The notes beneath the pieces were generated by a model. The model worked only from the letters and a program-made list of their open reading frames with translations. It was not told where the DNA came from and ran no database searches. Both the position numbers and the translations under genes were made by a program. From CAVQYV01 sp963718295 [NCBI: uncultured Methylomirabilota bacterium] (GTDB taxonomy: Bacteria > Methylomirabilota > Methylomirabilia > CAVQYV01), in the NCBI GenBank assembly GCA_963718295.1, contig CAVQYV010000001.1, positions 1 through 64,000 of the forward strand: 64,000 nucleotides of DNA. Direction: 5' to 3'. Below, piece after piece: positions 1-64,000 of this stretch; positions within the stretch are counted from its first letter, which is position 1, and the number at the start of each line of letters is the position of its first letter.

Positions 1-2
1 TC

Positions 3-506
<504 letters not shown>

Positions 507-768
507 GGAAGGAAAAGTGATTGGGCAGAAATTCGCTCTTCCTCTTCGCTGGAAAGGAGAGGAAAGGGGGGGGAGCTGTTTCCAGCCTGGGAGCGAGAGG
601 GATCGCGCGCGCGAGAGGGAGGGAGCGAGAGGGAGAGAAAAGAGAGAGAAAAGAGAGAGGTCGTGAAAGTTTTTTGAGTAATTTTTTCCACTGTTTTATT
701 CGGTTTTCGAATTCTTCCTTCTTTCTCGTTCTCTTTCTCTTCGGTCCCTCTCCCCTCGAAGGAGGAGA

Positions 769-1877
<1,109 letters not shown>

Positions 1878-2012
1878 AAACGAGAGAGCGAGAGGGAAAA
1901 GAGGAGGAGAGAAAAGAGAAAAGAACTGTGACAAAAATGGAAACGAAAAGAAAGGAAAAGAACGAAAAAATGCACCCCCTCCCCCCCCCAAAAAAAAACC
2001 TTACATCAACAT

Positions 2013-3614
2013 CTACCGCCGCCGTACCGCGAGCGACACCCCCGGGGGCAGCTCCCCCTCCATCGCCAGCGCCGCCTCCCCCCCCGAGGAGGCGAGGGGG
2101 AAGTCGTCAGAGACGACGACCCAGCGTGCGCGGGGGTGCAGCCTCAGGGCCCGCCAGAGCGCGCGGAGCGGCAGGCTGCTCTGATTCCCCGCTGCGGGCA
2201 GGCGGACGAGGCGCGCCCCGGAAGCGAGGAGGACTGGGGAGGTGCGGAGGCCGTCCCACAGGGACAGCGAGGGGGACGGGGAGGCGGAGGAGGAGGAGGA
2301 CCCGCCGCCCCCCTCTTTCTTCTTCTTCTTCTTCTCGTCCTTCTCGTTGTCCCCGCTGTCTCCGCCGCCGCCGCCGCCTCCGAGGCTCGACGGCGGCGCC
2401 TCGACCCTCGCGGCGAAGCTGCCGCCGTCGAACGGCGCGAGCCTGTCTCCGCGGGCCCAGGCGGCCAGCCCCGACGCGACGGGCGCCCAGAGCGCGGCCG
2501 CGGTGCCCCCCATTTCCTCTCCTCCCGCTCCCGCTCCCGCGCCGGCGGGCGCGCCGCCGCCGCGGTCCTCGGCGCACGGCGCGATCGAATTCGGAGAAGA
2601 GTTTGGGTTCCACTCGAAGGCGAAGTAAGAGCCGATGTTCCCGGAGCCGTGCGCCGACCACAGCGCGATGAGTTCGGGAGCGCCGTCGGCCCAGCGCCGG
2701 TGGGAGGAGAGCGAGGCGGCGGCGCGCGCCCTCTGAGCGCGGGTCACCGGAGGGAGCAGGCGCGGCGACGGAGGAGGAAAGGCGACGTCGACGGAAGGAG
2801 GAGAAGAAGGAGAAGAAGGAAAAACAGCCGCTGCTCTCCCTCCCTCTCCTCGTCCTTTCCCTCCGTCCACGGCCGCGGCGAGGACCTCCAGCCAGGGCCC
2901 CGGGACAGCCGGGTCCGCGCCGCGCACCCACGACGCCGCGGCGGCGCCGTCGAAGGCCAAGGACTGCAGCGCCGAGAGGTCGGCCGCCAGCGCCGCCCCG
3001 GCCGCCGACGCCGCGGCGGCCTCTCCTCCCCCTCCGCCGCCGCCCCCGAAGCCGTCCCCCCTCCCTCCTCCTCCCCCCAGCCCCCCGCGGGCGACGGAGC
3101 GCGCCAGGGGGTTGTTCCTCCCGACGACGACCTCGTCGAGCAGGAACCCCCTCCAGCCCGAGGGGGCGCCGGAGGAGGAGGAGGGCGGCCCGCCGCCAGC
3201 GCCGCCGCGAGCGCCGCCCCGGCCGACGAGGCCGCGCCGTCGTTGCGGCCGCCCGGGCTCGCCACCGCGCGGAGGAGGGCGAGGGCCGCGGCCGCCGGGG
3301 AGTCGGCCGCGTCGGCCAAGAGGTCCCGCAGGAGGATGAGGCGGCCCGCGGCGAGCAGGAGCTCGCGGGGCGGCGGCGAGGAGGGGGACGACGAGGACGG
3401 GGACCCCCCCGGGAAGAGGGCGAGGGGGCGCCCCCTCCGCCGCCGCCGCCGTCGCCGTCGTTTCTTCCGCGGCTTCCGCCGAGGAGGTGAAAGCCGATGG
3501 GCGGGGGGGCGCAGGAGGCGCCGCGCGCGGCCGCCGGCGGCGGTCGTCGGCGGCTGCGGAGCCGGCCGGGAGTCCGGGGTCGGAGGCGACCGGCGGCGAT
3601 GGCGATTTCGGCAT
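2013..3614 (-). CDS. Unidentified Gly/Ala/Pro-rich eukaryotic reading frame
   Basis: This is a long open frame (533 codons) opposite FAM192A, which it meets tail to tail. The C-terminal two thirds look like real protein, with hydrophobic, non-repetitive stretches such as SALQSLAFDG, WADGAPELIALWSAHG and ARWVVVSDDFPLASSG, broken by poly-Gly, poly-Lys and poly-Ser loops. The N-terminal 150 residues look like a shifted frame. A neighbouring minus frame over about 3230-3370 gives a convincing Ala/Leu-rich helix (RELLLAAGRLILLRDLLADA), so a frameshift or splice is probable there. No family is recognised. GC-rich DNA makes long spurious ORFs, so confidence is modest. Confidence 0.35.
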   Translation of the reverse strand: MPKSPSPPVASDPGLPAGSAAADDRRRRPRAAPPAPPRPSAFTSSAEAAEETTATAAAAEGAPPRPLPGGVPVLVVPLLAAAPRAPARRGPPHPPAGPLGRRGRLPGGRGPRPPPRGGEPGRPQRRRGLVGRGGARGGAGGGPPSSSSGAPSGWRGFLLDEVVVGRNNPLARSVARGGLGGGGGRGDGFGGGGGGGGEAAAASAAGAALAADLSALQSLAFDGAAAASWVRGADPAVPGPWLEVLAAAVDGGKGRGEGGRAAAVFPSSPSSPPSVDVAFPPPSPRLLPPVTRAQRARAAASLSSHRRWADGAPELIALWSAHGSGNIGSYFAFEWNPNSSPNSIAPCAEDRGGGAPAGAGAGAGGEEMGGTAAALWAPVASGLAAWARGDRLAPFDGGSFAARVEAPPSSLGGGGGGGDSGDNEKDEKKKKKKEGGGGSSSSSASPSPSLSLWDGLRTSPVLLASGARLVRLPAAGNQSSLPLRALWRALRLHPRARWVVVSDDFPLASSGGEAALAMEGELPPGVSLAVRRR

Positions 3615-3938
3615 CCCGGGAGCTCCGTCACCGCCGGCGCCGTAGTCGGTGGCCTTCCGGCCGCGCAGTGGAGCCGTGGCCTCGCCGAGAGAGAGCTGCG
3701 ACAGGGGGCTACCCTTTTACACGCCGGCGGCATCGACAGAGGCATGGGGCGAGGTAAGGTCGGGAAGGGAAAAAGAGAGACGAACCAGGAGACGCAATCT
3801 GGCTGCGACTGGGTTTTTTTTTTTTCCGTTGGCGTCTCAAGTGAGTCGCCGAGCCATTCCGTGCTTTTTTTTTCTTTGTTGCTCCCTCGCAGCGTTTTCC
3901 TTCCTCCGCATCTCTCTCTCCTCCCTTCCAACAGCATC
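3615..3938. other. Eukaryotic intergenic stretch with poly-pyrimidine tracts
   Basis: No convincing coding sequence is seen here. The stretch contains T-runs at about 3813-3827 and 3865-3873 and a CT-rich tract leading to the ATG at 3939. It probably serves as the promoter and 5' leader region of the gene starting at 3939, and possibly of the minus-strand frame ending its 5' side near 3614. Confidence 0.4.
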
Positions 3939-4333
3939 ATGCTCGGCCCCCTCCGCGCCGCCCTGCGCGGCGCGGGTGTTCGCTCAGCTGCGAGCCCCGC
4001 TGCTGCGACCCGACGCGGCTTCGCGGCCGGTGAGTTTGCTTGAGAAAAGCAATTTGGTCGCCCTCGACGAGCACCGAGCCGCATGGGTTTTTCTGTGCTT
4101 TCCTTGTTCTGTTTTTGTTTGCAGGAGGCGAATGTCCTCCCGCCAATCTTGCTCCAGGATTTGGGCTCGAGACTTCCTCTTGGCCGAGAGGGGGTCGAAG
4201 GGAAAAGCGAACAAAGGAGGAGAAAGAGAGAAAAGCTTTTCTTTAATTTCAAGCGACGGCTCTTTTCTTCCTCAGTCTCACCCAAACTCCAATCCCTCTT
4301 ATCTTCAACCTCGAACCTCATTCTCGGAAGATA
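3939..4333 (+). CDS. Mitochondrial-presequence first exon of an unidentified eukaryotic gene
   Basis: ATG 3939 opens MLGPLRAALRGAGVRSAASP and continues with ATRRGFAA. This Arg-rich amphipathic leader without acidic residues ends in a typical RGFA presequence cleavage motif. A consensus donor GTGAGT follows at 4030. Two acceptors are possible: TTTGCAG ending at 4124, or CTTCCTCAG ending at 4274. Using the second keeps the frame (exon phase 1) and adds SPKLQSLLSSTSNLILGR up to about 4331. The gene is then cut by the join to bacterial DNA, so its product cannot be named. Confidence 0.45.
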
Positions 4334-4340
4334 ACTTGGC
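4275..4340. other. Junction between eukaryotic and bacterial DNA
   Basis: Left of this interval are spliced eukaryotic genes; right of it is a bacterial operon. The last eukaryotic signal is a CTTCCTCAG acceptor at 4274. From about 4331 a frame ending at TGA 4390-4392 reads like the tail of a bacterial gene (SEDNLAEVAGQ...), three bases before the TTG start of the Wzz-like gene. The exact breakpoint cannot be fixed by eye. No transposon end or repeat is visible at the join. Confidence 0.8.
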
Positions 4341-4395
4341 TGAAGTCGCAGGACAGGCCGAACAGGGCCAGAGCTCGACGTATGGGGGGTGACCA

Positions 4396-5589
4396 TTGGA
4401 AGAGAGATACCCAAAAGAAGAACTGAATTTCCTTGATTATTTCATCACCCTGGCGAAGCACAAAACGGCGGTATTCCTCTTTACCCTCTCCTGTGCTGCT
4501 CTCACGGCGATCATCAGCCTTATCATGCCTGATATATTCAGGGGGGAGGCGCGCATACTGCCTCCCCAGCAGAGCTCTATGTCCACGCAGCTCATCAGCC
4601 AATTCGCCGGGGGATTATCCGGATTGGCAGGGGGCATCCTTGGCACCGCCGCACCTCAAACCGATCTTTATGTGGGGATGTTGCAGAGCAGAACGATTTT
4701 TGACCGTGTGATTGACAAGTTCGATCTCATGAAGCTCTACGATGTCGATTCCCGGGTGGATGCAAGGAAAAAACTGATTGACAACATTCGGATTGACGCC
4801 GACGCAAAGAGCGGAATTATAACCGTTTCAGTGGAAGATAAAGACCCCAAAAGGGCTGCCGACATGGCGAACGCCTTCGTCGACGAACTGCGGAATCTCG
4901 CCAAGGGGATTGCCATCTCCGAGGCGGCACAGAGGAGATTATTCTACGAAGAACAACTGAAAGCAACCAAGCTGTCCCTCACCAAGGCTGAAGAGGAGAT
5001 GAAGGCCTTTGGTGAGAATACCGGTGCATTACAGGTAGAGGAACAGGCAAGGGCCGTCATCGAGGGAATTGCAGGCCTCAGGGCCCAGATGGCAGCGAAG
5101 GAAGTCGAGATCAAGGTCATGAGAACCTATTCGACGCACAGCAATCCTGACCTCCAGCAGGCCGAGGAGGCCTTGAGGGGCCTGAAGGGTGAATTAAGCA
5201 AGTTGGAGGTGAAAAGCGGGGGTGGCCACGATCCCCTCATGCCGACGGGGAGAATGCCTTCCGTCGGAATGGAGTACATCCGGAAGATGAGGGACGTCAA
5301 GTTCAACGAAGCGCTCTTTGAACTCCTCAGCAAACAGTATGAGGTGGCACGATTGGACGAAGCGAAGGAGGCCGCAGTCATTCAGATCATCGACAAAGCG
5401 GTTCCCCTCGACAAGAAAGATAAGCCCAAGAGGGCTCTTATGGTGATCATGGCAGCCTTTGTCGGATTCTCTTTTGCCATTTTTGCGGTCTTTATCAGGG
5501 AGCTCAAAGAAAAGACCCTGGCGAATGGTGAAAACAGGGAGCGTTATGAATCCCTCAAGCAATATATCTCGTTCAGGAGGAGGAGGTAA
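4396..5589 (+). CDS. Wzz/GNVR-type polysaccharide chain-length determinant
   Basis: This is an inner-membrane polysaccharide co-polymerase that sets chain length in Wzy-dependent pathways. It is 397 residues long, normal for the family. A transmembrane segment lies near residues 25-47 (TAVFLFTLSCAALTAIISLI), followed by a long periplasmic coiled-coil region and a second membrane helix near 347-367. Before that helix is the usual Pro-rich lead-in (KAVPLDKKDKPKR). It lacks the tyrosine-kinase domain seen in fused forms. The start is a TTG just after GGGGGGTGA; a preceding frame ends at 4392, suggesting translational coupling to a gene lost at the chimeric join. It is the first intact gene of the capsule locus. 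Confidence 0.85.
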   Translation: MEERYPKEELNFLDYFITLAKHKTAVFLFTLSCAALTAIISLIMPDIFRGEARILPPQQSSMSTQLISQFAGGLSGLAGGILGTAAPQTDLYVGMLQSRTIFDRVIDKFDLMKLYDVDSRVDARKKLIDNIRIDADAKSGIITVSVEDKDPKRAADMANAFVDELRNLAKGIAISEAAQRRLFYEEQLKATKLSLTKAEEEMKAFGENTGALQVEEQARAVIEGIAGLRAQMAAKEVEIKVMRTYSTHSNPDLQQAEEALRGLKGELSKLEVKSGGGHDPLMPTGRMPSVGMEYIRKMRDVKFNEALFELLSKQYEVARLDEAKEAAVIQIIDKAVPLDKKDKPKRALMVIMAAFVGFSFAIFAVFIRELKEKTLANGENRERYESLKQYISFRRRR

Positions 5590-5716
5590 CCCCCCTGCGG
5601 AGGGGAGAGACGTTGCCCGGGCCCGGCGGGATCACCGTTCATGCCTTCAGCCTTTCTGAGGTATGATGAGCCCGCCTGAGGCAATTGTATCGTTCTGGGG
5701 CCGAGGGTGAAAAGGA

Positions 5717-7138
5717 TTGACGAAGGACCTGTTCTCGCATCGCGATGGAAGGATGGGGATGTTCAAGAGAAATCACAAGGGTGTCCTTTTGTATGACCCG
5801 CCGTTGCCTCATCTCTTCCCTCAGGCGCAGGATCGGCACCTGAGGGACCTGGTGAGGGGCAGTTCCCTGGCTTTTGCACTGAGAATCGTGGGAATGGCCA
5901 TGGGATATCTCTTCACGCTCTTGGTCGCCCGGACCTTTGGCGCAGGAGCCTTGGGTCTTTTTTCGCTTTCGATCACCATGTTGAACATTTTTTCTGTCGT
6001 GGGAAGACTCGGCCTGGATACGGCTTTACTGAAGTCCATCGCCGAATATGCCTCCCAGGATAAATGGGAGATGGCGAGAGAGATGTACGGGAAATCGGTA
6101 ATCATCCTGGTGCCCTTCTGCCTCTTCCTGTCCGTCCTGTCCTATCTGCTCTCACCCCTTGTTGCGAACCAGTTGTTCCACAAAGCACATTTAGCCCTTC
6201 CCTTCCGGATGATTTCCTTCGCCATTTTTCCGCTGGTCCTGACGCTGTTGAACGCACAGGCCATGAGGGCACTGAAGAATATTGCTGGCTTTTCTTTTTT
6301 TCATAACATCGCTCATTTTCTCTTCGCGAGCATCGTGCTTTCCCTTTGTCTCTTTCTTACCCGACAGCAATACCTTCCCATCCTTTCCTATGTCATAGCC
6401 ATCTTTTTCAGTGCCGCAGTCAGTTGTCTGACCTGGATGAGAAACCCCCGGATGCGACCTTTTTCCTGGGGAAGAAGTATTACGGTGAAATCGATGCTCT
6501 CCGTTTCGTTTCCCATGCTTCTCTCGAGCTCGATGCTGTTTCTCATGCACTGGATCGATACCATCATGCTCGGGATGTTCAGATCAGAGGCAGAAGTCGG
6601 CATCTTCAATGTGGCAGTGAAGGTCGCCACCTTTACCAGTGCCATCCTCTTCGCCATCAACAGCATCGCCGCTCCAAAATTCGCCGAGCTTTATGGGAAC
6701 AAAGACATGGAGGGATTCAGACGGGTTGTCAGACAGTCAACCAAACTCATCTTCTGGACATCCGCGCCTATCCTGTTGCTGACCACTCTGATCCCCGCTT
6801 TCATCCTTGGCATTTTTGGACCGGAATTCAAAGTCGGTGTCACCGCGCTTATCCTCTTGGCCATCGGGCAGTTCATCAATGCCATATCCGGCTCCGTCGG
6901 ATTCGTCCTGCAGATGACCGGCAGGCAGAGGATGTTTCAGAATATCGTATTCGGTGCAACGGGAATCAACATCCTGTTGAACCTCCTCTTGATCCCTTCC
7001 TTTGGCATGAATGGGACAGCCATTGCCAGCATGGCCGCCTTGATTTTTTGGAACTTGTGCTCCGTCTGGTATGTAAAGTCCCAATTTCATTTTCTGACGA
7101 TTTACCTGCCCTTTCCTGGGCTGAACAGGTCTTACTGA
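5717..7138 (+). CDS. Wzx-like polysaccharide flippase (MATE/MVF superfamily)
   Basis: This is a predicted oligosaccharide-lipid flippase that moves undecaprenyl-linked repeat units across the inner membrane. The 473 residues hold about 12-14 hydrophobic helices. The N-terminal block RGSSLAFALRIVGMAMGYLF...VARTFGAGALGLFSLS is typical of the polysaccharide biosynthesis protein family (PF01943/PF13440). The start is uncertain: TTG 5717 gives the longest frame, while ATG 5753 or 5759 are closer to the first helix. It lies 127 bases after the chain-length gene, with the sulfotransferase and polymerase genes next, as in a Wzx/Wzy locus. Confidence 0.88.
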   Translation: MTKDLFSHRDGRMGMFKRNHKGVLLYDPPLPHLFPQAQDRHLRDLVRGSSLAFALRIVGMAMGYLFTLLVARTFGAGALGLFSLSITMLNIFSVVGRLGLDTALLKSIAEYASQDKWEMAREMYGKSVIILVPFCLFLSVLSYLLSPLVANQLFHKAHLALPFRMISFAIFPLVLTLLNAQAMRALKNIAGFSFFHNIAHFLFASIVLSLCLFLTRQQYLPILSYVIAIFFSAAVSCLTWMRNPRMRPFSWGRSITVKSMLSVSFPMLLSSSMLFLMHWIDTIMLGMFRSEAEVGIFNVAVKVATFTSAILFAINSIAAPKFAELYGNKDMEGFRRVVRQSTKLIFWTSAPILLLTTLIPAFILGIFGPEFKVGVTALILLAIGQFINAISGSVGFVLQMTGRQRMFQNIVFGATGINILLNLLLIPSFGMNGTAIASMAALIFWNLCSVWYVKSQFHFLTIYLPFPGLNRSY

Positions 7139-7231
7139 TGACCCTGTCCTCTCAATGGCAATTTCAGGAATCAGGTGGAGAATGATGATTGGGTCGCAGA
7201 TCGAAATATCAGACCTCCCCGGGATCACCGA

Positions 7232-8206
7232 ATGAAGAGACAGCGGGAGCCGAATTTTTTCATTGTGGGAGCGGCCAAGGCAGCCACCACTTCCCTGGCG
7301 GACTATCTGGGCCAGCATCCGGATATCTTCCTGTCGGCCATCAAAGAGCCCTTCTATTTTGTGACCGACATTGGCGCTAAGGGCTACGGCAGCTACGACG
7401 AATATCTCTCCCTCTTCCAGAAGGCCGGCAACGCCCGGGCTGTTGGAGAGGCATCGACGGGATATCTCTTCGACCAGGACGCCCCGGGTCTCATAGAGAA
7501 GCATTTTCCGGGGGCGAGGATCCTCATCATGCTGAGAAACCCTGTAGACATGGCCTTTTCACTATGGCGATATATGACGATAACAGGAAACGAGGCCAAA
7601 AAGTTTGAGGAAGCCATCAGCGATGAGGAGAGAAGGCATAGAAAAACCTTACAGTTCGGTGAATCCTGCGCAGGCTGGTGGGCAAACTACCTCTACCTGG
7701 AGAGGGCGTCATACTATGAGCAGGTAAAACGGTACCTCGAGATCTTCGGGAGAAGCCGCATTGGGATCCATATATTTGAAACCTTCATCGAGAACCCGGT
7801 GGAATGCTGCCAGGAGATGTTCGCTTTTCTGGAGGTTGATCACCGATTTGTCCCTAACTGTGGGGAGGTCATCAATGCAAGCGGAGGGGTTCGTTCCCAG
7901 CTCCTGAGGGATCTCAGACATCGGAAATATCCTCTCATACAAAAACTCGTACCCAAAAGGCATCGAATGAGGATCCGGAGTTTTGCCAGACAGATCAATA
8001 TCAAGAGGGAACCCAAGTTGGTCATGAATCAGGAAACGAGAAGCACCCTCATGACATTCTTTCGGGAAGATATTGTCAGTCTTGAGCGCCTGTTGGGATT
8101 TGAGGTCCTGCAATGGAGAAGCAATGACGGAGCACCCACGGACAGGGAAGGATCGAACTTAGTCGTGAATGAAGGAGTGGAAGGGGATGCGGTTCAGCGA
8201 CGATAG
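7232..8206 (+). CDS. PAPS-dependent sulfotransferase 1
   Basis: This protein is predicted to transfer sulfate from 3'-phosphoadenosine 5'-phosphosulfate to a sugar hydroxyl. The 5'-phosphosulfate-binding loop FIVGAAKAATTSL lies close to the N-terminus, and the 3'-phosphate-binding motif IMLRNPVDMAFSLWRY lies near residue 100; both are diagnostic of the carbohydrate sulfotransferase family. I chose ATG 7232 because it places the loop about 12 residues in, as in homologues; GTG 7175 adds 19 residues. It is the first of three sulfotransferases in this polysaccharide cluster and overlaps the end region of the polymerase start, so they are likely co-transcribed. Confidence 0.88.
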   Translation: MKRQREPNFFIVGAAKAATTSLADYLGQHPDIFLSAIKEPFYFVTDIGAKGYGSYDEYLSLFQKAGNARAVGEASTGYLFDQDAPGLIEKHFPGARILIMLRNPVDMAFSLWRYMTITGNEAKKFEEAISDEERRHRKTLQFGESCAGWWANYLYLERASYYEQVKRYLEIFGRSRIGIHIFETFIENPVECCQEMFAFLEVDHRFVPNCGEVINASGGVRSQLLRDLRHRKYPLIQKLVPKRHRMRIRSFARQINIKREPKLVMNQETRSTLMTFFREDIVSLERLLGFEVLQWRSNDGAPTDREGSNLVVNEGVEGDAVQRR

Positions 8207-9623
8207 GTGGACTTTCAGTCCAACCACATTCTTTCCGCTGGGAATGAGCCTTCTCCTTTCGGTCGTTGTCGCATATTACGTCAACACCTATCGAAACTCG
8301 TCCTTCGTAGATGCCAAATACTTTCTTCTACTGATTATCATCGGCCATGCCCCACTCCTCATTAAAATATTTTTCAATCTCTATCACAAGACCTACCGGC
8401 GATTTGATCTGTTTGATCCCCATGTCATATTTCCCCTGGCAATCACCTGGATCTACGGACTTGGCTCACTTCAACTCGTCGACTATGAAAGAAAGATCCG
8501 GGTCAGTCAGTACACTATCCTTTATTGGGGGTTTCTGGGGCTTTTCCTCGGCTTTCTGATCGCACGGCTCTTTTTCAAGAAAATACCGATCTTCAGTGAA
8601 CAGGATGCAATCAATACCTGGAATACGAACAGGATTCTGTGGATCAGCCTCTTTCTTTTCACCCTGAGCAGCTTGGCCTTCGTATATGCCTTTTGGCAAT
8701 CACCCATACCGATCTTCCACGGGGATGTGGAGGTCATCAGGACCGAGGTCGTCAAAAGGGTTGGAGGATGGGTTGTCTATCTAATTCGGACCATGTTGGT
8801 GCCAGTAACGCTCGTGATCGCCCTTTTGATAACCGGAAGAGAGGGGAAGAAGCAAAATGTCTTCCTCTGGAGCCCTCTGATTCTGTGGGGATTGTTTGTT
8901 GTCGCCTCTCTGGGATACAGGGGCAGGGTCCTTCATATCATCCTGGCGAGCGTCATCGTCTACCATTACGCGGTAAAAAGAATTCGACCCCTCCAGCTGA
9001 TCGTCGTTGGGTCTTTCTTCGTTGCCCTTCTCGTTCTTACCGGTCTTCTGCGAAAAACGGGGGGATCGGGTATCGAGGCAGGGGATTTCATTGATCGGGC
9101 ATTCAAAGAGATCCAGATACCTTCCAGCAGCTTGCAGGTCATAGCGGAAAATGTTCCCAGTCCCCTGCCCCACCTCAGGGGACTGGTCATCATCTTGCCT
9201 TTCCTGGCCCTGTTGCCGGGCGAGCAGCCCGCTTTGGGTCTCCTCATAAAGGACGCGCTGCACATGGATTTTGCCGGAGGAGGATTTGTTCCCTCCCTCA
9301 TGGGCGGTTTCTACCTCGATTTTGGGTTACCGGCCGTTTTTCTGGGGATGGTCTTCTATGGGGTGGCGCTCGGTTGGATCTACCAGAATATGGTCCGGAA
9401 GAAAAGCCTCTTCTGGATACTGATCTATGCGAATATACTGGTGTATGCCCTGAATTCGATCCGGGGCATGTTCATGCAAGACCTCTTCTTCGTCTGGTTT
9501 CTGGTGGTCTTGACAGGGATACACTTCTTCACGCGAAAAAAGGCCTTGGGTGGTAGTCGCAGTCCCTCAAAAGCAGGGCCAAAAGGATCATATTATGATA
9601 CAATACCAACGACAGGAGGATAA
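8187..9623 (+). CDS. Wzy-like O-antigen/capsule polymerase
   Basis: This multi-pass membrane protein of about 478 residues has some 11-12 hydrophobic helices and a large loop in its second half (around RKTGGSGIEAGDFIDRAF), the architecture of the oligosaccharide repeat-unit polymerases. These have little sequence conservation, so the call rests on topology and on position between flippase, sulfotransferase and glycosyltransferase genes. ATG 8187 is preceded by AAGGAG at good spacing; ATG 8169 is possible. Either start overlaps the 3' end of the sulfotransferase gene. The stop TAA (9621-9623) lies inside the first copy of a 24-base direct repeat. Confidence 0.75.
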   Translation: MRFSDDRWTFSPTTFFPLGMSLLLSVVVAYYVNTYRNSSFVDAKYFLLLIIIGHAPLLIKIFFNLYHKTYRRFDLFDPHVIFPLAITWIYGLGSLQLVDYERKIRVSQYTILYWGFLGLFLGFLIARLFFKKIPIFSEQDAINTWNTNRILWISLFLFTLSSLAFVYAFWQSPIPIFHGDVEVIRTEVVKRVGGWVVYLIRTMLVPVTLVIALLITGREGKKQNVFLWSPLILWGLFVVASLGYRGRVLHIILASVIVYHYAVKRIRPLQLIVVGSFFVALLVLTGLLRKTGGSGIEAGDFIDRAFKEIQIPSSSLQVIAENVPSPLPHLRGLVIILPFLALLPGEQPALGLLIKDALHMDFAGGGFVPSLMGGFYLDFGLPAVFLGMVFYGVALGWIYQNMVRKKSLFWILIYANILVYALNSIRGMFMQDLFFVWFLVVLTGIHFFTRKKALGGSRSPSKAGPKGSYYDTIPTTGG

Positions 9624-9673
9624 GGTCATGGGTATGAACCCCAAAAATGGGAGGATAAGGTCATGGGTATGAA
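9615..9673 (+). repeat. 24-base direct repeat duplicating a ribosome-binding site and start codons
   Basis: Copies at 9615-9638 and 9650-9673 are identical (GGAGGATAAGGTCATGGGTA plus TGAA), with a 35-base period. Each copy carries an SD sequence and ATG GGT ATG. The second copy starts the downstream secreted protein. The first opens a 14-codon ORF (MGMNPKNGRIRSWV) that stops at 9670-9672, overlapping the real start at 9663. It looks like a short tandem duplication. Confidence 0.9.
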
Positions 9674-10796
9674 AAGGTGCGGTGTGACGTCTCCGAAGTT
9701 GTTGCTTTTTATGCTTCTCCTATGCTTCTCATCTCTTTGTTGCGCAGGGCCGCAGTCGACCCAGACAGGACAGCTTCCACTCCTGCAACCCTCTGAGTCG
9801 CAGGCAGAAGAGATAAGTGGCATATACGTCGTTGTGAGGCCTTCGGACAAACTGGATCTCGAAAAAGTATTTGCTCTGGATTATGTCTCCGGCGTCAGCT
9901 ACGTCATTGCCTGGAAACGGATTCAACCGGAACAGAACAGCTTGCAGTTTGAGGAAATCGACAGGGCGGTGAGCACGGCGGCGAAATTCAAGAAAAAAAT
10001 CAATCTTGTCGTCCTCGCGGGCAAGTATTCACCTGAGTGGATATACTCCAAAGGGTCCAAGAAGGCTACCTTTACCCGGTCACTGAATGAAGCGCAGGTG
10101 GAGAGTGAACGATCGCCCGTGGTGGACACCCCGCTTCCCTGGGACAACGACTTCGTCAAGGTATGGACAGAGACGGTGAAGGAGCTGGCGGCCCGATATG
10201 ATAATGCCGAATCCGTCGGGTATGTGATGATCACCGGTGCCAACCTGGCGGCCTTTACGGTGGGAATGTCGGTGAGAGGGGCAAAAGAGGATGAGGTAAT
10301 CAGCAGGTTGCGGGAGGCCGGCTATACGGAAAGCAAGTGGGTTGGTGCATGGCAGAACACGATCGATCTCTTCTTCGCAAATTTCAAGAAAAAGCCCTTG
10401 TGCCTCGGATTGGCTCCCCTCTTCGATAATGCTGAGCCGGTGATAAAGATCGCAGATTATGGCGTCAGCAAGTACGGGAACCGGCTTTACCTCTTGGGAG
10501 ACTACCTGAATGGGAAATGGTTTGCCAACCTGAAAAAAGGCAACCAGGTTCAGCGGGTTACCGACTATATCAGCGCCTCCCAGGGAAGGACCAGGACGGG
10601 GTTCCAGATGCTCTGGTGGTCAGCATTCAACAACGGTGCAGTGAACGGCCCCCTGGACAAGGCACTCGATAACGGACTCAGGCTGGGCGTATCATGGCTT
10701 GAGATCTGGAATCAGGATGTCATTGATTCTGGAGAACCGGTCACAGAGAACGCGAAAGTTCTGCGGGCTGCCAACAAGAAATTGGTCAGCAGATGA
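9663..10796 (+). CDS. Secreted glycoside-hydrolase-like protein of the capsule locus
   Basis: A 377-residue protein with an N-terminal signal peptide (hydrophobic LLLFMLLLCFSSLCCA). The mature part begins SGIYVVVRPSDKLDLEKVFAL and continues with YVIAWKRIQPEQNSLQFEEID. This resembles the start of TIM-barrel glycoside hydrolases of the GH42/GH5 type, where W..iqP..g.ydf..iD recurs. Later blocks (NLVVLAGKYSPEWIY, and MLWWSAFNNG near the C-terminus) also fit a barrel. Catalytic glutamates cannot be assigned with confidence. Position between the polymerase and sulfotransferases suggests a polysaccharide lyase or trimming enzyme acting in the periplasm, which is inference. Its start lies in the second copy of a direct repeat. 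Confidence 0.55.
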   Translation: MGMKRCGVTSPKLLLFMLLLCFSSLCCAGPQSTQTGQLPLLQPSESQAEEISGIYVVVRPSDKLDLEKVFALDYVSGVSYVIAWKRIQPEQNSLQFEEIDRAVSTAAKFKKKINLVVLAGKYSPEWIYSKGSKKATFTRSLNEAQVESERSPVVDTPLPWDNDFVKVWTETVKELAARYDNAESVGYVMITGANLAAFTVGMSVRGAKEDEVISRLREAGYTESKWVGAWQNTIDLFFANFKKKPLCLGLAPLFDNAEPVIKIADYGVSKYGNRLYLLGDYLNGKWFANLKKGNQVQRVTDYISASQGRTRTGFQMLWWSAFNNGAVNGPLDKALDNGLRLGVSWLEIWNQDVIDSGEPVTENAKVLRAANKKLVSR

Positions 10797-10870
10797 CAAT
10801 GACCGAGCTGTCCTTGGAAAAAGGCATTAGCCTTTGACAGGCCTTTGACCGGGAACGACTCTGAACTAAC

Positions 10871-10898
10871 CCCGGGCCCAGGAAATCCTGGGCCCGGG
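10871..10898. repeat. Perfect 12-bp GC-rich inverted repeat
   Basis: CCCGGGCCCAGG, a 4-base AAAT loop, then CCTGGGCCCGGG: a very stable perfect hairpin 70 bases after the stop of the secreted protein. No T run follows on either strand, so it is not a standard Rho-independent terminator. It could still end or stabilise the upstream mRNA, or mark a small mobile repeat. Confidence 0.8.
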
Positions 10899-10936
10899 AT
10901 CTCATGGGGACCTTCGCGGCCATTTGACAGCAAAAT

Positions 10937-10995
10937 CAGAGTGGAGCACAGAAGTTTCGGGATCACTCCCTCCGTGGAATCTGTGCTCCACTCTG
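10937..10995. repeat. Perfect 15-bp inverted repeat with 29-base spacer
   Basis: The arms 10937-10951 (CAGAGTGGAGCACAG) and 10981-10995 (CTGTGCTCCACTCTG) are exact reverse complements separated by 29 bases. They lie in the 249-base gap before sulfotransferase 2. Together with the GC hairpin 40 bases upstream they form a structured intergenic element, either a REP/MITE-like repeat or an attenuator. Nothing else is recognised in this gap. Confidence 0.8.
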
Positions 10996-11045
10996 GTGAG
11001 CATTGGAATTTCAATAGCCCTTGTATCTGAAGGATAATCCCTATC

Positions 11046-11975
11046 ATGATGAGACAAACCTTCTCTGGACCAGCACATGCGATCATTGCCGGAACGGCCA
11101 AGGCTGCAACCTCCTCGGTATTCAGTTATCTGAGCAGCCATCCTGAGATCTGCGGGTCATCGATCAAGGAGACTGCATTCTTCCTCAACGATTGTTCGGG
11201 GAATCATGCAGACGTCATGAAGCAGTATCTGAAATACTTCACCCACTGCAAGCCGGATGCGAAGTTCTTCCTCGAGGCTTCTCCCGGCTATCTTGCACAC
11301 GGATCCGTCGTCGCGGGCAGGATACGGGAACTGATACCGGATGCAAGGCTCTTGTTCATACTTCGCGATCCCGTGGACCGACTCTACTCCTATTACCACT
11401 TCCACACGACCCAGCTCACCGGTGATTTTGATACCAGCCTCAGTTTTGAGGAGTTCGTGGACTTATGCATGGGCTTTGCCAGCGGACATGCCCCCATCAG
11501 CAAGACAACCATGAATGTCCGACATTTCAGGGCACTCGAGATCGGCAGATATGCCGAGTATCTCAAGGAGTTCTTCCAGCTTTTTCCGCGAGAACGGATA
11601 CACGTGCTCTACTATGAGCACCTCAATGACGATGTGAGGGGGTCTTTGTCCCGGCTCTGCGCATTTCTGGGGGTTGACCACCGCTTCTATGACACCTATC
11701 AGTTCAAGCGGGTGAATGTCACCTTCTCGGCAAGGATCAAGCCGCTCCATGTTCTTGCCCTTGCCGTAAACCGTAGCCTCGAACGATATCTCCGCCAGCG
11801 TCCCCACATAAAATCGAAACTCGTCGACCTCTACTCAAAATTCAACCGGGAAAGAGCAGGGTACCCTCCGATGCCTGATCCCCTCAGGGGCCGATTGCTG
11901 GAATTCTACCGGGAAAGCAATCGGGCTCTGGCGGCACTCCTCGATGGCGAAGAGAATGCCTCCTGGGTTGGATAA
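11046..11975 (+). CDS. PAPS-dependent sulfotransferase 2
   Basis: This 309-residue sulfotransferase has the 5'-phosphosulfate loop AGTAKAATSSVFSYL near residue 15 and the 3'-phosphate motif LLFILRDPVDRLYSYYHF near residue 100. The central block FLEASPGYLA corresponds to the acceptor-side EaSp.Y motif of carbohydrate sulfotransferases. It starts at ATG 11046, with a second ATG directly after. It follows a gap with two strong inverted repeats, so it may be a separate transcription unit within the capsule locus. The acceptor sugar cannot be predicted. Confidence 0.88.
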   Translation: MMRQTFSGPAHAIIAGTAKAATSSVFSYLSSHPEICGSSIKETAFFLNDCSGNHADVMKQYLKYFTHCKPDAKFFLEASPGYLAHGSVVAGRIRELIPDARLLFILRDPVDRLYSYYHFHTTQLTGDFDTSLSFEEFVDLCMGFASGHAPISKTTMNVRHFRALEIGRYAEYLKEFFQLFPRERIHVLYYEHLNDDVRGSLSRLCAFLGVDHRFYDTYQFKRVNVTFSARIKPLHVLALAVNRSLERYLRQRPHIKSKLVDLYSKFNRERAGYPPMPDPLRGRLLEFYRESNRALAALLDGEENASWVG

Positions 11976-12167
11976 ATCAAGGCGGGGTCCCTCCCGGCTG
12001 GCTGCTGCATCCAGACATTTACTTGGGGTACGAATAACGGGTTTGCCTCGGCTCCCAGGGCATTCACCTGAGTTAGAGGGATGACACATCATGAAGACAT
12101 CCACCTCTCTTGAGGTGGCGTATGACATCGGGGTAGTGAGTCACCGAGAGAACTTTCCCGAGGAGTC

Positions 12168-13193
12168 ATGTTAGCGCAACTCAATGGGATGTATATCAAG
12201 ACCCGCCCTGCCAAGGCCGTCCAGCGTCTCATCAGCTACGCGCTTTTTGAGGGAAGACCTCTGACGACCAAAGGGCAATGGATCAACCCCCTCGTATTCG
12301 CGCTCTTCAGGATAGGGAAGAACATTCCGGCGGTAAAAGAAGTAATAAAACCGGTTTTTATCGTAGGGACAGGCCGCAGCGGTACAACCATCCTCGGGGC
12401 TGTCTTGTCCATGCATCGGGCTGTCGGTTTTCTCAACGAGCCCAAGGCCCTGTGGCATGTGATCTATCCGGAAGAGGATGTGATCGGCAACTATACTGCT
12501 GGCCCCGCGCTCTACCGGTTACATGCAGATCATGTTGTGCCGCAAACCAGACAAACTGCCTACCGGCTGTACAGCCTCTATCTTGCCCTGACGTTTTCGC
12601 AGCGGGTGGTCGACAAATACCCGGAGCTCATTTTTCGTATCCCCTTTGTGCGCTCCATCTTTCCCGATGCCAAATTCGTTTTCCTGGTCAGAAACGGGTG
12701 GGACACCTGCCATTCCATTGAACGGTGGTCCATGCGACTTGGCGTTCAAAAGAGGGGGGAAGTCCACGATTGGTGGGGCTTGAACCAACGGAAATGGAAC
12801 TTCATGATCGATCAGCTCGTAAATGACGACGAAGCATTTCACCAAATCAAGGATGTGATCCCCAGCTTCTCCCGGCACACCGATATGGCAGCGGTTGAAT
12901 GGGTGGTTACGATGCGCGAGGGTCTGCGGCAGATGAAGACCCACGGCGATTGCATCTGGATGCTCCGCTTCGAGGATCTCGCCACGAATCCGAGAAGACA
13001 GTTACAGGATCTCCTGAAGTTCTGTGATCTATCCCCCGACGAGACCTTTTTTCGGTATGCGGAAAGGACCCTCCGGCCCACAGCGCCCCATCCCCAAGGA
13101 GAATTGCACCACGCAATTCATCCCCTCTTTGAAGAAACCATGAGAGACCTCGGGTATGGGCAATCAGGAATCCATGAGACCCACGGCACCTGA
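12168..13193 (+). CDS. Sulfotransferase 3 (Sulfotransfer_3-like)
   Basis: A 341-residue protein with an N-terminal helix-rich region followed by the P-loop VFIVGTGRSGTTILGAVL near residue 65 and the 3'-phosphate motif FVFLVRNGWDTCHSIERW near residue 170. GTGRSGTT differs from the GAAKAATT type of the other two, so this is a distinct subfamily probably acting on a different position or residue. The start ATG 12168 has GAGGAG eight bases upstream. The gene overlaps the next glycosyltransferase by about 38 bases, so the two are translationally linked. The 190 bases before it hold no other gene. Confidence 0.85.
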   Translation: MLAQLNGMYIKTRPAKAVQRLISYALFEGRPLTTKGQWINPLVFALFRIGKNIPAVKEVIKPVFIVGTGRSGTTILGAVLSMHRAVGFLNEPKALWHVIYPEEDVIGNYTAGPALYRLHADHVVPQTRQTAYRLYSLYLALTFSQRVVDKYPELIFRIPFVRSIFPDAKFVFLVRNGWDTCHSIERWSMRLGVQKRGEVHDWWGLNQRKWNFMIDQLVNDDEAFHQIKDVIPSFSRHTDMAAVEWVVTMREGLRQMKTHGDCIWMLRFEDLATNPRRQLQDLLKFCDLSPDETFFRYAERTLRPTAPHPQGELHHAIHPLFEETMRDLGYGQSGIHETHGT

Positions 13194-14346
13194 TACACCT
13201 TCCGTTTCCATCATCGAGCCCGTGGGGGGGCATGGAGGCATGGATTACTATGATATGGGTCTCTGCCTGGGGCTGACAAAGGCCGGCGTGCCGGTCACGC
13301 TTTACACCTGTGACGAATCATCCTTTCTGCCTGATGCCCCATTCCGCGTGAAACAGACGTACCGGAAGATTTTCGGGAATGCCCCCTCCTGGCTCCGGGG
13401 AAGTCGGTACTTCCTCGGCACCATCCGGACATTCGTGGACGGACTCTTGTCGGGAAGCGGGATCTATCATTTCCACTTTTTCCACGTGGGCCCATTGGAA
13501 ATGATGAATATCCTCCTTGCAAAGGTACTGCGGCGGAAGGTGGTCATTACTGCCCATGATGTCGAATCCTTCGTATTAAAACTGTCCGTCCCGGTTTTTG
13601 TGCGCCTTGCCTATGGCATGGCCGATCAGATCATTGCTCATAACCGGGTGAGCAAAGAGGAGCTCATGGCGGCAATAGGGATACCAGGAGAGAGGATCAC
13701 CATCATCCCCCACGGAAACTATTTCCATGCGATCGACCGTATCCCCGGACAATCAGATGCGCGCCAGCGGCTGGGATTGCCCCAGGATGCCAAAATACTC
13801 CTCTTTTTTGGCCACATCAAAGAAGTCAAGGGACTGGATCTTCTCCTGCGGGCCCTGCCGGGAGTCCTAAAGGTGCATCCCGATGTCCTGCTTCTCATTG
13901 CGGGCAAAACCTGGAAGATCGATTTCTCCCTCTATCAGGAGATGATCAGCGAATTGGGGATAGGCGATCATTGCCTGACCCACGGCGGCTTTATTCCCCC
14001 CGAAGAGGCGCCCTTCTATTTTTCGGCCGCTGATCTTGTGGTATTGCCCTACCGGCGCATCTACCAGAGCGGGGTACTCCTCATGGCCTTGAGTTACGGC
14101 AAAGCCGTTCTTGCCTCCGATTTGGAGGGCATGAAAGAGGTCATCACGGATGGAGAAACGGGGCACCTCTTCTCTTCCGGTGATGCCGATGCCTTAAAGA
14201 ACCGTCTCATCGAGGTCCTCGCCGATCCGGCAGGACTTCGCCTCGTCGCTGAGAGAAGTCAGGGCCGCATTCGGGAAGACCATGATTGGGGGATCATTGG
14301 AAGGAAGACCGCTGATTGTTATCGTGCATTACTGGTGAAGGCATGA
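13156..14346 (+). CDS. GT4-family glycosyltransferase A
   Basis: A retaining GT-B glycosyltransferase of 396 residues. The N-terminal Rossmann lobe begins SIIEPVGGHGGMDYYDMGLC, a Gly-rich acceptor loop. The C-terminal lobe has the family block ILLFFGHIKEVKGLDLLLRALP and the donor-site motif PYRRIYQSGVLLMALSYGKAVLAS, the E(x7)E-region equivalent in which QSG replaces the first Glu region. It probably adds one sugar of the repeat unit on the cytoplasmic face. ATG 13174 is an alternative start. Its stop overlaps the start of the next glycosyltransferase as ATGA (14343-14346). Confidence 0.88.
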   Translation: MGNQESMRPTAPDTPSVSIIEPVGGHGGMDYYDMGLCLGLTKAGVPVTLYTCDESSFLPDAPFRVKQTYRKIFGNAPSWLRGSRYFLGTIRTFVDGLLSGSGIYHFHFFHVGPLEMMNILLAKVLRRKVVITAHDVESFVLKLSVPVFVRLAYGMADQIIAHNRVSKEELMAAIGIPGERITIIPHGNYFHAIDRIPGQSDARQRLGLPQDAKILLFFGHIKEVKGLDLLLRALPGVLKVHPDVLLLIAGKTWKIDFSLYQEMISELGIGDHCLTHGGFIPPEEAPFYFSAADLVVLPYRRIYQSGVLLMALSYGKAVLASDLEGMKEVITDGETGHLFSSGDADALKNRLIEVLADPAGLRLVAERSQGRIREDHDWGIIGRKTADCYRALLVKA

Positions 14347-15551
14347 CTCTCCTCAAACCGGATGGGCATTCCCCCGCCGGATCACCCCCGACATCACTTC
14401 GAGGTGCCCCTTCCGAACAGGCCGAGTCCGTGTGCTCCTTCCATCCTCTCAACATAGCCCTCATCGGCACCCGGGGAGTTCCCGCGAACTATGGCGGGTT
14501 CGAGACCTGTGTGGAGGAGATTGGATCGAGGCTCGCCCGGAAAGGGCACACGATCACCGTCTATTGCCGAAGCGGATATTACGCGAGCAAGCTCGCCTCT
14601 TACCAAGGCATGAAACTCGTCTACCTCCCCAACATCCCCCATAAGGCCCTGGATACACTTTCCCACACTTTGCTTTCCATGGTCCATGCCCTCTCCCGTC
14701 CCTTTGATGTCCTCATGGTTTTCAATGCAGCCAATAGCCCGGCTGCCCTGATCCCCAGAGCGTTCAGAAAGAAAGTCGCCATCAATCCGGACGGTCTGGA
14801 ATGGAAAAGGGAAAAATGGGGCCGAGTGGCAAAAAGATACTACCTTTTTTCAGAATGGCTTTCAGCAAGGCTTGCCAACCGAATCGTCGCAGACTGCCCC
14901 GGCATAGGGGTGTACTATCAGGAACGCTATGGGGTTCACAGTACAGTCATAGCCTACGGGGCTGATATCATGGAGAGCGTCTCCCCCGACTTGATACGTC
15001 CTTTAGGCATCGAACCGAAGGAATATTTCCTCCAGGTCACCAGGTTTGAGCCGGAAAACAACCCCTTGCTCACCATTCAAGCATTCAAGAAACTGAAAAC
15101 CCAGAAGAAGCTGGTGTTAGTCGGCGGTGCCAGGTATGAGAGCGATTATGTAAGGCAAATGAAAGCCCAATCCACAGATGATATCATCATGCCTGGCTAC
15201 ATCTACGACCGGGAGCTCCTGAGGGAACTCTGGTGCAATTGTTACTCCTACATCCACGGAAATGAAGTCGGGGGGACCAATCCCGCTCTCCTTCAGAGCA
15301 TGGCAGCAGGATGCTTCACCATCGCCATCGATGTTCCCTTCAACCGGGATGTCCTTCAGGACTGCGGTCGCTGCTTCCAGAAAGATCCAGGCAGCCTCGC
15401 CGCGGGAATGAGCTGGGCCCTCAGTAATCCTGAGGCCTTGGCCCCTTACCGAGAAAAGGCGAAGGAACGCATTCGAGATCAGTATTCGTGGGACAGGATC
15501 GCCCAGCAGTATGAACAGCTCTTCTTCGACCTTGCAAGAAGGACCCATTGA
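14343..15551 (+). CDS. GT4-family glycosyltransferase B (DUF1972 type)
   Basis: The N-terminal block IALIGTRGVPANYGGFETCVEEIGSRL is the signature of the DUF1972 branch of GT4 enzymes, often annotated as rhamnosyltransferases. Further landmarks are NPDGLEWKREKWG and, in the donor lobe, YFLQVTRFEPENN and GNEVGGTNPALLQSMAAGC. I start it at ATG 14343 because this gives a four-base ATGA overlap with the preceding glycosyltransferase; a TTG at 14316 is upstream in frame. It is the last biosynthetic enzyme before the export proteins. Confidence 0.88.
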   Translation: MTLLKPDGHSPAGSPPTSLRGAPSEQAESVCSFHPLNIALIGTRGVPANYGGFETCVEEIGSRLARKGHTITVYCRSGYYASKLASYQGMKLVYLPNIPHKALDTLSHTLLSMVHALSRPFDVLMVFNAANSPAALIPRAFRKKVAINPDGLEWKREKWGRVAKRYYLFSEWLSARLANRIVADCPGIGVYYQERYGVHSTVIAYGADIMESVSPDLIRPLGIEPKEYFLQVTRFEPENNPLLTIQAFKKLKTQKKLVLVGGARYESDYVRQMKAQSTDDIIMPGYIYDRELLRELWCNCYSYIHGNEVGGTNPALLQSMAAGCFTIAIDVPFNRDVLQDCGRCFQKDPGSLAAGMSWALSNPEALAPYREKAKERIRDQYSWDRIAQQYEQLFFDLARRTH

Positions 15552-15738
15552 AATTGAGGAGGCCAAGAAGGTGGGGCCCCCGCCCTTCCCGCGCAGGGAG
15601 CACTTTGTGCGTCGTTCCCCGGTTGTCGCCTCCCCCCTGGGAGTGAGGATTGGCGAGAAGAAATGCATCTTGCCGAAAGAGGGAGGTGACTGGTATGGGG
15701 TGGATCCCGAGAAACTGCAGCGGACTTGACTTTTACAG

Positions 15739-15767
15739 TTGATGTACAAGATGGATTTTGCTATATT
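15739..15767 (+). promoter_or_regulatory. Sigma-70-like promoter
   Basis: TTGATG (15739-15744), a 17-base spacer, then TATATT (15762-15767). A start site near 15774 would precede ATG 15800 and could also serve the Wzi-like gene. The 190-base gap after the glycosyltransferase supports a new transcription unit here. Confidence 0.5.
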
Positions 15768-15799
15768 TCCCCAGCGCTAAGCGAGATCTGGTCCGAGAA

Positions 15800-16087
15800 A
15801 TGAAGCTCCATGCCCGCAGCACGGGGATTCCCGACAATGGAAACGTCCACAAAATGTTTTTTGCTGACCGGGTTATTGCCACAGCATCTGATGACTTCCC
15901 AGAAGAAGCAGCTTGCGTTGAGGTGCCAGTACCTTTTAGCAGACGACACCTTGATGTGTGCCATGGGGACGGGATAATCCTATTGGACGAGTCGCTTAGC
16001 CACCATGATCTACCCCAAAATGTCTTAGACGCGCTCCATCGCATTCTGAACCCACAGGGACTGCGCCTTGAGCCCTCGACCGAGTAG
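15800..16087 (+). CDS. Small hypothetical protein
   Basis: A 95-codon frame from ATG 15800, beginning MKLHARSTGIPDNGNVHKMF, with no signal peptide, membrane helix or recognised motif. The composition is protein-like (for example CHGDGIILLDESLSHHDLPQN), and a candidate promoter sits just upstream. Its Shine-Dalgarno site is weak. The frame extends upstream to a TTG at 15758, but that start would fall inside the promoter. I do not recognise a family, and it could be a gene fragment. Confidence 0.35.
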   Translation: MKLHARSTGIPDNGNVHKMFFADRVIATASDDFPEEAACVEVPVPFSRRHLDVCHGDGIILLDESLSHHDLPQNVLDALHRILNPQGLRLEPSTE

Positions 16088-16139
16088 GATGCCCGTGGGT
16101 CGGCGACGAAGGTACGGTCGAATCAATCACCCGAAGATT

Positions 16140-17708
16140 ATGCGGGCCAAATCCTTTTTCTCCTCCTTTCTGCTCTTGAGCCTCATCTTAAGTGGCTCCC
16201 TTGCCTTCGCTTCCTCCAATATCCTCCTTGATTCTTGGATCTACTATCCGTTAGAGCGCCTCGTCAACAGTGGACTTGTGGATCACGCCTCCCTCTCCAC
16301 CAAGCCATTGAGCCGGCAGGAAGCAGCCGAGATCGTCGCCCAGGCCATCCAGAAGATCCAGAAGGGAGAAGACACCTACGGAATTCATAACCCCTTCCTG
16401 GAAGAAGTATTGGATATTCTGACGGAGGAATTCAAATGGGAGCTGCAGAGGATGGATTCCTACCCCTTGGAAGAGGAATCCCAGCCCAAGTGGTACTCCT
16501 TGAAACCCCTGGAGATGGTTCAAGTGCGGACGGGCTACGCCGAGGACCCCTATCTTTTGGAAAACAGCCAGGCCGATCGGTTGGCCCATGGGTTCAATCT
16601 TCGAGTGGGGGGCTCGGCCCGGGCTGAACTGGCGGAATATGTCTCATTGTATGTGCACCCGGAATACCGCTATGACGATGAGGAGAACAAGGGTTACTTC
16701 TTGGAGACTTACGGAAAGCTGACCCTCTTCAATGTCGAACTGGAGGTGGGACGCGATTCCATGTGGTGGGGACCGGGCTATCATGGCTCTCTTTTGCTCT
16801 CCAATAACGGTCTCCCCCTTGACCTGGTCAAGCTCTCCTCCGCAACTCCCTTCCAGATTCCATGGATCTTTCGCTACCTGGGCTACTTTGATCTGACTTT
16901 TTTCCTCTCTCAGCTGGAGAAGAATCGCGATTTTCCCCATGCCAAGCTGATGGGAATGCGAATCGATTGGTCTCCTACTCCGCCCAGTTCGAGTTGGCCG
17001 ATTCTCGAGCTCGGAGCATCGCGGGTCGTCCTCTTCGATGGAGAGGGTAAACCCTCCTATGATCTCGGGGACTATTGGGATATCTTTACGGCCCGGGATG
17101 AGAACCAGCCGGGAAGCAAATACAACAACAATCAACTCGCCTCCCTGGATGCAACCCTGAGATTCAGGAATATCGGCCGCTATTTCCCCCTCGCCGATTC
17201 CTTGGTTCTCTATGGCGAATATGGGGGTGAGGATGTCACGGGAGAAAGCGGTGATGTCCCTTTTCCCTATAAGGCAGGATATATCGGGGGGATCCTGTTG
17301 CAGGATCTCTTCATGCTCCAAGGTTTGGATCTGAGGGCCGAGTACGCCCGGACCCATGAGGTCTGGTACAGCCATACCATCTTCACCTCCGGATATACCT
17401 ATAAGGGCGTCGTTTTGGGCCACCATATGGGAGGGGACTCGGACGATCTCTATTTTCGATTGAGCCATTGGTTCACCAAGAGCCTCCAGGCCTCTCTGGA
17501 GCTCGACCAGCAGAAACATGGCCTTTCGCAGTCGGTCAAGATGAGGGAGAGATATGTGGAGCCGAGCGTTCTCGTATTTCACCCCGGCAATCTCTCCCTC
17601 TCTGCCAGGCTCGGTTACCGATTCGTTCGCACCGAGAATGCGGACTTCAAGCGAGGCAACGATCACGACAACCATATCGTGTTCTTTGACTTGAGATATG
17701 ACTTTTGA
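16140..17708 (+). CDS. Wzi-like capsule assembly outer-membrane protein
   Basis: A capsule-assembly beta-barrel of about 522 residues that helps anchor or organise exported polysaccharide at the cell surface. The signal peptide is MRAKSFFSSFLLLSLILSGS with cleavage after AFA. Early residues carry the family's helical insert (WIYYPLERLVNSGLVD, then SRQEAAEIV). The hallmark WWGPGYHGSLLLSNNGLPLD is clear, followed by alternating barrel strands and a C-terminal ...FFDLRYDF ending in the aromatic residue used by BAM. I chose ATG 16140 because it opens the signal peptide; the longer frame from 16068 adds a charged, unlikely leader. Confidence 0.88.
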   Translation: MRAKSFFSSFLLLSLILSGSLAFASSNILLDSWIYYPLERLVNSGLVDHASLSTKPLSRQEAAEIVAQAIQKIQKGEDTYGIHNPFLEEVLDILTEEFKWELQRMDSYPLEEESQPKWYSLKPLEMVQVRTGYAEDPYLLENSQADRLAHGFNLRVGGSARAELAEYVSLYVHPEYRYDDEENKGYFLETYGKLTLFNVELEVGRDSMWWGPGYHGSLLLSNNGLPLDLVKLSSATPFQIPWIFRYLGYFDLTFFLSQLEKNRDFPHAKLMGMRIDWSPTPPSSSWPILELGASRVVLFDGEGKPSYDLGDYWDIFTARDENQPGSKYNNNQLASLDATLRFRNIGRYFPLADSLVLYGEYGGEDVTGESGDVPFPYKAGYIGGILLQDLFMLQGLDLRAEYARTHEVWYSHTIFTSGYTYKGVVLGHHMGGDSDDLYFRLSHWFTKSLQASLELDQQKHGLSQSVKMRERYVEPSVLVFHPGNLSLSARLGYRFVRTENADFKRGNDHDNHIVFFDLRYDF

Positions 17709-17736
17709 TTGATTTTTCCTTGAATTCGGATACAAT
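17709..17736 (+). promoter_or_regulatory. Sigma-70-like promoter for the SLBB export gene
   Basis: TTGATT (17709-17714), 16 bases, TACAAT (17731-17736), lying directly after the stop of the Wzi-like gene and 44 bases before ATG 17780. The 71-base gap and AT-rich base use also suggest an independent start. Confidence 0.5.
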
Positions 17737-17779
17737 AGTTTAAGTGCATACTGAGCTTATTGACTACAGGTCAGCTTCG

Positions 17780-20035
17780 ATGATGCGTTTTCTGAATCCT
17801 ATTCGAAATCTGAAATCCTATGCGAGCTCCCGATCCAAGGGGATCGCGGTTGTGGCCTTGGCCTCACTGGCTCTTCTTCTCCTCAGCCCTTGGGCGTATG
17901 GTGAGCCGGGTACCCCTTCAGCCCCCCCGACTTCTGCGCCAGGGGCCCCAGTTCCTCCGGGGCAGCTGCCTTCAGCTCCCACTGCCCCTCCCTCAACAGG
18001 TGTTCCACCCGGCGTCACCCCGCCCTCGGTGCCGCCGACAACTACCCCTTCGATTCTGCAGCCTCCTCCTGCAGTTCCGCCAGTGTATCCCACAGTTCCT
18101 GGGGTGACTCCCATACCTGTTCTTCCAGTGCTTCCTTCTCCTATCGAGCAGATGTTTCAACAGCCCTATGATGTATCCATACCCCAGATTATCCCCCGGG
18201 AACTGAAGCAGTTCGGATACGACTTATTCGCTGCTCCCAGCTCGACCTTCGCTCCGGTGACCGATGTCCCCGTAGGGCCGGATTATGTCTTGGGGCCGGG
18301 GGATACCATGACCATTTACATGTGGGGTCTGGTGGAAAATATCCTCACTGTCATCGTGGACCGAAACGGCAATATCTTTCTGCCCAAAGCGGGCACCATC
18401 CGCCTTGCCGGGCTTCGTTTCTCCGAGGGGGAAGCCCAGATCCGGGAAGCCCTGGCCAAATACTTCAAAAAGTTTGAAATCAAGGTGGCGATGCAGGACC
18501 TCCATACAATCAAGGTTTTTGTGGTGGGAGAGGTGACGAAACCGGCAGGATACACCATTAGCTCCCTCTCTACGATCACCAATGCCCTCTATGTCGCAGG
18601 GGGGCCTTCCAAGCAAGGCAGCATGCGCCACGTCAAGCTGATCCGGAACAATAAGACCCTCGTGGTCCTCGATCTCTACGATTTTCTCCTCAAGGGAGAC
18701 AAGACCAATGACCTGAGATTGGAGACAGCGGATACCATCTTCGTCCCGCCTATCGGACCGGTGGCAGCGATTTCCGGCACCGTAAAAAGGCCGGCAATCT
18801 TTGAACTGATCGGGCCGACTCGGATCAGCCAACTCATTGAGATGGCGGCCGGCCTGATTCCCATGAGTTCCTTGCAACGCGTCCAGGTGGAGCGGATCCG
18901 CGACCACCGGGAAAAGGTCATGATCGATCTGGATCTGACCACCCTCTATGAGAAGAAGGAACCCCTTGTGGATGTCGAGATCCACGATGGGGATTTCGTA
19001 AAGGTTTTCCCCATCGACACTGCCATCTACAATTGGATCCGCTTGGAAGGTGCAGTGAGGTATCCGGGGGATTACGAGTGGAAACCAAACCTGAAGATCA
19101 GCATGCTTCTCAGCCCGGAAACCGTATTACCTCAGGCCCACTTGGATAGGATAGAGGTCATTCGGATCAAGCCCGATTTCACCTATGAGGCGTTATACAC
19201 GAATCTGGGCGCCATTTTCCAGGGCGAAACCACACAGGATATCGTGCTCGAAAAGAGAGACCGAATCGTAGTCAGCACCGAGCTCCGTCCCGTGGAAAGC
19301 ATAGTCCTCGTTGGCGAGGTGAAACGGCCCGGTGTTTATACGATCGTCAAGGGTGAGAGGCTGAGTTCCGTCTTGCGCCGCGCCGGAGGCTTCACCCCCG
19401 AAGCCTTCTTGAAAGCCACAGTCTTTACCCGCAAGGCCGTCCGGGAGTCAGAAAAGGCCCAACTGGACAAATTCATACTGTCGCAACAGGCGTCCATCCT
19501 CCAGGAGTCGGCGGCGTATGCTGCGGGCGGCCAAACCGGAGAAGAGGCTGTGGATCAACGTCTCATATCCTCCCAGCGAATCCAGTTTCTGAATATCCTT
19601 TCCCAGCAAATCCCACTGGGGAGGATGTCTATCCGCCTGGACCAGCCGGAGAGGTTGGAGAACACACCCAATGATATCCTGGTGGGGGACGGCGATTCCC
19701 TCTATATCCCCAGGCGTCCCAGCTCGGTCCTCGTCCTGGGAAGCGTTCGAAACCAGTCAGCCTTCCTGCATAAGGAGGGGTCCAATTTCCAATACTACCT
19801 GGAGCTTGCCGGCGGCTTAACCCCTGATGCGGAAGAGAAGGGAATCTACATCCTCAAAGCGGACGGCTCCGCCGAAACCAGCTTTCTGAAGATGCGCAAA
19901 ATCGAGATAGGAGACACGGTTGTGGTGCCCCTCAGCACCGCCGCCAAATATCGACCGATCCCATTGGCCAGGGACATCGCAACCATCATTGGCCAGTTTG
20001 CAGTGACCTTAGGCGTCATCCTCGCCATCTTTTAG
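17780..20035 (+). CDS. SLBB-domain polysaccharide export protein (Wza-like)
   Basis: A periplasmic/outer-membrane polysaccharide exporter of about 751 residues. A signal-anchor (IAVVALASLALLLLSPWAYG) is followed by roughly 90 residues of Pro/Thr/Ala/Ser linker. Then comes the Poly_export domain (DYVLGPGDTMTIYMWGLVEN, with RNGNIFLPKAGTIRLAG) and several SLBB repeats, each starting with a V.GEVk.PG.Y pattern (VFVVGEVTKPAGYTI, then VLVGEVKRPGVYTIV). The C-terminus is a single hydrophobic helix (IATIIGQFAVTLGVILAIF). GTG 17744 is possible, but ATG 17780/17783 lies closer to the signal sequence. The long Pro-rich linker and C-terminal helix are unlike E. coli Wza. Confidence 0.88.
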   Translation: MMRFLNPIRNLKSYASSRSKGIAVVALASLALLLLSPWAYGEPGTPSAPPTSAPGAPVPPGQLPSAPTAPPSTGVPPGVTPPSVPPTTTPSILQPPPAVPPVYPTVPGVTPIPVLPVLPSPIEQMFQQPYDVSIPQIIPRELKQFGYDLFAAPSSTFAPVTDVPVGPDYVLGPGDTMTIYMWGLVENILTVIVDRNGNIFLPKAGTIRLAGLRFSEGEAQIREALAKYFKKFEIKVAMQDLHTIKVFVVGEVTKPAGYTISSLSTITNALYVAGGPSKQGSMRHVKLIRNNKTLVVLDLYDFLLKGDKTNDLRLETADTIFVPPIGPVAAISGTVKRPAIFELIGPTRISQLIEMAAGLIPMSSLQRVQVERIRDHREKVMIDLDLTTLYEKKEPLVDVEIHDGDFVKVFPIDTAIYNWIRLEGAVRYPGDYEWKPNLKISMLLSPETVLPQAHLDRIEVIRIKPDFTYEALYTNLGAIFQGETTQDIVLEKRDRIVVSTELRPVESIVLVGEVKRPGVYTIVKGERLSSVLRRAGGFTPEAFLKATVFTRKAVRESEKAQLDKFILSQQASILQESAAYAAGGQTGEEAVDQRLISSQRIQFLNILSQQIPLGRMSIRLDQPERLENTPNDILVGDGDSLYIPRRPSSVLVLGSVRNQSAFLHKEGSNFQYYLELAGGLTPDAEEKGIYILKADGSAETSFLKMRKIEIGDTVVVPLSTAAKYRPIPLARDIATIIGQFAVTLGVILAIF

Positions 20036-20179
20036 CCACGCCTGCCTGAACATCCCTCCGAGCGCCAGGCCATCATCAGACTCATGGCTCGAAGTCGCCA
20101 GGGGAATAGTTGCCGCGGCGGCAACGAACGGGCTGCCCACGAATAACAGAAGATGAAAGCATGGTATGGGAAGGATCTT
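20036..20179. other. Gap between convergent genes with a small dyad
   Basis: The capsule locus (+) and the arsenic/redox operon (-) end facing each other here. A 17-base palindrome, GTTGCCGCGGCGGCAAC (20109-20125), is present but has no T run. Nothing else is recognised. Confidence 0.5.
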
Positions 20180-20881
20180 TCACCTCACCAGATATAAGAG
20201 ATAAACCCCTCCCAGGATCACCAGGGATCCGCACACCTTTTTGACGATCGCAGGCCCCTTCGATTTCTCGTTCCAATTCAGATATCGCTGTACCAGCTCG
20301 GTACTCGTGCCTGCAGCGACGATCACCGAGCAGTGGCCCAGCCCATAGGCGAGTAAGAGCAGGATCCCGTAAGGGAGATTGGTGTCCGCCAGGCGGAAAG
20401 TGATGCCCAGCATGGGCGCCATGTAAGCAAAGGTACAGGGACCCAGGGCAATACCGAATGCGAGGCCCAGAAACAGCGCCGCCAGCAATCCCCTTCTTTG
20501 CATTTTGGCCTGACCCGGACCCGACCAGGGCATGGGAATGAACCCCCACAGATGTAACCCCACCAGAAAGAAAATTCCAGCTACCACGTAGTTCCCTATG
20601 CCTCCGATATCCCCCAACATTCGTCCCAACGAGGCAGTGAGGGCGCCGATCAAAGCGATCGTGACCAGGATGCCTCCGGCGAAGAGGGTGGAAATCAAGA
20701 ATGCTCTCCGGGTACTGATGCGCCCCTGGGCGCCGATAAAACCCACAATCAGGGGAATGCTCGCCAGATGGCAGGGGCTGAGCAGGATGCTCAAGATCCC
20801 CCACACGAAAGAGGCTCCCAACGCCAGGGAAGTAGAGCCTTCCAGGGCCTGGGTCAAAGCGGAGAGGATTTGCGTTATCAT
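20180..20881 (-). CDS. CcdA/DsbD-like transmembrane thiol-electron transporter
   Basis: CcdA proteins pass reducing equivalents from cytoplasmic thioredoxin to extracytoplasmic thiol proteins through a pair of membrane cysteines. The 233 residues hold about six helices, and the paired motifs are LLSPCHLASIPLIVGFI near residue 35 and ALGPCTFAYMAPMLGI near residue 150, each with the Pro-Cys characteristic of the family. It is the last gene of a long minus-strand run, and its ATG overlaps the TGA of the thioredoxin fusion upstream (TGATG at 20879-20883). It probably keeps the neighbouring secreted thioredoxin-like proteins reduced. Confidence 0.88.
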   Translation of the reverse strand: MITQILSALTQALEGSTSLALGASFVWGILSILLSPCHLASIPLIVGFIGAQGRISTRRAFLISTLFAGGILVTIALIGALTASLGRMLGDIGGIGNYVVAGIFFLVGLHLWGFIPMPWSGPGQAKMQRRGLLAALFLGLAFGIALGPCTFAYMAPMLGITFRLADTNLPYGILLLLAYGLGHCSVIVAAGTSTELVQRYLNWNEKSKGPAIVKKVCGSLVILGGVYLLYLVR

Positions 20882-21834
20882 CAGTTAACCCCTATTTCGG
20901 CAAGCTTCTTTTCGATCTCTGCCTGTGCGTAAAATCCGGTGTGGCGAAAGATCTCCTTGCCGCTCCGATCGAAGAAGACCTGGATGGGAATCGTCTGGAT
21001 GCCGAACCGAGCCGCCAGGATTTGTTCCTTGCCCACATGGACGAAAAGGACATTGAGTTTTCCCCGATATTTGTTCTTGAGAGATTCGAGGATTGGAGTC
21101 ATCATGTCGCAGGGTCGGCATCCGGTCGATCCGAAGTCGACCAGGGTGGGGATTCCGGAGGAGCGGGCCTGATCCACCGGGTTGTCCCGGGCAAGGGTAT
21201 ATTGCTTTTGGGTCCATTCCGCACTTACGCCGATGGATAACCGTTGCCCCAGGCTTCGCAAATATTCGCCGATGACTTGCTGTTGCTTCTCTTGTAGAAG
21301 ATAGGCTTGGAGGCCGGACTTCAGGTTGGTGAAGGTCTCCCCACCAAACAAACCTTGGTTCTTTTCGTAGAAATCCTTCGTTTCCTCATCTGTCACCGTG
21401 ACTCCCTGAGTCAAGGATTGCAGGAACCGCTGCAGGAGATCGCTTTCCTCCTGAGGGCTCAAATCTCCCTGGTCCACTTCAAGACTCCGTCGGGCCTCTT
21501 TGAGCAATAACTTTGGGGTCACGACTTGCTCCAATAGAAAGAAGCCGTTCCTTTTCAGTTGCTCCTGCATCCCCGGGGGAGCTTTTTGGAGTTCCAATTC
21601 CAGATCCCGTGCAGTGATTTCCAACCCCTCTACCTGGAGCAGAAGCTCTGGGGGAAGATCCTTTAGTTGAGCAAGCTGTAAAGGGCTTGAGGCCAGGTCC
21701 CCGTAAACTTCGCCTACCGTCTTTCCGCCCTCGGTCTCCGCTGCCACTGCGGCCCAATCAGTCCTTGGGCTTGTCAGGAGACAAAGGGCGAGGAGCAAGG
21801 CCGTCCCTAACAACTTGCGAGTGCGATGCATCAT
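20881..21834 (-). CDS. Secreted SurA/PPIase-like N-domain fused to thioredoxin
   Basis: After a signal peptide (LLGTALLLALCLLTSPR...) the first two thirds resemble the helical chaperone domain of SurA/PpiC proteins (PPELLLQVEGLEITARDLE, then QVVTPKLLLKEARR). The last 110 residues are a thioredoxin fold with redox motif GCRPCDMMTP and the cis-Pro block RFGIQTIPIQVFF. The PPIase catalytic domain itself is absent, so the protein is a chaperone-thioredoxin hybrid. ATG 21834 is preceded by AAGGAGGT at ideal spacing; the frame extends further upstream without a good site. It is coupled to CcdA, its likely electron donor. Confidence 0.8.
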   Translation of the reverse strand: MMHRTRKLLGTALLLALCLLTSPRTDWAAVAAETEGGKTVGEVYGDLASSPLQLAQLKDLPPELLLQVEGLEITARDLELELQKAPPGMQEQLKRNGFFLLEQVVTPKLLLKEARRSLEVDQGDLSPQEESDLLQRFLQSLTQGVTVTDEETKDFYEKNQGLFGGETFTNLKSGLQAYLLQEKQQQVIGEYLRSLGQRLSIGVSAEWTQKQYTLARDNPVDQARSSGIPTLVDFGSTGCRPCDMMTPILESLKNKYRGKLNVLFVHVGKEQILAARFGIQTIPIQVFFDRSGKEIFRHTGFYAQAEIEKKLAEIGVN

Positions 21835-21880
21835 GCAGACCTCCTTCTGATTCGTGATCCAAATCACCAGACAGGGCAAA

Positions 21881-22111
21881 TCACGAGATGATTCTCTTGA
21901 TCTCCTCCACGGAAAGGACCTTTCCGGAACCCTTGACCTGACCATCTATGGCCAGGCCCGGGGTGAACATCACCCCGAATTTCATGATCTCCTTGATATC
22001 GGTTACCTTCTCCACCTCAGCAGAAATCCCCAACTCTTGGATCGCCTGCTCGGCGTTAGCGGTCAATTGTTTGCATTTTGGACATCCGGTCCCCAGGATC
22101 TGAATCTTCAT
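21881..22111 (-). CDS. Redox-active disulfide protein (MTH895/thioredoxin_3 family)
   Basis: A 76-residue minimal thioredoxin fold beginning MKIQILGTGCPKCKQLTANA, with active site CPKC and the cis-Pro block GVMFTPGLAIDG. Such small proteins are recurrently encoded beside ArsP-type permeases and ArsR regulators. Its ATG overlaps the stop of the upstream membrane thioredoxin as ATGA (22108-22111), showing translational coupling and fixing the true frame of that damaged gene. Confidence 0.88.
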   Translation of the reverse strand: MKIQILGTGCPKCKQLTANAEQAIQELGISAEVEKVTDIKEIMKFGVMFTPGLAIDGQVKGSGKVLSVEEIKRIIS

Positions 22112-22602
22112 TTCTTCACCCCCATTTGGCTCAATACTTTCACGATCGAGGCCTTGTCCATGAAACCTTCGTGACGATAAACGGTCTTTCCCTTGGATCG
22201 ATGAAGATCTGGGTGGGGATCAGATATATCCCAAACTGCCTCATCAGGTCTCGATATTGATCCATCTCCAGGATCTTGACCAGAAGCTTTCCATCATATT
22301 CCCGGGCGACCTCATCGAGGACAGGCTTCATCATCTTACAAGGGATGCATACCCCGCGTCCAAAGTCCAGGAGCATAGGGAGATTCTTGGGATTCTCGAT
22401 GCCTTTGATCTTGGGAGAATCTGCCCCATTTGCTTCTTGCGGGCGATGATCAAAGAGAGGAACCTCCACCGCCATGGATCCGAAAAGGAGGGCCAAGATG
22501 GCTATTCCTCCCAGCACCGTAATCCTCCACAACCGGCGTCCGAAACCGATGCTCCCTTTCAGCCCCTCCGGGCCCTGAATTCCTTTCTGCCGAACCTTTC
22601 AT
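22108..22602 (-). CDS. Membrane-anchored thioredoxin, two apparent frameshifts
   Basis: The gene starts at ATG 22602 behind a strong AAGGAGGAGAATAG site. Correcting one base near 22595 joins the start to a membrane anchor (ITVLGGIAILALLFGSMA) and a thioredoxin domain with active site GVCIPCKMM and cis-Pro block GIYLIPTQIFIDP. A second one-base loss near 22192 must be corrected to give KGKTVYRHEGFMDK, then SIVKVLSQMGVKK and the TGA at 22108-22110 that overlaps the next gene. The coupling to intact neighbours suggests sequencing indels rather than decay. Predicted role: extracytoplasmic thiol reductase. Confidence 0.75.
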
Positions 22603-22691
22603 CTATTCTCCTCCTTGTATTTCACCTACAGATTTCGTTAAGCTTCAGGGCCGTCGCTATCTTCAGCTCCGCACCCACAGGCAACCGGGGT

Positions 22692-23622
22692 TTATTTGGC
22701 CCCAGGAAAGGGAAATCCTTGTGCCGCCAAGAGACTGGCAATCTCCGGATCATCCGGAATCTTCTTGTCCAGGGGAGTGATCCGGGAATCATGAGAAAGG
22801 ACTTTCCCATTCGGGCCAATCTCCAAATACAGCTCACCCGAGGTGCGTCCCCTGGGTCCCAGCCGATAAGATGAGTGCCCCATTGTACTCGAGGGGTGGA
22901 TCGATCATTCCCATTCCCCACGCTAATATGATAGCGGTGATTCCAGGGGCCTTTTCTGCCAGCTCGCCGGCCTCGTCTAAGGTCAGATGACCGAGAACAA
23001 TCACCAACTGGCATTCGGCGTTGAAGCTCGGGAATCAGCCGCGAAGCCAGCTCCAGGTAGTCTTGTACCACTATGGGTTTGTCCTCGGCCGTATGACGGG
23101 GTGCAATGAAAAGGTTGGACATCAGCCCAAGCGACTGCCACCCGCACCCCTCCCAGATCTTTGATGATGTAAGGAATGGCAAATGGGGTCTCCTCTTCCG
23201 CCAGCATTACATTGGCGCAGAGGAGCGGGATGCCACTCCTCTCCATCTGCGTTCTGATAAACTCCTGGCCAAATATGAGCTCCCGTGCTCCGAGGTTGTA
23301 AGCGCCATAACCCATCCTCGCCATGGCCTCAATGGAAAGCCCTGCCTTCTTTTGTTCTATCTGCACAGAACGGCCAAAGACATCCCCCGCCTCCAATAGA
23401 AGGACCCAATTGGTCTCCTGGCGCACCTCCTTGATCCGCGTGGCCCGCCGGGCCAGACCGCCCAGCTTGGTTCTGCTTCAGCCACAGGGATGGATCTCGC
23501 CATGGGCCTCCCCGCTATAGAGGATGGCAATCCGCCCAGGTGGCCTATTCCCACCAGCCATGGCAGGTTGAAGGGGTAGGAAGAGCAGCGTCATTACTGC
23601 AAAAAGCAATCCATCTTGTCAT
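22692..23622 (-). CDS. Secreted 5'-nucleotidase-like metallophosphatase with in-frame TGA (candidate selenoprotein)
   Basis: This is an N-terminal metallophosphatase of the UshA/5'-nucleotidase type. From ATG 23622 it reads as a signal peptide (MTRWIAFAVMTLLFLPLQPA, after dropping one T), then RIAILYSGEAHGEIHPCG, an in-frame TGA at 23480-23478, and SRTKLGGLARRATRIKEVR, with WVLLLEAGDVFG, YGAYNLGARELIFG and, much later, GELYLEIGPNGKVLSHDS. As I recall the family, the TGA sits at a conserved Cys (PCGC). A SECIS-like hairpin follows. Separately, about three one-base indels (near 23125, 23020 and 22840) break the rest of the frame and look like consensus errors. The start region is less certain than the core. 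Confidence 0.65.
23447..23480 (-). promoter_or_regulatory. Candidate bacterial SECIS element after in-frame TGA
   Basis: Reading the minus strand: TGA (23480-23478), 11 bases, stem GCTGGGC (23466-23460), loop GGTCTG, stem GCCCGGC (23453-23447). All seven stem pairs form (one G-U). The loop contains GGUCU starting 18 bases after the TGA. From memory, the SelB-binding hairpin of E. coli fdhF has GGUCU in its apical loop at the same 18-base distance. The reading frame continues through the TGA with family-conserved residues on both sides. Confidence 0.7.
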
Positions 23623-23646
23623 AAACTACCCTATTCTATCTCTTTC

Positions 23647-24408
23647 TTAATCCCCGCAGTCGCCTTGGGGAGCGGTCAATCCTTCCTGCCATTTCCGGAA
23701 AACCACTTTCCCTCGACAGCGAGGAATGGCCTTCTCCCTTAGATGAACTAAATTCTTCGTGATAGCAGGCAGGAGGTGGCCCGGGAATCCCATCGCCGCC
23801 TCTCCCTCCTCCAGATCCGTTGCCTCCCGGCAACCATAACATCCGTAGCTGAGATTGATCGTATCTTGCAGGAAGGGCAATACCGCCGAATCGACGCAGA
23901 TGGCCTGCAGAACCGCAGTGCTGGAAGATAGCCGACCCCCCGCAGCGTTCAGGTAGGCCAACGCCACCCACATCAGTTTCTCTACCGGCCCTTCCAACAG
24001 AACCACGTCCTGGAGGTCAGGGAATGAATCCAAAGGTCCGAGCAAGATCGCGGGGTATTTCCCCAGCTCCAGCCGAGGCATGCCCCGGATGGTGCGGGCT
24101 GCCTTGATTTCATCCTGAAAGATGCCGAAGCCTTTTAGCATCTCGCCACTTTCCAGCTTAGAGGGCAAGGGCTTGAAGCCCAGGGCGGAAGCCGCTGCCG
24201 GACAGGCGATGTCTTCCGCGGTGAGCAAGAGCCTCTCTCCCCGTCTGGCCCGCATCACTGCCTGGCAAAAGCGGTGCCCTTTCGCCCGTTCAGCTTCCTG
24301 CGCAGAGGCCAGATCTCGGAGGAAGTTCACGCCCACCGGATGAGATCTCAGGCCGGTAGCATCCCGCAGTATTCGGTCGTATTTTTGGATCTGTTCTGCG
24401 CTTTCCAT
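23647..24408 (-). CDS. DUF169 family protein A
   Basis: A 253-residue soluble protein. The opening LRDATGLRSHPVGVNFLRD and the central LGKYPAILLGPLDSFPDLQD are the typical conserved blocks of DUF169 (COG2043). Conserved cysteines occur in CQAVMRARRGERLLL, EDIACPAAASALGF and YGCYGCREATD, which may bind a metal or cluster. The biochemical function of the family is not known to me; it is common in anaerobes. It lies in the arsR-led operon between its paralogue and the metallophosphatase gene. The frame is intact, unlike several neighbours. Confidence 0.88.
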   Translation of the reverse strand: MESAEQIQKYDRILRDATGLRSHPVGVNFLRDLASAQEAERAKGHRFCQAVMRARRGERLLLTAEDIACPAAASALGFKPLPSKLESGEMLKGFGIFQDEIKAARTIRGMPRLELGKYPAILLGPLDSFPDLQDVVLLEGPVEKLMWVALAYLNAAGGRLSSSTAVLQAICVDSAVLPFLQDTINLSYGCYGCREATDLEEGEAAMGFPGHLLPAITKNLVHLREKAIPRCRGKVVFRKWQEGLTAPQGDCGD

Positions 24409-24478
24409 GAGTTCGGAACCTCTCTTTCCCCCTCAACAATACAAGAGGATGCTCCGCCGAGCCCAAGTTAGGTGCATC

Positions 24479-25228
24479 CTATTTCACCAAGTAATTGACG
24501 GGGATGGTGGGAGAGAGGAAGCCACTTACGATGGGAATCGGGAATTTCTTCGCTGCCTGCATCTCCTTCATGTTTTCCAGCATCTCTTCCACCACTGCGA
24601 AGGGAAAGCTGAAGATCAACTCGTGGTCCTGCATCAGTCCATAGCGTTTGGAACCTACGCAGGGCACGGTAAGATTGGGTTTCTGGGTCTGGTGCGCATA
24701 GACCACCCCGTAGGAGCAGACCGCCGAGCTCACCCCGTTGGTAAATTGGAGGGCCTCTCCCCGGGACCAGGCAAAGGCCTCGATCAGACCCAGAGCCTGG
24801 TGGGCATCCACCAGCAAGAGCAGGACGTGGGGTTCAAAGCCATCCAGAGGGCCGACCAATACCCCCTCGATGGATCCCAGGCCCAGCTTGGGCTTGGTCT
24901 CCATCAACGCCCGTGCGATCTCTGCATCCTTGGCGAACTGCGCTTGGTGATGTTCGACATCCTTCTCTCCCGGCTCCCGGAATCCCAGGATCATCTGGGC
25001 AGTGAAACATCCCATCTGATCTTTGGGGCAGGCAAGGGTCCATCCCCCATGGGCGGCCCCCTTCACCATCTGGCAAAGGGAGACCTTGGCAGAGGGGACG
25101 TTTCCCTTCGTCAAATCCTCTGCCTTTTCGCAGAGCCTTACTCCCACCGGATGAGTGCGGAGGCGAAGGGTCCTTTCCAGGTCTGCAGCTATTGTTTCGT
25201 ATCCATGGGCACACTCTTCAGTTCTCAT
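24479..25228 (-). CDS. DUF169 family protein B
   Basis: A 249-residue paralogue of the next DUF169 protein, with matching blocks LRLRTHPVGVRLCEKAEDL, CPKDQMGCFTAQMILGF, GLGSIEGVLVGPLDGFEP and QFTNGVSSAVCSYGVVYAHQ. The Cys positions near residues 52, 64, 69 and 160 are good candidates for ligand binding. Its ATG overlaps the stop of the upstream small thioredoxin-like gene by four bases (25225-25228), so the two are coupled. A tandem DUF169 pair suggests a heteromer or two substrates; that is inference. Confidence 0.88.
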   Translation of the reverse strand: MRTEECAHGYETIAADLERTLRLRTHPVGVRLCEKAEDLTKGNVPSAKVSLCQMVKGAAHGGWTLACPKDQMGCFTAQMILGFREPGEKDVEHHQAQFAKDAEIARALMETKPKLGLGSIEGVLVGPLDGFEPHVLLLLVDAHQALGLIEAFAWSRGEALQFTNGVSSAVCSYGVVYAHQTQKPNLTVPCVGSKRYGLMQDHELIFSFPFAVVEEMLENMKEMQAAKKFPIPIVSGFLSPTIPVNYLVK

Positions 25229-25479
25229 TGCTGGAGGCCACCTGCTTCCTCCTGGATGAGCTGCTTGACCTTCTCCAGCGAAGGAAGGGGCTTGCCATAG
25301 TGTTTCACCTTCTCGTCGATGACCAGTCCGGGGGTGGCAGGGATATAGCGCATGATCTCCTTCATATCATGGACATGCTCGACGTCCGCCCCAATACCGA
25401 GTTCCGCCAGGGCATTGAGGGTCATCTCATGCAGCTTGGTGCAAAAAGGACAGCCGGGACCCAAGACTTTGATCTTCAC
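25225..25479 (-). CDS. Small thioredoxin-like redox disulfide protein
   Basis: An 84-residue thioredoxin_3/MTH895-type protein. From GTG 25479, which follows AAAGGAGCTAAAA, it reads MKIKVLGPGCPFCTKLHEMT with active site CPFC, then VEHVHDMKEIMRYIPATPGL with the cis-Pro. The longer frame to 25524 overlaps the permease end and is unlikely. It is placed directly after the ArsP-like permease, the usual arrangement for this family, and is coupled to DUF169 B. Confidence 0.85.
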   Translation of the reverse strand: MKIKVLGPGCPFCTKLHEMTLNALAELGIGADVEHVHDMKEIMRYIPATPGLVIDEKVKHYGKPLPSLEKVKQLIQEEAGGLQQ

Positions 25480-25507
25480 TTTTAGCTCCTTTCGGTGATT
25501 GCTCAAG

Positions 25508-26660
25508 TTATCCCAGAATTCCAAAGAGCAGACCGGTGATAGTGGCCATGACCACCACCAGGCTCACATAGACCAGCATCTTCTTGGTTCCACGATGCTT
25601 CGGATGACGATCATGCTGGGCAGGCTCAAGGCTGGGCCGGCCAGAAGCAGGGTTAGGGCCGGTCCCTTTCCCATGCCTGAGCCCATGAGGCCCGGAGGAT
25701 GGGAACCTCGGTCAGGGTGGCAAAACATCAGGGCTCCGCTCACCGAGGCAAAGAGGTTGGCCCAGAGGGAATTGCCCCCCACCAGATGTTCTATGAAGCG
25801 GGCGGGGATGATGCCCGCATCGTTTCCGGGGCGACCCATCAAGAATCCCGCCACCAGGACCCCTCCCGAAGGAGACGCAGGATCGTTTAAAAAAATCCAA
25901 GTGGCCCCTACCCATTCCTTCAACTCCTCCTTGCTGAACCAGGACCGCGCATGAGTCCCAGACCGATCAGAAGGCCCCGGTCAGATACAGTGGACCGAAT
26001 AGATCGCCTCATAGAAGCCCACCGGGGTCGCCGGCTTGCCCAGGTGGCGAAGATCAGGATCAGCACCTGGAAGCATATAGAGGACCATCTTCCAGAGAGG
26101 ACGGCTGGGGGGATCGGTGCCGGCCATGGCCAACTCCCCATTGGCTGCTCTTTCCCGCTCCTCTTCCGGAAGAAGAATGCCATCAGGAGGCCGATAATAA
26201 CCGAGAAAACGACCGCCCCCACGGCCCGGCCTACTCCGATCTCCATGCCTAACACGCGGGCGGTCAGGATAATGGCCAAGACATTGATGGCTGGCCCGGA
26301 AAGAGGAAGGCCGAGGCGGGCCCCAGTCCGGCCCCCCGGGTGTAGATCCCGGCGAAGAGAGGGAGAACGGTGCAGGAGCAGACCGCCAGGATGGTCCCGG
26401 AGACGGAGGCCACGCTGTAAGCCAGGCCTTGATTGGCCCTCGGACCCAGATATTTCATCACCGAGGCCTGAGAGACGAAGACGGAGATCGCTCCGGCAAT
26501 GAGGAAGGCGGGAACCAGGCAGGTGAGGACTGGGCCCGGGCATACTCCTGGGGCATCAAGAAGGCTCCCTCTCGCCCTCACCCGGACCATTGGAAGGGCA
26601 CGAGGTAGGCGGCCAGGAAGGCTGAAAACAATCAATAACAACGTATATCGGCTCTTTCAT
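25508..26660 (-). CDS. ArsP-like permease (DUF318), frameshifted
   Basis: A multi-pass permease of the PF03773 family, which includes ArsP exporters of trivalent organoarsenicals. Recognisable segments lie in three frames: LVPAFLIAGAISVFVSQASV, SGTILAVCSCTVLPLFAGIY with the conserved CSC motif, SGPAINVLAIILTARVLGME, GVLVAGFLMGRPGNDAG, and a final helix VYVSLVVVMATITGLLFGIL ending at TAA 25508-25510. The start is ATG 26660 after GGAGGAAAGACCCAA. At least four one-base indels are needed, all in short homopolymers, so consensus error is more likely than a pseudogene. Substrate (arsenical or another metal compound) is inferred from the arsR/acr3 context. Confidence 0.75.
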
Positions 26661-27415
26661 TTGGGTCTTTCCTCCGCAGAGCCGAGGGCTTGTAAACTCA
26701 GTGATCAGCGAGGTTTCAGCCAGCGCCGCAACAAGTCGCTCATAAGCGTAGGGTACGCGGATGAACTCCCCCGCCAGCGGCCCCTCCTTGGGGAAACCGC
26801 TGGATCGATCAGGGCATAACAAGCCCGCCAGTCCCCATCTTTCGGTCGTCCGGCGCTCCCCACATTCACGAATGTCGTGGCCTCCACCTGGCGGACATAG
26901 GGGATATGGGTATGGCCGAATAGGATAGCCCGATAGGGGTGGTCGTGCGCGATACGGGCAAAGGCCGATCCCGGTCGATCTTCAAAGAGATACTCATTGA
27001 TGCGCCGCGGGCTGCCGTGAACGGCCAGGATTTCCCCTGCGGGCGTCGCCAAGAGAAACCGGTCCTCCAGGGTGCCCAGGAAGGCGCGCGTCTCGGCGGT
27101 GACGACTCCTTCTGTCCATTTGAGGGAAATCGCTCCCTCGAGGCGTTGCTCCTCGGTTTTATAGGCGCATCCACAGTCGCCGGTTGAAAATCCGATCCCT
27201 CGGCCGTAGTTTCCCATGATGGTGGGAATGGCGCGTTTGCGGAAAAGCGCTGCCATTTCGTTCGGGAATCGGGCCGTAGCCGACGAGATCGCCTAGAAAA
27301 AGAGCGATTTGGTACCCCCCTGCGCAATATGATGCGGTACCGCCTCCAGCGCCGGCAGGTTGGCATGGACATCGGAGAAGACGGCGAAGACCCCCTCAAC
27401 GATAAAGCGTCTCAC
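26660..27415 (-). CDS. Calcineurin-like metallophosphoesterase, frameshifted
   Basis: The gene starts at GTG 27415 with MRRFIVEGVFAVFSDVHANL, carrying the DxH metal motif. It continues with LFLGDLVGYGPIPNEMAALF (GDxxGYGP), IMGNYDR-like, AVHGSPRRINEYL and ILFGHTHIPYVR (GHTH). These are the five signature blocks of the YfcE/ApaH-like phosphoesterases. The frame must be corrected near 27315, near 27255 and near 26800, after which the C-terminus reads IRVPYAYERLVAALAE. The 3' boundary near 26660 is approximate because the frame runs towards the permease start. It sits between the radical SAM and permease genes. Confidence 0.75.
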
Positions 27416-27433
27416 GTCCAGATTTTCTCCATG

Positions 27434-28708
27434 CTACGGGCACTGCAGGATGCCCCGGGCCCAGAGACAATCCCCGCACACCGGGAAAGGATTGCCGAAG
27501 CAATCCTCTTCGTTGGTTTCAGAAAGGCTGCAACCCCCGCATTCAGCACAGGGGGAGAACTCGAAGGCCTTCACCCGCGAGCGGAAAGCGCAATGGTCTT
27601 CTGCCTCCCAGATTTCCTTCAAGCTTTTCTCTCCAATATTGCCCAAGCTATAGCGCCGGATCTCCTTATGGCGGTCGAGGATATAGCAGCCATAGGAGTG
27701 CATTAGCGCCAGGCAGGGGCTCACCTCTCCATCCCAGCCGATTGCCAAATATCCCTCGTTTACGAAGCGGCAGTAGATCTCCCTCGGCCGCTGGGAATCG
27801 AAAAGCGGGGCTTCATGGCTCCGAAACCGCAGGAGCTTGAAGAGCGGACGATAGCTCTCCTCGCTCAACTGGATCTTGGGCAGGAGGATCCTGACAAGGT
27901 CGTGAAAGGTCTGGGAACGAACGGTTCTCCGGGAGGAGAGAGGAGGGGGCGAAACTACGGTGCAGTTGTTGTAGAGAACTTGGTCCTTCATCTCCTCGGT
28001 ATGGGGAAGCAGGTTATTCAGGATGAGAAAACTGGCTTCCATTTCATGAGAGAAGCTGATTAGCTTCTCCAGATCTTGCACATTCTGTTTCATGACCACA
28101 AATTCCAATCCGATCTGGGGACGTACTCTTCCCTTCTGGGATTTCACCTTCCTCAAGGTCTGTGCGTTCTCTCGGAACTGCGAAAAGGAGGAGCCGATCC
28201 GGATCGCCTCATACGTTTCCGGGGAGAGGCCATCCACCGAAAAGATGAGGGTATCCAGCCGAGCATCCACCAGTTTCTCCGCCATGGAATGGTCCAGCAG
28301 GAGGCCGTTGGTGATCAGCTCGGTCCTGCGGCCCGTCTCTTTCGCCATTCGCAGCATCCTCTCGATCTCCGAATGGAGCAGGGGTTCTCCGTATCCTCCA
28401 AAATGAAGCGTTTTCACGGTGGGTAACTCGGCCAACTGTTGGATCAAAGCATCGTAGGTCTCCATTTCCATGATGCCTTGGGGATCCTTCCAGTCCTGGC
28501 GGACGCAGGTGGAGCAATCCAGGTTGCACAGGTTCGTCGGCTCCAAATAGATCTTCTGCAGCCCCTGCGGGACACGATGAATGAATAAGCCATCTGGCAT
28601 CTCTGACACCGCAATGGAGGCGCCCGAGCAATATCCATATCTCTCCGCAATTTCTGGAGGGAGATGAATTTCCCCCTTCTGATGCAGCGGGATTTGATAG
28701 CTCGCCAT
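27434..28708 (-). CDS. Radical SAM/SPASM-like protein with AbrB-like N-domain
   Basis: A 424-residue protein. The first 60 residues (SYQIPLHQKGEIHLPPEIAE, RYGYCSGASIAVSEM) resemble a SpoVT/AbrB-type swapped hairpin. The radical SAM core has CNLDCSTC (CxxxCxxC) after LEPTN, then LHFGGYGEPLLH and LITNGLLL. The C-terminal part has multiple Cys (SPCAECGGC, FPVCGDCLW), consistent with SPASM-type auxiliary Fe-S clusters. The layout resembles the tungsten-cofactor oxidoreductase maturases (TIGR04317), but no tungsten enzyme is nearby. It starts at ATG 28708, four bases after the ACR3 stop, so an arsenic-related role is possible. Confidence 0.8.
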   Translation of the reverse strand: MASYQIPLHQKGEIHLPPEIAERYGYCSGASIAVSEMPDGLFIHRVPQGLQKIYLEPTNLCNLDCSTCVRQDWKDPQGIMEMETYDALIQQLAELPTVKTLHFGGYGEPLLHSEIERMLRMAKETGRRTELITNGLLLDHSMAEKLVDARLDTLIFSVDGLSPETYEAIRIGSSFSQFRENAQTLRKVKSQKGRVRPQIGLEFVVMKQNVQDLEKLISFSHEMEASFLILNNLLPHTEEMKDQVLYNNCTVVSPPPLSSRRTVRSQTFHDLVRILLPKIQLSEESYRPLFKLLRFRSHEAPLFDSQRPREIYCRFVNEGYLAIGWDGEVSPCLALMHSYGCYILDRHKEIRRYSLGNIGEKSLKEIWEAEDHCAFRSRVKAFEFSPCAECGGCSLSETNEEDCFGNPFPVCGDCLWARGILQCP

Positions 28709-28712
28709 TTGC

Positions 28713-29855
28713 CTATTCCTTTCGGGCGCTGGGGCCGCAAGCGCCTCCCGGCGAGCCACTGAGCGTTTCCGCTCCCGTGAAGAACCGGCGCTTGAAATAG
28801 AGGGATACGTTGACCAGGCCGATGAGCACCGGAACCTCTACCAGCGGCCCGATGACGGCTGCAAAGGCCGCTCCGGAGCCGATGCCAAAGACGGACACCG
28901 CAACCGCAATGGCCAGCTCAAAGTTGTTGGAGGCGGCAGTGAAGGCGAGGCTGGTGGTCTTCTCGTAGTCCGCACCCGCTTTCTTACCCATATAAAAGCT
29001 GACCAGGAACATGACCACAAAATAAATGAGCAGCGGGATGGCAATCCGGACCACATCCATTGGAATCTGCACGATCAGGTTACCCTTCAGGCTGAACATC
29101 ACTACGATAGTGAACAAGAGAGCAATCAGCGTGATCGGACTGATCCGGGGGATGAATTGGTTATGGTACCACTCCTTGCCTTTTGCCTTCACCAGGATCA
29201 GCCGGGTGAGCATCCCGGCGATGAAGGGAATCCCTAAGTAGATGAATACACTCTTGGCGATCTGGCCGATGGTCACGTTCACTACGCTCCCTCGCAGTCC
29301 GAAGAAGGGAGGCAGGATGGTAATAAATACCCAAGCATACACGCTATAAAAGAGGACCTGAAAGATGCTGTTGAAGGCCACTAACCCTGCGCAATACTCG
29401 CAGTCCCCGGCCGCCAGATCGTTCCAGACGATGACCATGGCAATACAGCGGGCCAATCCGATCATGATCAGGCCGGTCATATAGGCGGGATAGGAAGGAA
29501 GGAAGAGGATGGCCAGAAAGAACATCAGGATGGGACCCACGATCCAATTCTGGAGCAGCGAGAGACCCAGGATCTTCCAGTTACGGAAGACATCTCCCAG
29601 ATCTTCGTAGCGGACTTTCGCCAGCGGCGGATACATCATCAAGATCAGGCCAATGGCGATGGGGATATTGGTGGTATCCACCTGAAAGCGGTGGATGAAA
29701 CCCTCTACCCCGGGGATCAAATATCCGATCAGGACACCTCCCGCCATGGCCAGGAAGATCCATAGAGTCAGGAAGCGGTCAAGAAAAGAGAGCTTTTTGA
29801 GCACCGATCCCTCTGATCTGGCCGTGTTATCCCTGTTGACCGTCATTTCCTTCAT
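28713..29855 (-). CDS. acr3: ACR3-type arsenite efflux transporter
   Basis: Acr3 expels arsenite using the membrane potential. The 380 residues hold ten helices with family motifs: [58 protein letters not shown] with the essential Cys, and [20 protein letters not shown]. The C-terminal tail is Gly/Ser-rich and unremarkable. A good AGGAGG site precedes ATG 29855. It is the clearest functional anchor of the arsR-led operon and implies arsenite as a signal for the whole gene set. Confidence 0.93.
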
Positions 29856-29954
29856 GGTTCATTTTCCTCCTAATGGATTTACGTCCATATTTTCATCTTT
29901 TCATCATCCAGCCTGGCCCCCTCACGCAAGCCACGGCCGCAGATCGTGGAACCT

Positions 29955-30290
29955 CTATCCTCCCGGCGAGCCCTTCTTGCCATCCCAATTTCGCAATAGC
30001 TCCATGAAACTCGCGATGATGCCCTCGGTATTCACGAAAGAAGGGCATTTATTATCCAAGAGCCAATCTTCCCCTGACTCAGGTCCACCTCTTCTGTCAT
30101 AGAGAGAACGCTTCTCTGGATTGCCCAGGACTGCGTAGGCCGCTGCGACCTCCTTGAACCGTTCCTCCTTCTCCTTGCTGCCCTGATGCAAGTCCGGATG
30201 GAAAGATCGCGCCAGGCGGCGATAGGCCCTTTGGATCGCCCGGGCGCTCGCGTCCTTCTCTACTCCCAAGATCGCGTAATAATCCTTCAT
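29955..30290 (-). CDS. Short J-domain (DnaJ-like) protein
   Basis: The N-terminus MKDYYAILGVEKDASARAIQ continues with YRRLARSFHPDLHQG and ends YDRRGG: a full J-domain with its HPD motif, which stimulates Hsp70 ATPase. Only about 40 residues follow, with no Gly/Phe or zinc domain, so it is a 111-residue co-chaperone of unusual brevity. It lies between arsR and acr3, 100 bases from the latter, and presumably shares their regulation. A role in protecting proteins from arsenite-induced misfolding is inference. Confidence 0.88.
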   Translation of the reverse strand: MKDYYAILGVEKDASARAIQRAYRRLARSFHPDLHQGSKEKEERFKEVAAAYAVLGNPEKRSLYDRRGGPESGEDWLLDNKCPSFVNTEGIIASFMELLRNWDGKKGSPGG

Positions 30291-30334
30291 TTCCAGTATA
30301 TTGTAGCCTCTTACAACACGAGACGGCAGACGCG

Positions 30335-30742
30335 CTACGGCATCCGCCTTTCCGCCGCGACCAGTTTACTCCCCGCCTCCAGGTCTGCCGGCTCTACCCT
30401 GCAACTCGATCGCATCCCCTTGCTCAGGGTATGCTCGAGTCGGCCCCGGTCTGTCTCAAACACCCATCCCTTCGACCATTCCCGGAGGATCTGAACCACG
30501 GAGGATGGCAGGTCATCCTTTTCCCACTCCTTCAGGGCGTAGATGATCCATTTCCCTTCCCGACGATCCACGACCAGGCCTGCAGCCTTGAGGATGCTGA
30601 GTTGATGAGAAATCCGGGGCTGAGGCATCTGCAGGGCATCCATGAGCTCGCAGACGCAAAGCTCCCCTTGGAACAGTAAATTCAAGATCCTGAGGCGGGT
30701 CTCATCAGACAGGGCTTTGAAGAATGTAACGGCTGTTTGCAT
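30335..30742 (-). CDS. arsR: ArsR/SmtB-family metalloregulator
   Basis: A winged-helix repressor of 135 residues, beginning MQTAVTFFKALSDETRLRIL. The recognition helix region is QMPQPRISHQLSILKAAGLV, and the wing reads VDRREGKWIIYALK. Cysteines in GELCVCELM form the classical alpha-3 arsenite site (CVCEL), so As(III) or Sb(III) binding is likely. A long C-terminal extension with a further Cys is present. It is the first gene of the minus-strand operon running to 20,180 and is preceded by an AT-rich dyad. Confidence 0.92.
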   Translation of the reverse strand: MQTAVTFFKALSDETRLRILNLLFQGELCVCELMDALQMPQPRISHQLSILKAAGLVVDRREGKWIIYALKEWEKDDLPSSVVQILREWSKGWVFETDRGRLEHTLSKGMRSSCRVEPADLEAGSKLVAAERRMP

Positions 30743-30756
30743 GGGTTTGCTCCTTC

Positions 30757-30792
30757 ATGTATATAAATGCACATATGTCAATATGTAATTTT
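30757..30792. promoter_or_regulatory. Likely ArsR operator
   Basis: An AT-rich region upstream of arsR contains the palindrome ACATATGT (30771-30778) within a longer imperfect dyad (TGTATATAAATGC...TCAATATGTA), the style of ArsR/SmtB sites. On the minus strand it also contains TTGACA. It lies between arsR and a divergent lipoprotein gene and could control both. Confidence 0.5.
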
Positions 30793-30810
30793 AATCAAAC
30801 TTTTCCCCTC

Positions 30811-30838
30811 TTGTCAAGTCCCTTTCCTGTGCTAAAAT
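30811..30838 (+). promoter_or_regulatory. Sigma-70-like promoter, rightward
   Basis: TTGTCA (30811-30816), 16 bases, TAAAAT (30833-30838). The predicted start near 30845 precedes a leader ORF at 30868 and the lipoprotein gene at 30921. It is divergent from arsR. Confidence 0.55.
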
Positions 30839-30867
30839 GTATCCATATAATGAGAGGAGGTGACTCT

Positions 30868-30924
30868 ATGGAAAGTGGATGTGCCGGCTCATCAAGAACG
30901 ATCATCGGAGGAAAGAGGATATGA
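30868..30924 (+). CDS. 18-codon leader ORF coupled to the lipoprotein gene
   Basis: ATG 30868 follows GAGGAGGTGACTCT, an excellent ribosome-binding site. The peptide is MESGCAGSSRTIIGGKRI, and its TGA overlaps the ATG of the next gene as ATGA (30921-30924). The downstream gene's own site (GGAGGAAAGAGGAT) lies inside this ORF. It may be a translational-coupling leader. Confidence 0.5.
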   Translation: MESGCAGSSRTIIGGKRI

Positions 30925-31214
30925 CAACTCGAAGATGGATGGTAACTTTCGCTGCCCTTACCTTCATGGGGACGATCCTGGCCGGTTGCGCAGCCTGCCT
31001 CCAGAACTATGACAAGGTCGCCCTGGGCATGAACCCGGACGAGGTATTGCAGGTCGCGGGAAAGCCCCACCGGATCTTTCAGATGGAATCCACCGGACAG
31101 GGCACCCTGATCCCCACTCCGCCGGGAAAGCATGAGGTCTGGTTCTACCGGGGCGGGGTCATTCAATTCAACGAGGGCAAGGTAGTGGCCAAAGGCCATA
31201 AGATTCAGCCTTAG
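30921..31214 (+). CDS. Small lipoprotein (SmpA/BamE-like fold possible)
   Basis: A 97-residue lipoprotein: basic start MTTRRW, hydrophobic helix, and lipobox ILAGC with Cys at about residue 23. The mature region YDKVALGMNPDEVLQVAGKP matches the k.i..GMt..eV...lG.P pattern of SmpA/OmlA (BamE-like) domains, and HEVWFYRGGVIQFNEGKV follows as strands. A further Cys pair lies directly after the lipobox. It is transcribed divergently from arsR. Outer-membrane assembly is one possible role but is not shown by the sequence. Confidence 0.75.
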   Translation: MTTRRWMVTFAALTFMGTILAGCAACLQNYDKVALGMNPDEVLQVAGKPHRIFQMESTGQGTLIPTPPGKHEVWFYRGGVIQFNEGKVVAKGHKIQP

Positions 31215-31230
31215 TGCGCCTGATAGAGAA

Positions 31231-31266
31231 GAAAAAAATAAGGGGAGGATCTCGATCCTCCCCTTA
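31231..31266 (-). terminator. Rho-independent terminator of the SDR-cupin-deoC operon
   Basis: The stem 31239-31250 pairs with 31255-31266 (AAGGGGAGGAT / ATCCTCCCCTT). On the minus strand it is followed by a T-rich run (31237-31231). It lies about 80 bases beyond the stop of the last minus-strand gene and may also stop the convergent lipoprotein transcript. Confidence 0.85.
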
Positions 31267-31345
31267 ACATTCGACTTCGGCTTAGTGATCTGGATGGGAG
31301 CGGACTTGGCTCGTCTGCCTCCCCTCCCCCTCATGCACGCACAAC

Positions 31346-32122
31346 TCACCGCATCTCTTGCCCTCCCGAATCGTTCAGGGCCTGCCCGGTGATGTAGTCG
31401 GCATCGGAGGAGGCCAGGAATAGTGCGACCTTGGCCACATCCTCCGGATGCTGCCCCCGTCCCATGGGCACCTGCTGGGTAATGCGGCTGCTGATCACCT
31501 CCTCAGGTGAGATGCCCCGGATCTTTCCCAGGACCTTGGACAGATAATCCCACATCTCCGTGAGGACGATGCCGGGACAGATTGCATTGACATTGATGTG
31601 TGGGGCAAATTCGAGGGCATTGGACTGGGTGAGGCCGATGACTGCAAATTTCGTTGCGGTGTACGAAGCCATGTAGGGGCCCCCCACCTTGCCCAGCCGG
31701 GAGGCGAGGTTGATGATCTTTCCCACCTTCTTCTTCATCATCTCCTTCACTGCTGCCTGGGTGCAAAAGACTACCCCCTTCAAGTTCACCGCAATGATCC
31801 GATCCCACTCCTCCTCCGAGGATTCCGCAAAGAGCCCAGCCAGCACGATTCCGGCATTATTGACCAGGATATCGATCTGGCCGAATTCCTTCAATGCGAA
31901 GGCGACCATCGCCTCCGCCTCTGCCTTTTTGGTCACGTCAATCTTGATCCAGCGGGCCTGACCCCCGCCCTTCTGAATCTCCCCGGCCGCCTCCTCTGCT
32001 CCTCGGGGATCGATATCTGCCAAAACCACCTTGGCTCCCTCCTGGGCGAATTTCAGGGCGATGCCTTTTCCGATCCCCCTCCCCGCCCCCGTGATGACGG
32101 CCACCTTATCCTGCAATCTCAT
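31346..32122 (-). CDS. Short-chain dehydrogenase/reductase 1
   Basis: A classical SDR of 258 residues: NAD(P) loop TGAGRGIGKG near residue 12, acidic DIDPR after strand 2 (suggesting NAD preference), NNAG at 90, catalytic Ser in INLAS and YTATK. It resembles FabG or sugar-alcohol dehydrogenases. ATG 32122 is preceded by GGGAGGAGCAGCCG; the longer frame begins inside the cupin gene. It is the last gene of a five-gene operon with two cupins, a second SDR and deoC. Confidence 0.88.
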   Translation of the reverse strand: MRLQDKVAVITGAGRGIGKGIALKFAQEGAKVVLADIDPRGAEEAAGEIQKGGGQARWIKIDVTKKAEAEAMVAFALKEFGQIDILVNNAGIVLAGLFAESSEEEWDRIIAVNLKGVVFCTQAAVKEMMKKKVGKIINLASRLGKVGGPYMASYTATKFAVIGLTQSNALEFAPHINVNAICPGIVLTEMWDYLSKVLGKIRGISPEEVISSRITQQVPMGRGQHPEDVAKVALFLASSDADYITGQALNDSGGQEMR

Positions 32123-32144
32123 CGGCTGCTCCTCCCTCTCCTGC

Positions 32145-32573
32145 TCATAACCCAGGCCCAATGACCACAAAGGCCTTGATCGGCTTGGTGGTAAAGTTAA
32201 AGTACTTGTGAGGGGTCCCTGCGGGAATGAAGCACTTTTCCCCCTCGAAGATATGGTGGCAGAGGGAAACCGCGGAACCCTTTTTCTCGCCCATCTCCTC
32301 CAATTGCACTACCAGATCCCCTTCCAGGGCGTAGAGGAGCTCGTCCCCTTTGTGGACCTCCGCCTCCGAAATCCCACCCACCGGAACCTGCAAGAGGGCG
32401 ATGTTGATATAGTCATTGCTTACGATAAACGAAAAGAGGACATGCCTTTCCCTTCCGTGGATGAGGGGAAGCTGATCTTCAGCCCGGACCGGGATGATCT
32501 TCTTCGCCTGGCGGGCCTTCTTTCCCTCCATCGGCCAGCTGCCCAAAGAATCGAGGTTGGGGATCTTATCCAT
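32145..32573 (-). CDS. Cupin-domain protein 1
   Basis: A 142-residue single-domain cupin. The two conserved motifs are visible: VHKGDELLYALEGDLVVQLE (G..H..dE..yvleG) and FIPAGTPHKYFNF (P.g.pH...n). The likely metal ligands are the His and Glu of motif 1 and the His of motif 2. Its start lies one base after the stop of cupin 2, so the pair is translationally linked and may act together as isomerase, epimerase or dioxygenase. Substrate unknown. Confidence 0.82.
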   Translation of the reverse strand: MDKIPNLDSLGSWPMEGKKARQAKKIIPVRAEDQLPLIHGRERHVLFSFIVSNDYINIALLQVPVGGISEAEVHKGDELLYALEGDLVVQLEEMGEKKGSAVSLCHHIFEGEKCFIPAGTPHKYFNFTTKPIKAFVVIGPGL

Positions 32574-32574
32574 C

Positions 32575-33117
32575 TTACTTCTCCTCCCAGGCCTTATAGA
32601 ATCTGGGCTTCTTCACCGATGGAATCACGGTACCCATCTTGTCTTCCGCCGCCCAGATGCGCGGGGCAACGATGCTGATGGCCACCACCTTCTTTTCGTT
32701 GAAGCTGAAGATCTGGTGTCTCGTCCCTTGCGGGATGTAGAGGGCATCTTTTGCGTGCAACTGATAGGTCTCTCCCGTCTCCGGGGCAAAGGCCACGGGA
32801 TCTCCCTCCAGGAAATAATAGATCTCGTCCCCATAGTTGTGCTGGCCCGCCGGCTCGTAGTAGTTACCCGGGTTCAAGGTCCAGTGGCTGACCGTAAATT
32901 GATCCAGGCTCACAAACCGGCGCAGGGCCACCTGATGGCCCTCAAACCCATAGAACCCGGAGAGTTCGTCCTCCTTGTGAATGACGACGAAACGCTTCTT
33001 TTCAGGAGGGAAAGGGAAGTTTCCGATCCACGCTGGGATCGGCACCCGTTGTACCCCCGGTTCTTTTTGTTCCGATGGTTCTGCCCGCTTCCCCTTACCC
33101 CTATTCCCTTTCTCCAT
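32575..33117 (-). CDS. Cupin-domain protein 2
   Basis: A 180-residue cupin with a basic N-terminal extension. Motif 1 reads AGQHNYGDEIYYFLEGDPVA and motif 2 reads YIPQGTRHQIFSF; His, Glu and His metal ligands are present. It is 35-40 residues longer than cupin 1 and only distantly similar, so it is not a recent duplicate. It lies between SDR 2 and cupin 1 in the deoC operon. Confidence 0.82.
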   Translation of the reverse strand: MEKGNRGKGKRAEPSEQKEPGVQRVPIPAWIGNFPFPPEKKRFVVIHKEDELSGFYGFEGHQVALRRFVSLDQFTVSHWTLNPGNYYEPAGQHNYGDEIYYFLEGDPVAFAPETGETYQLHAKDALYIPQGTRHQIFSFNEKKVVAISIVAPRIWAAEDKMGTVIPSVKKPRFYKAWEEK

Positions 33118-33178
33118 AGCAAGCCTCCCACTGGACCAGGCGCTGGACCCGGAGATGGCATCCCATCACCGCCCCCCC

Positions 33179-33931
33179 CTAATCCATGAACAATCCCCCG
33201 TTGACATCCAAGATTTCCCCGGTGATGATCCGTGCCGCATCGGAGGCCAAAAAGAGGGCGGCCTCCGCGATATCCTGGGCCTCACCAAACGCCCCCAAGG
33301 GAAGGGGGAAACTCTTGATGATCGCCTCCCGCTGTTCCTTGGTGGTCGTCTTGTGAAAGGGCGTGTCCAGAGGGCCGGGGGCGATTCCATTCACCTGGAT
33401 TCCATGCGGGGCCAGAACTTTGGCAAAGTTGATCGTCAGGCAGGACACCCCGGCTTTGGAGGCGGAATAATTCATCCCGGAGAAGATGCTTCCCGTCTTC
33501 GCCACCAAGGAGGAGATGTTGATGATCTTGCCCGATTTCTGCTTCATCATCGCCAGCCCTGCAGCCCGGCATCCCAGGAAGACCCCCCACAAGTTGATAT
33601 CCATCACCCGGTCCCACTCTTCTTTGGTCATCTCCTTCCAGCCCACAGGGGAGTTGACCCCGGCGTTATTGACCATGATATCCAGCCGGCCGAAGCGCCG
33701 CAGGGTATCCTCCACCAGTTCCGATACCTCGCCTTCCCGGGTGACATCGGTCCGGACCGCGAGGGCCTTGCCTCCCTGGGCCTTCACCTCCTCAGCCACC
33801 TTTTTGGCCGCCTCTCCGTCGAGATCGGATGCCACCACCATCGCCCCTTCTTGGGTGAAGAGCTTACACATGGCCTTTCCGATCCCACTGCCGGCGCCAG
33901 TTACGATTGCGATCTTATCCGCTAATTTCAA
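33179..33931 (-). CDS. Short-chain dehydrogenase/reductase 2
   Basis: A 250-residue classical SDR: TGAGSGIGKA cofactor loop, SDLDGEA after strand 2, NNAGVNSP, INISSLVAKTG with the catalytic Ser, and YSASKAG with Tyr and Lys. The C-terminus GGLFMD is typical. It differs clearly from SDR 1 in the same operon (for example DATR-type substrate loop TPFHKTTTKEQR), so the two probably catalyse different oxidations of one pathway. It starts 10 bases downstream of deoC. Confidence 0.9.
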   Translation of the reverse strand: MKLADKIAIVTGAGSGIGKAMCKLFTQEGAMVVASDLDGEAAKKVAEEVKAQGGKALAVRTDVTREGEVSELVEDTLRRFGRLDIMVNNAGVNSPVGWKEMTKEEWDRVMDINLWGVFLGCRAAGLAMMKQKSGKIINISSLVAKTGSIFSGMNYSASKAGVSCLTINFAKVLAPHGIQVNGIAPGPLDTPFHKTTTKEQREAIIKSFPLPLGAFGEAQDIAEAALFLASDAARIITGEILDVNGGLFMD

Positions 33932-33941
33932 GGCAACCCCC

Positions 33942-34607
33942 TCAGTCTGTCAATGATTCGATGATGTCCACTGCCGTCCGCGTCGCCACCCGCGTTGCTC
34001 CTGCCTCGATAAAGGCCAGGGTTTCGCTCAGCTTGGTGATGCCTCCCGAGGCCTTCACCCCGAAATTGGGACCCACGGTCTGACGCATGAGCTTGATATC
34101 CTCCACGGTGGCACCGGGGAAGACGTTGCCGGTGGAGGTCTTTACCATGTGAGCCCCTGCCTCCACTGCAATCTGGCAAGCCTTGATCTTTTCCTCTCTC
34201 GAGAGCAGGGCGGTCTCCAGGATCACCTTGACGATGCGTCCTTCGGCAGCCTTCACCACCGCCTTGATATCGTCCCGAACCACATCATAGAGCTTGTCCT
34301 TGAACGCCCCCATGTGCATCATCATGTCGATCTCATCCGCCCCATTCTTGACGGAATCCTCGGTCTCGAACACTTTGGTGGCAGTAGTGTTGGCCCCGAA
34401 GGGGAAACCGCTCGGCGCCATAACTCTCACCTGCGTGCCCTTGACGATGCTCTTAGCCAGGGGGAGGTAGCAGCCATGCGTGCAGGCAACGATGAAATTG
34501 TATTTCACCGCATCCTCGCAGAGTTTGATCACCTCTGCCCGGGTTGCGTCCGGCTTCAGGACTACTGTTTCGATGTAGCGCGCCAGTTCTGCCTTACTGA
34601 GCTTCAT
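33942..34607 (-). CDS. deoC: Deoxyribose-phosphate aldolase
   Basis: DeoC cleaves 2-deoxyribose 5-phosphate to glyceraldehyde 3-phosphate and acetaldehyde through a lysine Schiff base. The 221-residue sequence carries VCTHG-like VACTHGCYLP, MAPSGFPFG, EIDMMMHMGAF, the Schiff-base Lys in HMVKTSTGN and the second Lys in GVKASGGI. Start ATG 34607 follows GGAGAAGGTGTAGA. As first gene of an operon with two SDRs and two cupins it may work on a different substrate than nucleoside-derived deoxyribose; no nucleoside phosphorylase or phosphopentomutase is present here. Confidence 0.92.
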   Translation of the reverse strand: MKLSKAELARYIETVVLKPDATRAEVIKLCEDAVKYNFIVACTHGCYLPLAKSIVKGTQVRVMAPSGFPFGANTTATKVFETEDSVKNGADEIDMMMHMGAFKDKLYDVVRDDIKAVVKAAEGRIVKVILETALLSREEKIKACQIAVEAGAHMVKTSTGNVFPGATVEDIKLMRQTVGPNFGVKASGGITKLSETLAFIEAGATRVATRTAVDIIESLTD

Positions 34608-34817
34608 TCTACACCTTCTCCTTCCTTTGGTTGAAATAAGAGGGCCCATCCAGACCCCAAGATCCTGCAAAGAATGCTATCCATGGACAGCTGCCTGACC
34701 CCGCTTCTATCATCTTATCATTGTAAGCGGTCCGAACTTCTGCTATCATGACCCAAAAAACGCGCGATCATAGCACGAACCTTTTGCCCCTGACAAGGAC
34801 AAATCGGAGGCGATAAG

Positions 34818-35183
34818 ATGCCCATCTATGAGTATCGGTGCGCAGATTGCGGGAAGCGATCCTCTTTCCTCTTGCTGCGGATTGATCCGAACTTCGCTCC
34901 TCCCTGCCGCCACTGCCAGAGCCCACGGATGAGCCGTCTGGTATCCAAAGTCGCGGTCTTCCGCTCAGAAGAGAGCCGCCTGGAGAGGCTGGCCGATCCC
35001 TCCCGGCTCGGCGACCTGGACGAAGAGGATCCCAAGAGCGTGGCCCGGTGGGTCAAGAGAATGGGAAAGGAATTGGGGGAGGACATAGGGGAGGACTTCG
35101 AGGAGATGGTGGATCAGGGCATGGAGGAGGAAACCGAGGGGGGAGGATCCCTGGAAGGAGGAAGTGATGAGCTCGATGAGTAA
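34818..35183 (+). CDS. FmdB-family zinc-ribbon protein
   Basis: The N-terminus MPIYEYRCADCGKRSSFLLL, followed 25 residues later by CRHCQSPRMSRLVSK, is the FmdB putative regulatory zinc ribbon (two CxxC pairs). The C-terminal half is a strongly acidic tail (LGEDIGEDFEEMV, then EEE/GGG). The function of the family is not established. It heads a three-gene operon with FmdE-like and HTH/zinc-ribbon genes, is divergent from deoC, and its stop overlaps the next start. Confidence 0.88.
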   Translation: MPIYEYRCADCGKRSSFLLLRIDPNFAPPCRHCQSPRMSRLVSKVAVFRSEESRLERLADPSRLGDLDEEDPKSVARWVKRMGKELGEDIGEDFEEMVDQGMEEETEGGGSLEGGSDELDE

Positions 35184-35808
35184 ACCACCACCGAAGCCAG
35201 GTTCAAGGGTCGCTTCTTCGGCATCCGCCAGGACCAAGAAACCTATTCCCGCCCCCCTTTCCCCTCATCCGGAGGATCTTGAGAGGCTCATCGCCTTTCA
35301 CGGACATCTCTGCCCCGGTGTGCTTATCGGATACCGGGCTACCCGGTTGGGGCTTTTGCGCCTCCGGGTGAAGGCCGCCCAGGATGAAGAACTGATCGCT
35401 TTGGTGGAGAACAAGAGCTGCAGCGTCGATGCGGTGCAGTTTCTGGCCAGCTGCACCTTTGGAAAAGGCAACCTCTTTTATCTCCCTTTCGGAAAGCAGG
35501 TCTTCACCTTCGTCCGGCGGCCATCCGGAGAGGCAGTTCGGGTCTCACTCCGCAAGGAGGCGGACGAGGGCCTGCCGAAGAAAGGGGCGCGCCGCAGAAG
35601 GCAGTTCACGGCCCGCCTTCTGTCCGCCCCGGATCAGGACTTATTCAAGGCCAAAAGGCTCACCATCCCGCTCCCCCCTCCGGCCCAGGTCTTCCTTAGC
35701 ATCCCCTGTCAGGCCTGTGCCGAGCCGGTGATGGAGACGGCCGCCCGATCGGTCCGCGGCAGGCTCTTGTGCCAGCCCTGCTTTGAGACCGAGGTGTCTG
35801 GGGTTTGA
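35167..35808 (+). CDS. FmdE-domain protein with C-terminal zinc ribbon
   Basis: FmdE (formylmethanofuran dehydrogenase subunit E-like) proteins carry the motif FHGHLCPGVLIGYRATRLGL seen here near residue 40, and the conserved VENKSCSVDAVQFLASCTFGKGN block with Cys residues that probably bind metal. The last 50 residues form a zinc ribbon (PCQACAEPVME...LCQPCF). In bacteria such proteins occur with molybdenum or tungsten enzymes, though none is next to it. Start ATG 35167 or 35176 overlaps the FmdB gene end. Confidence 0.85.
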   Translation: MSSMSKPPPKPGSRVASSASARTKKPIPAPLSPHPEDLERLIAFHGHLCPGVLIGYRATRLGLLRLRVKAAQDEELIALVENKSCSVDAVQFLASCTFGKGNLFYLPFGKQVFTFVRRPSGEAVRVSLRKEADEGLPKKGARRRRQFTARLLSAPDQDLFKAKRLTIPLPPPAQVFLSIPCQACAEPVMETAARSVRGRLLCQPCFETEVSGV

Positions 35809-35827
35809 GGAGAGACAGGGAGATCAG

Positions 35828-36109
35828 ATGCCCACCGTCCGCCAACAGATCATCGAGAAGCTGGAGACGGCCCACATGACGGCCCTGGATCTCTCCCGGG
35901 AGATGCGGGTTTCGGAGGCCGACATCTTGAGGCATCTCTCTCACGTCGCCCGGTCCCTCTCCTCCGCCAGGAAACGGCTGGTGATGGAGCCCCCCATGTG
36001 CCTCGCCTGCGGCTTCCGCTTCAAGAAGAGGGAGCGTCTCAGGGCCCCCAGCCGCTGCCCTTTGTGCAAGGGAGAGCACATTTCCGAGCCACTTTTCTCC
36101 ATCCGATGA
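35828..36109 (+). CDS. HTH plus zinc-ribbon regulator (COG3357-like)
   Basis: A 93-residue protein: an N-terminal helix-turn-helix (QQIIEKLETAHMTALDLSRE, VSEADILRHLSHVARSL) followed by a zinc ribbon CLACGFRFKKRERLRAPSRC with CPLCKGEHI. This fits the predicted transcriptional regulators of COG3357. It starts at ATG 35828, 20 bases after the FmdE-like gene, and likely regulates the little operon itself; that is inference. Confidence 0.8.
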   Translation: MPTVRQQIIEKLETAHMTALDLSREMRVSEADILRHLSHVARSLSSARKRLVMEPPMCLACGFRFKKRERLRAPSRCPLCKGEHISEPLFSIR

Positions 36110-36205
36110 CATCCATTAGGAACAGAGAACCCGAGCTGACCTATTCCTGTCTGAAGGTTCAAGCCACAAATAAACGCAGCTCAAGAAAGAGAAAGGAGAC
36201 ATGAG

Positions 36206-36911
36206 ATGAAAAAACGGTCACTGATTTCCTTATTGGCGGTGGGATTTTTCCTGCTTCTGCCCATGGCCCTGATGGCCGCCGAGGAAGGGACAGCAGCGAT
36301 CCCCAGGGAGATCGTCCTGTCGAAGCCCGACACCACGGGAGGCATGCCGTTGCACCAAGCACTCTTTCAGCGACACTCGGTCCGCAACTTCATGGATCAA
36401 GAGTTGAGTCTGGATCAGATCTCCCAGATCCTCTGGGCAGCTAATGGCATCACTCGCCCCGAAAGCGGCAAGAGGACGGCGCCCTCTCCCATGGCCACCT
36501 TCCCCGCCCGCATCTATCTGGCCAATAAGCAGGGGGTCTATGCGTTCTCTCCCCAGGAGATGAAGCTCACCTTGGTGACTGAAGGGGATCATCGGGCTCG
36601 TCTCTCCTCGTACAAATCGGTATTGTCCGCTCCAGTGAGCCTGATTGCGGTCGCCGACACGGAAAAGACAAAGCGCACCATGGATGTGCGCTGGAAGGGA
36701 CAATCCGGAGAACGAAAAGCTGTCGGTCCTCTTCTGCCATGACGAGGGCGGGGCCATGTCCCAGAACGTCTATCTGGAGGCCACTTCTCTCGGGCTAAGC
36801 ACCGTATTCATCGGCGGGTATAACAAGAAGGAGATTACCGATCTCTTGCAGCTCAAAGGGGAGATGATACTTTGGGTCATGCCCATCGGATACGAAAAGA
36901 CCACCCAGTGA
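36206..36911 (+). CDS. Secreted nitroreductase-family protein, one frameshift
   Basis: A SagB/ThcOx-type nitroreductase with a signal peptide (MKKRSLISLLAVGFFLLLPM). The flavin-binding start is PLHQALFQRHSVRNFMDQEL, followed by QISQILWAANGITRPESGKR and PARIYLANKQGVYAF. The C-terminal half (HDEGGAMSQNVYLEATSLGL, then VMPIGYEKTTQ) is in the next frame. Restoring one G in the GGGACAA run near 36698 joins them as WKGDNPENEKLSV. Extracytoplasmic flavin enzymes of this type occur in many anaerobes; the substrate is not predictable. Confidence 0.82.
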
Positions 36912-37036
36912 GAGGCCCGCTGATCTCGCCCTGATGGTCTTTTCGCTTCAATGCTTCAGCGAGATGATTGGGCCCCCCAGATTGCGGGTGGTCTTGGCTT
37001 GCGGCGGCGCTCAGGCGAGGTCAGTCCTGAGCGCCC

Positions 37037-37606
37037 TCAGTTGGCCTTCCGGATATTTTCCTCCAGGCCGGCGAGATCGAGGACTCCCTCTTGGGAGAAG
37101 AGAACCACCCCTGCCCGATTGACCAATACCGCTGCAGGTGTCTTCGCCACTCCCAGGAGGCCCTCCACGAGGAACCCGTCGCTTTTCTCCTCATCCATCA
37201 GGGAGACGAGGGTGAAGCGTTGTTTCTGCCAGTAACCCTGGACCATCTTGGTGGCGCTCATGCCATCTCCATTGATGGCCAGGACCTTCACCTTCGAGGG
37301 TCCCATCCGCTCATACATCTTCTGGATCTGGGGCAGATCTTCCCGGCAGTGCTCACAGTACAGGGACCAATAAAGAAGGAGCACAGGTACCTTTCCCAAC
37401 TCCTGGGAGAGCTTGAAGCTCCCTCCTCCCGACAGGGGAAGCTCGAATCCGGGGACCTGGCTGCCCTTCTGGATCAAAGAGGCCCCATGGGCCTCCTCTT
37501 CGATCAGGAAGGGCGCAATGGACAAAGCCAGAAGGCAAATCAACATCGCAGCCCGGAATCCACTCCCGGATACAAATATTGCCGGTATCTCTCTTGTTCT
37601 CTTCAC
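37037..37606 (-). CDS. TlpA/ResA-like secreted thiol-disulfide protein
   Basis: A 189-residue redoxin with an N-terminal signal/anchor (AAMLICLLALSIAPFL). The fold starts VPGFELPLSGGGSFKLSQEL, the active site is YCEHCREDLPQIQKM (CEHC), and the cis-Pro block is GVAKTPAAVLVNRAGVVLF. It is a member of the AhpC/TSA-Redoxin superfamily used in cytochrome c maturation or periplasmic thiol reduction. It has no operon partner: it faces the nitroreductase tail to tail. Confidence 0.85.
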   Translation of the reverse strand: MKRTREIPAIFVSGSGFRAAMLICLLALSIAPFLIEEEAHGASLIQKGSQVPGFELPLSGGGSFKLSQELGKVPVLLLYWSLYCEHCREDLPQIQKMYERMGPSKVKVLAINGDGMSATKMVQGYWQKQRFTLVSLMDEEKSDGFLVEGLLGVAKTPAAVLVNRAGVVLFSQEGVLDLAGLEENIRKAN

Positions 37607-37817
37607 CTTGCTTCCAACCTCCTTCTATCGATGCTGCTGCTGAATTCCTATCCATTCACAGGCCAGCGAAGATCTGATATAGTGCGATGGGCGTGGGAAC
37701 TCTTATACCATGGCCACCCTTTTCCGTCAAATTCCCCACCACCCGACAGGGGGGCGTATCAGCGGAAGCCCTTGAAATAACAACCATTTGCTGTCGTTCC
37801 GACCATGGAGGTAAAGT

Positions 37818-38666
37818 ATGGTTAAGGCGAAGAATCCGAAACGCTTTACCCGCGAGCTCAGAGACCTGGCCCGGGAGAAGGGAGCGGACCTGGTGGGAAT
37901 TGCACCGCTGGAACGCTTTGCCGCCGCCCCCGCCGACCAGCACCCTGCCCGCTATGTTCCCGATGCCCGCTCTGTGATCTCCATGGCCATCCGGGTGAAC
38001 CGGGCCGGACTCAAAACCATCCTCAGTGGAACTTCCATCTATTCCTACTGTGTCTTCGGCTTCAAGGCGATCAACGAAAGGCTCAATCACCTAGCCTATC
38101 AGGTAGCCCGCTTTCTGGAGGACCAAGGGTTCGAGGCCTATCCGGTTCCCGCCAATGCCCCCCGCAACCCCCGCACCCTCAGGGCGGAGATTTCCCACCG
38201 CCATGTGGCCGTGGCTGCCGGATTAGGCGAGATGGGATGGGGCCTCAACTTCCTGAGCCCTCAATATGGCGCCTGGCAAAAGCTCATCTCCATCTTCACC
38301 TCGGCTCCCCTCGAACCGGATCCTTTGTTTGAGGGAAGCCTCTGCGACCGGTGTATGCAGTGCGTCCAGATCTGCCCTACCCAGGCGATCAGCGCCACCG
38401 AGGCCGATGGCTTCAGGATAGACGGCCGATCCTATGAACATGCGCTGCATGCCCGCTGGAAGTGTCGCTGGGGCTGCGGAGGGCTGACGGCCCAGGGCAC
38501 CTTCGCCTTCACCGACATCCCCCTCCCCGAGAAAGAGCCCACTCCCGACGAAATGATGGTCTATTTTTCCCGGTTGGATCCGGGGCAGGCGAGGATTACC
38601 TTGGAGGCAGGAGGGACCTTCCCCTGGTGCAGCAAGTGCCTGGCCATCTGTGGCCCCAAGGGATGA
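37818..38666 (+). CDS. QueG-like 4Fe-4S protein A
   Basis: A 282-residue protein resembling epoxyqueuosine reductase/reductive dehalogenase-type iron-sulfur proteins. The N-terminal half contains GADLVGIAPLERF, YVPDARSVISMAI and a GLGEMGWGLNFLSPQYGAW block corresponding to the QueG G.g..Gk...li.p..Gs. motif. Fe-S ligands are CDRCMQCVQICP and WCSKCLAICG. True QueG proteins are longer (about 370 residues) with a HEAT-like tail, so this is a relative of unknown substrate. It starts at ATG 37818. Confidence 0.75.
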   Translation: MVKAKNPKRFTRELRDLAREKGADLVGIAPLERFAAAPADQHPARYVPDARSVISMAIRVNRAGLKTILSGTSIYSYCVFGFKAINERLNHLAYQVARFLEDQGFEAYPVPANAPRNPRTLRAEISHRHVAVAAGLGEMGWGLNFLSPQYGAWQKLISIFTSAPLEPDPLFEGSLCDRCMQCVQICPTQAISATEADGFRIDGRSYEHALHARWKCRWGCGGLTAQGTFAFTDIPLPEKEPTPDEMMVYFSRLDPGQARITLEAGGTFPWCSKCLAICGPKG

Positions 38667-38742
38667 GGGAAAGGCCTCCAATATGCCGCCGCCCCTTGGC
38701 CCTCTTCGCTGAGAATGCCCGTCCCGTGAAGGCCGTCAATTC

Positions 38743-39459
38743 CTACAGGTACTTGCTCCTGTCTGTCATGAAGCCCTGATAAAGCCGGTAGTGTTCCGTC
38801 TCTTCATACTTCAGCGGCTTGACCGGAATATGATCAAAACTGTAGATCATGGCTTGAGGGCAGGCGAGAAGAATCGGGGAGTGGGTGGCAAGAATGAACT
38901 GGGCATGCCCCGCGGCGCTCATCTGGGTCAGTATCTTCAGCAGCTTTAGCTGGCTTCGCGGGGAGAGGGCCGTCTCCGGCTCGTCCATCAGATATAGCCC
39001 TTTGATCTGATAGCGGCTCCGGAAGAATGACATGAGGGATTGGCCGTGGGATTGGGTCAGTAACGACTTGCCCCCAAAATACGCCAGTTGGCCAGGATCT
39101 GCGGCCGCCCATTCGTCCAGGATCTGAGCAAAACAGCGGAAGATATCCGATCCAAAAAACGAGCCCGGCACACTGCCGTTTGTCCATTCGAGGGCAAGAT
39201 AATCGTGCAGCCTATCTTCGTAGGGGTTGACCTCGACCCGCTTTCCTTCGGAATCGCGCCATATATGAATACCACAGGCGTGGGAGAGGGCTTCCAGCAA
39301 AGTGGACTTTCCCGTACCGTTTTCGCCGACAAACAGCGTAACCGGCGCCTCAAAGGTCATGTGCTTCGTCTGGTGAAAGACGGGCAGGGTGAAGGGATAA
39401 TGATCCCCGGTCGGATATCTCTCAGGATGAAAGGTGACGCTCTTTACGTGTATTGCCAT
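38743..39459 (-). CDS. Predicted AAA (SbcC/RecF-like) ATPase
   Basis: A 238-residue ABC/AAA_21-type ATPase with Walker A VGENGTGKSTLLEAL, signature-like region, Walker B GLYLMDEPETALSPRSQ and switch ATHSPILLACP. There is no coiled-coil insertion or nuclease domain, and no toxin or OLD-type TOPRIM partner lies beside it. Homologues are often annotated as predicted ATPases of unknown function. It is monocistronic by position, convergent with the QueG-like gene. Confidence 0.85.
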   Translation of the reverse strand: MAIHVKSVTFHPERYPTGDHYPFTLPVFHQTKHMTFEAPVTLFVGENGTGKSTLLEALSHACGIHIWRDSEGKRVEVNPYEDRLHDYLALEWTNGSVPGSFFGSDIFRCFAQILDEWAAADPGQLAYFGGKSLLTQSHGQSLMSFFRSRYQIKGLYLMDEPETALSPRSQLKLLKILTQMSAAGHAQFILATHSPILLACPQAMIYSFDHIPVKPLKYEETEHYRLYQGFMTDRSKYL

Positions 39460-39569
39460 TTGAAATAGAGGTCAGATCCAAAGGTCATAGGTCATGGTCA
39501 TCCCGGGGGGCCCTTTTTATGGGGAAAGATGGGGGATTCCGTTCCCGACTCTTCCCAGCGAGCGCTCAC

Positions 39570-41120
39570 TCAATCCCAGGGCTTCTCGGCGGCTGCGTTC
39601 CGGCCGGCGATGCGGCCCAGATTGAGGGCGCGGCAGAGCGCGCCGCCGCTTGCCGGGTACAGCCTGCCGATGCCGCCCCCCGTAGTCCCCCCGATGGCGT
39701 ACAGCCGCGGGATGGCCTTGCCTTCGCCATCCAGCACCTGGGCCCGGGCATTGATTCTCAAACCCCCACAGGAGGTGCGGGAGAGGACCGGAGGGGCGCT
39801 CACGTGGTAGGCATGAAAAGGCGGGGTCTGGATCGGACTCACCGTAACCCCCTTCTTGCCGAATTCCGGATCTTGCCCCTGGGCTGCATGCTGGTTCCAC
39901 CGCCGGATCGTCTCCTCCAACCCCGCGGGATCGATCCCCGCCTTTCCGGCCAATTCCCCTACGGTAGAGGCCGTGGTCCATCGCGCTGGGATCCGTTTGG
40001 GGGCCGGTTCGATCTTCCCCCTCACCTCGTCATCGAAGATCTGCCAGATCGCGAAATCGTCCTGCCTGCGAGCCGCATCGCCCACGATGGAATGGTAGCT
40101 GTCCTCGTTGACGAACCTCTTCCCCCGCTTGTTGACATAGATGGAGGGATAGCGGGGGCTGCGCGAGAAGGGGCTTGGCTCCCCCACCGGAACCGGCTGG
40201 CGCTCGCCTCCATAGCCGCTGGTGTTGTTCATGCTGATCAGATCGGCCCCCAAGGCCTGGGCCATCAGGATGCCATCTCCCGAATCGAAGGGGAATGGAT
40301 CGAAATACCTTTCCCCGTACCATTCGAATCTCTTGCGTAGATCGGGATTGGCGGTGGAGTTGCCGGTAGCCAGGATGACCCCGCGCCGGGCCTTGATGCA
40401 CAAGGTCTTTCCCTGACCTTCGGCCCTCAGCCCGAGCACCTGGTTCTGGTCGTTGGCAATCAGCTGGGTCCCCCGGGTCTCCAGCAGGATCCTGGCCCCC
40501 TTTTCCCTGGCGGCCTTTTCCATATTGCGGTAGAAGATATAGCCGGTCAAAATCGAGCCTCCCGGCTCCTCCTTCTGACGATGACCCCGCGGTTTGGGCG
40601 GGGTGATGGCCGCATACTCGGGGTCCCGCTCCATTCCCGAGACGTAGAGCTCCTCAGGCGCGAACTCACAGCCCATGGCGATGAGCCAGTCGATGGTCGT
40701 GGCCGATTGATGGGCGACCGCCCTCACTACCTCCTCGTCCGCCTGTCCGTGGGCGCAGGCCAGCCAATATTTGACCATCTCCTCCGGGGTATCCGCAATG
40801 CCGGCCGCCCTTTGCACCGAAGTCCCCGCACCGTAGATGATGCCGGCAGATTGGCTGGTTTGGCCACCCAGTGCCTTCGTCCTTTCCAGGATCAAAGCGT
40901 CCGCCCCGGCATCGAGGACCTCTATGGCGGCGGCCATGCCTCCTCCGGACCCCACGATCACCACCTCGCCTTCCAGGTCCCACCTGGGAGGGAGTTGGAC
41001 CTCGTGAGCTTGAGCTCCCCTTGGGGTAAGGCCGGCCAGCGCTACTGCCCCCACCCCGGCGGCTGCCCCTTTCAGGAAATCCCTCCTGCCGATTTCTTTC
41101 TCACCCTTTTCTTCCGACAT
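39570..41120 (-). CDS. Tat-exported FAD-dependent fumarate-reductase-like oxidoreductase
   Basis: A 516-residue flavoprotein of the FAD_binding_2 family. The Tat signal is IGRRDFLKGAAAGVGAVALA (RRDFLK). FAD-binding GEVVIVGSGGGMAAAIEVLD follows, then GGQTSQSAGIIYGAG, VILATGNSTANPDLRKRF, and near the C-terminus SCGGLRINARAQVL and AIGGTTGGGIGRLYPASGGA. These match flavocytochrome c/urocanate or ketosteroid dehydrogenases. No heme motif is present, so electrons must come from a separate partner. Start ATG 41120 follows AAGGGGACAACAAA. Substrate unknown. Confidence 0.88.
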   Translation of the reverse strand: MSEEKGEKEIGRRDFLKGAAAGVGAVALAGLTPRGAQAHEVQLPPRWDLEGEVVIVGSGGGMAAAIEVLDAGADALILERTKALGGQTSQSAGIIYGAGTSVQRAAGIADTPEEMVKYWLACAHGQADEEVVRAVAHQSATTIDWLIAMGCEFAPEELYVSGMERDPEYAAITPPKPRGHRQKEEPGGSILTGYIFYRNMEKAAREKGARILLETRGTQLIANDQNQVLGLRAEGQGKTLCIKARRGVILATGNSTANPDLRKRFEWYGERYFDPFPFDSGDGILMAQALGADLISMNNTSGYGGERQPVPVGEPSPFSRSPRYPSIYVNKRGKRFVNEDSYHSIVGDAARRQDDFAIWQIFDDEVRGKIEPAPKRIPARWTTASTVGELAGKAGIDPAGLEETIRRWNQHAAQGQDPEFGKKGVTVSPIQTPPFHAYHVSAPPVLSRTSCGGLRINARAQVLDGEGKAIPRLYAIGGTTGGGIGRLYPASGGALCRALNLGRIAGRNAAAEKPWD

Positions 41121-41227
41121 TTTGTTGTCCCCTTCCTGTCTTGGTTCCATTCCCCCCGCGCTGCGCGGATTGCTGAGTTCCGGATCATCAAAAACCCATC
41201 AAACGGGATGGAACCGTTTCGTATGGC

Positions 41228-41480
41228 TCACCTAACCCCCATGATCTCATTTAGCCCTTCGACTGTGAGATCGAGCTCCTCTGCAGACACCTCAATGATG
41301 CTTTTGCCCAAGCGCTCGACAGACAAGGTTCTGATTTGACTGATCTTGACCCATGACTGCTTGGGGAGTCCTGGATTCGACAAATCAGAGGTCTGAGATG
41401 TTCACGGCATTTGAGCTTTTTTCTGATGAGCAAGGACAAGCAGAGATGTATCCGGGGGCAATGGTTTTTTGCCTCAGCCG
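41228..41480 (-). pseudogene. PemK/MazF-type toxin remnant
   Basis: On the minus strand a frame ending at TGA 41228-41230 reads DLSNPGLPKQSWVKISQIRT, then LSVERLGKSIIEVSAEELDL and VEGLNEIMG. This matches the C-terminal part of PemK/MazF endoribonucleases (GLPK.SwVk..QiRTl...RlG). Upstream, a second frame carries YISACPCSSEKSSNAVNISDL, and the two meet at about 41390 through a frame change. The N-terminal catalytic region and any antitoxin are missing, so it is a fragment. It fills the gap between the FAD enzyme and redoxin genes. Confidence 0.5.
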
Positions 41481-41523
41481 CCTTCACGCTGGAGGCCGCG
41501 AGAATGACTGGGTTCAGGGCTCC

Positions 41524-42212
41524 TCAGAAATACCAGGTCAGAGCTTGCAGGATCTTGTCGGGAGTGGGGCGGTCATCCGGAGATTTGCCGACGTAAAGCC
41601 AACGTACCGTTCCCCCTTTATCCAGGAGGACCGTGGTGGGGCGGGCTACAAGGCCGAATCGCGAATGGCTATCCCCGATTCCCAACTTTGGGATCGCCTC
41701 CCGGGAGTTGTCGCTCAAGAGGACGATGGCTGGGTTCAGCTCCTGGGCGTTGGGAGACCGCTTCGTTTCGACCCGATACTGGTTTTCCACATTGCGGCCA
41801 AACTCAGTCAACAGATAGGGGTCATCTGCGCTGACCCCGACGATCTGAGCCTTTCGGTCCTGAAACTCCGACAATTTCGCCCTCAGGGATACGAACTGCT
41901 CCTGGCAGTAGGAGCACCAGTACCCCCGATAGAAGATCAGGGCCGTCTTGTCCGCCTTTTCCAGCAAGGACGATAATGAAACGGGCCTCCCTGAGCATCG
42001 CGCAACTTCAGTTCCGGGATCTTCTGGCCGACCGCGATCTTCGGCTTGATCTCCCCCTCCGGGGGACCGGTTTGAACCCCGGAGCAGGCCGTCAGAGAAA
42101 ACAAAAGGAAGTGAAGCCCCAGGAGACCCAGAGCCAGAATATGAATCCGCCCCTTTCCCGTCTTCCTCCGTTTGCTCCCGTGTCCTATTGCTGCGGTGGT
42201 TTCTATCGGGGA
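41524..42212 (-). CDS. AhpC/TSA-type redoxin lipoprotein, one frameshift
   Basis: A membrane-bound thiol peroxidase-like protein. The 5' part, in one frame, gives a lipoprotein leader LALGLLGLHFLLFSLTACSG and AVGQKIPELKLRDAQGGP. The rest, in the next frame, reads VSLSSLLEKADKTALIFYRG, active site YWCSYCQEQF (CxxC), and SRFGLVARPTTVLLDKGGTV. One missing base near 41982 separates them. The start codon is unclear because no ATG precedes the leader in frame. It is the last gene of the cytochrome-glutaredoxin-FTR operon. Confidence 0.7.
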
Positions 42213-42523
42213 GGCCTCCTTTCCGGAACTGGAACCTTTCCCATCCGATCCTCGTTCCAGGCCGCCGAGACATAGAGCCCGCAATAGCAGCTCCCATACT
42301 CCGCGATGTCTGGACGGCTGTAAACGCAGGGACAGATGATGTCCCGATCCTCCTCCCGCACCCCAGAGGCCAGACGGCAGGGGCAGGAACGGTAGCCATG
42401 TCGCTTCTCGTTTTCCAGGAGGCCCTTCAGGATTCCCATCACCAAGGGCTTATCCTGGTTCAATTGGATCCCTTGCGATTTGGAATACCGATCGAGGATC
42501 GGGTAGAGTTCCTCCTCTGTCAT
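42203..42523 (-). CDS. Ferredoxin-thioredoxin reductase catalytic subunit
   Basis: A 106-residue protein with the complete FTR-beta cysteine set: SCPCRLA, ICPCVY and CYCGLYV, which bind a 4Fe-4S cluster next to the redox disulfide. The enzyme passes electrons from ferredoxin to thioredoxin-like proteins. No variable subunit gene is seen. Instead a glutaredoxin gene overlaps its start by four bases (42520-42523) and a redoxin follows, which suggests the glutaredoxin or redoxin is the acceptor. This is typical of non-photosynthetic anaerobes. Confidence 0.92.
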   Translation of the reverse strand: MTEEELYPILDRYSKSQGIQLNQDKPLVMGILKGLLENEKRHGYRSCPCRLASGVREEDRDIICPCVYSRPDIAEYGSCYCGLYVSAAWNEDRMGKVPVPERRPPR

Positions 42524-42783
42524 TGCTCGAGCGCCTTCTTCACCTTCTCCTCGTTAAACCCAACAAGCACCTCGTCGCCGATCAGGATGGTGGGAAAGGT
42601 CAATCTCGGATTATGGCGAGTGACCTCCTCCAGGGTCGATTCTCTTTCCTCTCCCCTCAAGAGGTCGACATCGACGAATTCAAAGGGAACCTGGCAATCC
42701 TTCAGATAGCTCTTGGCCCGCTTGCAATGGATACAGGTACTCAAGGTATAGATCTTGATCTTCTTCTTTCCCGATGGTGCCAT
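42520..42783 (-). CDS. Glutaredoxin/NrdH-like protein
   Basis: An 87-residue thioredoxin-fold protein: KIKIYTLSTCIHCKRAKSYL with active site CIHC, VPFEFVDVDLL, and the cis-Pro block RLTFPTILIGDEVLVGFN. The CxHC site resembles the NrdH and bacterial glutaredoxin-like proteins that take electrons from thioredoxin or FTR rather than glutathione. It overlaps the FTR gene start (ATGA) and lies 42 bases downstream of the octaheme cytochrome. Confidence 0.9.
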   Translation of the reverse strand: MAPSGKKKIKIYTLSTCIHCKRAKSYLKDCQVPFEFVDVDLLRGEERESTLEEVTRHNPRLTFPTILIGDEVLVGFNEEKVKKALEQ

Positions 42784-42825
42784 CTAAGCTCCTTCCTCTC
42801 CCTTTCCTGGTTTCTTGGTTCCCTC

Positions 42826-44046
42826 CTATTTTCCCTTGTGCACTCTCATTTCATGGGCATCTCGGCTCATCTCCACCCAATCCTTTTTGAGCTCTGCCAG
42901 GCCATACCAGGTCACATAGTCCGGATTGTTGTGGAAAGCACCCTGGAAAGCACGCATCCGGTGCTCCAAGAACATGACATAAAGCTTCTGCTCGATAGGG
43001 GTGATCGCATCATAGAAGGTCAGAATATCCGGATAGGCAAGCTTTCCGGGCTGAGGCTGGATGATCCCCTCCTGATAAAGTCCGGCAACGAGGTCGATTC
43101 CTCGTGCCATCATGCGATCCGCCTCCTTGATCATGGCATCCGCATTCTCCAGGTTCACTCGGGCGAACCCCCCACTGTGGCACCGGGTGCAGGTCTTGAG
43201 CATCCGATCCCGCTCCTTTTGCCACTCCTCCTGGCTCAGGCGGGCCACCTTTCCCGCCTTGACCACTTCCAGGCGAGGGGTGGGATTGCCCGCGGGATCC
43301 AGCACCTGAAGACCCTTGAGGATGGTGGCCCGATATCCCATCCATTCTGCATCCGGCTCTGGCAGGCGTAGTGCCAGGAAGCCCCAGGCCGTCATCACCT
43401 TATGATTGCCATCCTCCATGTGGCAGGTCTGGCAGGTGGGAGCCCTTCCACTCGCAGGGTCGGTGAAATAGATGGTACCGTGCTTGGAGGAGGACCACAT
43501 CTCCCATTGGGGATGATCGAATCCCATATGGCACATTCGGCAAGCCTGGGGGCTCTGGGCCTCAGCCTGGGAGAACTTGTGCCGGGTATGGCAGGAAATG
43601 CAGGCCATCCCGTAGCGGTATTCCCCTTCGGCCTTTGCCTCCCGCAGCCCAATCCGGTGACACCCCCCGCATCCTTTCAAGCCCTCGATGAAGGGATGGG
43701 GCTGAAAGCCGGTGGTGGGCATGGCATCCATGGCGATCCAGGCCAGGGAGTGTTTTCCGTCCGAATATTGCTTGAACTGCTGCCCATGGCAACCGGCACA
43801 CCGGTCAGGGGTTGGCAGCTCCGCTTTGCTCGAATCTTTGGCGGTTTGGTGGGCGGAGCCGTGGCAATCTTCGCAGCCCATGGAGGGGCTCATCTTGCTG
43901 GATGTCCACTCCTTCACAATTCCGGGAGTGACCTTCTCATGGCAGATGACGCACCTCGATTTCTCCTCGCTCCCCTTGGCCGCCCCTACCCAGAGGCACA
44001 GCACCAGAAAGCAAAACATCACCCGCAGCACCCGCTTCGCCTTCAT
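42826..44046 (-). CDS. Octaheme cytochrome c, hydroxylamine-oxidoreductase-like
   Basis: A secreted 406-residue protein with signal peptide (VMFCFLVLCLWVGAAKG) and eight CxxCH sites: CVICH, CEDCH, CAGCH, CGGCH, CISCH, CRMCH, CQTCH and CTRCH. The C-terminal helical region (FHNNPDYVTWYGLAELKKDW) and heme spacing resemble the HAO/octaheme family, which in anaerobes usually reduces nitrite or hydroxylamine. The P460-crosslinking Tyr of true HAO could not be located with certainty. Start ATG 44046 has AAGGAGGAGGCG. It heads an operon with glutaredoxin, FTR and redoxin. Confidence 0.8.
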   Translation of the reverse strand: MKAKRVLRVMFCFLVLCLWVGAAKGSEEKSRCVICHEKVTPGIVKEWTSSKMSPSMGCEDCHGSAHQTAKDSSKAELPTPDRCAGCHGQQFKQYSDGKHSLAWIAMDAMPTTGFQPHPFIEGLKGCGGCHRIGLREAKAEGEYRYGMACISCHTRHKFSQAEAQSPQACRMCHMGFDHPQWEMWSSSKHGTIYFTDPASGRAPTCQTCHMEDGNHKVMTAWGFLALRLPEPDAEWMGYRATILKGLQVLDPAGNPTPRLEVVKAGKVARLSQEEWQKERDRMLKTCTRCHSGGFARVNLENADAMIKEADRMMARGIDLVAGLYQEGIIQPQPGKLAYPDILTFYDAITPIEQKLYVMFLEHRMRAFQGAFHNNPDYVTWYGLAELKKDWVEMSRDAHEMRVHKGK

Positions 44047-44304
44047 CGCCTCCTCCTTTCCAATCCTCCCAAACAAACAGGCCCCCATGCCCGATGAGTG
44101 GGCAAGAGGGGCCTCCATCCTTGAGGTACCAGATTGATCAATGCGCTCACCGATGCGCTCAAATCGCACCCCCGAATTGTGGGCGAGGTTAATTCACTGC
44201 TAACACTGCCTGGTCACGCATTTACTTCTACCGCATTTTCAAGGCCCCGTCAAGCAGATTTAGCCAAACACCGTGCGTAACGGTGGGGCACTGAGACGCG
44301 GCCC

Positions 44305-44829
44305 CTAATACTCGATCCCCCTCCGGGCTTTCACTCCTCTTTCGGCAGGATGTTTGACCTGCTTCATTTCGGTCACCAAGTCCGCCCGCTCCAGGATCTG
44401 GGGATGAGCCTCCCGGCCGGTCAGAATCAACTCCATGCCGGCTGGCTTCTGATCTGAGAGATCGAGCACCTCTTCAATCCTCAACAGTCCGTAGGCAACG
44501 GCTACATTGACCTCATCCAGAATCAGGAGGTCCACCCGCCCTTCCTCCATGACTTCCAAGGCCCGGGCCAGGCCCTTCTGGACCCATTTCTTGTCTTCCG
44601 GATCAGGCCGATCCCGAGCAACCCAGCCCTTTCTCCCGAAGGTTTCGATCTGGATGAGTGGGTTTCCCTTGAGGGCGGTCCGCTCCCCACTCTCTCCCTC
44701 CCCCTTCAGAAACTGGATGATGAAGACCTTCAGACCCTGCCCTGCTGCCCGCAGGGCCTGACCGAAGGCGGCTGTCGTCTTCCCTTTTCCGTCGCCAGTA
44801 TAAATCTGAATCAAGCCTTGTCCTTCCAT
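44305..44829 (-). CDS. cobO: Cob(I)yrinic acid a,c-diamide adenosyltransferase
   Basis: CobO/BtuR adenylates the corrinoid cobalt to make adenosylcobalamin. The 174 residues start with LIQIYTGDGKGKTTAAFGQA (P-loop GDGKGKTT), followed by VFIIQFLKGEGESGE, LLILDEVNVAVAYGLL and LILTGREAHPQILERADLVT, all signature blocks. It stands alone. The nearby UroD-like methyltransferase and B12-binding radical SAM protein show that the cell uses corrinoids. Confidence 0.93.
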   Translation of the reverse strand: MEGQGLIQIYTGDGKGKTTAAFGQALRAAGQGLKVFIIQFLKGEGESGERTALKGNPLIQIETFGRKGWVARDRPDPEDKKWVQKGLARALEVMEEGRVDLLILDEVNVAVAYGLLRIEEVLDLSDQKPAGMELILTGREAHPQILERADLVTEMKQVKHPAERGVKARRGIEY

Positions 44830-45077
44830 CCGTTGATCTCCCCACCAGGAGAGGCCTTCGGGCGACCCTAAGGAGGGCCTTCCCGCGAGCCGCGACTCCT
44901 GTCTCTTGTGATCCTCTCATCCGCCTCCGCACTCCGCCTTCTCGCCTCCCTTATGCTATGACAGGGAAGGAGCCAGCGTCAAATCCTTTTCTCTTGACAG
45001 GGAGCCGGAAATGGGACACTTTATCCGCGAGCAAGAACCGGCAAAAACACAAGAAAGAACCCGAGAAGGAGGACGAG

Positions 45078-46202
45078 ATGACCCATCGCGAACGGATCCT
45101 GGCCGCTATGAAGGGGGAGGCTCCCGATCAACTCCCCTGGGTGCCCCGGCTCCTCCTCTGGTATAACGCCCACCGCCATCAAGGCACCCTCCCTCCCAAG
45201 TACCGCAACTGGAGCCTGAGGGAGATCGAGGGCGATCTGGGGATGGGCACCCCGGCCCGGGATGGAAAGATATTCGATACCCGATATGGTCCCCAGATTC
45301 AGATCGAAACCCAAAAGAAGGGGAACGATCTGCTCACCGAATACCGCACGCCCGTCGGCACCCTGAGCACCCTCTACCGAGAGAGCAAGCAGTTACAGGA
45401 ACAGGAGATCCAGGGGCGGGAGATCGAGCACCTCATCAAGGGGCCAGATGATTATCCGGTCATGGAGTATCTGATCGAACACACCGAGTATGTGCCCGCC
45501 TTCGAGGAATACGAACGCTATGACCAGGAGATCGGCTCTGAGGGCCTCCCTCTGGTCCTCCTCGGCGACTGCCCCATGAATCGGCTCATGCGGGAATTGG
45601 TGGGATATAATCGAATCTTCTTCGATCTGACGGACTACCCCAACCGCGTCGAGTCCCTATTGGCCACCATGGAGGAAAAGCATCGGGAGATGTGGAAGAT
45701 CGCCGCCGCCTCCCCCGCTACCCTCTTCCTCTACGGCCTTCATTTCGACTCCCAGATGACGCCCCCTCCCCTGTTCCGCAAATACTTCCTGCCCCACTTC
45801 CGGGAGTTCAACCGGCTCATGCATCGGCACGGCAAGTATGCGGCCTTTCATTCCGATGCCGATACCTCGCTTCTTCTGGATCTGCTCCTGGAGGCAGAGT
45901 ATGACTGTGCCGATACCTTCACCTGCGCCCCCATGGTGAATGTCACCCTGAAGCAGGCCCGGGCCGCCTGGGGAAAGCACATCACGATTTGGGGAGGGAT
46001 TCCCTCCATTATCCTGGGTCCTCCCTTCTCAGAGGTGGAATTCGAGGCCTATATGGAGGATCTCTTCCGAACCATCGCCCCGGGAGATGCCTTTATCCTG
46101 GCAGTAGGAGACAATATGATGCCCGAGAGCCAGATCGAGAGGATGGCCAGGGTGAGCCAGATGGTCAGGGAGCGCGGGAAATATCCCCTGCAGGCTTCAT
46201 AG
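45078..46202 (+). CDS. Uroporphyrinogen-decarboxylase-like (URO-D) protein
   Basis: A 374-residue member of the URO-D superfamily. It opens MTHRERILAAMKGEAPDQLP, then WVPRLLLWYNAHRHQG; later blocks include FHSDADTSLLLDLLLEAEYD and ITIWGGIPSIILGPPFSEVE. The pattern is closer to the MtaA/CmuA-type corrinoid methyltransferases than to HemE, which would start with the R-rich porphyrin motif. ATG 45078 is preceded by AAGGAGGACGAG; the frame extends upstream without a site. A substrate-specific methyltransferase role is inferred. Confidence 0.8.
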   Translation: MTHRERILAAMKGEAPDQLPWVPRLLLWYNAHRHQGTLPPKYRNWSLREIEGDLGMGTPARDGKIFDTRYGPQIQIETQKKGNDLLTEYRTPVGTLSTLYRESKQLQEQEIQGREIEHLIKGPDDYPVMEYLIEHTEYVPAFEEYERYDQEIGSEGLPLVLLGDCPMNRLMRELVGYNRIFFDLTDYPNRVESLLATMEEKHREMWKIAAASPATLFLYGLHFDSQMTPPPLFRKYFLPHFREFNRLMHRHGKYAAFHSDADTSLLLDLLLEAEYDCADTFTCAPMVNVTLKQARAAWGKHITIWGGIPSIILGPPFSEVEFEAYMEDLFRTIAPGDAFILAVGDNMMPESQIERMARVSQMVRERGKYPLQAS

Positions 46203-46262
46203 GCACAGGATCCTGGATTTGCCCTCGGCTGCCTCCCGGCAGATACCGTGGCCCGATGAACC

Positions 46263-47198
46263 TCAGATATACTCCACCGTGGCTGGAGGCTTGGGAGTGA
46301 GGTCGTAGAGGACCCGGTTGACTCCCGGGATTTGGAGGATTTGCTGGGTGATCCCATAAAGGATCGCCCAGGGAAGCTCGGTTACGGTGGCGGCCCGGGC
46401 ATCCGTGCTCTCGATGCAGCGAATGACGATGATCTGGCCGAATTCCCGCTTCCCCTCCCGTATGCCGGTCGCCCGATCCTGGAGCAGCACAGCAAAGTAC
46501 TGGAAAGCGCCGGTCCCCTGCAAGGCCTCCTCTACGATGGTGGTCGCCCTGCGCACGGTCTGAAGGCGCTCCTCGGTCACCTCTCCTACGATCCGGGCCG
46601 CCAGAGCTGGACCCGGAAAGGGAATGCGCTCGGTGATGGTGGGCGGCAGCCCCAGGCGTCGGGCCACCTCCCGCACCCCATCCTTTCTCAAGGTCTTCAG
46701 CGGCTCCAACACGGCGTAGCCATACTCCTTCTCGGGATCGATCCCCAATTGGGCCAGGATATTGTGCTGGCGCTTGATGCCCGCCACCGTCTCCTCGATG
46801 TCGGTGAGGATGGTGCCGTGGAGCAGGAACTTGGCGCCGGACTCCTGCACCAGGCGGCGGAAGACCTTGGCATAGAAGGTATCGGTGATGGCCTGGCGCT
46901 TCTCCTCCGGATCGGTCAGACCTCGGAGGGCCTCCAGAAACTCCTTTCGGGCATCCACCAGCCCCACCTGGATCCCCAGCTTGGAAAAAGCCTTCACCAC
47001 CCGCTCCGGCTCCCCCTCCCGCATCAAGGCGGTGTCGATGAAATAAGTAGAAAGCCGATCCCCCAAGGCCCGATGCCCCAAAGTGGTCACCACGGAGCTG
47101 TCCACCCCACCGGAGAGGGCATTGATGGCCCGGCCCGACCCAACCGCCCTCCGAATCCCCTCCATCTGATCTTCGATAAACCGATCGTAATCCGTCAT
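46263..47198 (-). CDS. Stand-alone GMP-synthase ATP-pyrophosphatase subunit
   Basis: A 311-residue protein with the PP-loop ALSGGVDSSVVTTLGHRALG, FIDTALMREGE, and the C-terminal dimerisation domain including ITERIPFPGPALAARIVGEV and PPATVEYI. This is the ammonia-dependent half of GMP synthase; the glutamine amidotransferase domain is absent. The central GTILTDIEETVAGIKRQHNI differs from the canonical KSHHN substrate loop. Either it works with a separate amidotransferase encoded elsewhere, as in archaea, or it modifies another substrate. Confidence 0.82.
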   Translation of the reverse strand: MTDYDRFIEDQMEGIRRAVGSGRAINALSGGVDSSVVTTLGHRALGDRLSTYFIDTALMREGEPERVVKAFSKLGIQVGLVDARKEFLEALRGLTDPEEKRQAITDTFYAKVFRRLVQESGAKFLLHGTILTDIEETVAGIKRQHNILAQLGIDPEKEYGYAVLEPLKTLRKDGVREVARRLGLPPTITERIPFPGPALAARIVGEVTEERLQTVRRATTIVEEALQGTGAFQYFAVLLQDRATGIREGKREFGQIIVIRCIESTDARAATVTELPWAILYGITQQILQIPGVNRVLYDLTPKPPATVEYI

Positions 47199-47299
47199 GC
47201 GAGTCTGCCTCCTCCTTCCGTGCTCTTCAACGGTGAAACTCCCATCGTCCCCTCGTCGCCCCCAGCTTCCAGTCTTCTGAAGCTCTATTCCGCCTCTTT

Positions 47300-48328
47300 C
47301 TATTCGGATTTAGCCGGCACATAAGCCAATCCATCGGGTTCCCTGCCGGATGGGATGCGATCCGCCACCTCCAGATGCTGTAAGTCAATGACCAAGACCT
47401 CGTCCTCCCCTGAGTTGGAGACAAAGGCCCGTCCTCCATCCGGCTCGATGAGCATGCCAATGGGACGGCGCAGGGGAGAGGAGATGCCGGATCGGATCCG
47501 CTTGACCTCCTGGCGGTCGGCCACCTCGAAGAAAGCCACGCTCCCCTCCAGGTAGCAGGTGACCAGGGCCATCTTGCCGTCGGGGGTGAATTTCAGACGG
47601 ATGGGAAAGCCGGGGCAGGCGAGAGAACCCACCACCCGATCCGTTTCGACCTCGATGACGGAAATGGTCCCCGCCTCGCGGTTGGTGGCCCAGAGGCTCT
47701 TGCCATCGGGGGTGATGTCGATTCCCTCACAGCCCTCACCCGTCGGGATCTGGGCGATGACCTCACCCGTCTTTAGATTCACGGCGGTCAGGGTTCCGCT
47801 CACGATATTGGCTGCATAGAGTTTCTTGCCATCGGGCGTGAGGGCCAGCATGTGGGTGATCTTTTGCTGGGTGGGAAAGGCCCGCCTGATCTTACCTGTC
47901 GCCGTTTCGATCTCGATGATTGCCTGATTTGCCTCGCAGGTCGCGTAGAGCATCCGGCCATCCTGACTGATCGCCAAGCCATGGGGCCTGCGGTATGGAT
48001 CAAGGGGAATCCTTCGGATCTCTCTCATGATGTCAGTGTCGATCACCGAGATGCTATCCCCCGGTCCCTCATAATTGGCGGTGAAAGCCAGCCTTCCATC
48101 GGGGGTCACCGCCACCTCATGGGGCCCGCGCCCAGTCGAGGCAGTGCCCATGACTTGCAGCCTTCTCAAATCGACAAAAGAGATTGTATCCCCCGACTTA
48201 TTCGCAATGATGAGCATCGGCGGATTCGGGCTGCCCATCGGGCGAAAAGATTGTCGGGCCGCTGTCTCTTTGGCGCCGAACCCCATCAGGATCACCACCA
48301 ACAAGGGAAGATAGATCCTCATATTCAT
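47300..48328 (-). CDS. Secreted YVTN-type seven-bladed beta-propeller
   Basis: A 342-residue protein with a signal peptide (IYLPLLVVILMGFGAKETAA) and about seven repeats of the form vavTPDGr.a....g...isviDt. Examples are EVAVTPDGRLAFTANYEGPG, GLAISQDGRMLYATCEANQA and LALTPDGKKLYAANIVSGTL. It is a periplasmic or surface scaffold of unknown ligand. Some relatives accompany quinoprotein or nitrite-reductase systems, but none is next to it here. Confidence 0.88.
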   Translation of the reverse strand: MNMRIYLPLLVVILMGFGAKETAARQSFRPMGSPNPPMLIIANKSGDTISFVDLRRLQVMGTASTGRGPHEVAVTPDGRLAFTANYEGPGDSISVIDTDIMREIRRIPLDPYRRPHGLAISQDGRMLYATCEANQAIIEIETATGKIRRAFPTQQKITHMLALTPDGKKLYAANIVSGTLTAVNLKTGEVIAQIPTGEGCEGIDITPDGKSLWATNREAGTISVIEVETDRVVGSLACPGFPIRLKFTPDGKMALVTCYLEGSVAFFEVADRQEVKRIRSGISSPLRRPIGMLIEPDGGRAFVSNSGEDEVLVIDLQHLEVADRIPSGREPDGLAYVPAKSE

Positions 48329-48531
48329 CGCTTTCCCTTCTTTGATTACGATTTGGCTGCGTTTTTACTCAGGATACAGAATATCCTGCAAGGCCTTGCT
48401 TCGCAAATCAAAACTGCGCGGCAAAAGGCGCCGGGGTGAGAAAAGGGAAAACATGTTCTGGGGTGAAGCCAAGGTCCTGTCGACGCATCCATATCAATAT
48501 AAGTTGAATGCCCAAATAGGAGGATTCCCTG

Positions 48532-48924
48532 ATGAAAAAGAAGTTGCTTTCCCTATCCGTGATTTCGGCCCTGACAATCGCCATGGCCCTGGCCTCACTC
48601 TCTCTGGCCGCGACCAAGGGCAGAGTCGACCTGAAGGTCGGGGATGAGCTCTATGTATGCAACTGCGGCGAGGCGTGTCCCTGTCAAACGATGGCCCGTC
48701 ATGAGGGCAAGTGCACCTGTAGCCACGATGCTATGGTCAAGGCGACCATCACCAAGGTGGAGGGAGATGTAGCCTATTTCAAGGCAGAGGGATGGGACAA
48801 GGAACGGCCCTTCAAGACGGTTGGGAAGTATGTGTGCGCCTGCGGCCCGGAATGCAAGTGCGATGCAATCAGCCAGACTGCCGGAAAGTGCCCCTGCGGA
48901 ACCAAGATGCAAAAGGTGAAGTGA
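48532..48924 (+). CDS. Secreted Cys-rich protein with two metallothionein-like modules
   Basis: A 130-residue exported protein: signal peptide MKKKLLSLSVISALTIAMAL, cleavage after LAA. The mature part has two modules with identical spacing, C-x-C-x3-C-x-C-x9-C-x-C. The first (CNCGEACPC...GKCTC) lies near residues 44-64 and the second (CACGPECKC...GKCPC) near 102-122. Between them is a strand-rich stretch (MVKATITKVEGDVAYFKAEG). Twelve cysteines and Gly/Lys at equal positions point to an internal duplication that binds metal. I do not recognise a named family. It has its own terminator. Confidence 0.8.
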   Translation: MKKKLLSLSVISALTIAMALASLSLAATKGRVDLKVGDELYVCNCGEACPCQTMARHEGKCTCSHDAMVKATITKVEGDVAYFKAEGWDKERPFKTVGKYVCACGPECKCDAISQTAGKCPCGTKMQKVK

Positions 48925-48974
48925 GAAATTCCGCCTTCTCGCTCTGCACCACCCCATGAGGGGGGTTCTCCGGA

Positions 48975-49012
48975 AGGCAGGCGAAGCGATGGCTTCGCCT
49001 GCCTCATTTTTT
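48975..49012 (+). terminator. Rho-independent terminator
   Basis: A perfect 13-bp stem (48975-48987 with 48992-49004), a GATG loop and a run of six T at 49007-49012. It lies 50 bases after the Cys-rich protein gene and is a strong intrinsic terminator on the plus strand. Confidence 0.9.
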
Positions 49013-49086
49013 GCGAACGGAGTGGAGGGGGTTGGTCAGCCGAGAATTCCACGTTGGAAGGGAGCCCGAGAGCAAAATAACGGCCA

Positions 49087-50544
49087 TTACTCCGGGTTCG
49101 GGCCGGGGCGGCCGGGGCTCATCCTTCGCAGGATGTCCCAGAAGGCGCCGCGGTACCCTTCCGCGATCGCCGTTACCAGAACGCTGTTGTCGTTATAATT
49201 ATAGTTCCTGTCCACCTGGTTCCGGTTCCCAAAGAGGAAACGAACATCCCCGCCGATCCGCCCTTCCAGGTAATCATCGATGTCCTCCCCCAGCACCGAG
49301 GAAAGATAGAAGAGGGGCCGCAGATAACCATCATTGCCCTCGACCGCGCCTTGGAGGTTGGGATTCTGAAGCCCCGGGCTCCGGCTCCGAAGTTGGCGAA
49401 ATAGCGGAGTTCCCGGATAGACTCGCACGCCGAGGCTGACGCCAACCCGGTCGGGAGAGGTCTCTTTCATCAGGTCAATGGCCCGGTCGATGGTCCTTCG
49501 GGTCTCCCCCGGACCTCCCAGGAGGAGGTCGAAGAGCAAGGAGAAGCCCTGCTCCTTTGCCAGGCGGGCTGCCTTCCGAATGTCTTCGGGCGTATGCGGT
49601 CGGCCCAAGGCCTCCAGCATGACGGGGGCGCCATGATCCACCCCAAAATCGATCCCCGCGCACCCTGCCCGCCGCATCCAACGGGCAAGCTCCTCAGAGA
49701 AAGGGGTTGGGCTGACATAGGCAAACCACCGGATCTTGTTGCCTAATCCCCTGCGGACGATCTCTTCGCAGACTGCAATGGCGTGAAATTCCGGGATGTT
49801 GAACTCGCTGTCGCAGGTATGGAAGTGATCGATCCCTTGGACATGAAGATTGGCCAGTTCTTCAGCCACCTGGGCCGGGTCCCGCAATCGCACCTTCCTC
49901 CCCTTAGCCACTGGGTCGGCACAGTAGGCACATCCTTGATCGCACCCCCGCTTGCTCTCAAAGCCCACCGCCGCTCCTTCTTTGAGATAGCGAAGGTTAT
50001 CGATGGCCCCGCGCCGCGCGAGGGCTGCCTGCTTGAGGTCCCAAAACCGCGCCGTGTTCCAATGGAAGGCGTTTCCCTCTCTGAAGATGAGCCCAGGGAC
50101 ATCGTGAAGCCCACTCCCCCCCGCCATTCTCTCGGCTATGAGGGGCAGGGCCTCCTCCCCTTCCCCCCAGATCCCCAAATCCACCCCGCAATACGCCAGC
50201 GTGGCTTGGGGAGCGATAGAAAACCCCACCCCTCCCAGGACCAGCGGGGCCTCCGAATGGGCCTTGAGGAGATCGATGATCCCCTTGGTTCGCTCCAGGC
50301 AGAAGTCCTGGCTGGCGAGGTAGGAGTCATCGAGGTTGCGGACCGTGACCCCGATTAGCAGCGGATCGGTCTCCTTCAGGGCAGCGTGGATATCCTCCTC
50401 CGCATCTGCAGAGAAGGCCAGATCCAGAACCTTTACCTCCAGCCCCTTCTCCTCCAATGACTGCGCCAGGTAATCCAACGCTACCGGGGTGACGGGAGGT
50501 TTCATCTGATTGGGATTGATTAGCAGGACGATTTTCCTTTTCAT
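49087..50544 (-). CDS. B12-binding-domain radical SAM protein
   Basis: A 485-residue class B-like radical SAM enzyme. The N-terminal 140 residues form a cobalamin-binding Rossmann domain (VLLINPNQMKPPVTPVALDY, then VLGGVGFSIAPQATLAYCGV and WGEGEEALPLI), though no DxHxxG motif is evident. The radical SAM cluster motif is KRGCDQGCAYCADP. GGPGETRRTIDRAIDLM and GVRVYPGTPLFRQL follow. Such proteins methylate or rearrange unactivated carbons. It stands alone, so its substrate is unknown. Confidence 0.88.
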   Translation of the reverse strand: MKRKIVLLINPNQMKPPVTPVALDYLAQSLEEKGLEVKVLDLAFSADAEEDIHAALKETDPLLIGVTVRNLDDSYLASQDFCLERTKGIIDLLKAHSEAPLVLGGVGFSIAPQATLAYCGVDLGIWGEGEEALPLIAERMAGGSGLHDVPGLIFREGNAFHWNTARFWDLKQAALARRGAIDNLRYLKEGAAVGFESKRGCDQGCAYCADPVAKGRKVRLRDPAQVAEELANLHVQGIDHFHTCDSEFNIPEFHAIAVCEEIVRRGLGNKIRWFAYVSPTPFSEELARWMRRAGCAGIDFGVDHGAPVMLEALGRPHTPEDIRKAARLAKEQGFSLLFDLLLGGPGETRRTIDRAIDLMKETSPDRVGVSLGVRVYPGTPLFRQLRSRSPGLQNPNLQGAVEGNDGYLRPLFYLSSVLGEDIDDYLEGRIGGDVRFLFGNRNQVDRNYNYNDNSVLVTAIAEGYRGAFWDILRRMSPGRPGPNPE

Positions 50545-50892
50545 GGCCCCTCTTTCTCCATCCGAAGAGACTCATGGATCCGATGGACTCCTGACCTCCG
50601 GGGTATTCTCCGTAGCCACGCAGTCTCCGAATTGCCCAAGCATGGGTCGAATTCCTTCTATGATTCAACTCGAAGTACCTAAATCATCATAATGCGACTC
50701 TTATACTGCATAGTCGTGCGGCGAATCAAGCTTCCTCTTCTGAATCGTTTTGACAATTGTGGCTCATTCTGATAGAGACGTCCTGGCGTTATTTGCAGCA
50801 GCCAAAATAACAGGCCTAACAACGGGCCTAACCGGATCGCTGATGAATCCGGTTCCCTGTGAGCTTTCACGTAAGCAGCATAAGGAGGCATT
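50545..50892. other. Divergent intergenic region
   Basis: No gene is seen in these 348 bases between two divergently transcribed genes. A possible rightward promoter is TTGACA (50750-50755), 17 bases, TAGAGA (50773-50778), with a weak -10. A short direct repeat (GGCCTAAC, twice, near 50811 and 50825) precedes the strong AAGGAGG site of the NYN gene. Confidence 0.35.
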
Positions 50893-51633
50893 ATGACTGA
50901 TGGGCCGACACAAAAATTGGCAGTACTAGTCGATGCAGATAATGCTCAACCTTCAATCGTGGAGGGATTGCTGGCAGAAATAGCCAAATATGGAACCGCC
51001 AACGCCAAGAGAATCTATGGAGACTGGACCGGATCCCATTTGAAGGGCTGGAAGGATGTCTTGCTCCTCCATTCCCTTCAGCCGATACAGCAATTTCGCT
51101 ATACCGTAGGGAAGAATGCCACCGATGCCGCCATGATCATCGATGCCATGGATTTGCTCTATACCAACAAATTCGATGGCTTTTGTATCGTCTCCAGCGA
51201 TAGCGATTTCACCAAATTGGCCTCCAGAATCAGGGAATCTGGACTGGTGGTTTATGGGTTTGGAGAGAAGAAAACCCCCGAAGCCTTTGTCTCCGCCTGT
51301 GACAAATTCATCTATACCGAGGTCTTGTCATCCAAAGAAGATGACACTCTTTCCATAAGACGAAAATCTACCAACGAGCTGAAGCAAGATACGAAGCTGG
51401 TTAATCTATTGAGGAACGCCGCGGAGGCATCTTCGGACGATAGCGGATGGGCTCATCTGGCCACCGTGGGAAGCAACATCGCCAAGCAAGCCCCGGATTT
51501 TGATCCCCGAAACTACGGTTACAGTAAACTCGGTGAGTTGGTTGCGGCCACCAAACTCTTTCAAGTCGAAGAGCGCGTGCTCACAGACGGGCAGTCCAAG
51601 GCGATTTACATCAAGGATAAACGGAAAAAATAG
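50893..51633 (+). CDS. NYN (LabA/DUF88) nuclease-like protein with OST-HTH domain
   Basis: A 246-residue protein. Its N-terminal PIN-like NYN domain begins KLAVLVDADNAQPSIVEGLL and has the acidic residues expected for metal-dependent RNA cleavage: VDADN, YTVGKNATDAAMIIDAMDLL and FCIVSSDSDFTKLASRIRES. The C-terminal 75 residues (LVNLLRNAAEASSDDSGWAH...YSKLGELVAATKLFQVEE) form an OST-HTH/LOTUS winged helix that probably binds RNA. This fusion is widespread in bacteria. The gene appears monocistronic with a strong AAGGAGG site. Confidence 0.9.
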   Translation: MTDGPTQKLAVLVDADNAQPSIVEGLLAEIAKYGTANAKRIYGDWTGSHLKGWKDVLLLHSLQPIQQFRYTVGKNATDAAMIIDAMDLLYTNKFDGFCIVSSDSDFTKLASRIRESGLVVYGFGEKKTPEAFVSACDKFIYTEVLSSKEDDTLSIRRKSTNELKQDTKLVNLLRNAAEASSDDSGWAHLATVGSNIAKQAPDFDPRNYGYSKLGELVAATKLFQVEERVLTDGQSKAIYIKDKRKK

Positions 51634-51769
51634 ATTGGCCATTCTCGTGCCGGTGAAGACCGCTAAAGCAGTGGGGCAAGACTGAGGACCCAGCAAATGG
51701 CGGCTGGATCAGCCCGTGGGGTCCAATTCCGCCCTTCGGCAGAGACTTGAACGTAGGGAAGGAGGACAT

Positions 51770-52489
51770 ATGAACAGCAGAGGTGTCCGTCCAGCATTTG
51801 TTTTAGGCGCATTTGTGTGTCTCGGTCTGGCATTGCTCGGGTATTCTCTATCACGCAGCATCGTCAAGATAAAGGCGTTAGACAGAACTGTAACCGTGAA
51901 GGGGTTGTCTGAGCGTGAAGTGCCGGCCAATACTGCAATTTGGCCTATAAGATTCAGAGAGGCAGATAACGACCTGAATAACCTCTTGTCCACAGTACAG
52001 CGGAAAAACTCTATCATCGTAGAATTCCTGAAGAGGAATGGATTTACGGAAAAGGAGATTTTCACCTCTGCGCCGGCCATCCTGGATAGACAAGCCCAGG
52101 AATACGTCGACTCGGAAAAGGTTAAGTATAGATATTCAGGCAGCTCCGCCATAACGGTCTATACTGAGAATGTCGACTCTGTAGGGAGCACCATGAAGAA
52201 ACTGGTTGATCTCGGCAAGCAAGGGATTGCGATTTCTGGAGAGGACCATCAATCGAAGACAGACTTTCTGTTCACGAAGTTGAACGAAATCAAGCCGCAG
52301 ATGATTGAGGAAGCGACAAAAAACGCCAGGGAAGTGGCGGAGAAGTTCGCTCAGGATTCAAAAAGCAAGCTGGGAAAAATCAAGACCGCATCACAAGGCC
52401 AATTTTCAATCGACGATCGGGATAGCAATACTCCCTACATAAAGAAGATCAGGGTCGTTTCGACTGTGGAGTACTATTTGTCCGATTGA
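51770..52489 (+). CDS. SIMPL-domain (DUF541) protein, membrane-anchored
   Basis: A 239-residue protein with an N-terminal anchor (FVLGAFVCLGLALLGYSLSR) and a SIMPL domain: TVTVKGLSEREVPANTAIWP, GFTEKEIFTSAPAILDRQAQ, ITVYTENVDSVGSTMKKLVD, ATKNAREVAEKFAQDSKSKL and the final VVSTVEYYLSD. SIMPL proteins are periplasmic oligomers of poorly known role. I begin at ATG 51770, behind AAGGAGGACAT; the frame reaches back to 51716 without a good site. The gene's base composition is more AT-rich than its neighbours. Confidence 0.88.
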   Translation: MNSRGVRPAFVLGAFVCLGLALLGYSLSRSIVKIKALDRTVTVKGLSEREVPANTAIWPIRFREADNDLNNLLSTVQRKNSIIVEFLKRNGFTEKEIFTSAPAILDRQAQEYVDSEKVKYRYSGSSAITVYTENVDSVGSTMKKLVDLGKQGIAISGEDHQSKTDFLFTKLNEIKPQMIEEATKNAREVAEKFAQDSKSKLGKIKTASQGQFSIDDRDSNTPYIKKIRVVSTVEYYLSD

Positions 52490-52588
52490 TGAGCTTGCTT
52501 GTGTCCTCATTACAATCGCAGTAGTCCACAACTTCTCAAGCACTCAGGTTCTTCCGCATCATCAACTTTCCGCGTACGTCATGCAACC

Positions 52589-53029
52589 ATGACCATAGAA
52601 TTCCATGGTGTCAGCAGCCTGGGGCTGGTTCTGGTCGCCCTTGGCATCGCCGCTGTCGCCGCGTTCCAAGTATCGTGGGTATTGGGGAGCGTGTACCTCC
52701 TCCTCTGTGCCGGAGCGGCGCTGGCCATCCTTTATGCTTACTGTGCCAAATGTCCCTGTCGCCACCACTGTGGGCACGTCTTGCCCGGTCGTGCGGCGAT
52801 GTGGCTCAAAGGCCGAAGACCCGGGCCGTACACCGCGGTCGAGTCGGGGGCCCTGGTGCTGGCCCTGGCCTCGTTGATCGGCCTTCCTCAAGCCTGGTTG
52901 TGGCAAAACCTTTGGCTGTTTACGGCCTTCTGGATGCTGACCGCCGTGGCTGTGGTGCAGATACGCACGGTGGTGTGTCAAGCTTGTAAGAATATTCACT
53001 GTCCACTCAGGGTCACAGTCAGGCTTTGA
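52589..53029 (+). CDS. Small four-helix membrane protein with Cys motifs
   Basis: A 146-residue protein with four predicted helices (GLVLVALGIAAVAAFQVSWV, VYLLLCAGAALAILYAYC, GALVLALASLIGLPQAWLWQ, LFTAFWMLTAVAVVQI). A Cys/His-rich loop, CAKCPCRHHCGHVLPG, lies after helix 2 and VCQACKNIHCPL lies at the C-terminus, suggesting a metal- or cluster-binding site at the membrane face. I do not recognise a named family. The start at 52589 is the only ATG before the first helix in this frame. Confidence 0.65.
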   Translation: MTIEFHGVSSLGLVLVALGIAAVAAFQVSWVLGSVYLLLCAGAALAILYAYCAKCPCRHHCGHVLPGRAAMWLKGRRPGPYTAVESGALVLALASLIGLPQAWLWQNLWLFTAFWMLTAVAVVQIRTVVCQACKNIHCPLRVTVRL

Positions 53030-53089
53030 GGATCGGCAGGCCGATCAAATAGAATATGATCCAGACACAACCCTGAAGGGCCAACCCGC

Positions 53090-53221
53090 CTATTGGGCGC
53101 TCCGTTGTCTGATATTCTTTGACTCTCGGAGCACTTCCTCAACTCCTCCGCCGGCAGCGGCTAAGTTCTCCAGATCTTTGATTCTCTGCCTCAGTTCTTC
53201 ATAGGTTGGCTTTCCGGACAT
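53090..53221 (-). CDS. 43-residue orphan PAS-kinase leader peptide
   Basis: From ATG 53221 to TAG 53090-53092 the frame reads MSGKPTYEELRQRIKDLENL and ends VLRESKNIRQRSAQ. The start is the M..KPTYEELeqrv.eLE coiled-coil that opens many multi-PAS sensor kinases of Desulfobacterota. Here it stops before any PAS domain, so it is either a truncated gene start or a free-standing coiled-coil peptide. It lies 54 bases downstream of the PAS protein on the same strand. Confidence 0.5.
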   Translation of the reverse strand: MSGKPTYEELRQRIKDLENLAAAGGGVEEVLRESKNIRQRSAQ

Positions 53222-53275
53222 AAGGCCATCCCTCCAACTGGATCCACAATACGGGAGCTCAACGAAGTCCGTGAT

Positions 53276-54922
53276 TCATGGCGGCCCGGTTTGAGCCGTT
53301 GATTGATGGCTATTATCGGTGATTTCAGATAGGATGAGAACCGCTCCGACGAGGACGCCGGTGTCATCCAGAACCGGATCCATAGCTGCCCTCAGCCATC
53401 GATCACTCGTCTGCAGCCTACAAACCTCTCTGCCACGGCTGTGCCTCATCCGCACAATGCAACGGGCGATGGGCTCAGGGTTTGCCGGGAGGAGTTCCCC
53501 CAATTTACGGCCGATGATCTCAGAAAATGGTCTTCCAAAAAGATTTCTCGCCGACCTGTTGCACCGACTGACGTTTTCCTCCAAATCCAGGAGGCAAATC
53601 GCCTCGCTGATGGCATCGAAAGTCATTCTCCATTCGGTGGAGATGGCCCTCATTTTCTCCTCTGCAGACTTGCGTTCGGTGATGTCCCACGATGCGCCGT
53701 TCAAGTACCGCGGCTCATCGGCCGCGTCATATAGGATGGTGGCCTCGTCACGCACCCAGATTACCTCTTCGTTTCTCCTCCGGAGGCGATACTCCATCAC
53801 AAACGGAGCCCCGGTTAAGCGGCATCTCTCGTATTCCGTGAGGACGCCCTCGCGGTCATCCGCATGGAGTTGCTTAGACCAGAGCTCGGGGTCCGCCATC
53901 CATTCCTCCTGGGTAAAACCCAACATGGCCTCGATCTGCGGACTGACGTAGAGCGTGCTCCGGAGGTTGTCAACGTTGGCGGTATAAGTAATCATGGGGA
54001 TTCCTTCCACCAGCGCACGGTATTTCGCTTCCGCAGTCCGCAAAGCCTCCTCCGCCTCCTTTCGCTCGGTGACGTCTCGGGCGATGACCTCGATCGCCAC
54101 CAATTCTCCCGCTTGGTCATAGATCGGCACGACGTGCTGTTCGGTCCAGATGATCGATCCATCCCTGCGAACCCATCGCAGGGAAAGCAGATTTCCCGGC
54201 GGTATCACGCCTCTGGTTGCCTCTTCCCACAGATACCGATCGGTGGGATGGACCAACTCCAGAAGCAGGCCGGGATTGGTATAGAAATCCTTAAGGGCGT
54301 AATGGGTGAGGCGTGCGCCGGCAGGACTTACATAGGCAAAGCGAGTTTGAGGGAGAAACTCGAAACGAAAGATCATGTCTCCGGCGTTTTCCGCCAGGCG
54401 CCGGAACCGTTCCTCGCTTTCCCGCAAAGCCCTTTCGGCCCGCTTGCGCTCGGTGACGTCTCGGGCAACCGATACCAGTCCCCCTATTTTTCCCTCGCGC
54501 CATATGGGAGTACCACTCACTTCGCCCACTCTTATGTTTCCATCCTTGGCAATGAACTCATATTCCGCGGAGGGGATCCTCTCCCCTGCCAACACCCGCC
54601 GGATATCAAAAAAGGCGCGTTCCAAGGACTCTGGGGTAACGATACCTATCTCATAAATCAGCCTCCCGACCAATTCCTCAGGCTTATATCCCAACGCCCT
54701 CTCGACGGAGGGAGTGACCCCTTCAACGACCAGGTTGGAGTTGATTGAATAGATGACATCGGAAATGTGCTCGAAGTAGAGAACCTGATTCTCCTCGCTT
54801 CTCCTCAATGCCTCCTCTGCTTCCCTGCGCTTGAACTCCGATGCTCCTAACTCACTGATTTTCCGACGTAGCTCCGCCTTTGTCTCCAGGTGTCCCTCTC
54901 TTTGCTCCTCATCGTCCATCAA
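53276..54922 (-). CDS. Four-PAS-domain protein without an output domain
   Basis: A 548-residue cytoplasmic sensor. After a coiled-coil start there are four PAS/PAC units: VLYFEHISDVIYSINSNLVV, FRRLAENAGDMIFRFEFLPQ, YRALVEGIPMITYTANVDNL and WRMTFDAISEAICLLDLEEN. The first three end in the usual DVTERK/DITERK.AEEAL linkers. After the fourth PAS the protein stops at ISEITDNSHQSTAQTGPP, where a histidine kinase or GGDEF domain would normally begin. No membrane helix is present. It may be a truncated kinase or a signalling adaptor. Confidence 0.85.
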   Translation of the reverse strand: MMDDEEQREGHLETKAELRRKISELGASEFKRREAEEALRRSEENQVLYFEHISDVIYSINSNLVVEGVTPSVERALGYKPEELVGRLIYEIGIVTPESLERAFFDIRRVLAGERIPSAEYEFIAKDGNIRVGEVSGTPIWREGKIGGLVSVARDVTERKRAERALRESEERFRRLAENAGDMIFRFEFLPQTRFAYVSPAGARLTHYALKDFYTNPGLLLELVHPTDRYLWEEATRGVIPPGNLLSLRWVRRDGSIIWTEQHVVPIYDQAGELVAIEVIARDVTERKEAEEALRTAEAKYRALVEGIPMITYTANVDNLRSTLYVSPQIEAMLGFTQEEWMADPELWSKQLHADDREGVLTEYERCRLTGAPFVMEYRLRRRNEEVIWVRDEATILYDAADEPRYLNGASWDITERKSAEEKMRAISTEWRMTFDAISEAICLLDLEENVSRCNRSARNLFGRPFSEIIGRKLGELLPANPEPIARCIVRMRHSRGREVCRLQTSDRWLRAAMDPVLDDTGVLVGAVLILSEITDNSHQSTAQTGPP

Positions 54923-55056
54923 CGGCTGCTCCTCCTAATCTCGCATATGCTTGCCAGAGATCCTCCCAGCCCCTCATCACCCAGAAGTAGAGCTTTAACC
55001 CCTCGGGTCGCATCGGGTTTGATTTAAGTCGATCCTCCAATGAATGGGGGTCTCAT

Positions 55057-56001
55057 TCAGAACCGGCCCATGACATTTAGCGCTGCAAAGGGTGCCGCAT
55101 CGTACTCCGCTGAATCTAGCTTCCTGCCATCTGCGTCCCCGATTGACAGCTTGCCCAGAAACGATGCTCCCAGATAAAGGTTGCATTGAAAGTGCGGCCC
55201 GATTTTCCGGGATAGGCGCGCGAAAACCGGGAAGAACTTCACTTCACCGATGCCATTGGGGACCGCCCCTCCCTCCCTGAGCCGAAAGCGAGAGGACCGG
55301 TAAGCTCCCCCAGCGCCCAGCTCCCAGGTATCATTGGGCGCGTATGCCAATTCCAGTCCAGCCGAACCAACCGGTCCGGCACGGAGAGGGTTCGATAGCC
55401 GCAGCCGGTCGTTGATTTTCCAGTTCACAACCAGGTAGGGGAAAACCCTCAGCTTTTCCAGCTGTTCAAATATACCTACGCCTGCACCCAGGGTCAAATC
55501 CTGGTTTATGACGCGGGATGCCGAGATGACCCCACCGTAGATGAAGGCCTTTTCCCATTCTGCACCGCCCTCCCCCGAAAACCCAATGGAAGGCGCCAAG
55601 AGGAATCTCCAGTTCCGGGAACGGGCAGAGGACAGTTGAGCGCCGAGCCCAATTCGGTGTACCTGGTCCCATGGTTTGGGGACGGCAAAATCCCTTAACT
55701 CGGAAAAACCATAATCCTCGAAGTCATAGGTGAAATTGACTCCGAGCCTCAGGGTCTTTTGGATGGTTTCTGCCGCATCCGCCAGTAGAAGATACCGGGA
55801 AACCCTGACTTTCCCGCCTCCTTCCACGTCGGATTGAGACTGGTAAACGGGTGTTACGGAAAAGGAATATTCGATGCTCTGGCTGCTGGACGGGCTGGCA
55901 ACCGACTCGGCCCAAGCGGAGCCAGCGAATGCTGAAGTGCCCACAAAGAAAAAGAAGAAGCAAGGGGCAACGAGAAGAAAGGGGCTGCGGTACACTCTCA
56001 T
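55057..56001 (-). CDS. Outer-membrane beta-barrel protein (DUF6268-like)
   Basis: A 314-residue exported protein: signal peptide with a long Phe run (FLLVAPCFFFFFVGTSAFAG), then alternating strands such as YSFSVTPVYQSQSDVEGGGK, LRLGVNFTYDFEDYGF and WRFLLAPSIGFSGEGG. The C-terminal strand ends ...ALNVMGRF with the terminal Phe needed for barrel assembly. The pattern fits the DUF6268 outer-membrane family. Ligand or cargo is unknown, and no operon partner is apparent. Confidence 0.75.
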   Translation of the reverse strand: MRVYRSPFLLVAPCFFFFFVGTSAFAGSAWAESVASPSSSQSIEYSFSVTPVYQSQSDVEGGGKVRVSRYLLLADAAETIQKTLRLGVNFTYDFEDYGFSELRDFAVPKPWDQVHRIGLGAQLSSARSRNWRFLLAPSIGFSGEGGAEWEKAFIYGGVISASRVINQDLTLGAGVGIFEQLEKLRVFPYLVVNWKINDRLRLSNPLRAGPVGSAGLELAYAPNDTWELGAGGAYRSSRFRLREGGAVPNGIGEVKFFPVFARLSRKIGPHFQCNLYLGASFLGKLSIGDADGRKLDSAEYDAAPFAALNVMGRF

Positions 56002-56209
56002 CCTTCCGCGGTGTTCAAATACCTTTTGCCCGGTAGCAAGGTGATGGTTGAGTCAGGCACCTTGTTTCCTTTGATCAAATACGGCCCCAAACTATATCGA
56101 GGCCTTCAGGGGTGAAGATTCACCACAAATCAAGGATGTTCGGGGACCGAGATCGACGGGAGCTTACTAAATCCGGATGGGGGTGTCCATTGCGCTTGAA
56201 GGCAAAGGA

Positions 56210-57079
56210 TCAAAGGGGAATCTTCGATTCGCAGGGGACATGGCTCTGACAGAGTCCGCAGGCATAACCCTCGAAGCCGAAATGGGACCCCACATACTCG
56301 GCAATCACCTGACGGAGGTACTTCTGACAGGTCTCCTTGTCATGACCCGCCTGGGTAATAGCCCCCACCGGACAACGAAAGATGCATTCGCCGCAGCGAC
56401 CCTGGGAAAAATAGAGGCAATAGGCGTGGCGGTCCTCGTAGGGAAGAGGGGTGGGAGGCAACTGGATCCGGGCCACTACCGAACCACAACGCATCGCCTG
56501 GCCTCGGGGGGTAATCAGACCATCGGAGAGGCCAAAGGTTCCCAGGCCGGAGGCGTAGGCAGCATGTCGTTCGGACCAGGTGGAGGCATGGCCGAAGCGC
56601 TCCGATTGCCTCAATTCCCAAAGGGAAGAAATAGCAGGAGCTACTGCCGGGAAGCCCCCTTGCTGTAAGGTGTCCACCACATGCCTTCTCAGCTCGTTAT
56701 TGAAGCTCTCGCCCATGACCCTCGACCGGGCCCATCTCTCCGACGGATAGGCGGTCTCCTGAGCCTGATCCGCCTTGGTCGCCTCCGTCTGGGGCAAGAT
56801 CCAGCTGATCACGGCCAGCTGATTCGAGGGGACCGACCATTCAGGAAAGGTCCGGTTGAAGATCTCCACCGGGGTCCAGTGGAATGAGCCGACATGATCC
56901 TTGAACCCCTCATAGAGGGGATCCTCTCCGCGGGAGAACCCCACCAGCGGATCCGCCCAGGCCTTTTCCCTTTCCCCCCTCCGAAGGCAGTTAAGGGGGG
57001 AATGGCGCACGAAATCGGCAATGACGGAATCGATCCAGACCCCGAGCTTCTCCCCGGTATCGACCATTTTCAAATCCAC
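56210..57079 (-). CDS. QueG-like 4Fe-4S protein B
   Basis: A 289-residue iron-sulfur protein with the block ERHAAYASGLGTFGLSDGLI, equivalent to the QueG-type cofactor region, and the ferredoxin motif CGECIFRCPVGAITQAGHDK followed by C (3+1 arrangement). The C-terminus adds YACGLCQSHVPCESKIP, a second cluster set. It is distinct from the similar-sized protein at 37.8 kb and lacks the HEAT tail of true epoxyqueuosine reductase. The N-terminal half (AVISWILPQTEATKAD) matches COG1600-type relatives. Substrate unknown. Confidence 0.75.
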   Translation of the reverse strand: MDLKMVDTGEKLGVWIDSVIADFVRHSPLNCLRRGEREKAWADPLVGFSRGEDPLYEGFKDHVGSFHWTPVEIFNRTFPEWSVPSNQLAVISWILPQTEATKADQAQETAYPSERWARSRVMGESFNNELRRHVVDTLQQGGFPAVAPAISSLWELRQSERFGHASTWSERHAAYASGLGTFGLSDGLITPRGQAMRCGSVVARIQLPPTPLPYEDRHAYCLYFSQGRCGECIFRCPVGAITQAGHDKETCQKYLRQVIAEYVGSHFGFEGYACGLCQSHVPCESKIPL

Positions 57080-57171
57080 TCCTTTCCTTTTTTCAAAAGG
57101 GCAACGGGGGGGCGTCCCCTCTCAAAAGCCGCCCGCCAGCGGATGCCGCCCCCCTTTTTCGCCCACACCGT

Positions 57172-57714
57172 CTACTTCAGGAGCTTGATGATGCTGGAGG
57201 CCACATATTTGGCCAGGTAGCGGGAATCCGCCTCTAAGGCAGTGATCCCCCGATACCCGCCGCCGGTATGTTGATTCCGATTGCTTTTTCCCAAGATCTT
57301 TCCGGTTCCGGCCTCCTTCACCGTCCATTCGGCGCCAACGGTCGAGGCCCCCGCACCAAACCCGACCGCGATACGGGCCGCGGTGCTTCCGGCAGTGATC
57401 TTGGTGAACCGGCCTTCCACAACCACCGCCTTTTCAAGGGAGGCCTCCTCCTTTCCAGGCTGCTCTACCAACACATTCTGGGAGGCCTTCATCGACTCCA
57501 GGTAGCTCTTCACCATCTGCGCAAAGTCAGGGGGAAGAGTCTGGGCAAAGGCCTTGGTGTCCTCATTCTCCTGAATAGCAGCCCCTTCCAGGGAGAACTC
57601 CTTCACTACGATCGTGGAATAGCTGCTCGCCTCCCCGGCCAGAGCCAACGGGATCGAGGTGCCCAGGAGGAGAAGAGCGATGAATAGAAATCCTACCATC
57701 CAGCCTTTTTTCAT
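57172..57714 (-). CDS. Secreted DUF4410-like protein
   Basis: A 180-residue exported protein with signal peptide MKKGWMVGFLFIALLLLGTS. The mature region YSTIVVKEFSLEGAAI, then VLVEQPGKEEASLEKAVVVE, and the Gly-rich AARIAVGFGAGASTVGAEWT helix hairpin match the DUF4410 family, which is widespread but uncharacterised. It begins with the same MKKGW as the adjacent secreted rubrerythrin, 33 bases upstream on the same strand, so the two are probably co-transcribed. Confidence 0.75.
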   Translation of the reverse strand: MKKGWMVGFLFIALLLLGTSIPLALAGEASSYSTIVVKEFSLEGAAIQENEDTKAFAQTLPPDFAQMVKSYLESMKASQNVLVEQPGKEEASLEKAVVVEGRFTKITAGSTAARIAVGFGAGASTVGAEWTVKEAGTGKILGKSNRNQHTGGGYRGITALEADSRYLAKYVASSIIKLLK

Positions 57715-57746
57715 AATGGGTTTTCCTTTTGGGTGTCGAGTTCGGG

Positions 57747-58424
57747 CTAATAGTTCTCTGCCAGGAGCTCAAAATACCCCTGAGGAGCCTTGCAGGCAGG
57801 ACAGAACATAGGGGCTGCCTTGCCTTGGAGCACATAGCCGCAGTTTCGGCAATGCCAGGTAACAACCTGGTCCTTCTGGAAGACCTTGTTCCCCTGCACA
57901 TTATCGATCAAGGCCCGATATCTCTTTTCATGCCATTTTTCCACCTTCGCCACCTCGGTGAAGGCCGTCGCAACATCGCCAAACCCTTCATCCTTGGCTA
58001 CCTGGGCGAAGTTCTGATAGATCATGGTCCACTCCGCCCTTTCACCGGCGGCCGCAGCTTCCAGATTCGGCAAGGTCTGCTCCGAGAAGTGAGAGGGATA
58101 GGCGGCAGCTATGGCAATGTCACCGCCCTGGAGCAATTTGAAGAAGATCTCTGCATGCTCCTTTTCGTCATCTGCGGTCTCCAGGAAAATCGCAGCGATC
58201 TGCTCCAGGCCTTCCTCCTTGGCCGCATCGGCATAATAGGTGTACCGGTTCCTGGCCTGGGATTCGCCGGCAAAGGCGGCCAACAGGTTCTTCTCGGTCT
58301 GGCTGCCCTTAAGGCTCGTCGCCGAAGCAGCGGACTTCCCTGTCTCTGCCGCAAAAACTCCGCTGAGAAAGCCCGCGACCAGGAAGAATCCCACCATCAA
58401 CAAAAGAATCCAACCCTTTTTCAT
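57747..58424 (-). CDS. Rubrerythrin with a signal peptide
   Basis: Rubrerythrins reduce hydrogen peroxide with a diiron centre and a rubredoxin site. This 225-residue copy begins MKKGWILLLMVGFFLVAGFL with cleavage after VFA. A complete rubrerythrin follows: diiron Glu motifs in [33 protein letters not shown] and [15 protein letters not shown], and the rubredoxin domain [10 protein letters not shown]...MFCPACKAPQGYF. ATG 58424 follows AAGGAGGATCGATC. It is a paralogue of the cytoplasmic copy just upstream. Confidence 0.88.
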   Translation of the reverse strand: MKKGWILLLMVGFFLVAGFLSGVFAAETGKSAASATSLKGSQTEKNLLAAFAGESQARNRYTYYADAAKEEGLEQIAAIFLETADDEKEHAEIFFKLLQGGDIAIAAAYPSHFSEQTLPNLEAAAAGERAEWTMIYQNFAQVAKDEGFGDVATAFTEVAKVEKWHEKRYRALIDNVQGNKVFQKDQVVTWHCRNCGYVLQGKAAPMFCPACKAPQGYFELLAENY

Positions 58425-58476
58425 GATCGATCCTCCTTCCTTGATGATCCATGGGCTGTGTCCCATGGGATTGCTG

Positions 58477-59049
58477 CTAATAGTTTTCCCCCAAAACCTC
58501 GAAGAAGGCCTGGGGGTGTTTGCAGGCCGGGCATACCGGCGGGGCCTCTTTACCCTCCAGCACATACCCGCAGTTCCGGCAATGCCATTTGACCGCCTGA
58601 TCTTTCTTGAAGACCTTATTCTCCTTCAGGTTCTGGATCAGGGCCCGATATCTCTTTTCGTGCCATTTCTCCACCTTCGCTACCTCGGTGAAGGCCAGAT
58701 AGGCATCCTCAAAGCCTTCATCCTTCGCTACCGTAGCGAAATTCTGATACATGGTGGTCCACTCGAAATTCTCTCCGGCTGCCGAGGCCTCCAGATTTGC
58801 CAGGGTGTCGCTGGATAGAAGGGAAGGGTAAGCGGCGGCAATGGAAACCTCTCCCCCCTTCAATAGCTTGAAATAGATCTTGGCATGCTCCTTCTCATTG
58901 TCGGCGGTCTCCAGGAAAATCGCAGCGACCTGCTCCATGCCTGCCTTCTTGGCCACCCCGGCGTAATAGGTGTAGCGGTTCCTGGCCTGGGACTCACCCG
59001 CGAATGCGGTCATCAGGTTCTTTTCCGTCTGGCTGCCTTTGAATTCCAT
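58477..59049 (-). CDS. Rubrerythrin (cytoplasmic)
   Basis: A 190-residue rubrerythrin beginning [20 protein letters not shown] directly at the diiron domain. The motifs match the downstream copy: [40 protein letters not shown], and rubredoxin Cys pairs in [10 protein letters not shown] and [16 protein letters not shown] 59049 lies behind GGAGGAGAGAAGC. It lies 52 bases upstream of its secreted paralogue, and the pair is clearly a tandem duplication. It defends against peroxide in an anaerobe. Confidence 0.92.
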
Positions 59050-59199
59050 GCTTCTCTCCTCCCTGTTCTTATGAATTTCACAAGCGCGACTCTGTCGCTT
59101 CTTGAAAGGCCGTTCAAGGGACACGGCCCTTAAAGCCCGGTAGCAATTATCCAACAACAGCGCCTACAGCCTGCAGCCGCCTATCATCTTTGCCTCCAT

Positions 59200-59949
59200 C
59201 TACCTCACGATGGGTGAGGCGGTCCGATCGAAGGGATTCGTCCTCATCGCCAGGGAGAAGAGGTAGGGATAGTTGTACTTCAGGTGCTTCATGTAGTCCA
59301 GCCATTGATGGACCAGCAAGCCGTACGCCCTCTGAATGTCGCCGGCAATATGCCTGGTATCAGTCTCTGGCAACTTCGTCACATCCTCCCTGCAGGTTAA
59401 TTCCTCTGTCAAATGGAAGACCGCCCGCAGAAGCTCGGTGAAGGATTCGTGCTCCAGCAGGTTGGGATTCTCCAGGAGCCGCAGCAAGAAATCCCTTTTG
59501 CCCAGGAGGAAGCCCCGCAGATCTTCCATATGGACCTTTCCGATCTCGACCCCATAATCGTAATTCCTCAAGCGCTTGCTTATGCTGGCAAACTCGACCT
59601 CCGACCAACTACCGGTCACGATCAGGTCCTTGCGTATCGAATCCAATTGGGGATCGACATCGGATAGATAGGTCAAAAGGATCGTTCCCACCTCGCTGAA
59701 GAAAGCCCCTATCACCATGTTCAGCTTCTCCAGGCGAACCCTTTTTTCCCTTTGGCTCAGCAATCGGTGGATGACGAAGGTGACTAATAGCACTTCGATC
59801 GGGAGGAAGCCAATATCTCCGATCAGATAATAGAATGTATGGTACAGATCTCGAAATATCTGATATTGGATGAAATAGAACAGAGCCGACAAAAAAAGCA
59901 GGGAACAAAGCAAGCCCACCTGCCAGCTCCAGCGCTCCCTGGATTTCAT
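59200..59949 (-). CDS. Hypothetical two-helix membrane protein
   Basis: A 249-residue protein with two N-terminal helices (VGLLCSLLFLSALFYFIQYQ and LIGDIGFLPIEVLLVTFVIH) and a cytoplasmic helical domain (REKRVRLEKLNMVIGAFFSE, VGTILLTYLSDVDP, then LRNYDYGVEIGKVHMEDLRG). I do not recognise a named family; similar proteins are annotated as hypothetical in Desulfobacterota-like genomes. ATG 59949 overlaps the stop of the prephenate dehydrogenase gene as ATGA, so the two are co-translated. Confidence 0.7.
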   Translation of the reverse strand: MKSRERWSWQVGLLCSLLFLSALFYFIQYQIFRDLYHTFYYLIGDIGFLPIEVLLVTFVIHRLLSQREKRVRLEKLNMVIGAFFSEVGTILLTYLSDVDPQLDSIRKDLIVTGSWSEVEFASISKRLRNYDYGVEIGKVHMEDLRGFLLGKRDFLLRLLENPNLLEHESFTELLRAVFHLTEELTCREDVTKLPETDTRHIAGDIQRAYGLLVHQWLDYMKHLKYNYPYLFSLAMRTNPFDRTASPIVR

Positions 59950-61457
59950 TGTCCCCCATTTCCTTTCGCCTTCCCCACTCCCTCGCCCCTCAGCCATTTC
60001 CTTCTTCTGTGGAGCCTGCTCAATTCCCCCAGCTGATTTTCGATCTCCCGCGAAGTCTCCATCATTTCCCCCAGAAACTCCTTTCCCAGGGCCTGGGCGC
60101 TTTTTTGAATGGATTTCTTGAATGAGGGCATGTCCCCCCCGATCAGGGCATTGCCCAATCGGGTTACAACCTCTAAGTATTTCTCGATCATCATCGGACC
60201 CTGGAGATTGAAGGTTTGGATCTCGCAGGCCAGATCGGGGTCCATATTGAGGATCCGACCCATGGTGATCAGCGACATCCGCGAATTCGGTGAGCTATAG
60301 CAAGCCATGTCCTGAGGCCCGCCGAAGCGCTCTCTCAGGATTTCAGCCAGGGCAATCTTGGTGAAGTGCTCCAAGTTCTGATGAAAGGCCATCTGCTGGT
60401 CGTGAAACTGGGGGGTCGTTCGAGTGATCCTGGCGCCAAACTTGTAGAAGATCCCCTCGAACTCCTGGCTGATTTCCCCCGATCTTGGCGTGTAGGTGAA
60501 AATGACATTTTGGTGCCGCAATTCCGGTATGGAGGGCCCAAACACCGTATGCATGCCCAGGACTTCTACGCCTTCGGGCACCGATTCGAGCATGGCAGCA
60601 ACAGGCTGGGTTTTGATCGAGGCGTTATCCACGATCAGCTGCCCAGACCGAAAGTGCCTGCCTACCGATCGGATTACCTCCACAGTATCTTGAATAGGCA
60701 CATTGACGATCACCACATCCGATTCTTCCGCACAATGCTGATAGGTGAGGGATGTCCTCCTTCCGCTGATGAGCACCTCATATCCCGAAGCCTGGAAGAA
60801 CTTCGAGAACCAGCCGCCCATTCGCCCGGTTCCGCCTATGACCCCGATTACCTTGATTCGCGGCTCGTTGAACAGGCGCTTCGGGTAGGCCCCGAAGATC
60901 CTCACCTCTGCCTCATCAGCGGCCAGTTTTTCCTCCAGGTCCTGGATGCAGGCCGCCACAGCCTCGTCTTCCAGATGCCCCTCCAGCTCCATATAAAAGC
61001 GGAACCCGCCCTTGGCATCGGGCCGGGAGTGGATGGAAGAGAGGTTCAGGCCATAGCCCTGACTGATGATGTACAGGATATCCTCCAACAGGCCAATCCG
61101 ATCGCGATGGGGATAGATCACCAGGGAAGTCGCATCATTCCCTGTCCTTTCATGGTAATGCTTGCCCAAGACGGCAAATTTGGTCTTGTCCTGCCTGGGA
61201 CCCTGCCCGACGGGCAGGATGAGCACATCTGCGATGTTGGCCCGCCCCGCATACTCGAAGAGGCTGTCCAGGGTCTCGGTTACCGGCCCCTCCACCAGGC
61301 TCTCCAGGGGAACCACCCCCTGCACCACCTCCCCTCGGCTCACCGCCCCAAAGACTCCCTCAATCGAAGGATAGGCCCTCAGGGTTGCCGTTGGGGAAAG
61401 CTGGCGGGCCACCGCCTGAGAATATGTTTCCTGTGGGTCCCAATAGCCAATTTTCAT
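59946..61457 (-). CDS. Truncated prephenate dehydratase-ACT fused to prephenate dehydrogenase
   Basis: A 503-residue fusion. The N-terminus MKIGYWDPQETYSQAVARQL and VVPLESLVEGPVTETLDSLF are the first lobe of prephenate dehydratase. It then jumps at VLILPVGQGPRQDKTKFAVL to the last dehydratase strand and an ACT domain (GLLEDILYIISQGYGLNLSS, HSRPDAKGGFRFYMELEG). The second lobe is missing and the catalytic TRF reads TKF. From residue about 205 there is a complete prephenate dehydrogenase: VIGVIGGTGRMGGWFSKFFQ, GMHTVFGPSIP. It probably makes 4-hydroxyphenylpyruvate with the N-part as a sensor. Confidence 0.85.
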   Translation of the reverse strand: MKIGYWDPQETYSQAVARQLSPTATLRAYPSIEGVFGAVSRGEVVQGVVPLESLVEGPVTETLDSLFEYAGRANIADVLILPVGQGPRQDKTKFAVLGKHYHERTGNDATSLVIYPHRDRIGLLEDILYIISQGYGLNLSSIHSRPDAKGGFRFYMELEGHLEDEAVAACIQDLEEKLAADEAEVRIFGAYPKRLFNEPRIKVIGVIGGTGRMGGWFSKFFQASGYEVLISGRRTSLTYQHCAEESDVVIVNVPIQDTVEVIRSVGRHFRSGQLIVDNASIKTQPVAAMLESVPEGVEVLGMHTVFGPSIPELRHQNVIFTYTPRSGEISQEFEGIFYKFGARITRTTPQFHDQQMAFHQNLEHFTKIALAEILRERFGGPQDMACYSSPNSRMSLITMGRILNMDPDLACEIQTFNLQGPMMIEKYLEVVTRLGNALIGGDMPSFKKSIQKSAQALGKEFLGEMMETSREIENQLGELSRLHRRRKWLRGEGVGKAKGNGGQ

Positions 61458-61549
61458 GTCAATCCTTCTATTCTCCTGCCCACCGGTGGGGGGCAAAGAG
61501 TCATCCTTCCTCTCTTCCTGCTCTTTCTGCCCTCAAGCCCAACACCAGG

Positions 61550-61747
61550 TTATTCCCCGCGCCTGGATTTGGTGAGAGGGCCCAGAAGCAGGAGGAGCAG
61601 GAGCGTCCCTCCCAAGATCAAGAGGGGAATGGATCGGAAGAGGGCTTTTACCAGCGGAACGTAGATCAAGAGAAGGAGGAGCAGAACCCCAATCACATAG
61701 ACCCAGACCTTTGACAGTCGCTCTTTCAGCGTGGGCTTATCCCCCAT
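61550..61747 (-). CDS. Small two-helix membrane protein
   Basis: A 65-residue protein beginning MGDKPTLKERLSKVWVYVIG, with two Leu-rich helices (VYVIGVLLLLLLIYVPLVKA and SIPLLILGGTLLLLLLLGPL) and a basic C-terminus. No family is recognised. It overlaps the 3' end of the uracil-DNA glycosylase gene by 11 bases, which supports it being real and co-translated. The longer frame to 61792 lacks a good start. Confidence 0.55.
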   Translation of the reverse strand: MGDKPTLKERLSKVWVYVIGVLLLLLLIYVPLVKALFRSIPLLILGGTLLLLLLLGPLTKSRRGE

Positions 61748-62498
61748 CAGCTCCTCCTGGCCCCGAACCCAGGATCTTTTTGGCCCGGGCAAAGATATGG
61801 TCGAACATCTCCTGGCTGAGCCTGCCCGTTTGGGTATTTTGCTGGCTGGGGTGAAACGACGCGATCAGGGTTTGACCATTCGGAAGGGGATATACCTGGC
61901 CATGTCCGAAGGCGGGCCGGGGGGAAAGGGTGAACCGATAGGCTTCCAGAAAGGCAGCAAGCGTAGAGGCGAAAGCGATCCTCCCCAGGGCCACCAGCAC
62001 CCTCACCGAGCCCAGGAGCCGCAGCTCTTGCAATAGGTAGGGGCGACAAGCGGCGACCTCGGAGGGAAGCGGCTTATTATCGGGTGGGCAGCAACGAAGG
62101 GTCGCCGTGATGTATGCGTCCTTCAGGGCCAGTCCGTCTCCCGCTCGCTGCGACTGGGACTGATTTGCGAAACCGAAGCGAAACAGCGCTTCCATGAGCC
62201 AATCTCCACTCCGATCGCCAGTAAACATTCGACCCGTGCGATTCCCCCCATGGGCAGCCGGGGCCAGGCCCAATATCAGCAAGCGGGCCTGACAGTCACC
62301 AAAACCGGGTAGAGGCTTCCCCCAGTAGGCCCAATCCCGATAGCGTGGGGGCCTTCTCTCCACGACCTGTTGCCGGTATCGAACCAGCCTCTTGCAGCGG
62401 CCACAGGTGATGATCTCCCTCTCCAGTTCTTCAAGCCCCTTAGCCGCCCCGGATGCTATCTTTGTTCTTCCTGCGGGCATAATTCCCGAAACGTCCAA
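61737..62498 (-). CDS. udgB: Type 5 uracil-DNA glycosylase (UdgB)
   Basis: UdgB removes uracil and hypoxanthine from DNA. The 253 residues include Fe-S cysteines CGRCKRLV near residue 33 and others further on. The family signature LLILGLAPAAHGGNRTGRMF (GLAPAxHGxNRTGR) and motif II SFHPSQQNTQTGRLS are complete. It starts at ATG 62498 or ATG 62480, in both cases overlapping the upstream secreted-protein gene. A DNA-repair enzyme in an otherwise unrelated overlapping cluster suggests transcriptional packing rather than shared function. Confidence 0.92.
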   Translation of the reverse strand: MDVSGIMPAGRTKIASGAAKGLEELEREIITCGRCKRLVRYRQQVVERRPPRYRDWAYWGKPLPGFGDCQARLLILGLAPAAHGGNRTGRMFTGDRSGDWLMEALFRFGFANQSQSQRAGDGLALKDAYITATLRCCPPDNKPLPSEVAACRPYLLQELRLLGSVRVLVALGRIAFASTLAAFLEAYRFTLSPRPAFGHGQVYPLPNGQTLIASFHPSQQNTQTGRLSQEMFDHIFARAKKILGSGPGGADGG

Positions 62499-62956
62499 TC
62501 ATAGAACTCCCAACCATAGCTGATGCGGGACACCTTCATCCCTCCTCCGTAAACGGGGATATAGCGGTAATACACCCGGAGGCCGAAATCGACCTCGCTC
62601 CCCTGCAGGGGGAGTGTGATATGAAACCGATAGGGCATGTTTTGATCCATCTTGTAGACCGGGACCCGCCCGGACTGCTCGCTGATGGCCTTGCCCTTGG
62701 CATCAAATCCGATGAGCTTCAGCTGAAGAGCGTAGACTGAGGTATTTGACTCTCCTTTTACCTCCACCAGCCCATCAATCCCTATAGCATTCCCCGCTCC
62801 TCGATCACAGTTCCAATAGAGCCACAAATGAGGGGTATGCTCGCTCAATTTATAGCCTTTTCGGCCCGGCTCATCGGCGATACCGGCCCAGGCGAAGGAC
62901 CCGAGAAAGACCGCCATCCCAAGCGTGAAAGTCACGATCCGAATGTACCTTTTCAT
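62456..62956 (-). CDS. Secreted hypothetical protein
   Basis: A 166-residue exported protein: signal peptide IRIVTFTLGMAVFLGSFAWA, then a beta-rich domain with HLWLYWNCDRGAGNAIGIDG, VYALQLKLIGFDAKGKAISE and YRFHITLPLQGSEVDFGLRV. I do not recognise a family; the pattern resembles Ig-like or carbohydrate-binding beta sandwiches. Its ATG overlaps the stop of the Smr gene (62953-62956) and its end overlaps the UdgB start. Confidence 0.6.
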   Translation of the reverse strand: MKRYIRIVTFTLGMAVFLGSFAWAGIADEPGRKGYKLSEHTPHLWLYWNCDRGAGNAIGIDGLVEVKGESNTSVYALQLKLIGFDAKGKAISEQSGRVPVYKMDQNMPYRFHITLPLQGSEVDFGLRVYYRYIPVYGGGMKVSRISYGWEFYDWTFRELCPQEEQR

Positions 62957-63303
62957 CTTGTATCCTCGCTTTCAGGTACCTGGTGATACATGTGATTTAC
63001 CGGCCGCAGGTAAACGACCGTCGCTCCCCATCCTCCTCTCGGCGCAGGGGCATCGTGGAAGGAGTGCACGAAGGGTAATCGGCGGAGGAGTGTCTGCACC
63101 ACCTTCCTTTGCAAGCCAATTCCCCTCCCATGGATAAGCCTAACCTCGGCCAGACCAGCCTCCTGGCATGCCCGAAGGTATTCTTGTACGAGGTCAGGGA
63201 TCTCAGAGGGAGAAAAGGCGTGCAGGTCGAGCGAATCCTCGAGAGGGACTGCTGTAGGCTCCTCCAATGCTGATTCCTCATGCTCTGGCCCTTCAGACGC
63301 CAT
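62953..63303 (-). CDS. Smr-domain protein
   Basis: A 116-residue protein: an acidic N-terminal tail, then the Smr domain with LDLHAFSPSEIPDLVQEYLR, the motif EVRLIHGRGIGLQRKVVQTL (the HGxG/TGxG region) and GGWGATVVYLRP. Stand-alone Smr proteins are associated with nicking or ribosome-collision rescue in other bacteria. A short form like this lacks MutS domains. It heads an overlapping cluster (hypothetical, UdgB, small membrane protein). Confidence 0.88.
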   Translation of the reverse strand: MASEGPEHEESALEEPTAVPLEDSLDLHAFSPSEIPDLVQEYLRACQEAGLAEVRLIHGRGIGLQRKVVQTLLRRLPFVHSFHDAPAPRGGWGATVVYLRPVNHMYHQVPESEDTR

Positions 63304-63653
63304 AAGACTCGAAAGCCTTCTTCCCTTTCGCAGAGGTGCCGTAAATATAGATGCAATTACCCATCGGTGGAGTCAACCTCTCATACTGGGCGCCATTAGA
63401 TGCTACAATGGCCCTACCATCTCGTCAAGCAGTTTATGGTTCGCATCTTCCGTGCCTCTTCCGTCCTGGTCCTCCGCTCCCTGGGCCTTGCTTCTATGCG
63501 GATATCCCGAGGGAGGCGGCAACGCGGACGGGGAGGAAATCCTTCCTGGGCAAGTGATGGATAGGGACACAATTGACAGATGGGGATTGACAGGCCCTGC
63601 GTCTTCGACTACATTAGGCTCAAAAAGCAAAGCAGACCGAGGGAGGGAAACTT
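63304..63653. other. Intergenic region with a rightward promoter
   Basis: No convincing gene was found in these 350 bases. A strong promoter-like pair lies near the right end (see 63587-63615). A second TTGACA occurs at 63573-63578. The leftward promoter of the Smr cluster must also lie here but no clear match was seen. Confidence 0.5.
63587..63615 (+). promoter_or_regulatory. Sigma-70-like promoter of the zinc-ribbon gene
   Basis: TTGACA (63587-63592), exactly 17 bases, TACATT (63610-63615). Initiation near 63622 would place the ATG (63654) about 32 bases downstream. A perfect -35 at ideal spacing makes this the best promoter match in the window. Confidence 0.65.
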
Positions 63654-63821
63654 ATGCCAACCTATGACTTTCATTGTGCGAAATGCAAAAAGGACTTCAC
63701 GCTGACCCTCACTCTCAAGCAAAGGGAGAAGGGCAAGATGAAGTGCCCTTCCTGCAGCTCTTCTGCTAAGGTGCGGCCCATATTCAGCAGTTTTGTCGCC
63801 AAGACCTCCAAGAAGAGTTAA
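63654..63821 (+). CDS. Short FmdB-like zinc-ribbon protein
   Basis: A 55-residue protein from ATG 63654 (after GGGAGGGAAACTT) to TAA 63819-63821: MPTYDFHCAKCKKDFTLTLT, then MKCPSCSSSAKVRPIFSSFV. Two CxxC pairs form the FmdB-type zinc ribbon, and the acidic tail of the longer relative at 34.8 kb is absent. It has its own promoter and a downstream hairpin with T-rich tail, so it is a small independent transcription unit. Confidence 0.82.
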   Translation: MPTYDFHCAKCKKDFTLTLTLKQREKGKMKCPSCSSSAKVRPIFSSFVAKTSKKS

Positions 63822-63841
63822 AGAGCTAACCCGACCGGCCG

Positions 63842-63875
63842 AAAGGGGGTTCGAGAAGGTCCCCTTTTCTTTTCT
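63842..63875 (+). terminator. Probable Rho-independent terminator
   Basis: AAAGGGG (63842-63848) pairs with CCCCTTT (63861-63867), followed by a T-rich run TCTTTTCTT. It lies 20 bases after the zinc-ribbon gene stop. Confidence 0.6.
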
Positions 63876-64000
63876 TCCCACAGCGGTGAATCGCTGATCC
63901 CTGACGCTGCTTCCCCAGCCGCCGCATCTCCTTCTTCATCATCTAAGCCGTGCCCGGCATTGCCTGATAATAGCCGTTGGCCTGCACCAGCTTGATTGGA

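What the first reader, a model, noticed from the sequence alone, without database searches (positions are those of the whole stretch)
23447..23480. Candidate selenoprotein: metallophosphatase with in-frame UGA and a SECIS-like hairpin
Seen: on the minus strand the frame is continuous from HGEIHPCG, through TGA, into SRTKLGGLARRATRI. The TGA falls where relatives, as I recall them, have the second Cys of PCGC. Eighteen bases after the TGA a hairpin (GCTGGGC / GCCCGGC, seven pairs) exposes GGUCU in its loop. Known (from memory): E. coli fdhF SECIS has GGUCU in its apical loop 18 bases after UGA, bound by SelB. Inference: the protein carries a Cys-Gly-Sec redox motif. A 5'-nucleotidase-like metallophosphatase with a Cys-Gly-Sec motif inside an arsR-led thiol-redox operon is, as far as I know, undescribed. 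The gene has separate one-base indels, so the TGA could also be a base error.
Basis: partly seen in the sequence, partly recalled or inferred. Interest (0 to 1): 0.9.

Follow-up and report, generated by a model that had tools for sequence, protein, structure and literature searches.

The report
Selenocysteine gene of a known family
The in-frame stop codon is almost certainly read as selenocysteine, as in many relatives of this already described protein family, but this copy sits, unusually, among arsenic-resistance and thiol-redox genes, and the broken reading frame around it may be sequence error.

Summary
On the minus strand an in-frame TGA (23480-23478) follows HGEIHPCG. A 7-bp hairpin (23466-23447) exposes GGUCU 18 nt downstream; of 2069 TGA triplets scanned in the window it is the only one with GGTCT at +18 and a stem of at least 5 bp. 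Relatives from a pattern scan carry TGA or a Cys codon here: 65 TGA, 27 TGT, 22 TGC of 114 parsed. GGTCT at +18 occurs in 54 of 62 TGA members and 4 of 49 Cys members. The stem covaries in Sec members (0 of 5000 permutations) but not in Cys members (1421 of 5000). Recoding to Sec is well supported. 'Undescribed' is wrong: UshA-like CxU selenoproteins are in print since 2008, NCBIfam NF041198. 'Metallophosphatase' holds for the fold only: the catalytic Asn is absent in 129 of 129 relatives, and many members carry a tetraheme tail. Possibly new is the setting: an ars/thioredoxin/DsbD cluster, whose UshA slot holds Cys or Sec forms in related bacteria. The window's own genome, and so its Sec machinery, is not held.

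The parts
23478..23480 (-). In-frame TGA read as selenocysteine (PCG-U; Cys-Gly-Sec motif)
   Evidence: Frame continues on both sides; aligned column is TGA/TGC/TGT in 114 of 114 parsed relatives, a set selected by a pattern that allows only these codons.
23447..23466 (-). bSECIS hairpin: 7-bp stem, loop GGUCUG, 18 nt after UGA; also encodes LGGLAR
22692..23622 (-). UshA-like (seleno)protein gene, short form without heme tail; frame broken at several points, pieces used apart
   Evidence: NF041198 3e-31 for the first piece; piecewise hits to relatives
30335..30742 (-). ArsR-type regulator at the head of the cluster
   Evidence: tblastn to ArsR-like genes beside UshA-like genes in related genomes; no family model was run on it, name from resemblance
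28713..29855 (-). ACR3/BASS-type transporter (SBF)
   Evidence: Pfam SBF 3e-61; 71-75% to ACR3 copies beside UshA-like genes in L178, L179, L181, L182, L186
27434..28759 (-). Radical SAM/SPASM protein
   Evidence: Pfam
26705..27256 (-). Calcineurin-like phosphoesterase, perhaps frame-broken (match begins at profile position 50)
   Evidence: Pfam Metallophos_2; break not tested
25564..26641 (-). ArsP permease in three frame-shifted pieces
   Evidence: Pfam ArsP_1 on all three pieces
25225..25524 (-). ArsE/MTH895-type thioredoxin-like protein
   Evidence: TIGR00412 76.5 bits, cut-off 62
24479..25228 (-). DUF169 protein, first copy
   Evidence: Pfam DUF169 6.5e-47
23647..24408 (-). DUF169 protein, second copy
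   Evidence: Pfam DUF169 2.6e-49
22114..22532 (-). Thioredoxin-like protein, frame broken near 22190
   Evidence: Pfam Thioredoxin
21881..22111 (-). Second ArsE/MTH895-type thioredoxin-like protein
   Evidence: TIGR00412 1.3e-32
20881..21945 (-). Protein with C-terminal thioredoxin domain
   Evidence: Pfam Thioredoxin; same type next to UshA-like genes in L172, L173
20180..20881 (-). DsbD/CcdA-type transmembrane protein (ArsG-like)
   Evidence: Pfam DsbD_TM 9e-11; ArsG model 1.1e-9, below its cut-off

Best explanation
The gene encodes a short, probably exported UshA-like PCGU selenoprotein of a Desulfobacterota-related bacterium. The UGA is decoded as Sec by SelB through an fdhF-like hairpin whose GGUCU loop lies 18 nt downstream and doubles as the codons for the conserved LGGL. 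The protein keeps the 5'-nucleotidase fold but has lost the phosphatase active site. The Cys-Gly-Sec pair stands in the loop after the first strand, next to the former metal site. Inferred step: Cys-Gly-Sec is a redox or metalloid-binding pair, re-reduced by the DsbD-like/thioredoxin genes of the same cluster (in other members by a fused tetraheme cytochrome), and serves handling of arsenic or related compounds outside the cytoplasm.
For: Codon column: 65 TGA, 27 TGT, 22 TGC of 114 parsed relatives (L052 among the TGA is judged a chance match). GGTCT at +18: 54/62 TGA versus 4/49 Cys members. Stem covariation in Sec members only. selB over cut-off: 7/8, 10/10, 11/12 TGA-carrying versus 3/14 Cys-carrying genomes. 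tRNA-Sec over gathering score 10/10 (controls 5/14). Family NF041198. Fold: 5'-nucleotidases at E about 1e-20, mean pLDDT 82, on relative L132. Catalytic Asn kept in 0/129. Four heme motifs in 36/67 CxU and 31/34 CxC members with complete 3' ends. ars/thiol neighbours of some UshA-like genes in related genomes.
Against: The window genome is not held, so its Sec machinery is unseen. The gene is frame-broken and could be a pseudogene. The window is an outlier (highest identity 40% in the tree set, placement support 98/38). Two TGA-carrying genomes lack selB over cut-off (G006; G418), perhaps because they are incomplete. Three of 14 Cys-carrying genomes have selB. Of 23 CxxU copies read with flanks, 18 had none of the window cluster's genes within 8 kb, so the ars link is not general. 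Redox function and electron donor are inference; no substrate is known.
Confidence: 0.85

Rival explanations
1. The TGA is a base error for a Cys codon in a Cys-type UshA-like gene.
For: The gene and two neighbours carry frame breaks, so the sequence may be error-prone. Cys members exist, among them the nearest by identity, L089 with TGT at 40%.
Against: The hairpin is of the Sec kind: the strict form occurs in 52/62 TGA but 4/49 Cys members. The breaks are length changes, whereas this would need a substitution at exactly the Sec column.
Confidence: 0.04
2. The gene is a pseudogene of a selenoprotein and no longer makes protein.
For: At least three frame changes within about 930 bases. Broken neighbours (ArsP, a thioredoxin gene) could mean a decaying cluster.
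Against: SECIS and motif are intact. ACR3, both DUF169 genes and the DsbD-type gene in the same cluster align without a break. ArsP pieces are still 44-76% identical to intact copies in L178 and L180. Long open frames at 4-20 kb.
Confidence: 0.15
3. Cys-Gly-Sec is mainly a metalloid/metal ligand (a binding or sensing site) rather than a redox catalyst.
For: Loss of the phosphatase site; ArsR/ArsP/ACR3 neighbours. A 2026 review suggests metal-binding roles for some other Sec residues (PMC13188914, passages).
Against: Fused tetraheme cytochrome in many members and thioredoxin/DsbD neighbours point to electron transfer.
Confidence: 0.3

Closest known systems
UshA-like (seleno)protein, NCBIfam NF041198 UshA_like_PCGU (COG0737, CxU; GOS survey 2008, PMC2398784)
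   Same: PCGU motif, fold, LGGLARR stretch, SECIS position
   Different: Window copy lacks the tetraheme tail of the longer members and lies in an ars/thioredoxin cluster; at most about 42% identity to the relatives compared
UshA-like selenoprotein family 2, NF049981 (CxxU)
   Same: Short heme-less form; same fold; one Sec CxxU copy (L197) lies in an ars cluster like the window's
   Different: Motif CxxU instead of CGU; window piece scores 48.8 bits versus cut-off 140
5'-nucleotidase UshA / CD73
   Same: Fold (on relative L132) and the GGxARRAT stretch
   Different: Asn and His of the GNH motif: 0 of 129 members keep both; window has Ala-Arg
ArsEFG organoarsenical resistance (Chen 2019; seen only as a cited title)
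   Same: ArsE-type thioredoxin-like and ArsG-like membrane proteins
   Different: Different gene set; ArsG model below cut-off; UshA-like protein not part of it as far as I recall

Membership tests
Bacterial selenoprotein | In-frame TGA aligned with conserved Cys/Sec | tested here: met
Bacterial selenoprotein | bSECIS: loop 3-9 nt, stem 4-16 bp, G in first two loop positions, 16-37 nt spacing, energy at most -7.5 (rules as printed in PMC13188914) | tested here: met
   6-nt loop, 7 bp, GGU, 18 nt, -13.9 kcal/mol
Bacterial selenoprotein | selA/selB/selC/selD in the same genome | not testable with these tools
   Window genome not held; selB and tRNA-Sec found in relatives; selA and selD not searched
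Bacterial selenoprotein | Selenium incorporated in the protein | not testable with these tools
   needs 75Se labelling or mass spectrometry
NF041198 UshA_like_PCGU | PCGU/PCGC motif | tested here: met
   PCGU at 23480
NF041198 UshA_like_PCGU | Curated cut-off of 275 bits | tested here: inconclusive
   108.6 bits for the 205-aa first piece only; plainly PCGU relatives L132 (260.6) and L057 (230.8) also miss it
NF041198 UshA_like_PCGU | C-terminal tetraheme domain of the longer members | tested here: not met
   No CxxCH seen after the motif in the window gene's frames; absent also in 29 of 67 CxU members with complete 3' ends, so not defining
5'-nucleotidase / metallophosphatase enzyme | Asp-x-His and Asn-His metal/catalytic residues | tested here: not met
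   Window has E-A-H and A-R, but keeps the Asp of the GD motif; Asn kept in 0 of 129 relatives
NF049981 UshA-like family 2 | CxxU motif | tested here: not met
   Window motif is C-G-U

The most novel reading that the evidence does not exclude
In one Desulfobacterota class, ars operons reserve a slot for a dead-phosphatase redox protein. The slot is filled interchangeably by a Cys form (CxTC), a CxxU selenoprotein (L197) or, in the window, a CGU selenoprotein. It would be a Sec-dependent branch of arsenic or organoarsenical handling fed by a DsbD-thioredoxin relay, parallel to heme-fused members fed by cytochromes.
Probability: 0.3. Interest if true: 0.6.

Novelty: new member of a known kind. 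Interest (0 to 1): 0.4.

Why it matters
The selenoprotein family is known, but I saw no function given for it in the passages read. Three observations narrow it down: the catalytic Asn is gone in all 129 members examined, many members carry a tetraheme cytochrome tail, and some heme-less members (a Cys lineage, one CxxU copy and the window's) lie in ars clusters beside thioredoxin/DsbD genes. Together they make a redox or metalloid role directly testable. The SECIS comparison (Sec versus Cys members of one family) is also a clean case of RNA-level selection laid over protein-coding sequence.

Tried and rejected
Own-genome search for sel genes: no genome is held for the window. A direct protein scan of genome contigs with the window protein found no confirmed relative among 494 pattern matches. 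Viral contigs gave no confirmed relative. Plasmid tblastn hit 182 records; only the two best (Photobacterium) were translated, and these are nucleotidases without the PCG motif; a third (L003) was fetched as a reference; the rest were not examined. Rfam at gathering score: 0 matches in the window. ARAGORN: no tRNA in the window. Folding energy as evidence for the SECIS: rejected, since z-scores are ordinary and 45-nt MFE does not separate Sec from Cys members (p = 0.72); position, loop and stem do. Membership in the ars-operon CxTC lineage: rejected, as the tree does not put the window there. Tree placement is weak and long-branched.

Rows dropped before counts: L066 and L075 (ambiguous bases; not parsed, both read TGA); L052 (chance match) and two members with under 60 downstream bases; identical SECIS stretches (leaving 59 Sec members); proteins without a motif or under 290 residues in the ligand count; fragments under 120-130 residues in the tree. 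In one search, which used similarity instead, a first crude motif count over 146 rows gave 71 PCGU, 41 PCGC, 11 other CG motifs (some of them artefacts upstream of the site) and 23 without a CG motif (CPxU and CxTC forms among them).

Full report
OBSERVATION. On the minus strand the frame ...GRIAILYSGEAHGEIHPCG-TGA-SRTKLGGLARRATRIKEV... is as described, with TGA at 23480-23478. The hairpin GCUGGGC-GGUCUG-GCCCGGC occupies 23466-23447; 18 bases separate the UGA from the loop. It meets the published bSECIS rules (PMC13188914, passages read). Among 2069 TGA triplets scanned on both strands of the window, this is the only one with GGTCT at +18 and a stem of at least 5 bp. Folding energy by itself is not unusual.

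KNOWN FAMILY. The first piece of the protein hits NCBIfam NF041198 'UshA_like_PCGU, UshA-like (seleno)protein' at 3e-31 (108.6 bits, below the cut-off of 275). Clear PCGU relatives also miss that cut-off: L132 260.6 and L057 230.8 bits. Ordinary nucleotidases of Photobacterium reach 95 and 91 bits, but over some 310 profile positions against about 150 for the window piece. The GOS survey of 2008 lists 76 Sec and 92 Cys UshA-like CxU sequences (PMC2398784, passages). Reviews of 2022 and 2026 list the family (PMC9312934, PMC13188914, passages).

SEC/CYS ALTERNATION. Of these 114 could be parsed: 65 TGA, 27 TGT, 22 TGC. One TGA row (L052) is a chance match; the two unparsed rows also read TGA at the column. 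In a sample of 395 genomes of the phylum of L067's genome, 139 carry a homologue at E <= 1e-10; most of the matches listed (a capped list) hold exactly one TGA. On a tree of 144 rows the labels Sec-CxU and Cys-CxC need 12 and 7 changes; well-supported branches force at least 4 and 3.

SECIS SIGNAL TRACKS SEC. GGTCT stands at +18 in 54 of 62 TGA members but 4 of 49 Cys members; with a stem of at least 5 bp, 52 of 62 versus 4 of 49. The general bSECIS rules are met by 42 of 62 versus 8 of 49. Best-hairpin energy differs (p = 1.6e-12), while 45-nt MFE does not (p = 0.72). Among 59 distinct Sec members the mean contiguous stem, counted to 6 bp, is 5.71. Re-dealing the 3' halves gives 4.51 on average and never reaches it in 5000 trials. 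Among 49 Cys members it is 1.41 versus 1.33, with 1421 of 5000 reaching it. The same bases encode the conserved LGGL, so protein coding and SECIS are laid over each other. Relatedness of the members was not corrected for.

MACHINERY. No whole genome is held for the window. Its GuaA-like protein is 73-76% identical over nearly its whole length to that of eight of 198 sampled genomes (a ninth, G065, matches 78% over part). selB over cut-off: 7 of 8 genomes of TGA relatives; 10 of 10 close genomes, namely those eight plus G154 and G214, the two best UshA-like hits (G214's best copy is a Cys form, LCGC); 11 of 12 TGA-carrying against 3 of 14 Cys-carrying genomes. The first two sets share G004. tRNA-Sec is over the gathering score in 10 of 10, but also in 5 of 14 controls, so it is weaker evidence. 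selA and selD were not searched.

WHAT THE PROTEIN IS. AlphaFold2 of relative L132 (45-row alignment, mean pLDDT 81.9) matches solved 5'-nucleotidases at E about 1e-20. The phosphatase site is eroded: at the Asn of the GNH motif 0 of 129 relatives have Asn; Asp-x-His is complete in 4 of 129; none has all six residues checked, though the Asp of the GD motif stays in 67 of 129. The window has Glu-Ala-His, the GD Asp, and Ala-Arg at these places. Invariant columns in 45 relatives are G44, P48, C49, C51 (the Cys/Sec position), G57 and G58 of L132; C49 and C51 lie in the loop after strand 32-39, beside the first metal site by sequence. Of members with a complete 3' end, 36 of 67 CxU and 31 of 34 CxC have four CxxCH heme motifs after the fold; 0 of 24 CxxU/CxxC members do. 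Pfam finds Cytochrome_C554 in 30 of 45. The window gene is of the short, heme-less kind. Its start reads like an exported protein's signal sequence (my reading; no predictor was run).

SETTING. On the same strand lie, in order, ArsR-type regulator, a small DnaJ-like frame (my reading), ACR3-type transporter, radical SAM protein, phosphoesterase, ArsP, ArsE-type thioredoxin, two DUF169 proteins, the UshA-like gene, a thioredoxin, a second ArsE-type thioredoxin, a thioredoxin-domain protein and a DsbD-type membrane protein. In 40 regions read from related genomes, at least one gene of this set lies within 8 kb of the CxTC-type UshA copies in all such regions but L190, and of the related copy in L178. 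One CxxU selenoprotein copy has ArsR, ArsP, ArsE and thioredoxin genes on its strand (L197). ACR3 lies near CxxU copies in L181, L182 and L205 (L205 with ArsR), and L189 has radical SAM and DUF169 hits on the other strand. The remaining 18 of 23 CxxU copies have none of the set, some of them in regions of only 3 kb. Of ten heme-bearing copies nine have none; the one in L197 is near them only because it adjoins that cluster. The regions were chosen partly for such hits, so these are not unbiased rates. The window's protein does not group with the CxTC lineage: the slot seems to have been filled independently by Cys and Sec forms.

INFERENCE. Cys-Gly-Sec in a dead phosphatase pocket, with cytochrome tails in some members and thioredoxin/DsbD neighbours in others, suggests an extracytoplasmic redox or metalloid-binding site kept reduced by different donors. 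The arsenic link rests on neighbourhood alone. I found no paper describing this setting or the heme fusion for the UshA-like selenoproteins in the listings of searches of the held open-access library; of the papers only passages were read, and the original ArsEFG paper was not read.

QUALITY. The UshA-like gene changes frame several times, and so do ArsP and one thioredoxin gene, while ACR3, both DUF169 genes and the DsbD-type gene align without a break. ArsP's first piece is 65-76% and its other pieces 44-52% identical to copies in L178 and L180, so sequence error is likelier than old decay but not shown. Bases 1 to about 4390 have 68% G+C and look unlike the rest, so the record may be chimeric.

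VERDICT. Real, correctly spotted Sec codon; new member of a known selenoprotein family in an interesting, possibly unreported setting.

Noticed in passing
window 1-4390: G+C 68% (over 80% at about 3000-3600), low-complexity reading frames and a different character from the bacterial remainder; probably a chimeric or contaminated record, perhaps eukaryotic (my reading).
   Followed up: partly
window 25564-26641, 22114-22532, 26705-27399: ArsP and a thioredoxin gene are frame-broken, and perhaps a phosphoesterase gene (two overlapping frames), while neighbours align whole.
   Followed up: partly
L193 (G089:C20) and L194 (G053:C36): CxxU UshA-like genes lie about 6 kb from a tRNA-Sec gene, and in G053 also near a second tRNA-Sec match and a selB.
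   Followed up: no
L145, L151, L158, L160, L197:6937-8136 and others: PCPxU forms have GGTCT at +21 in ten of the 16 listed, at +18 in L197, and not within 60 bases in five: the SECIS spacing seems to shift with the motif.
   Followed up: partly
L181, L182: Two UshA-like genes, one CxxU and one CxTC, flank an ACR3 gene on the same strand.
   Followed up: no
window 42826-44169: Multiheme (CxxCH-rich) cytochrome gene, about 20 kb from the UshA-like gene; no link shown.
   Followed up: no
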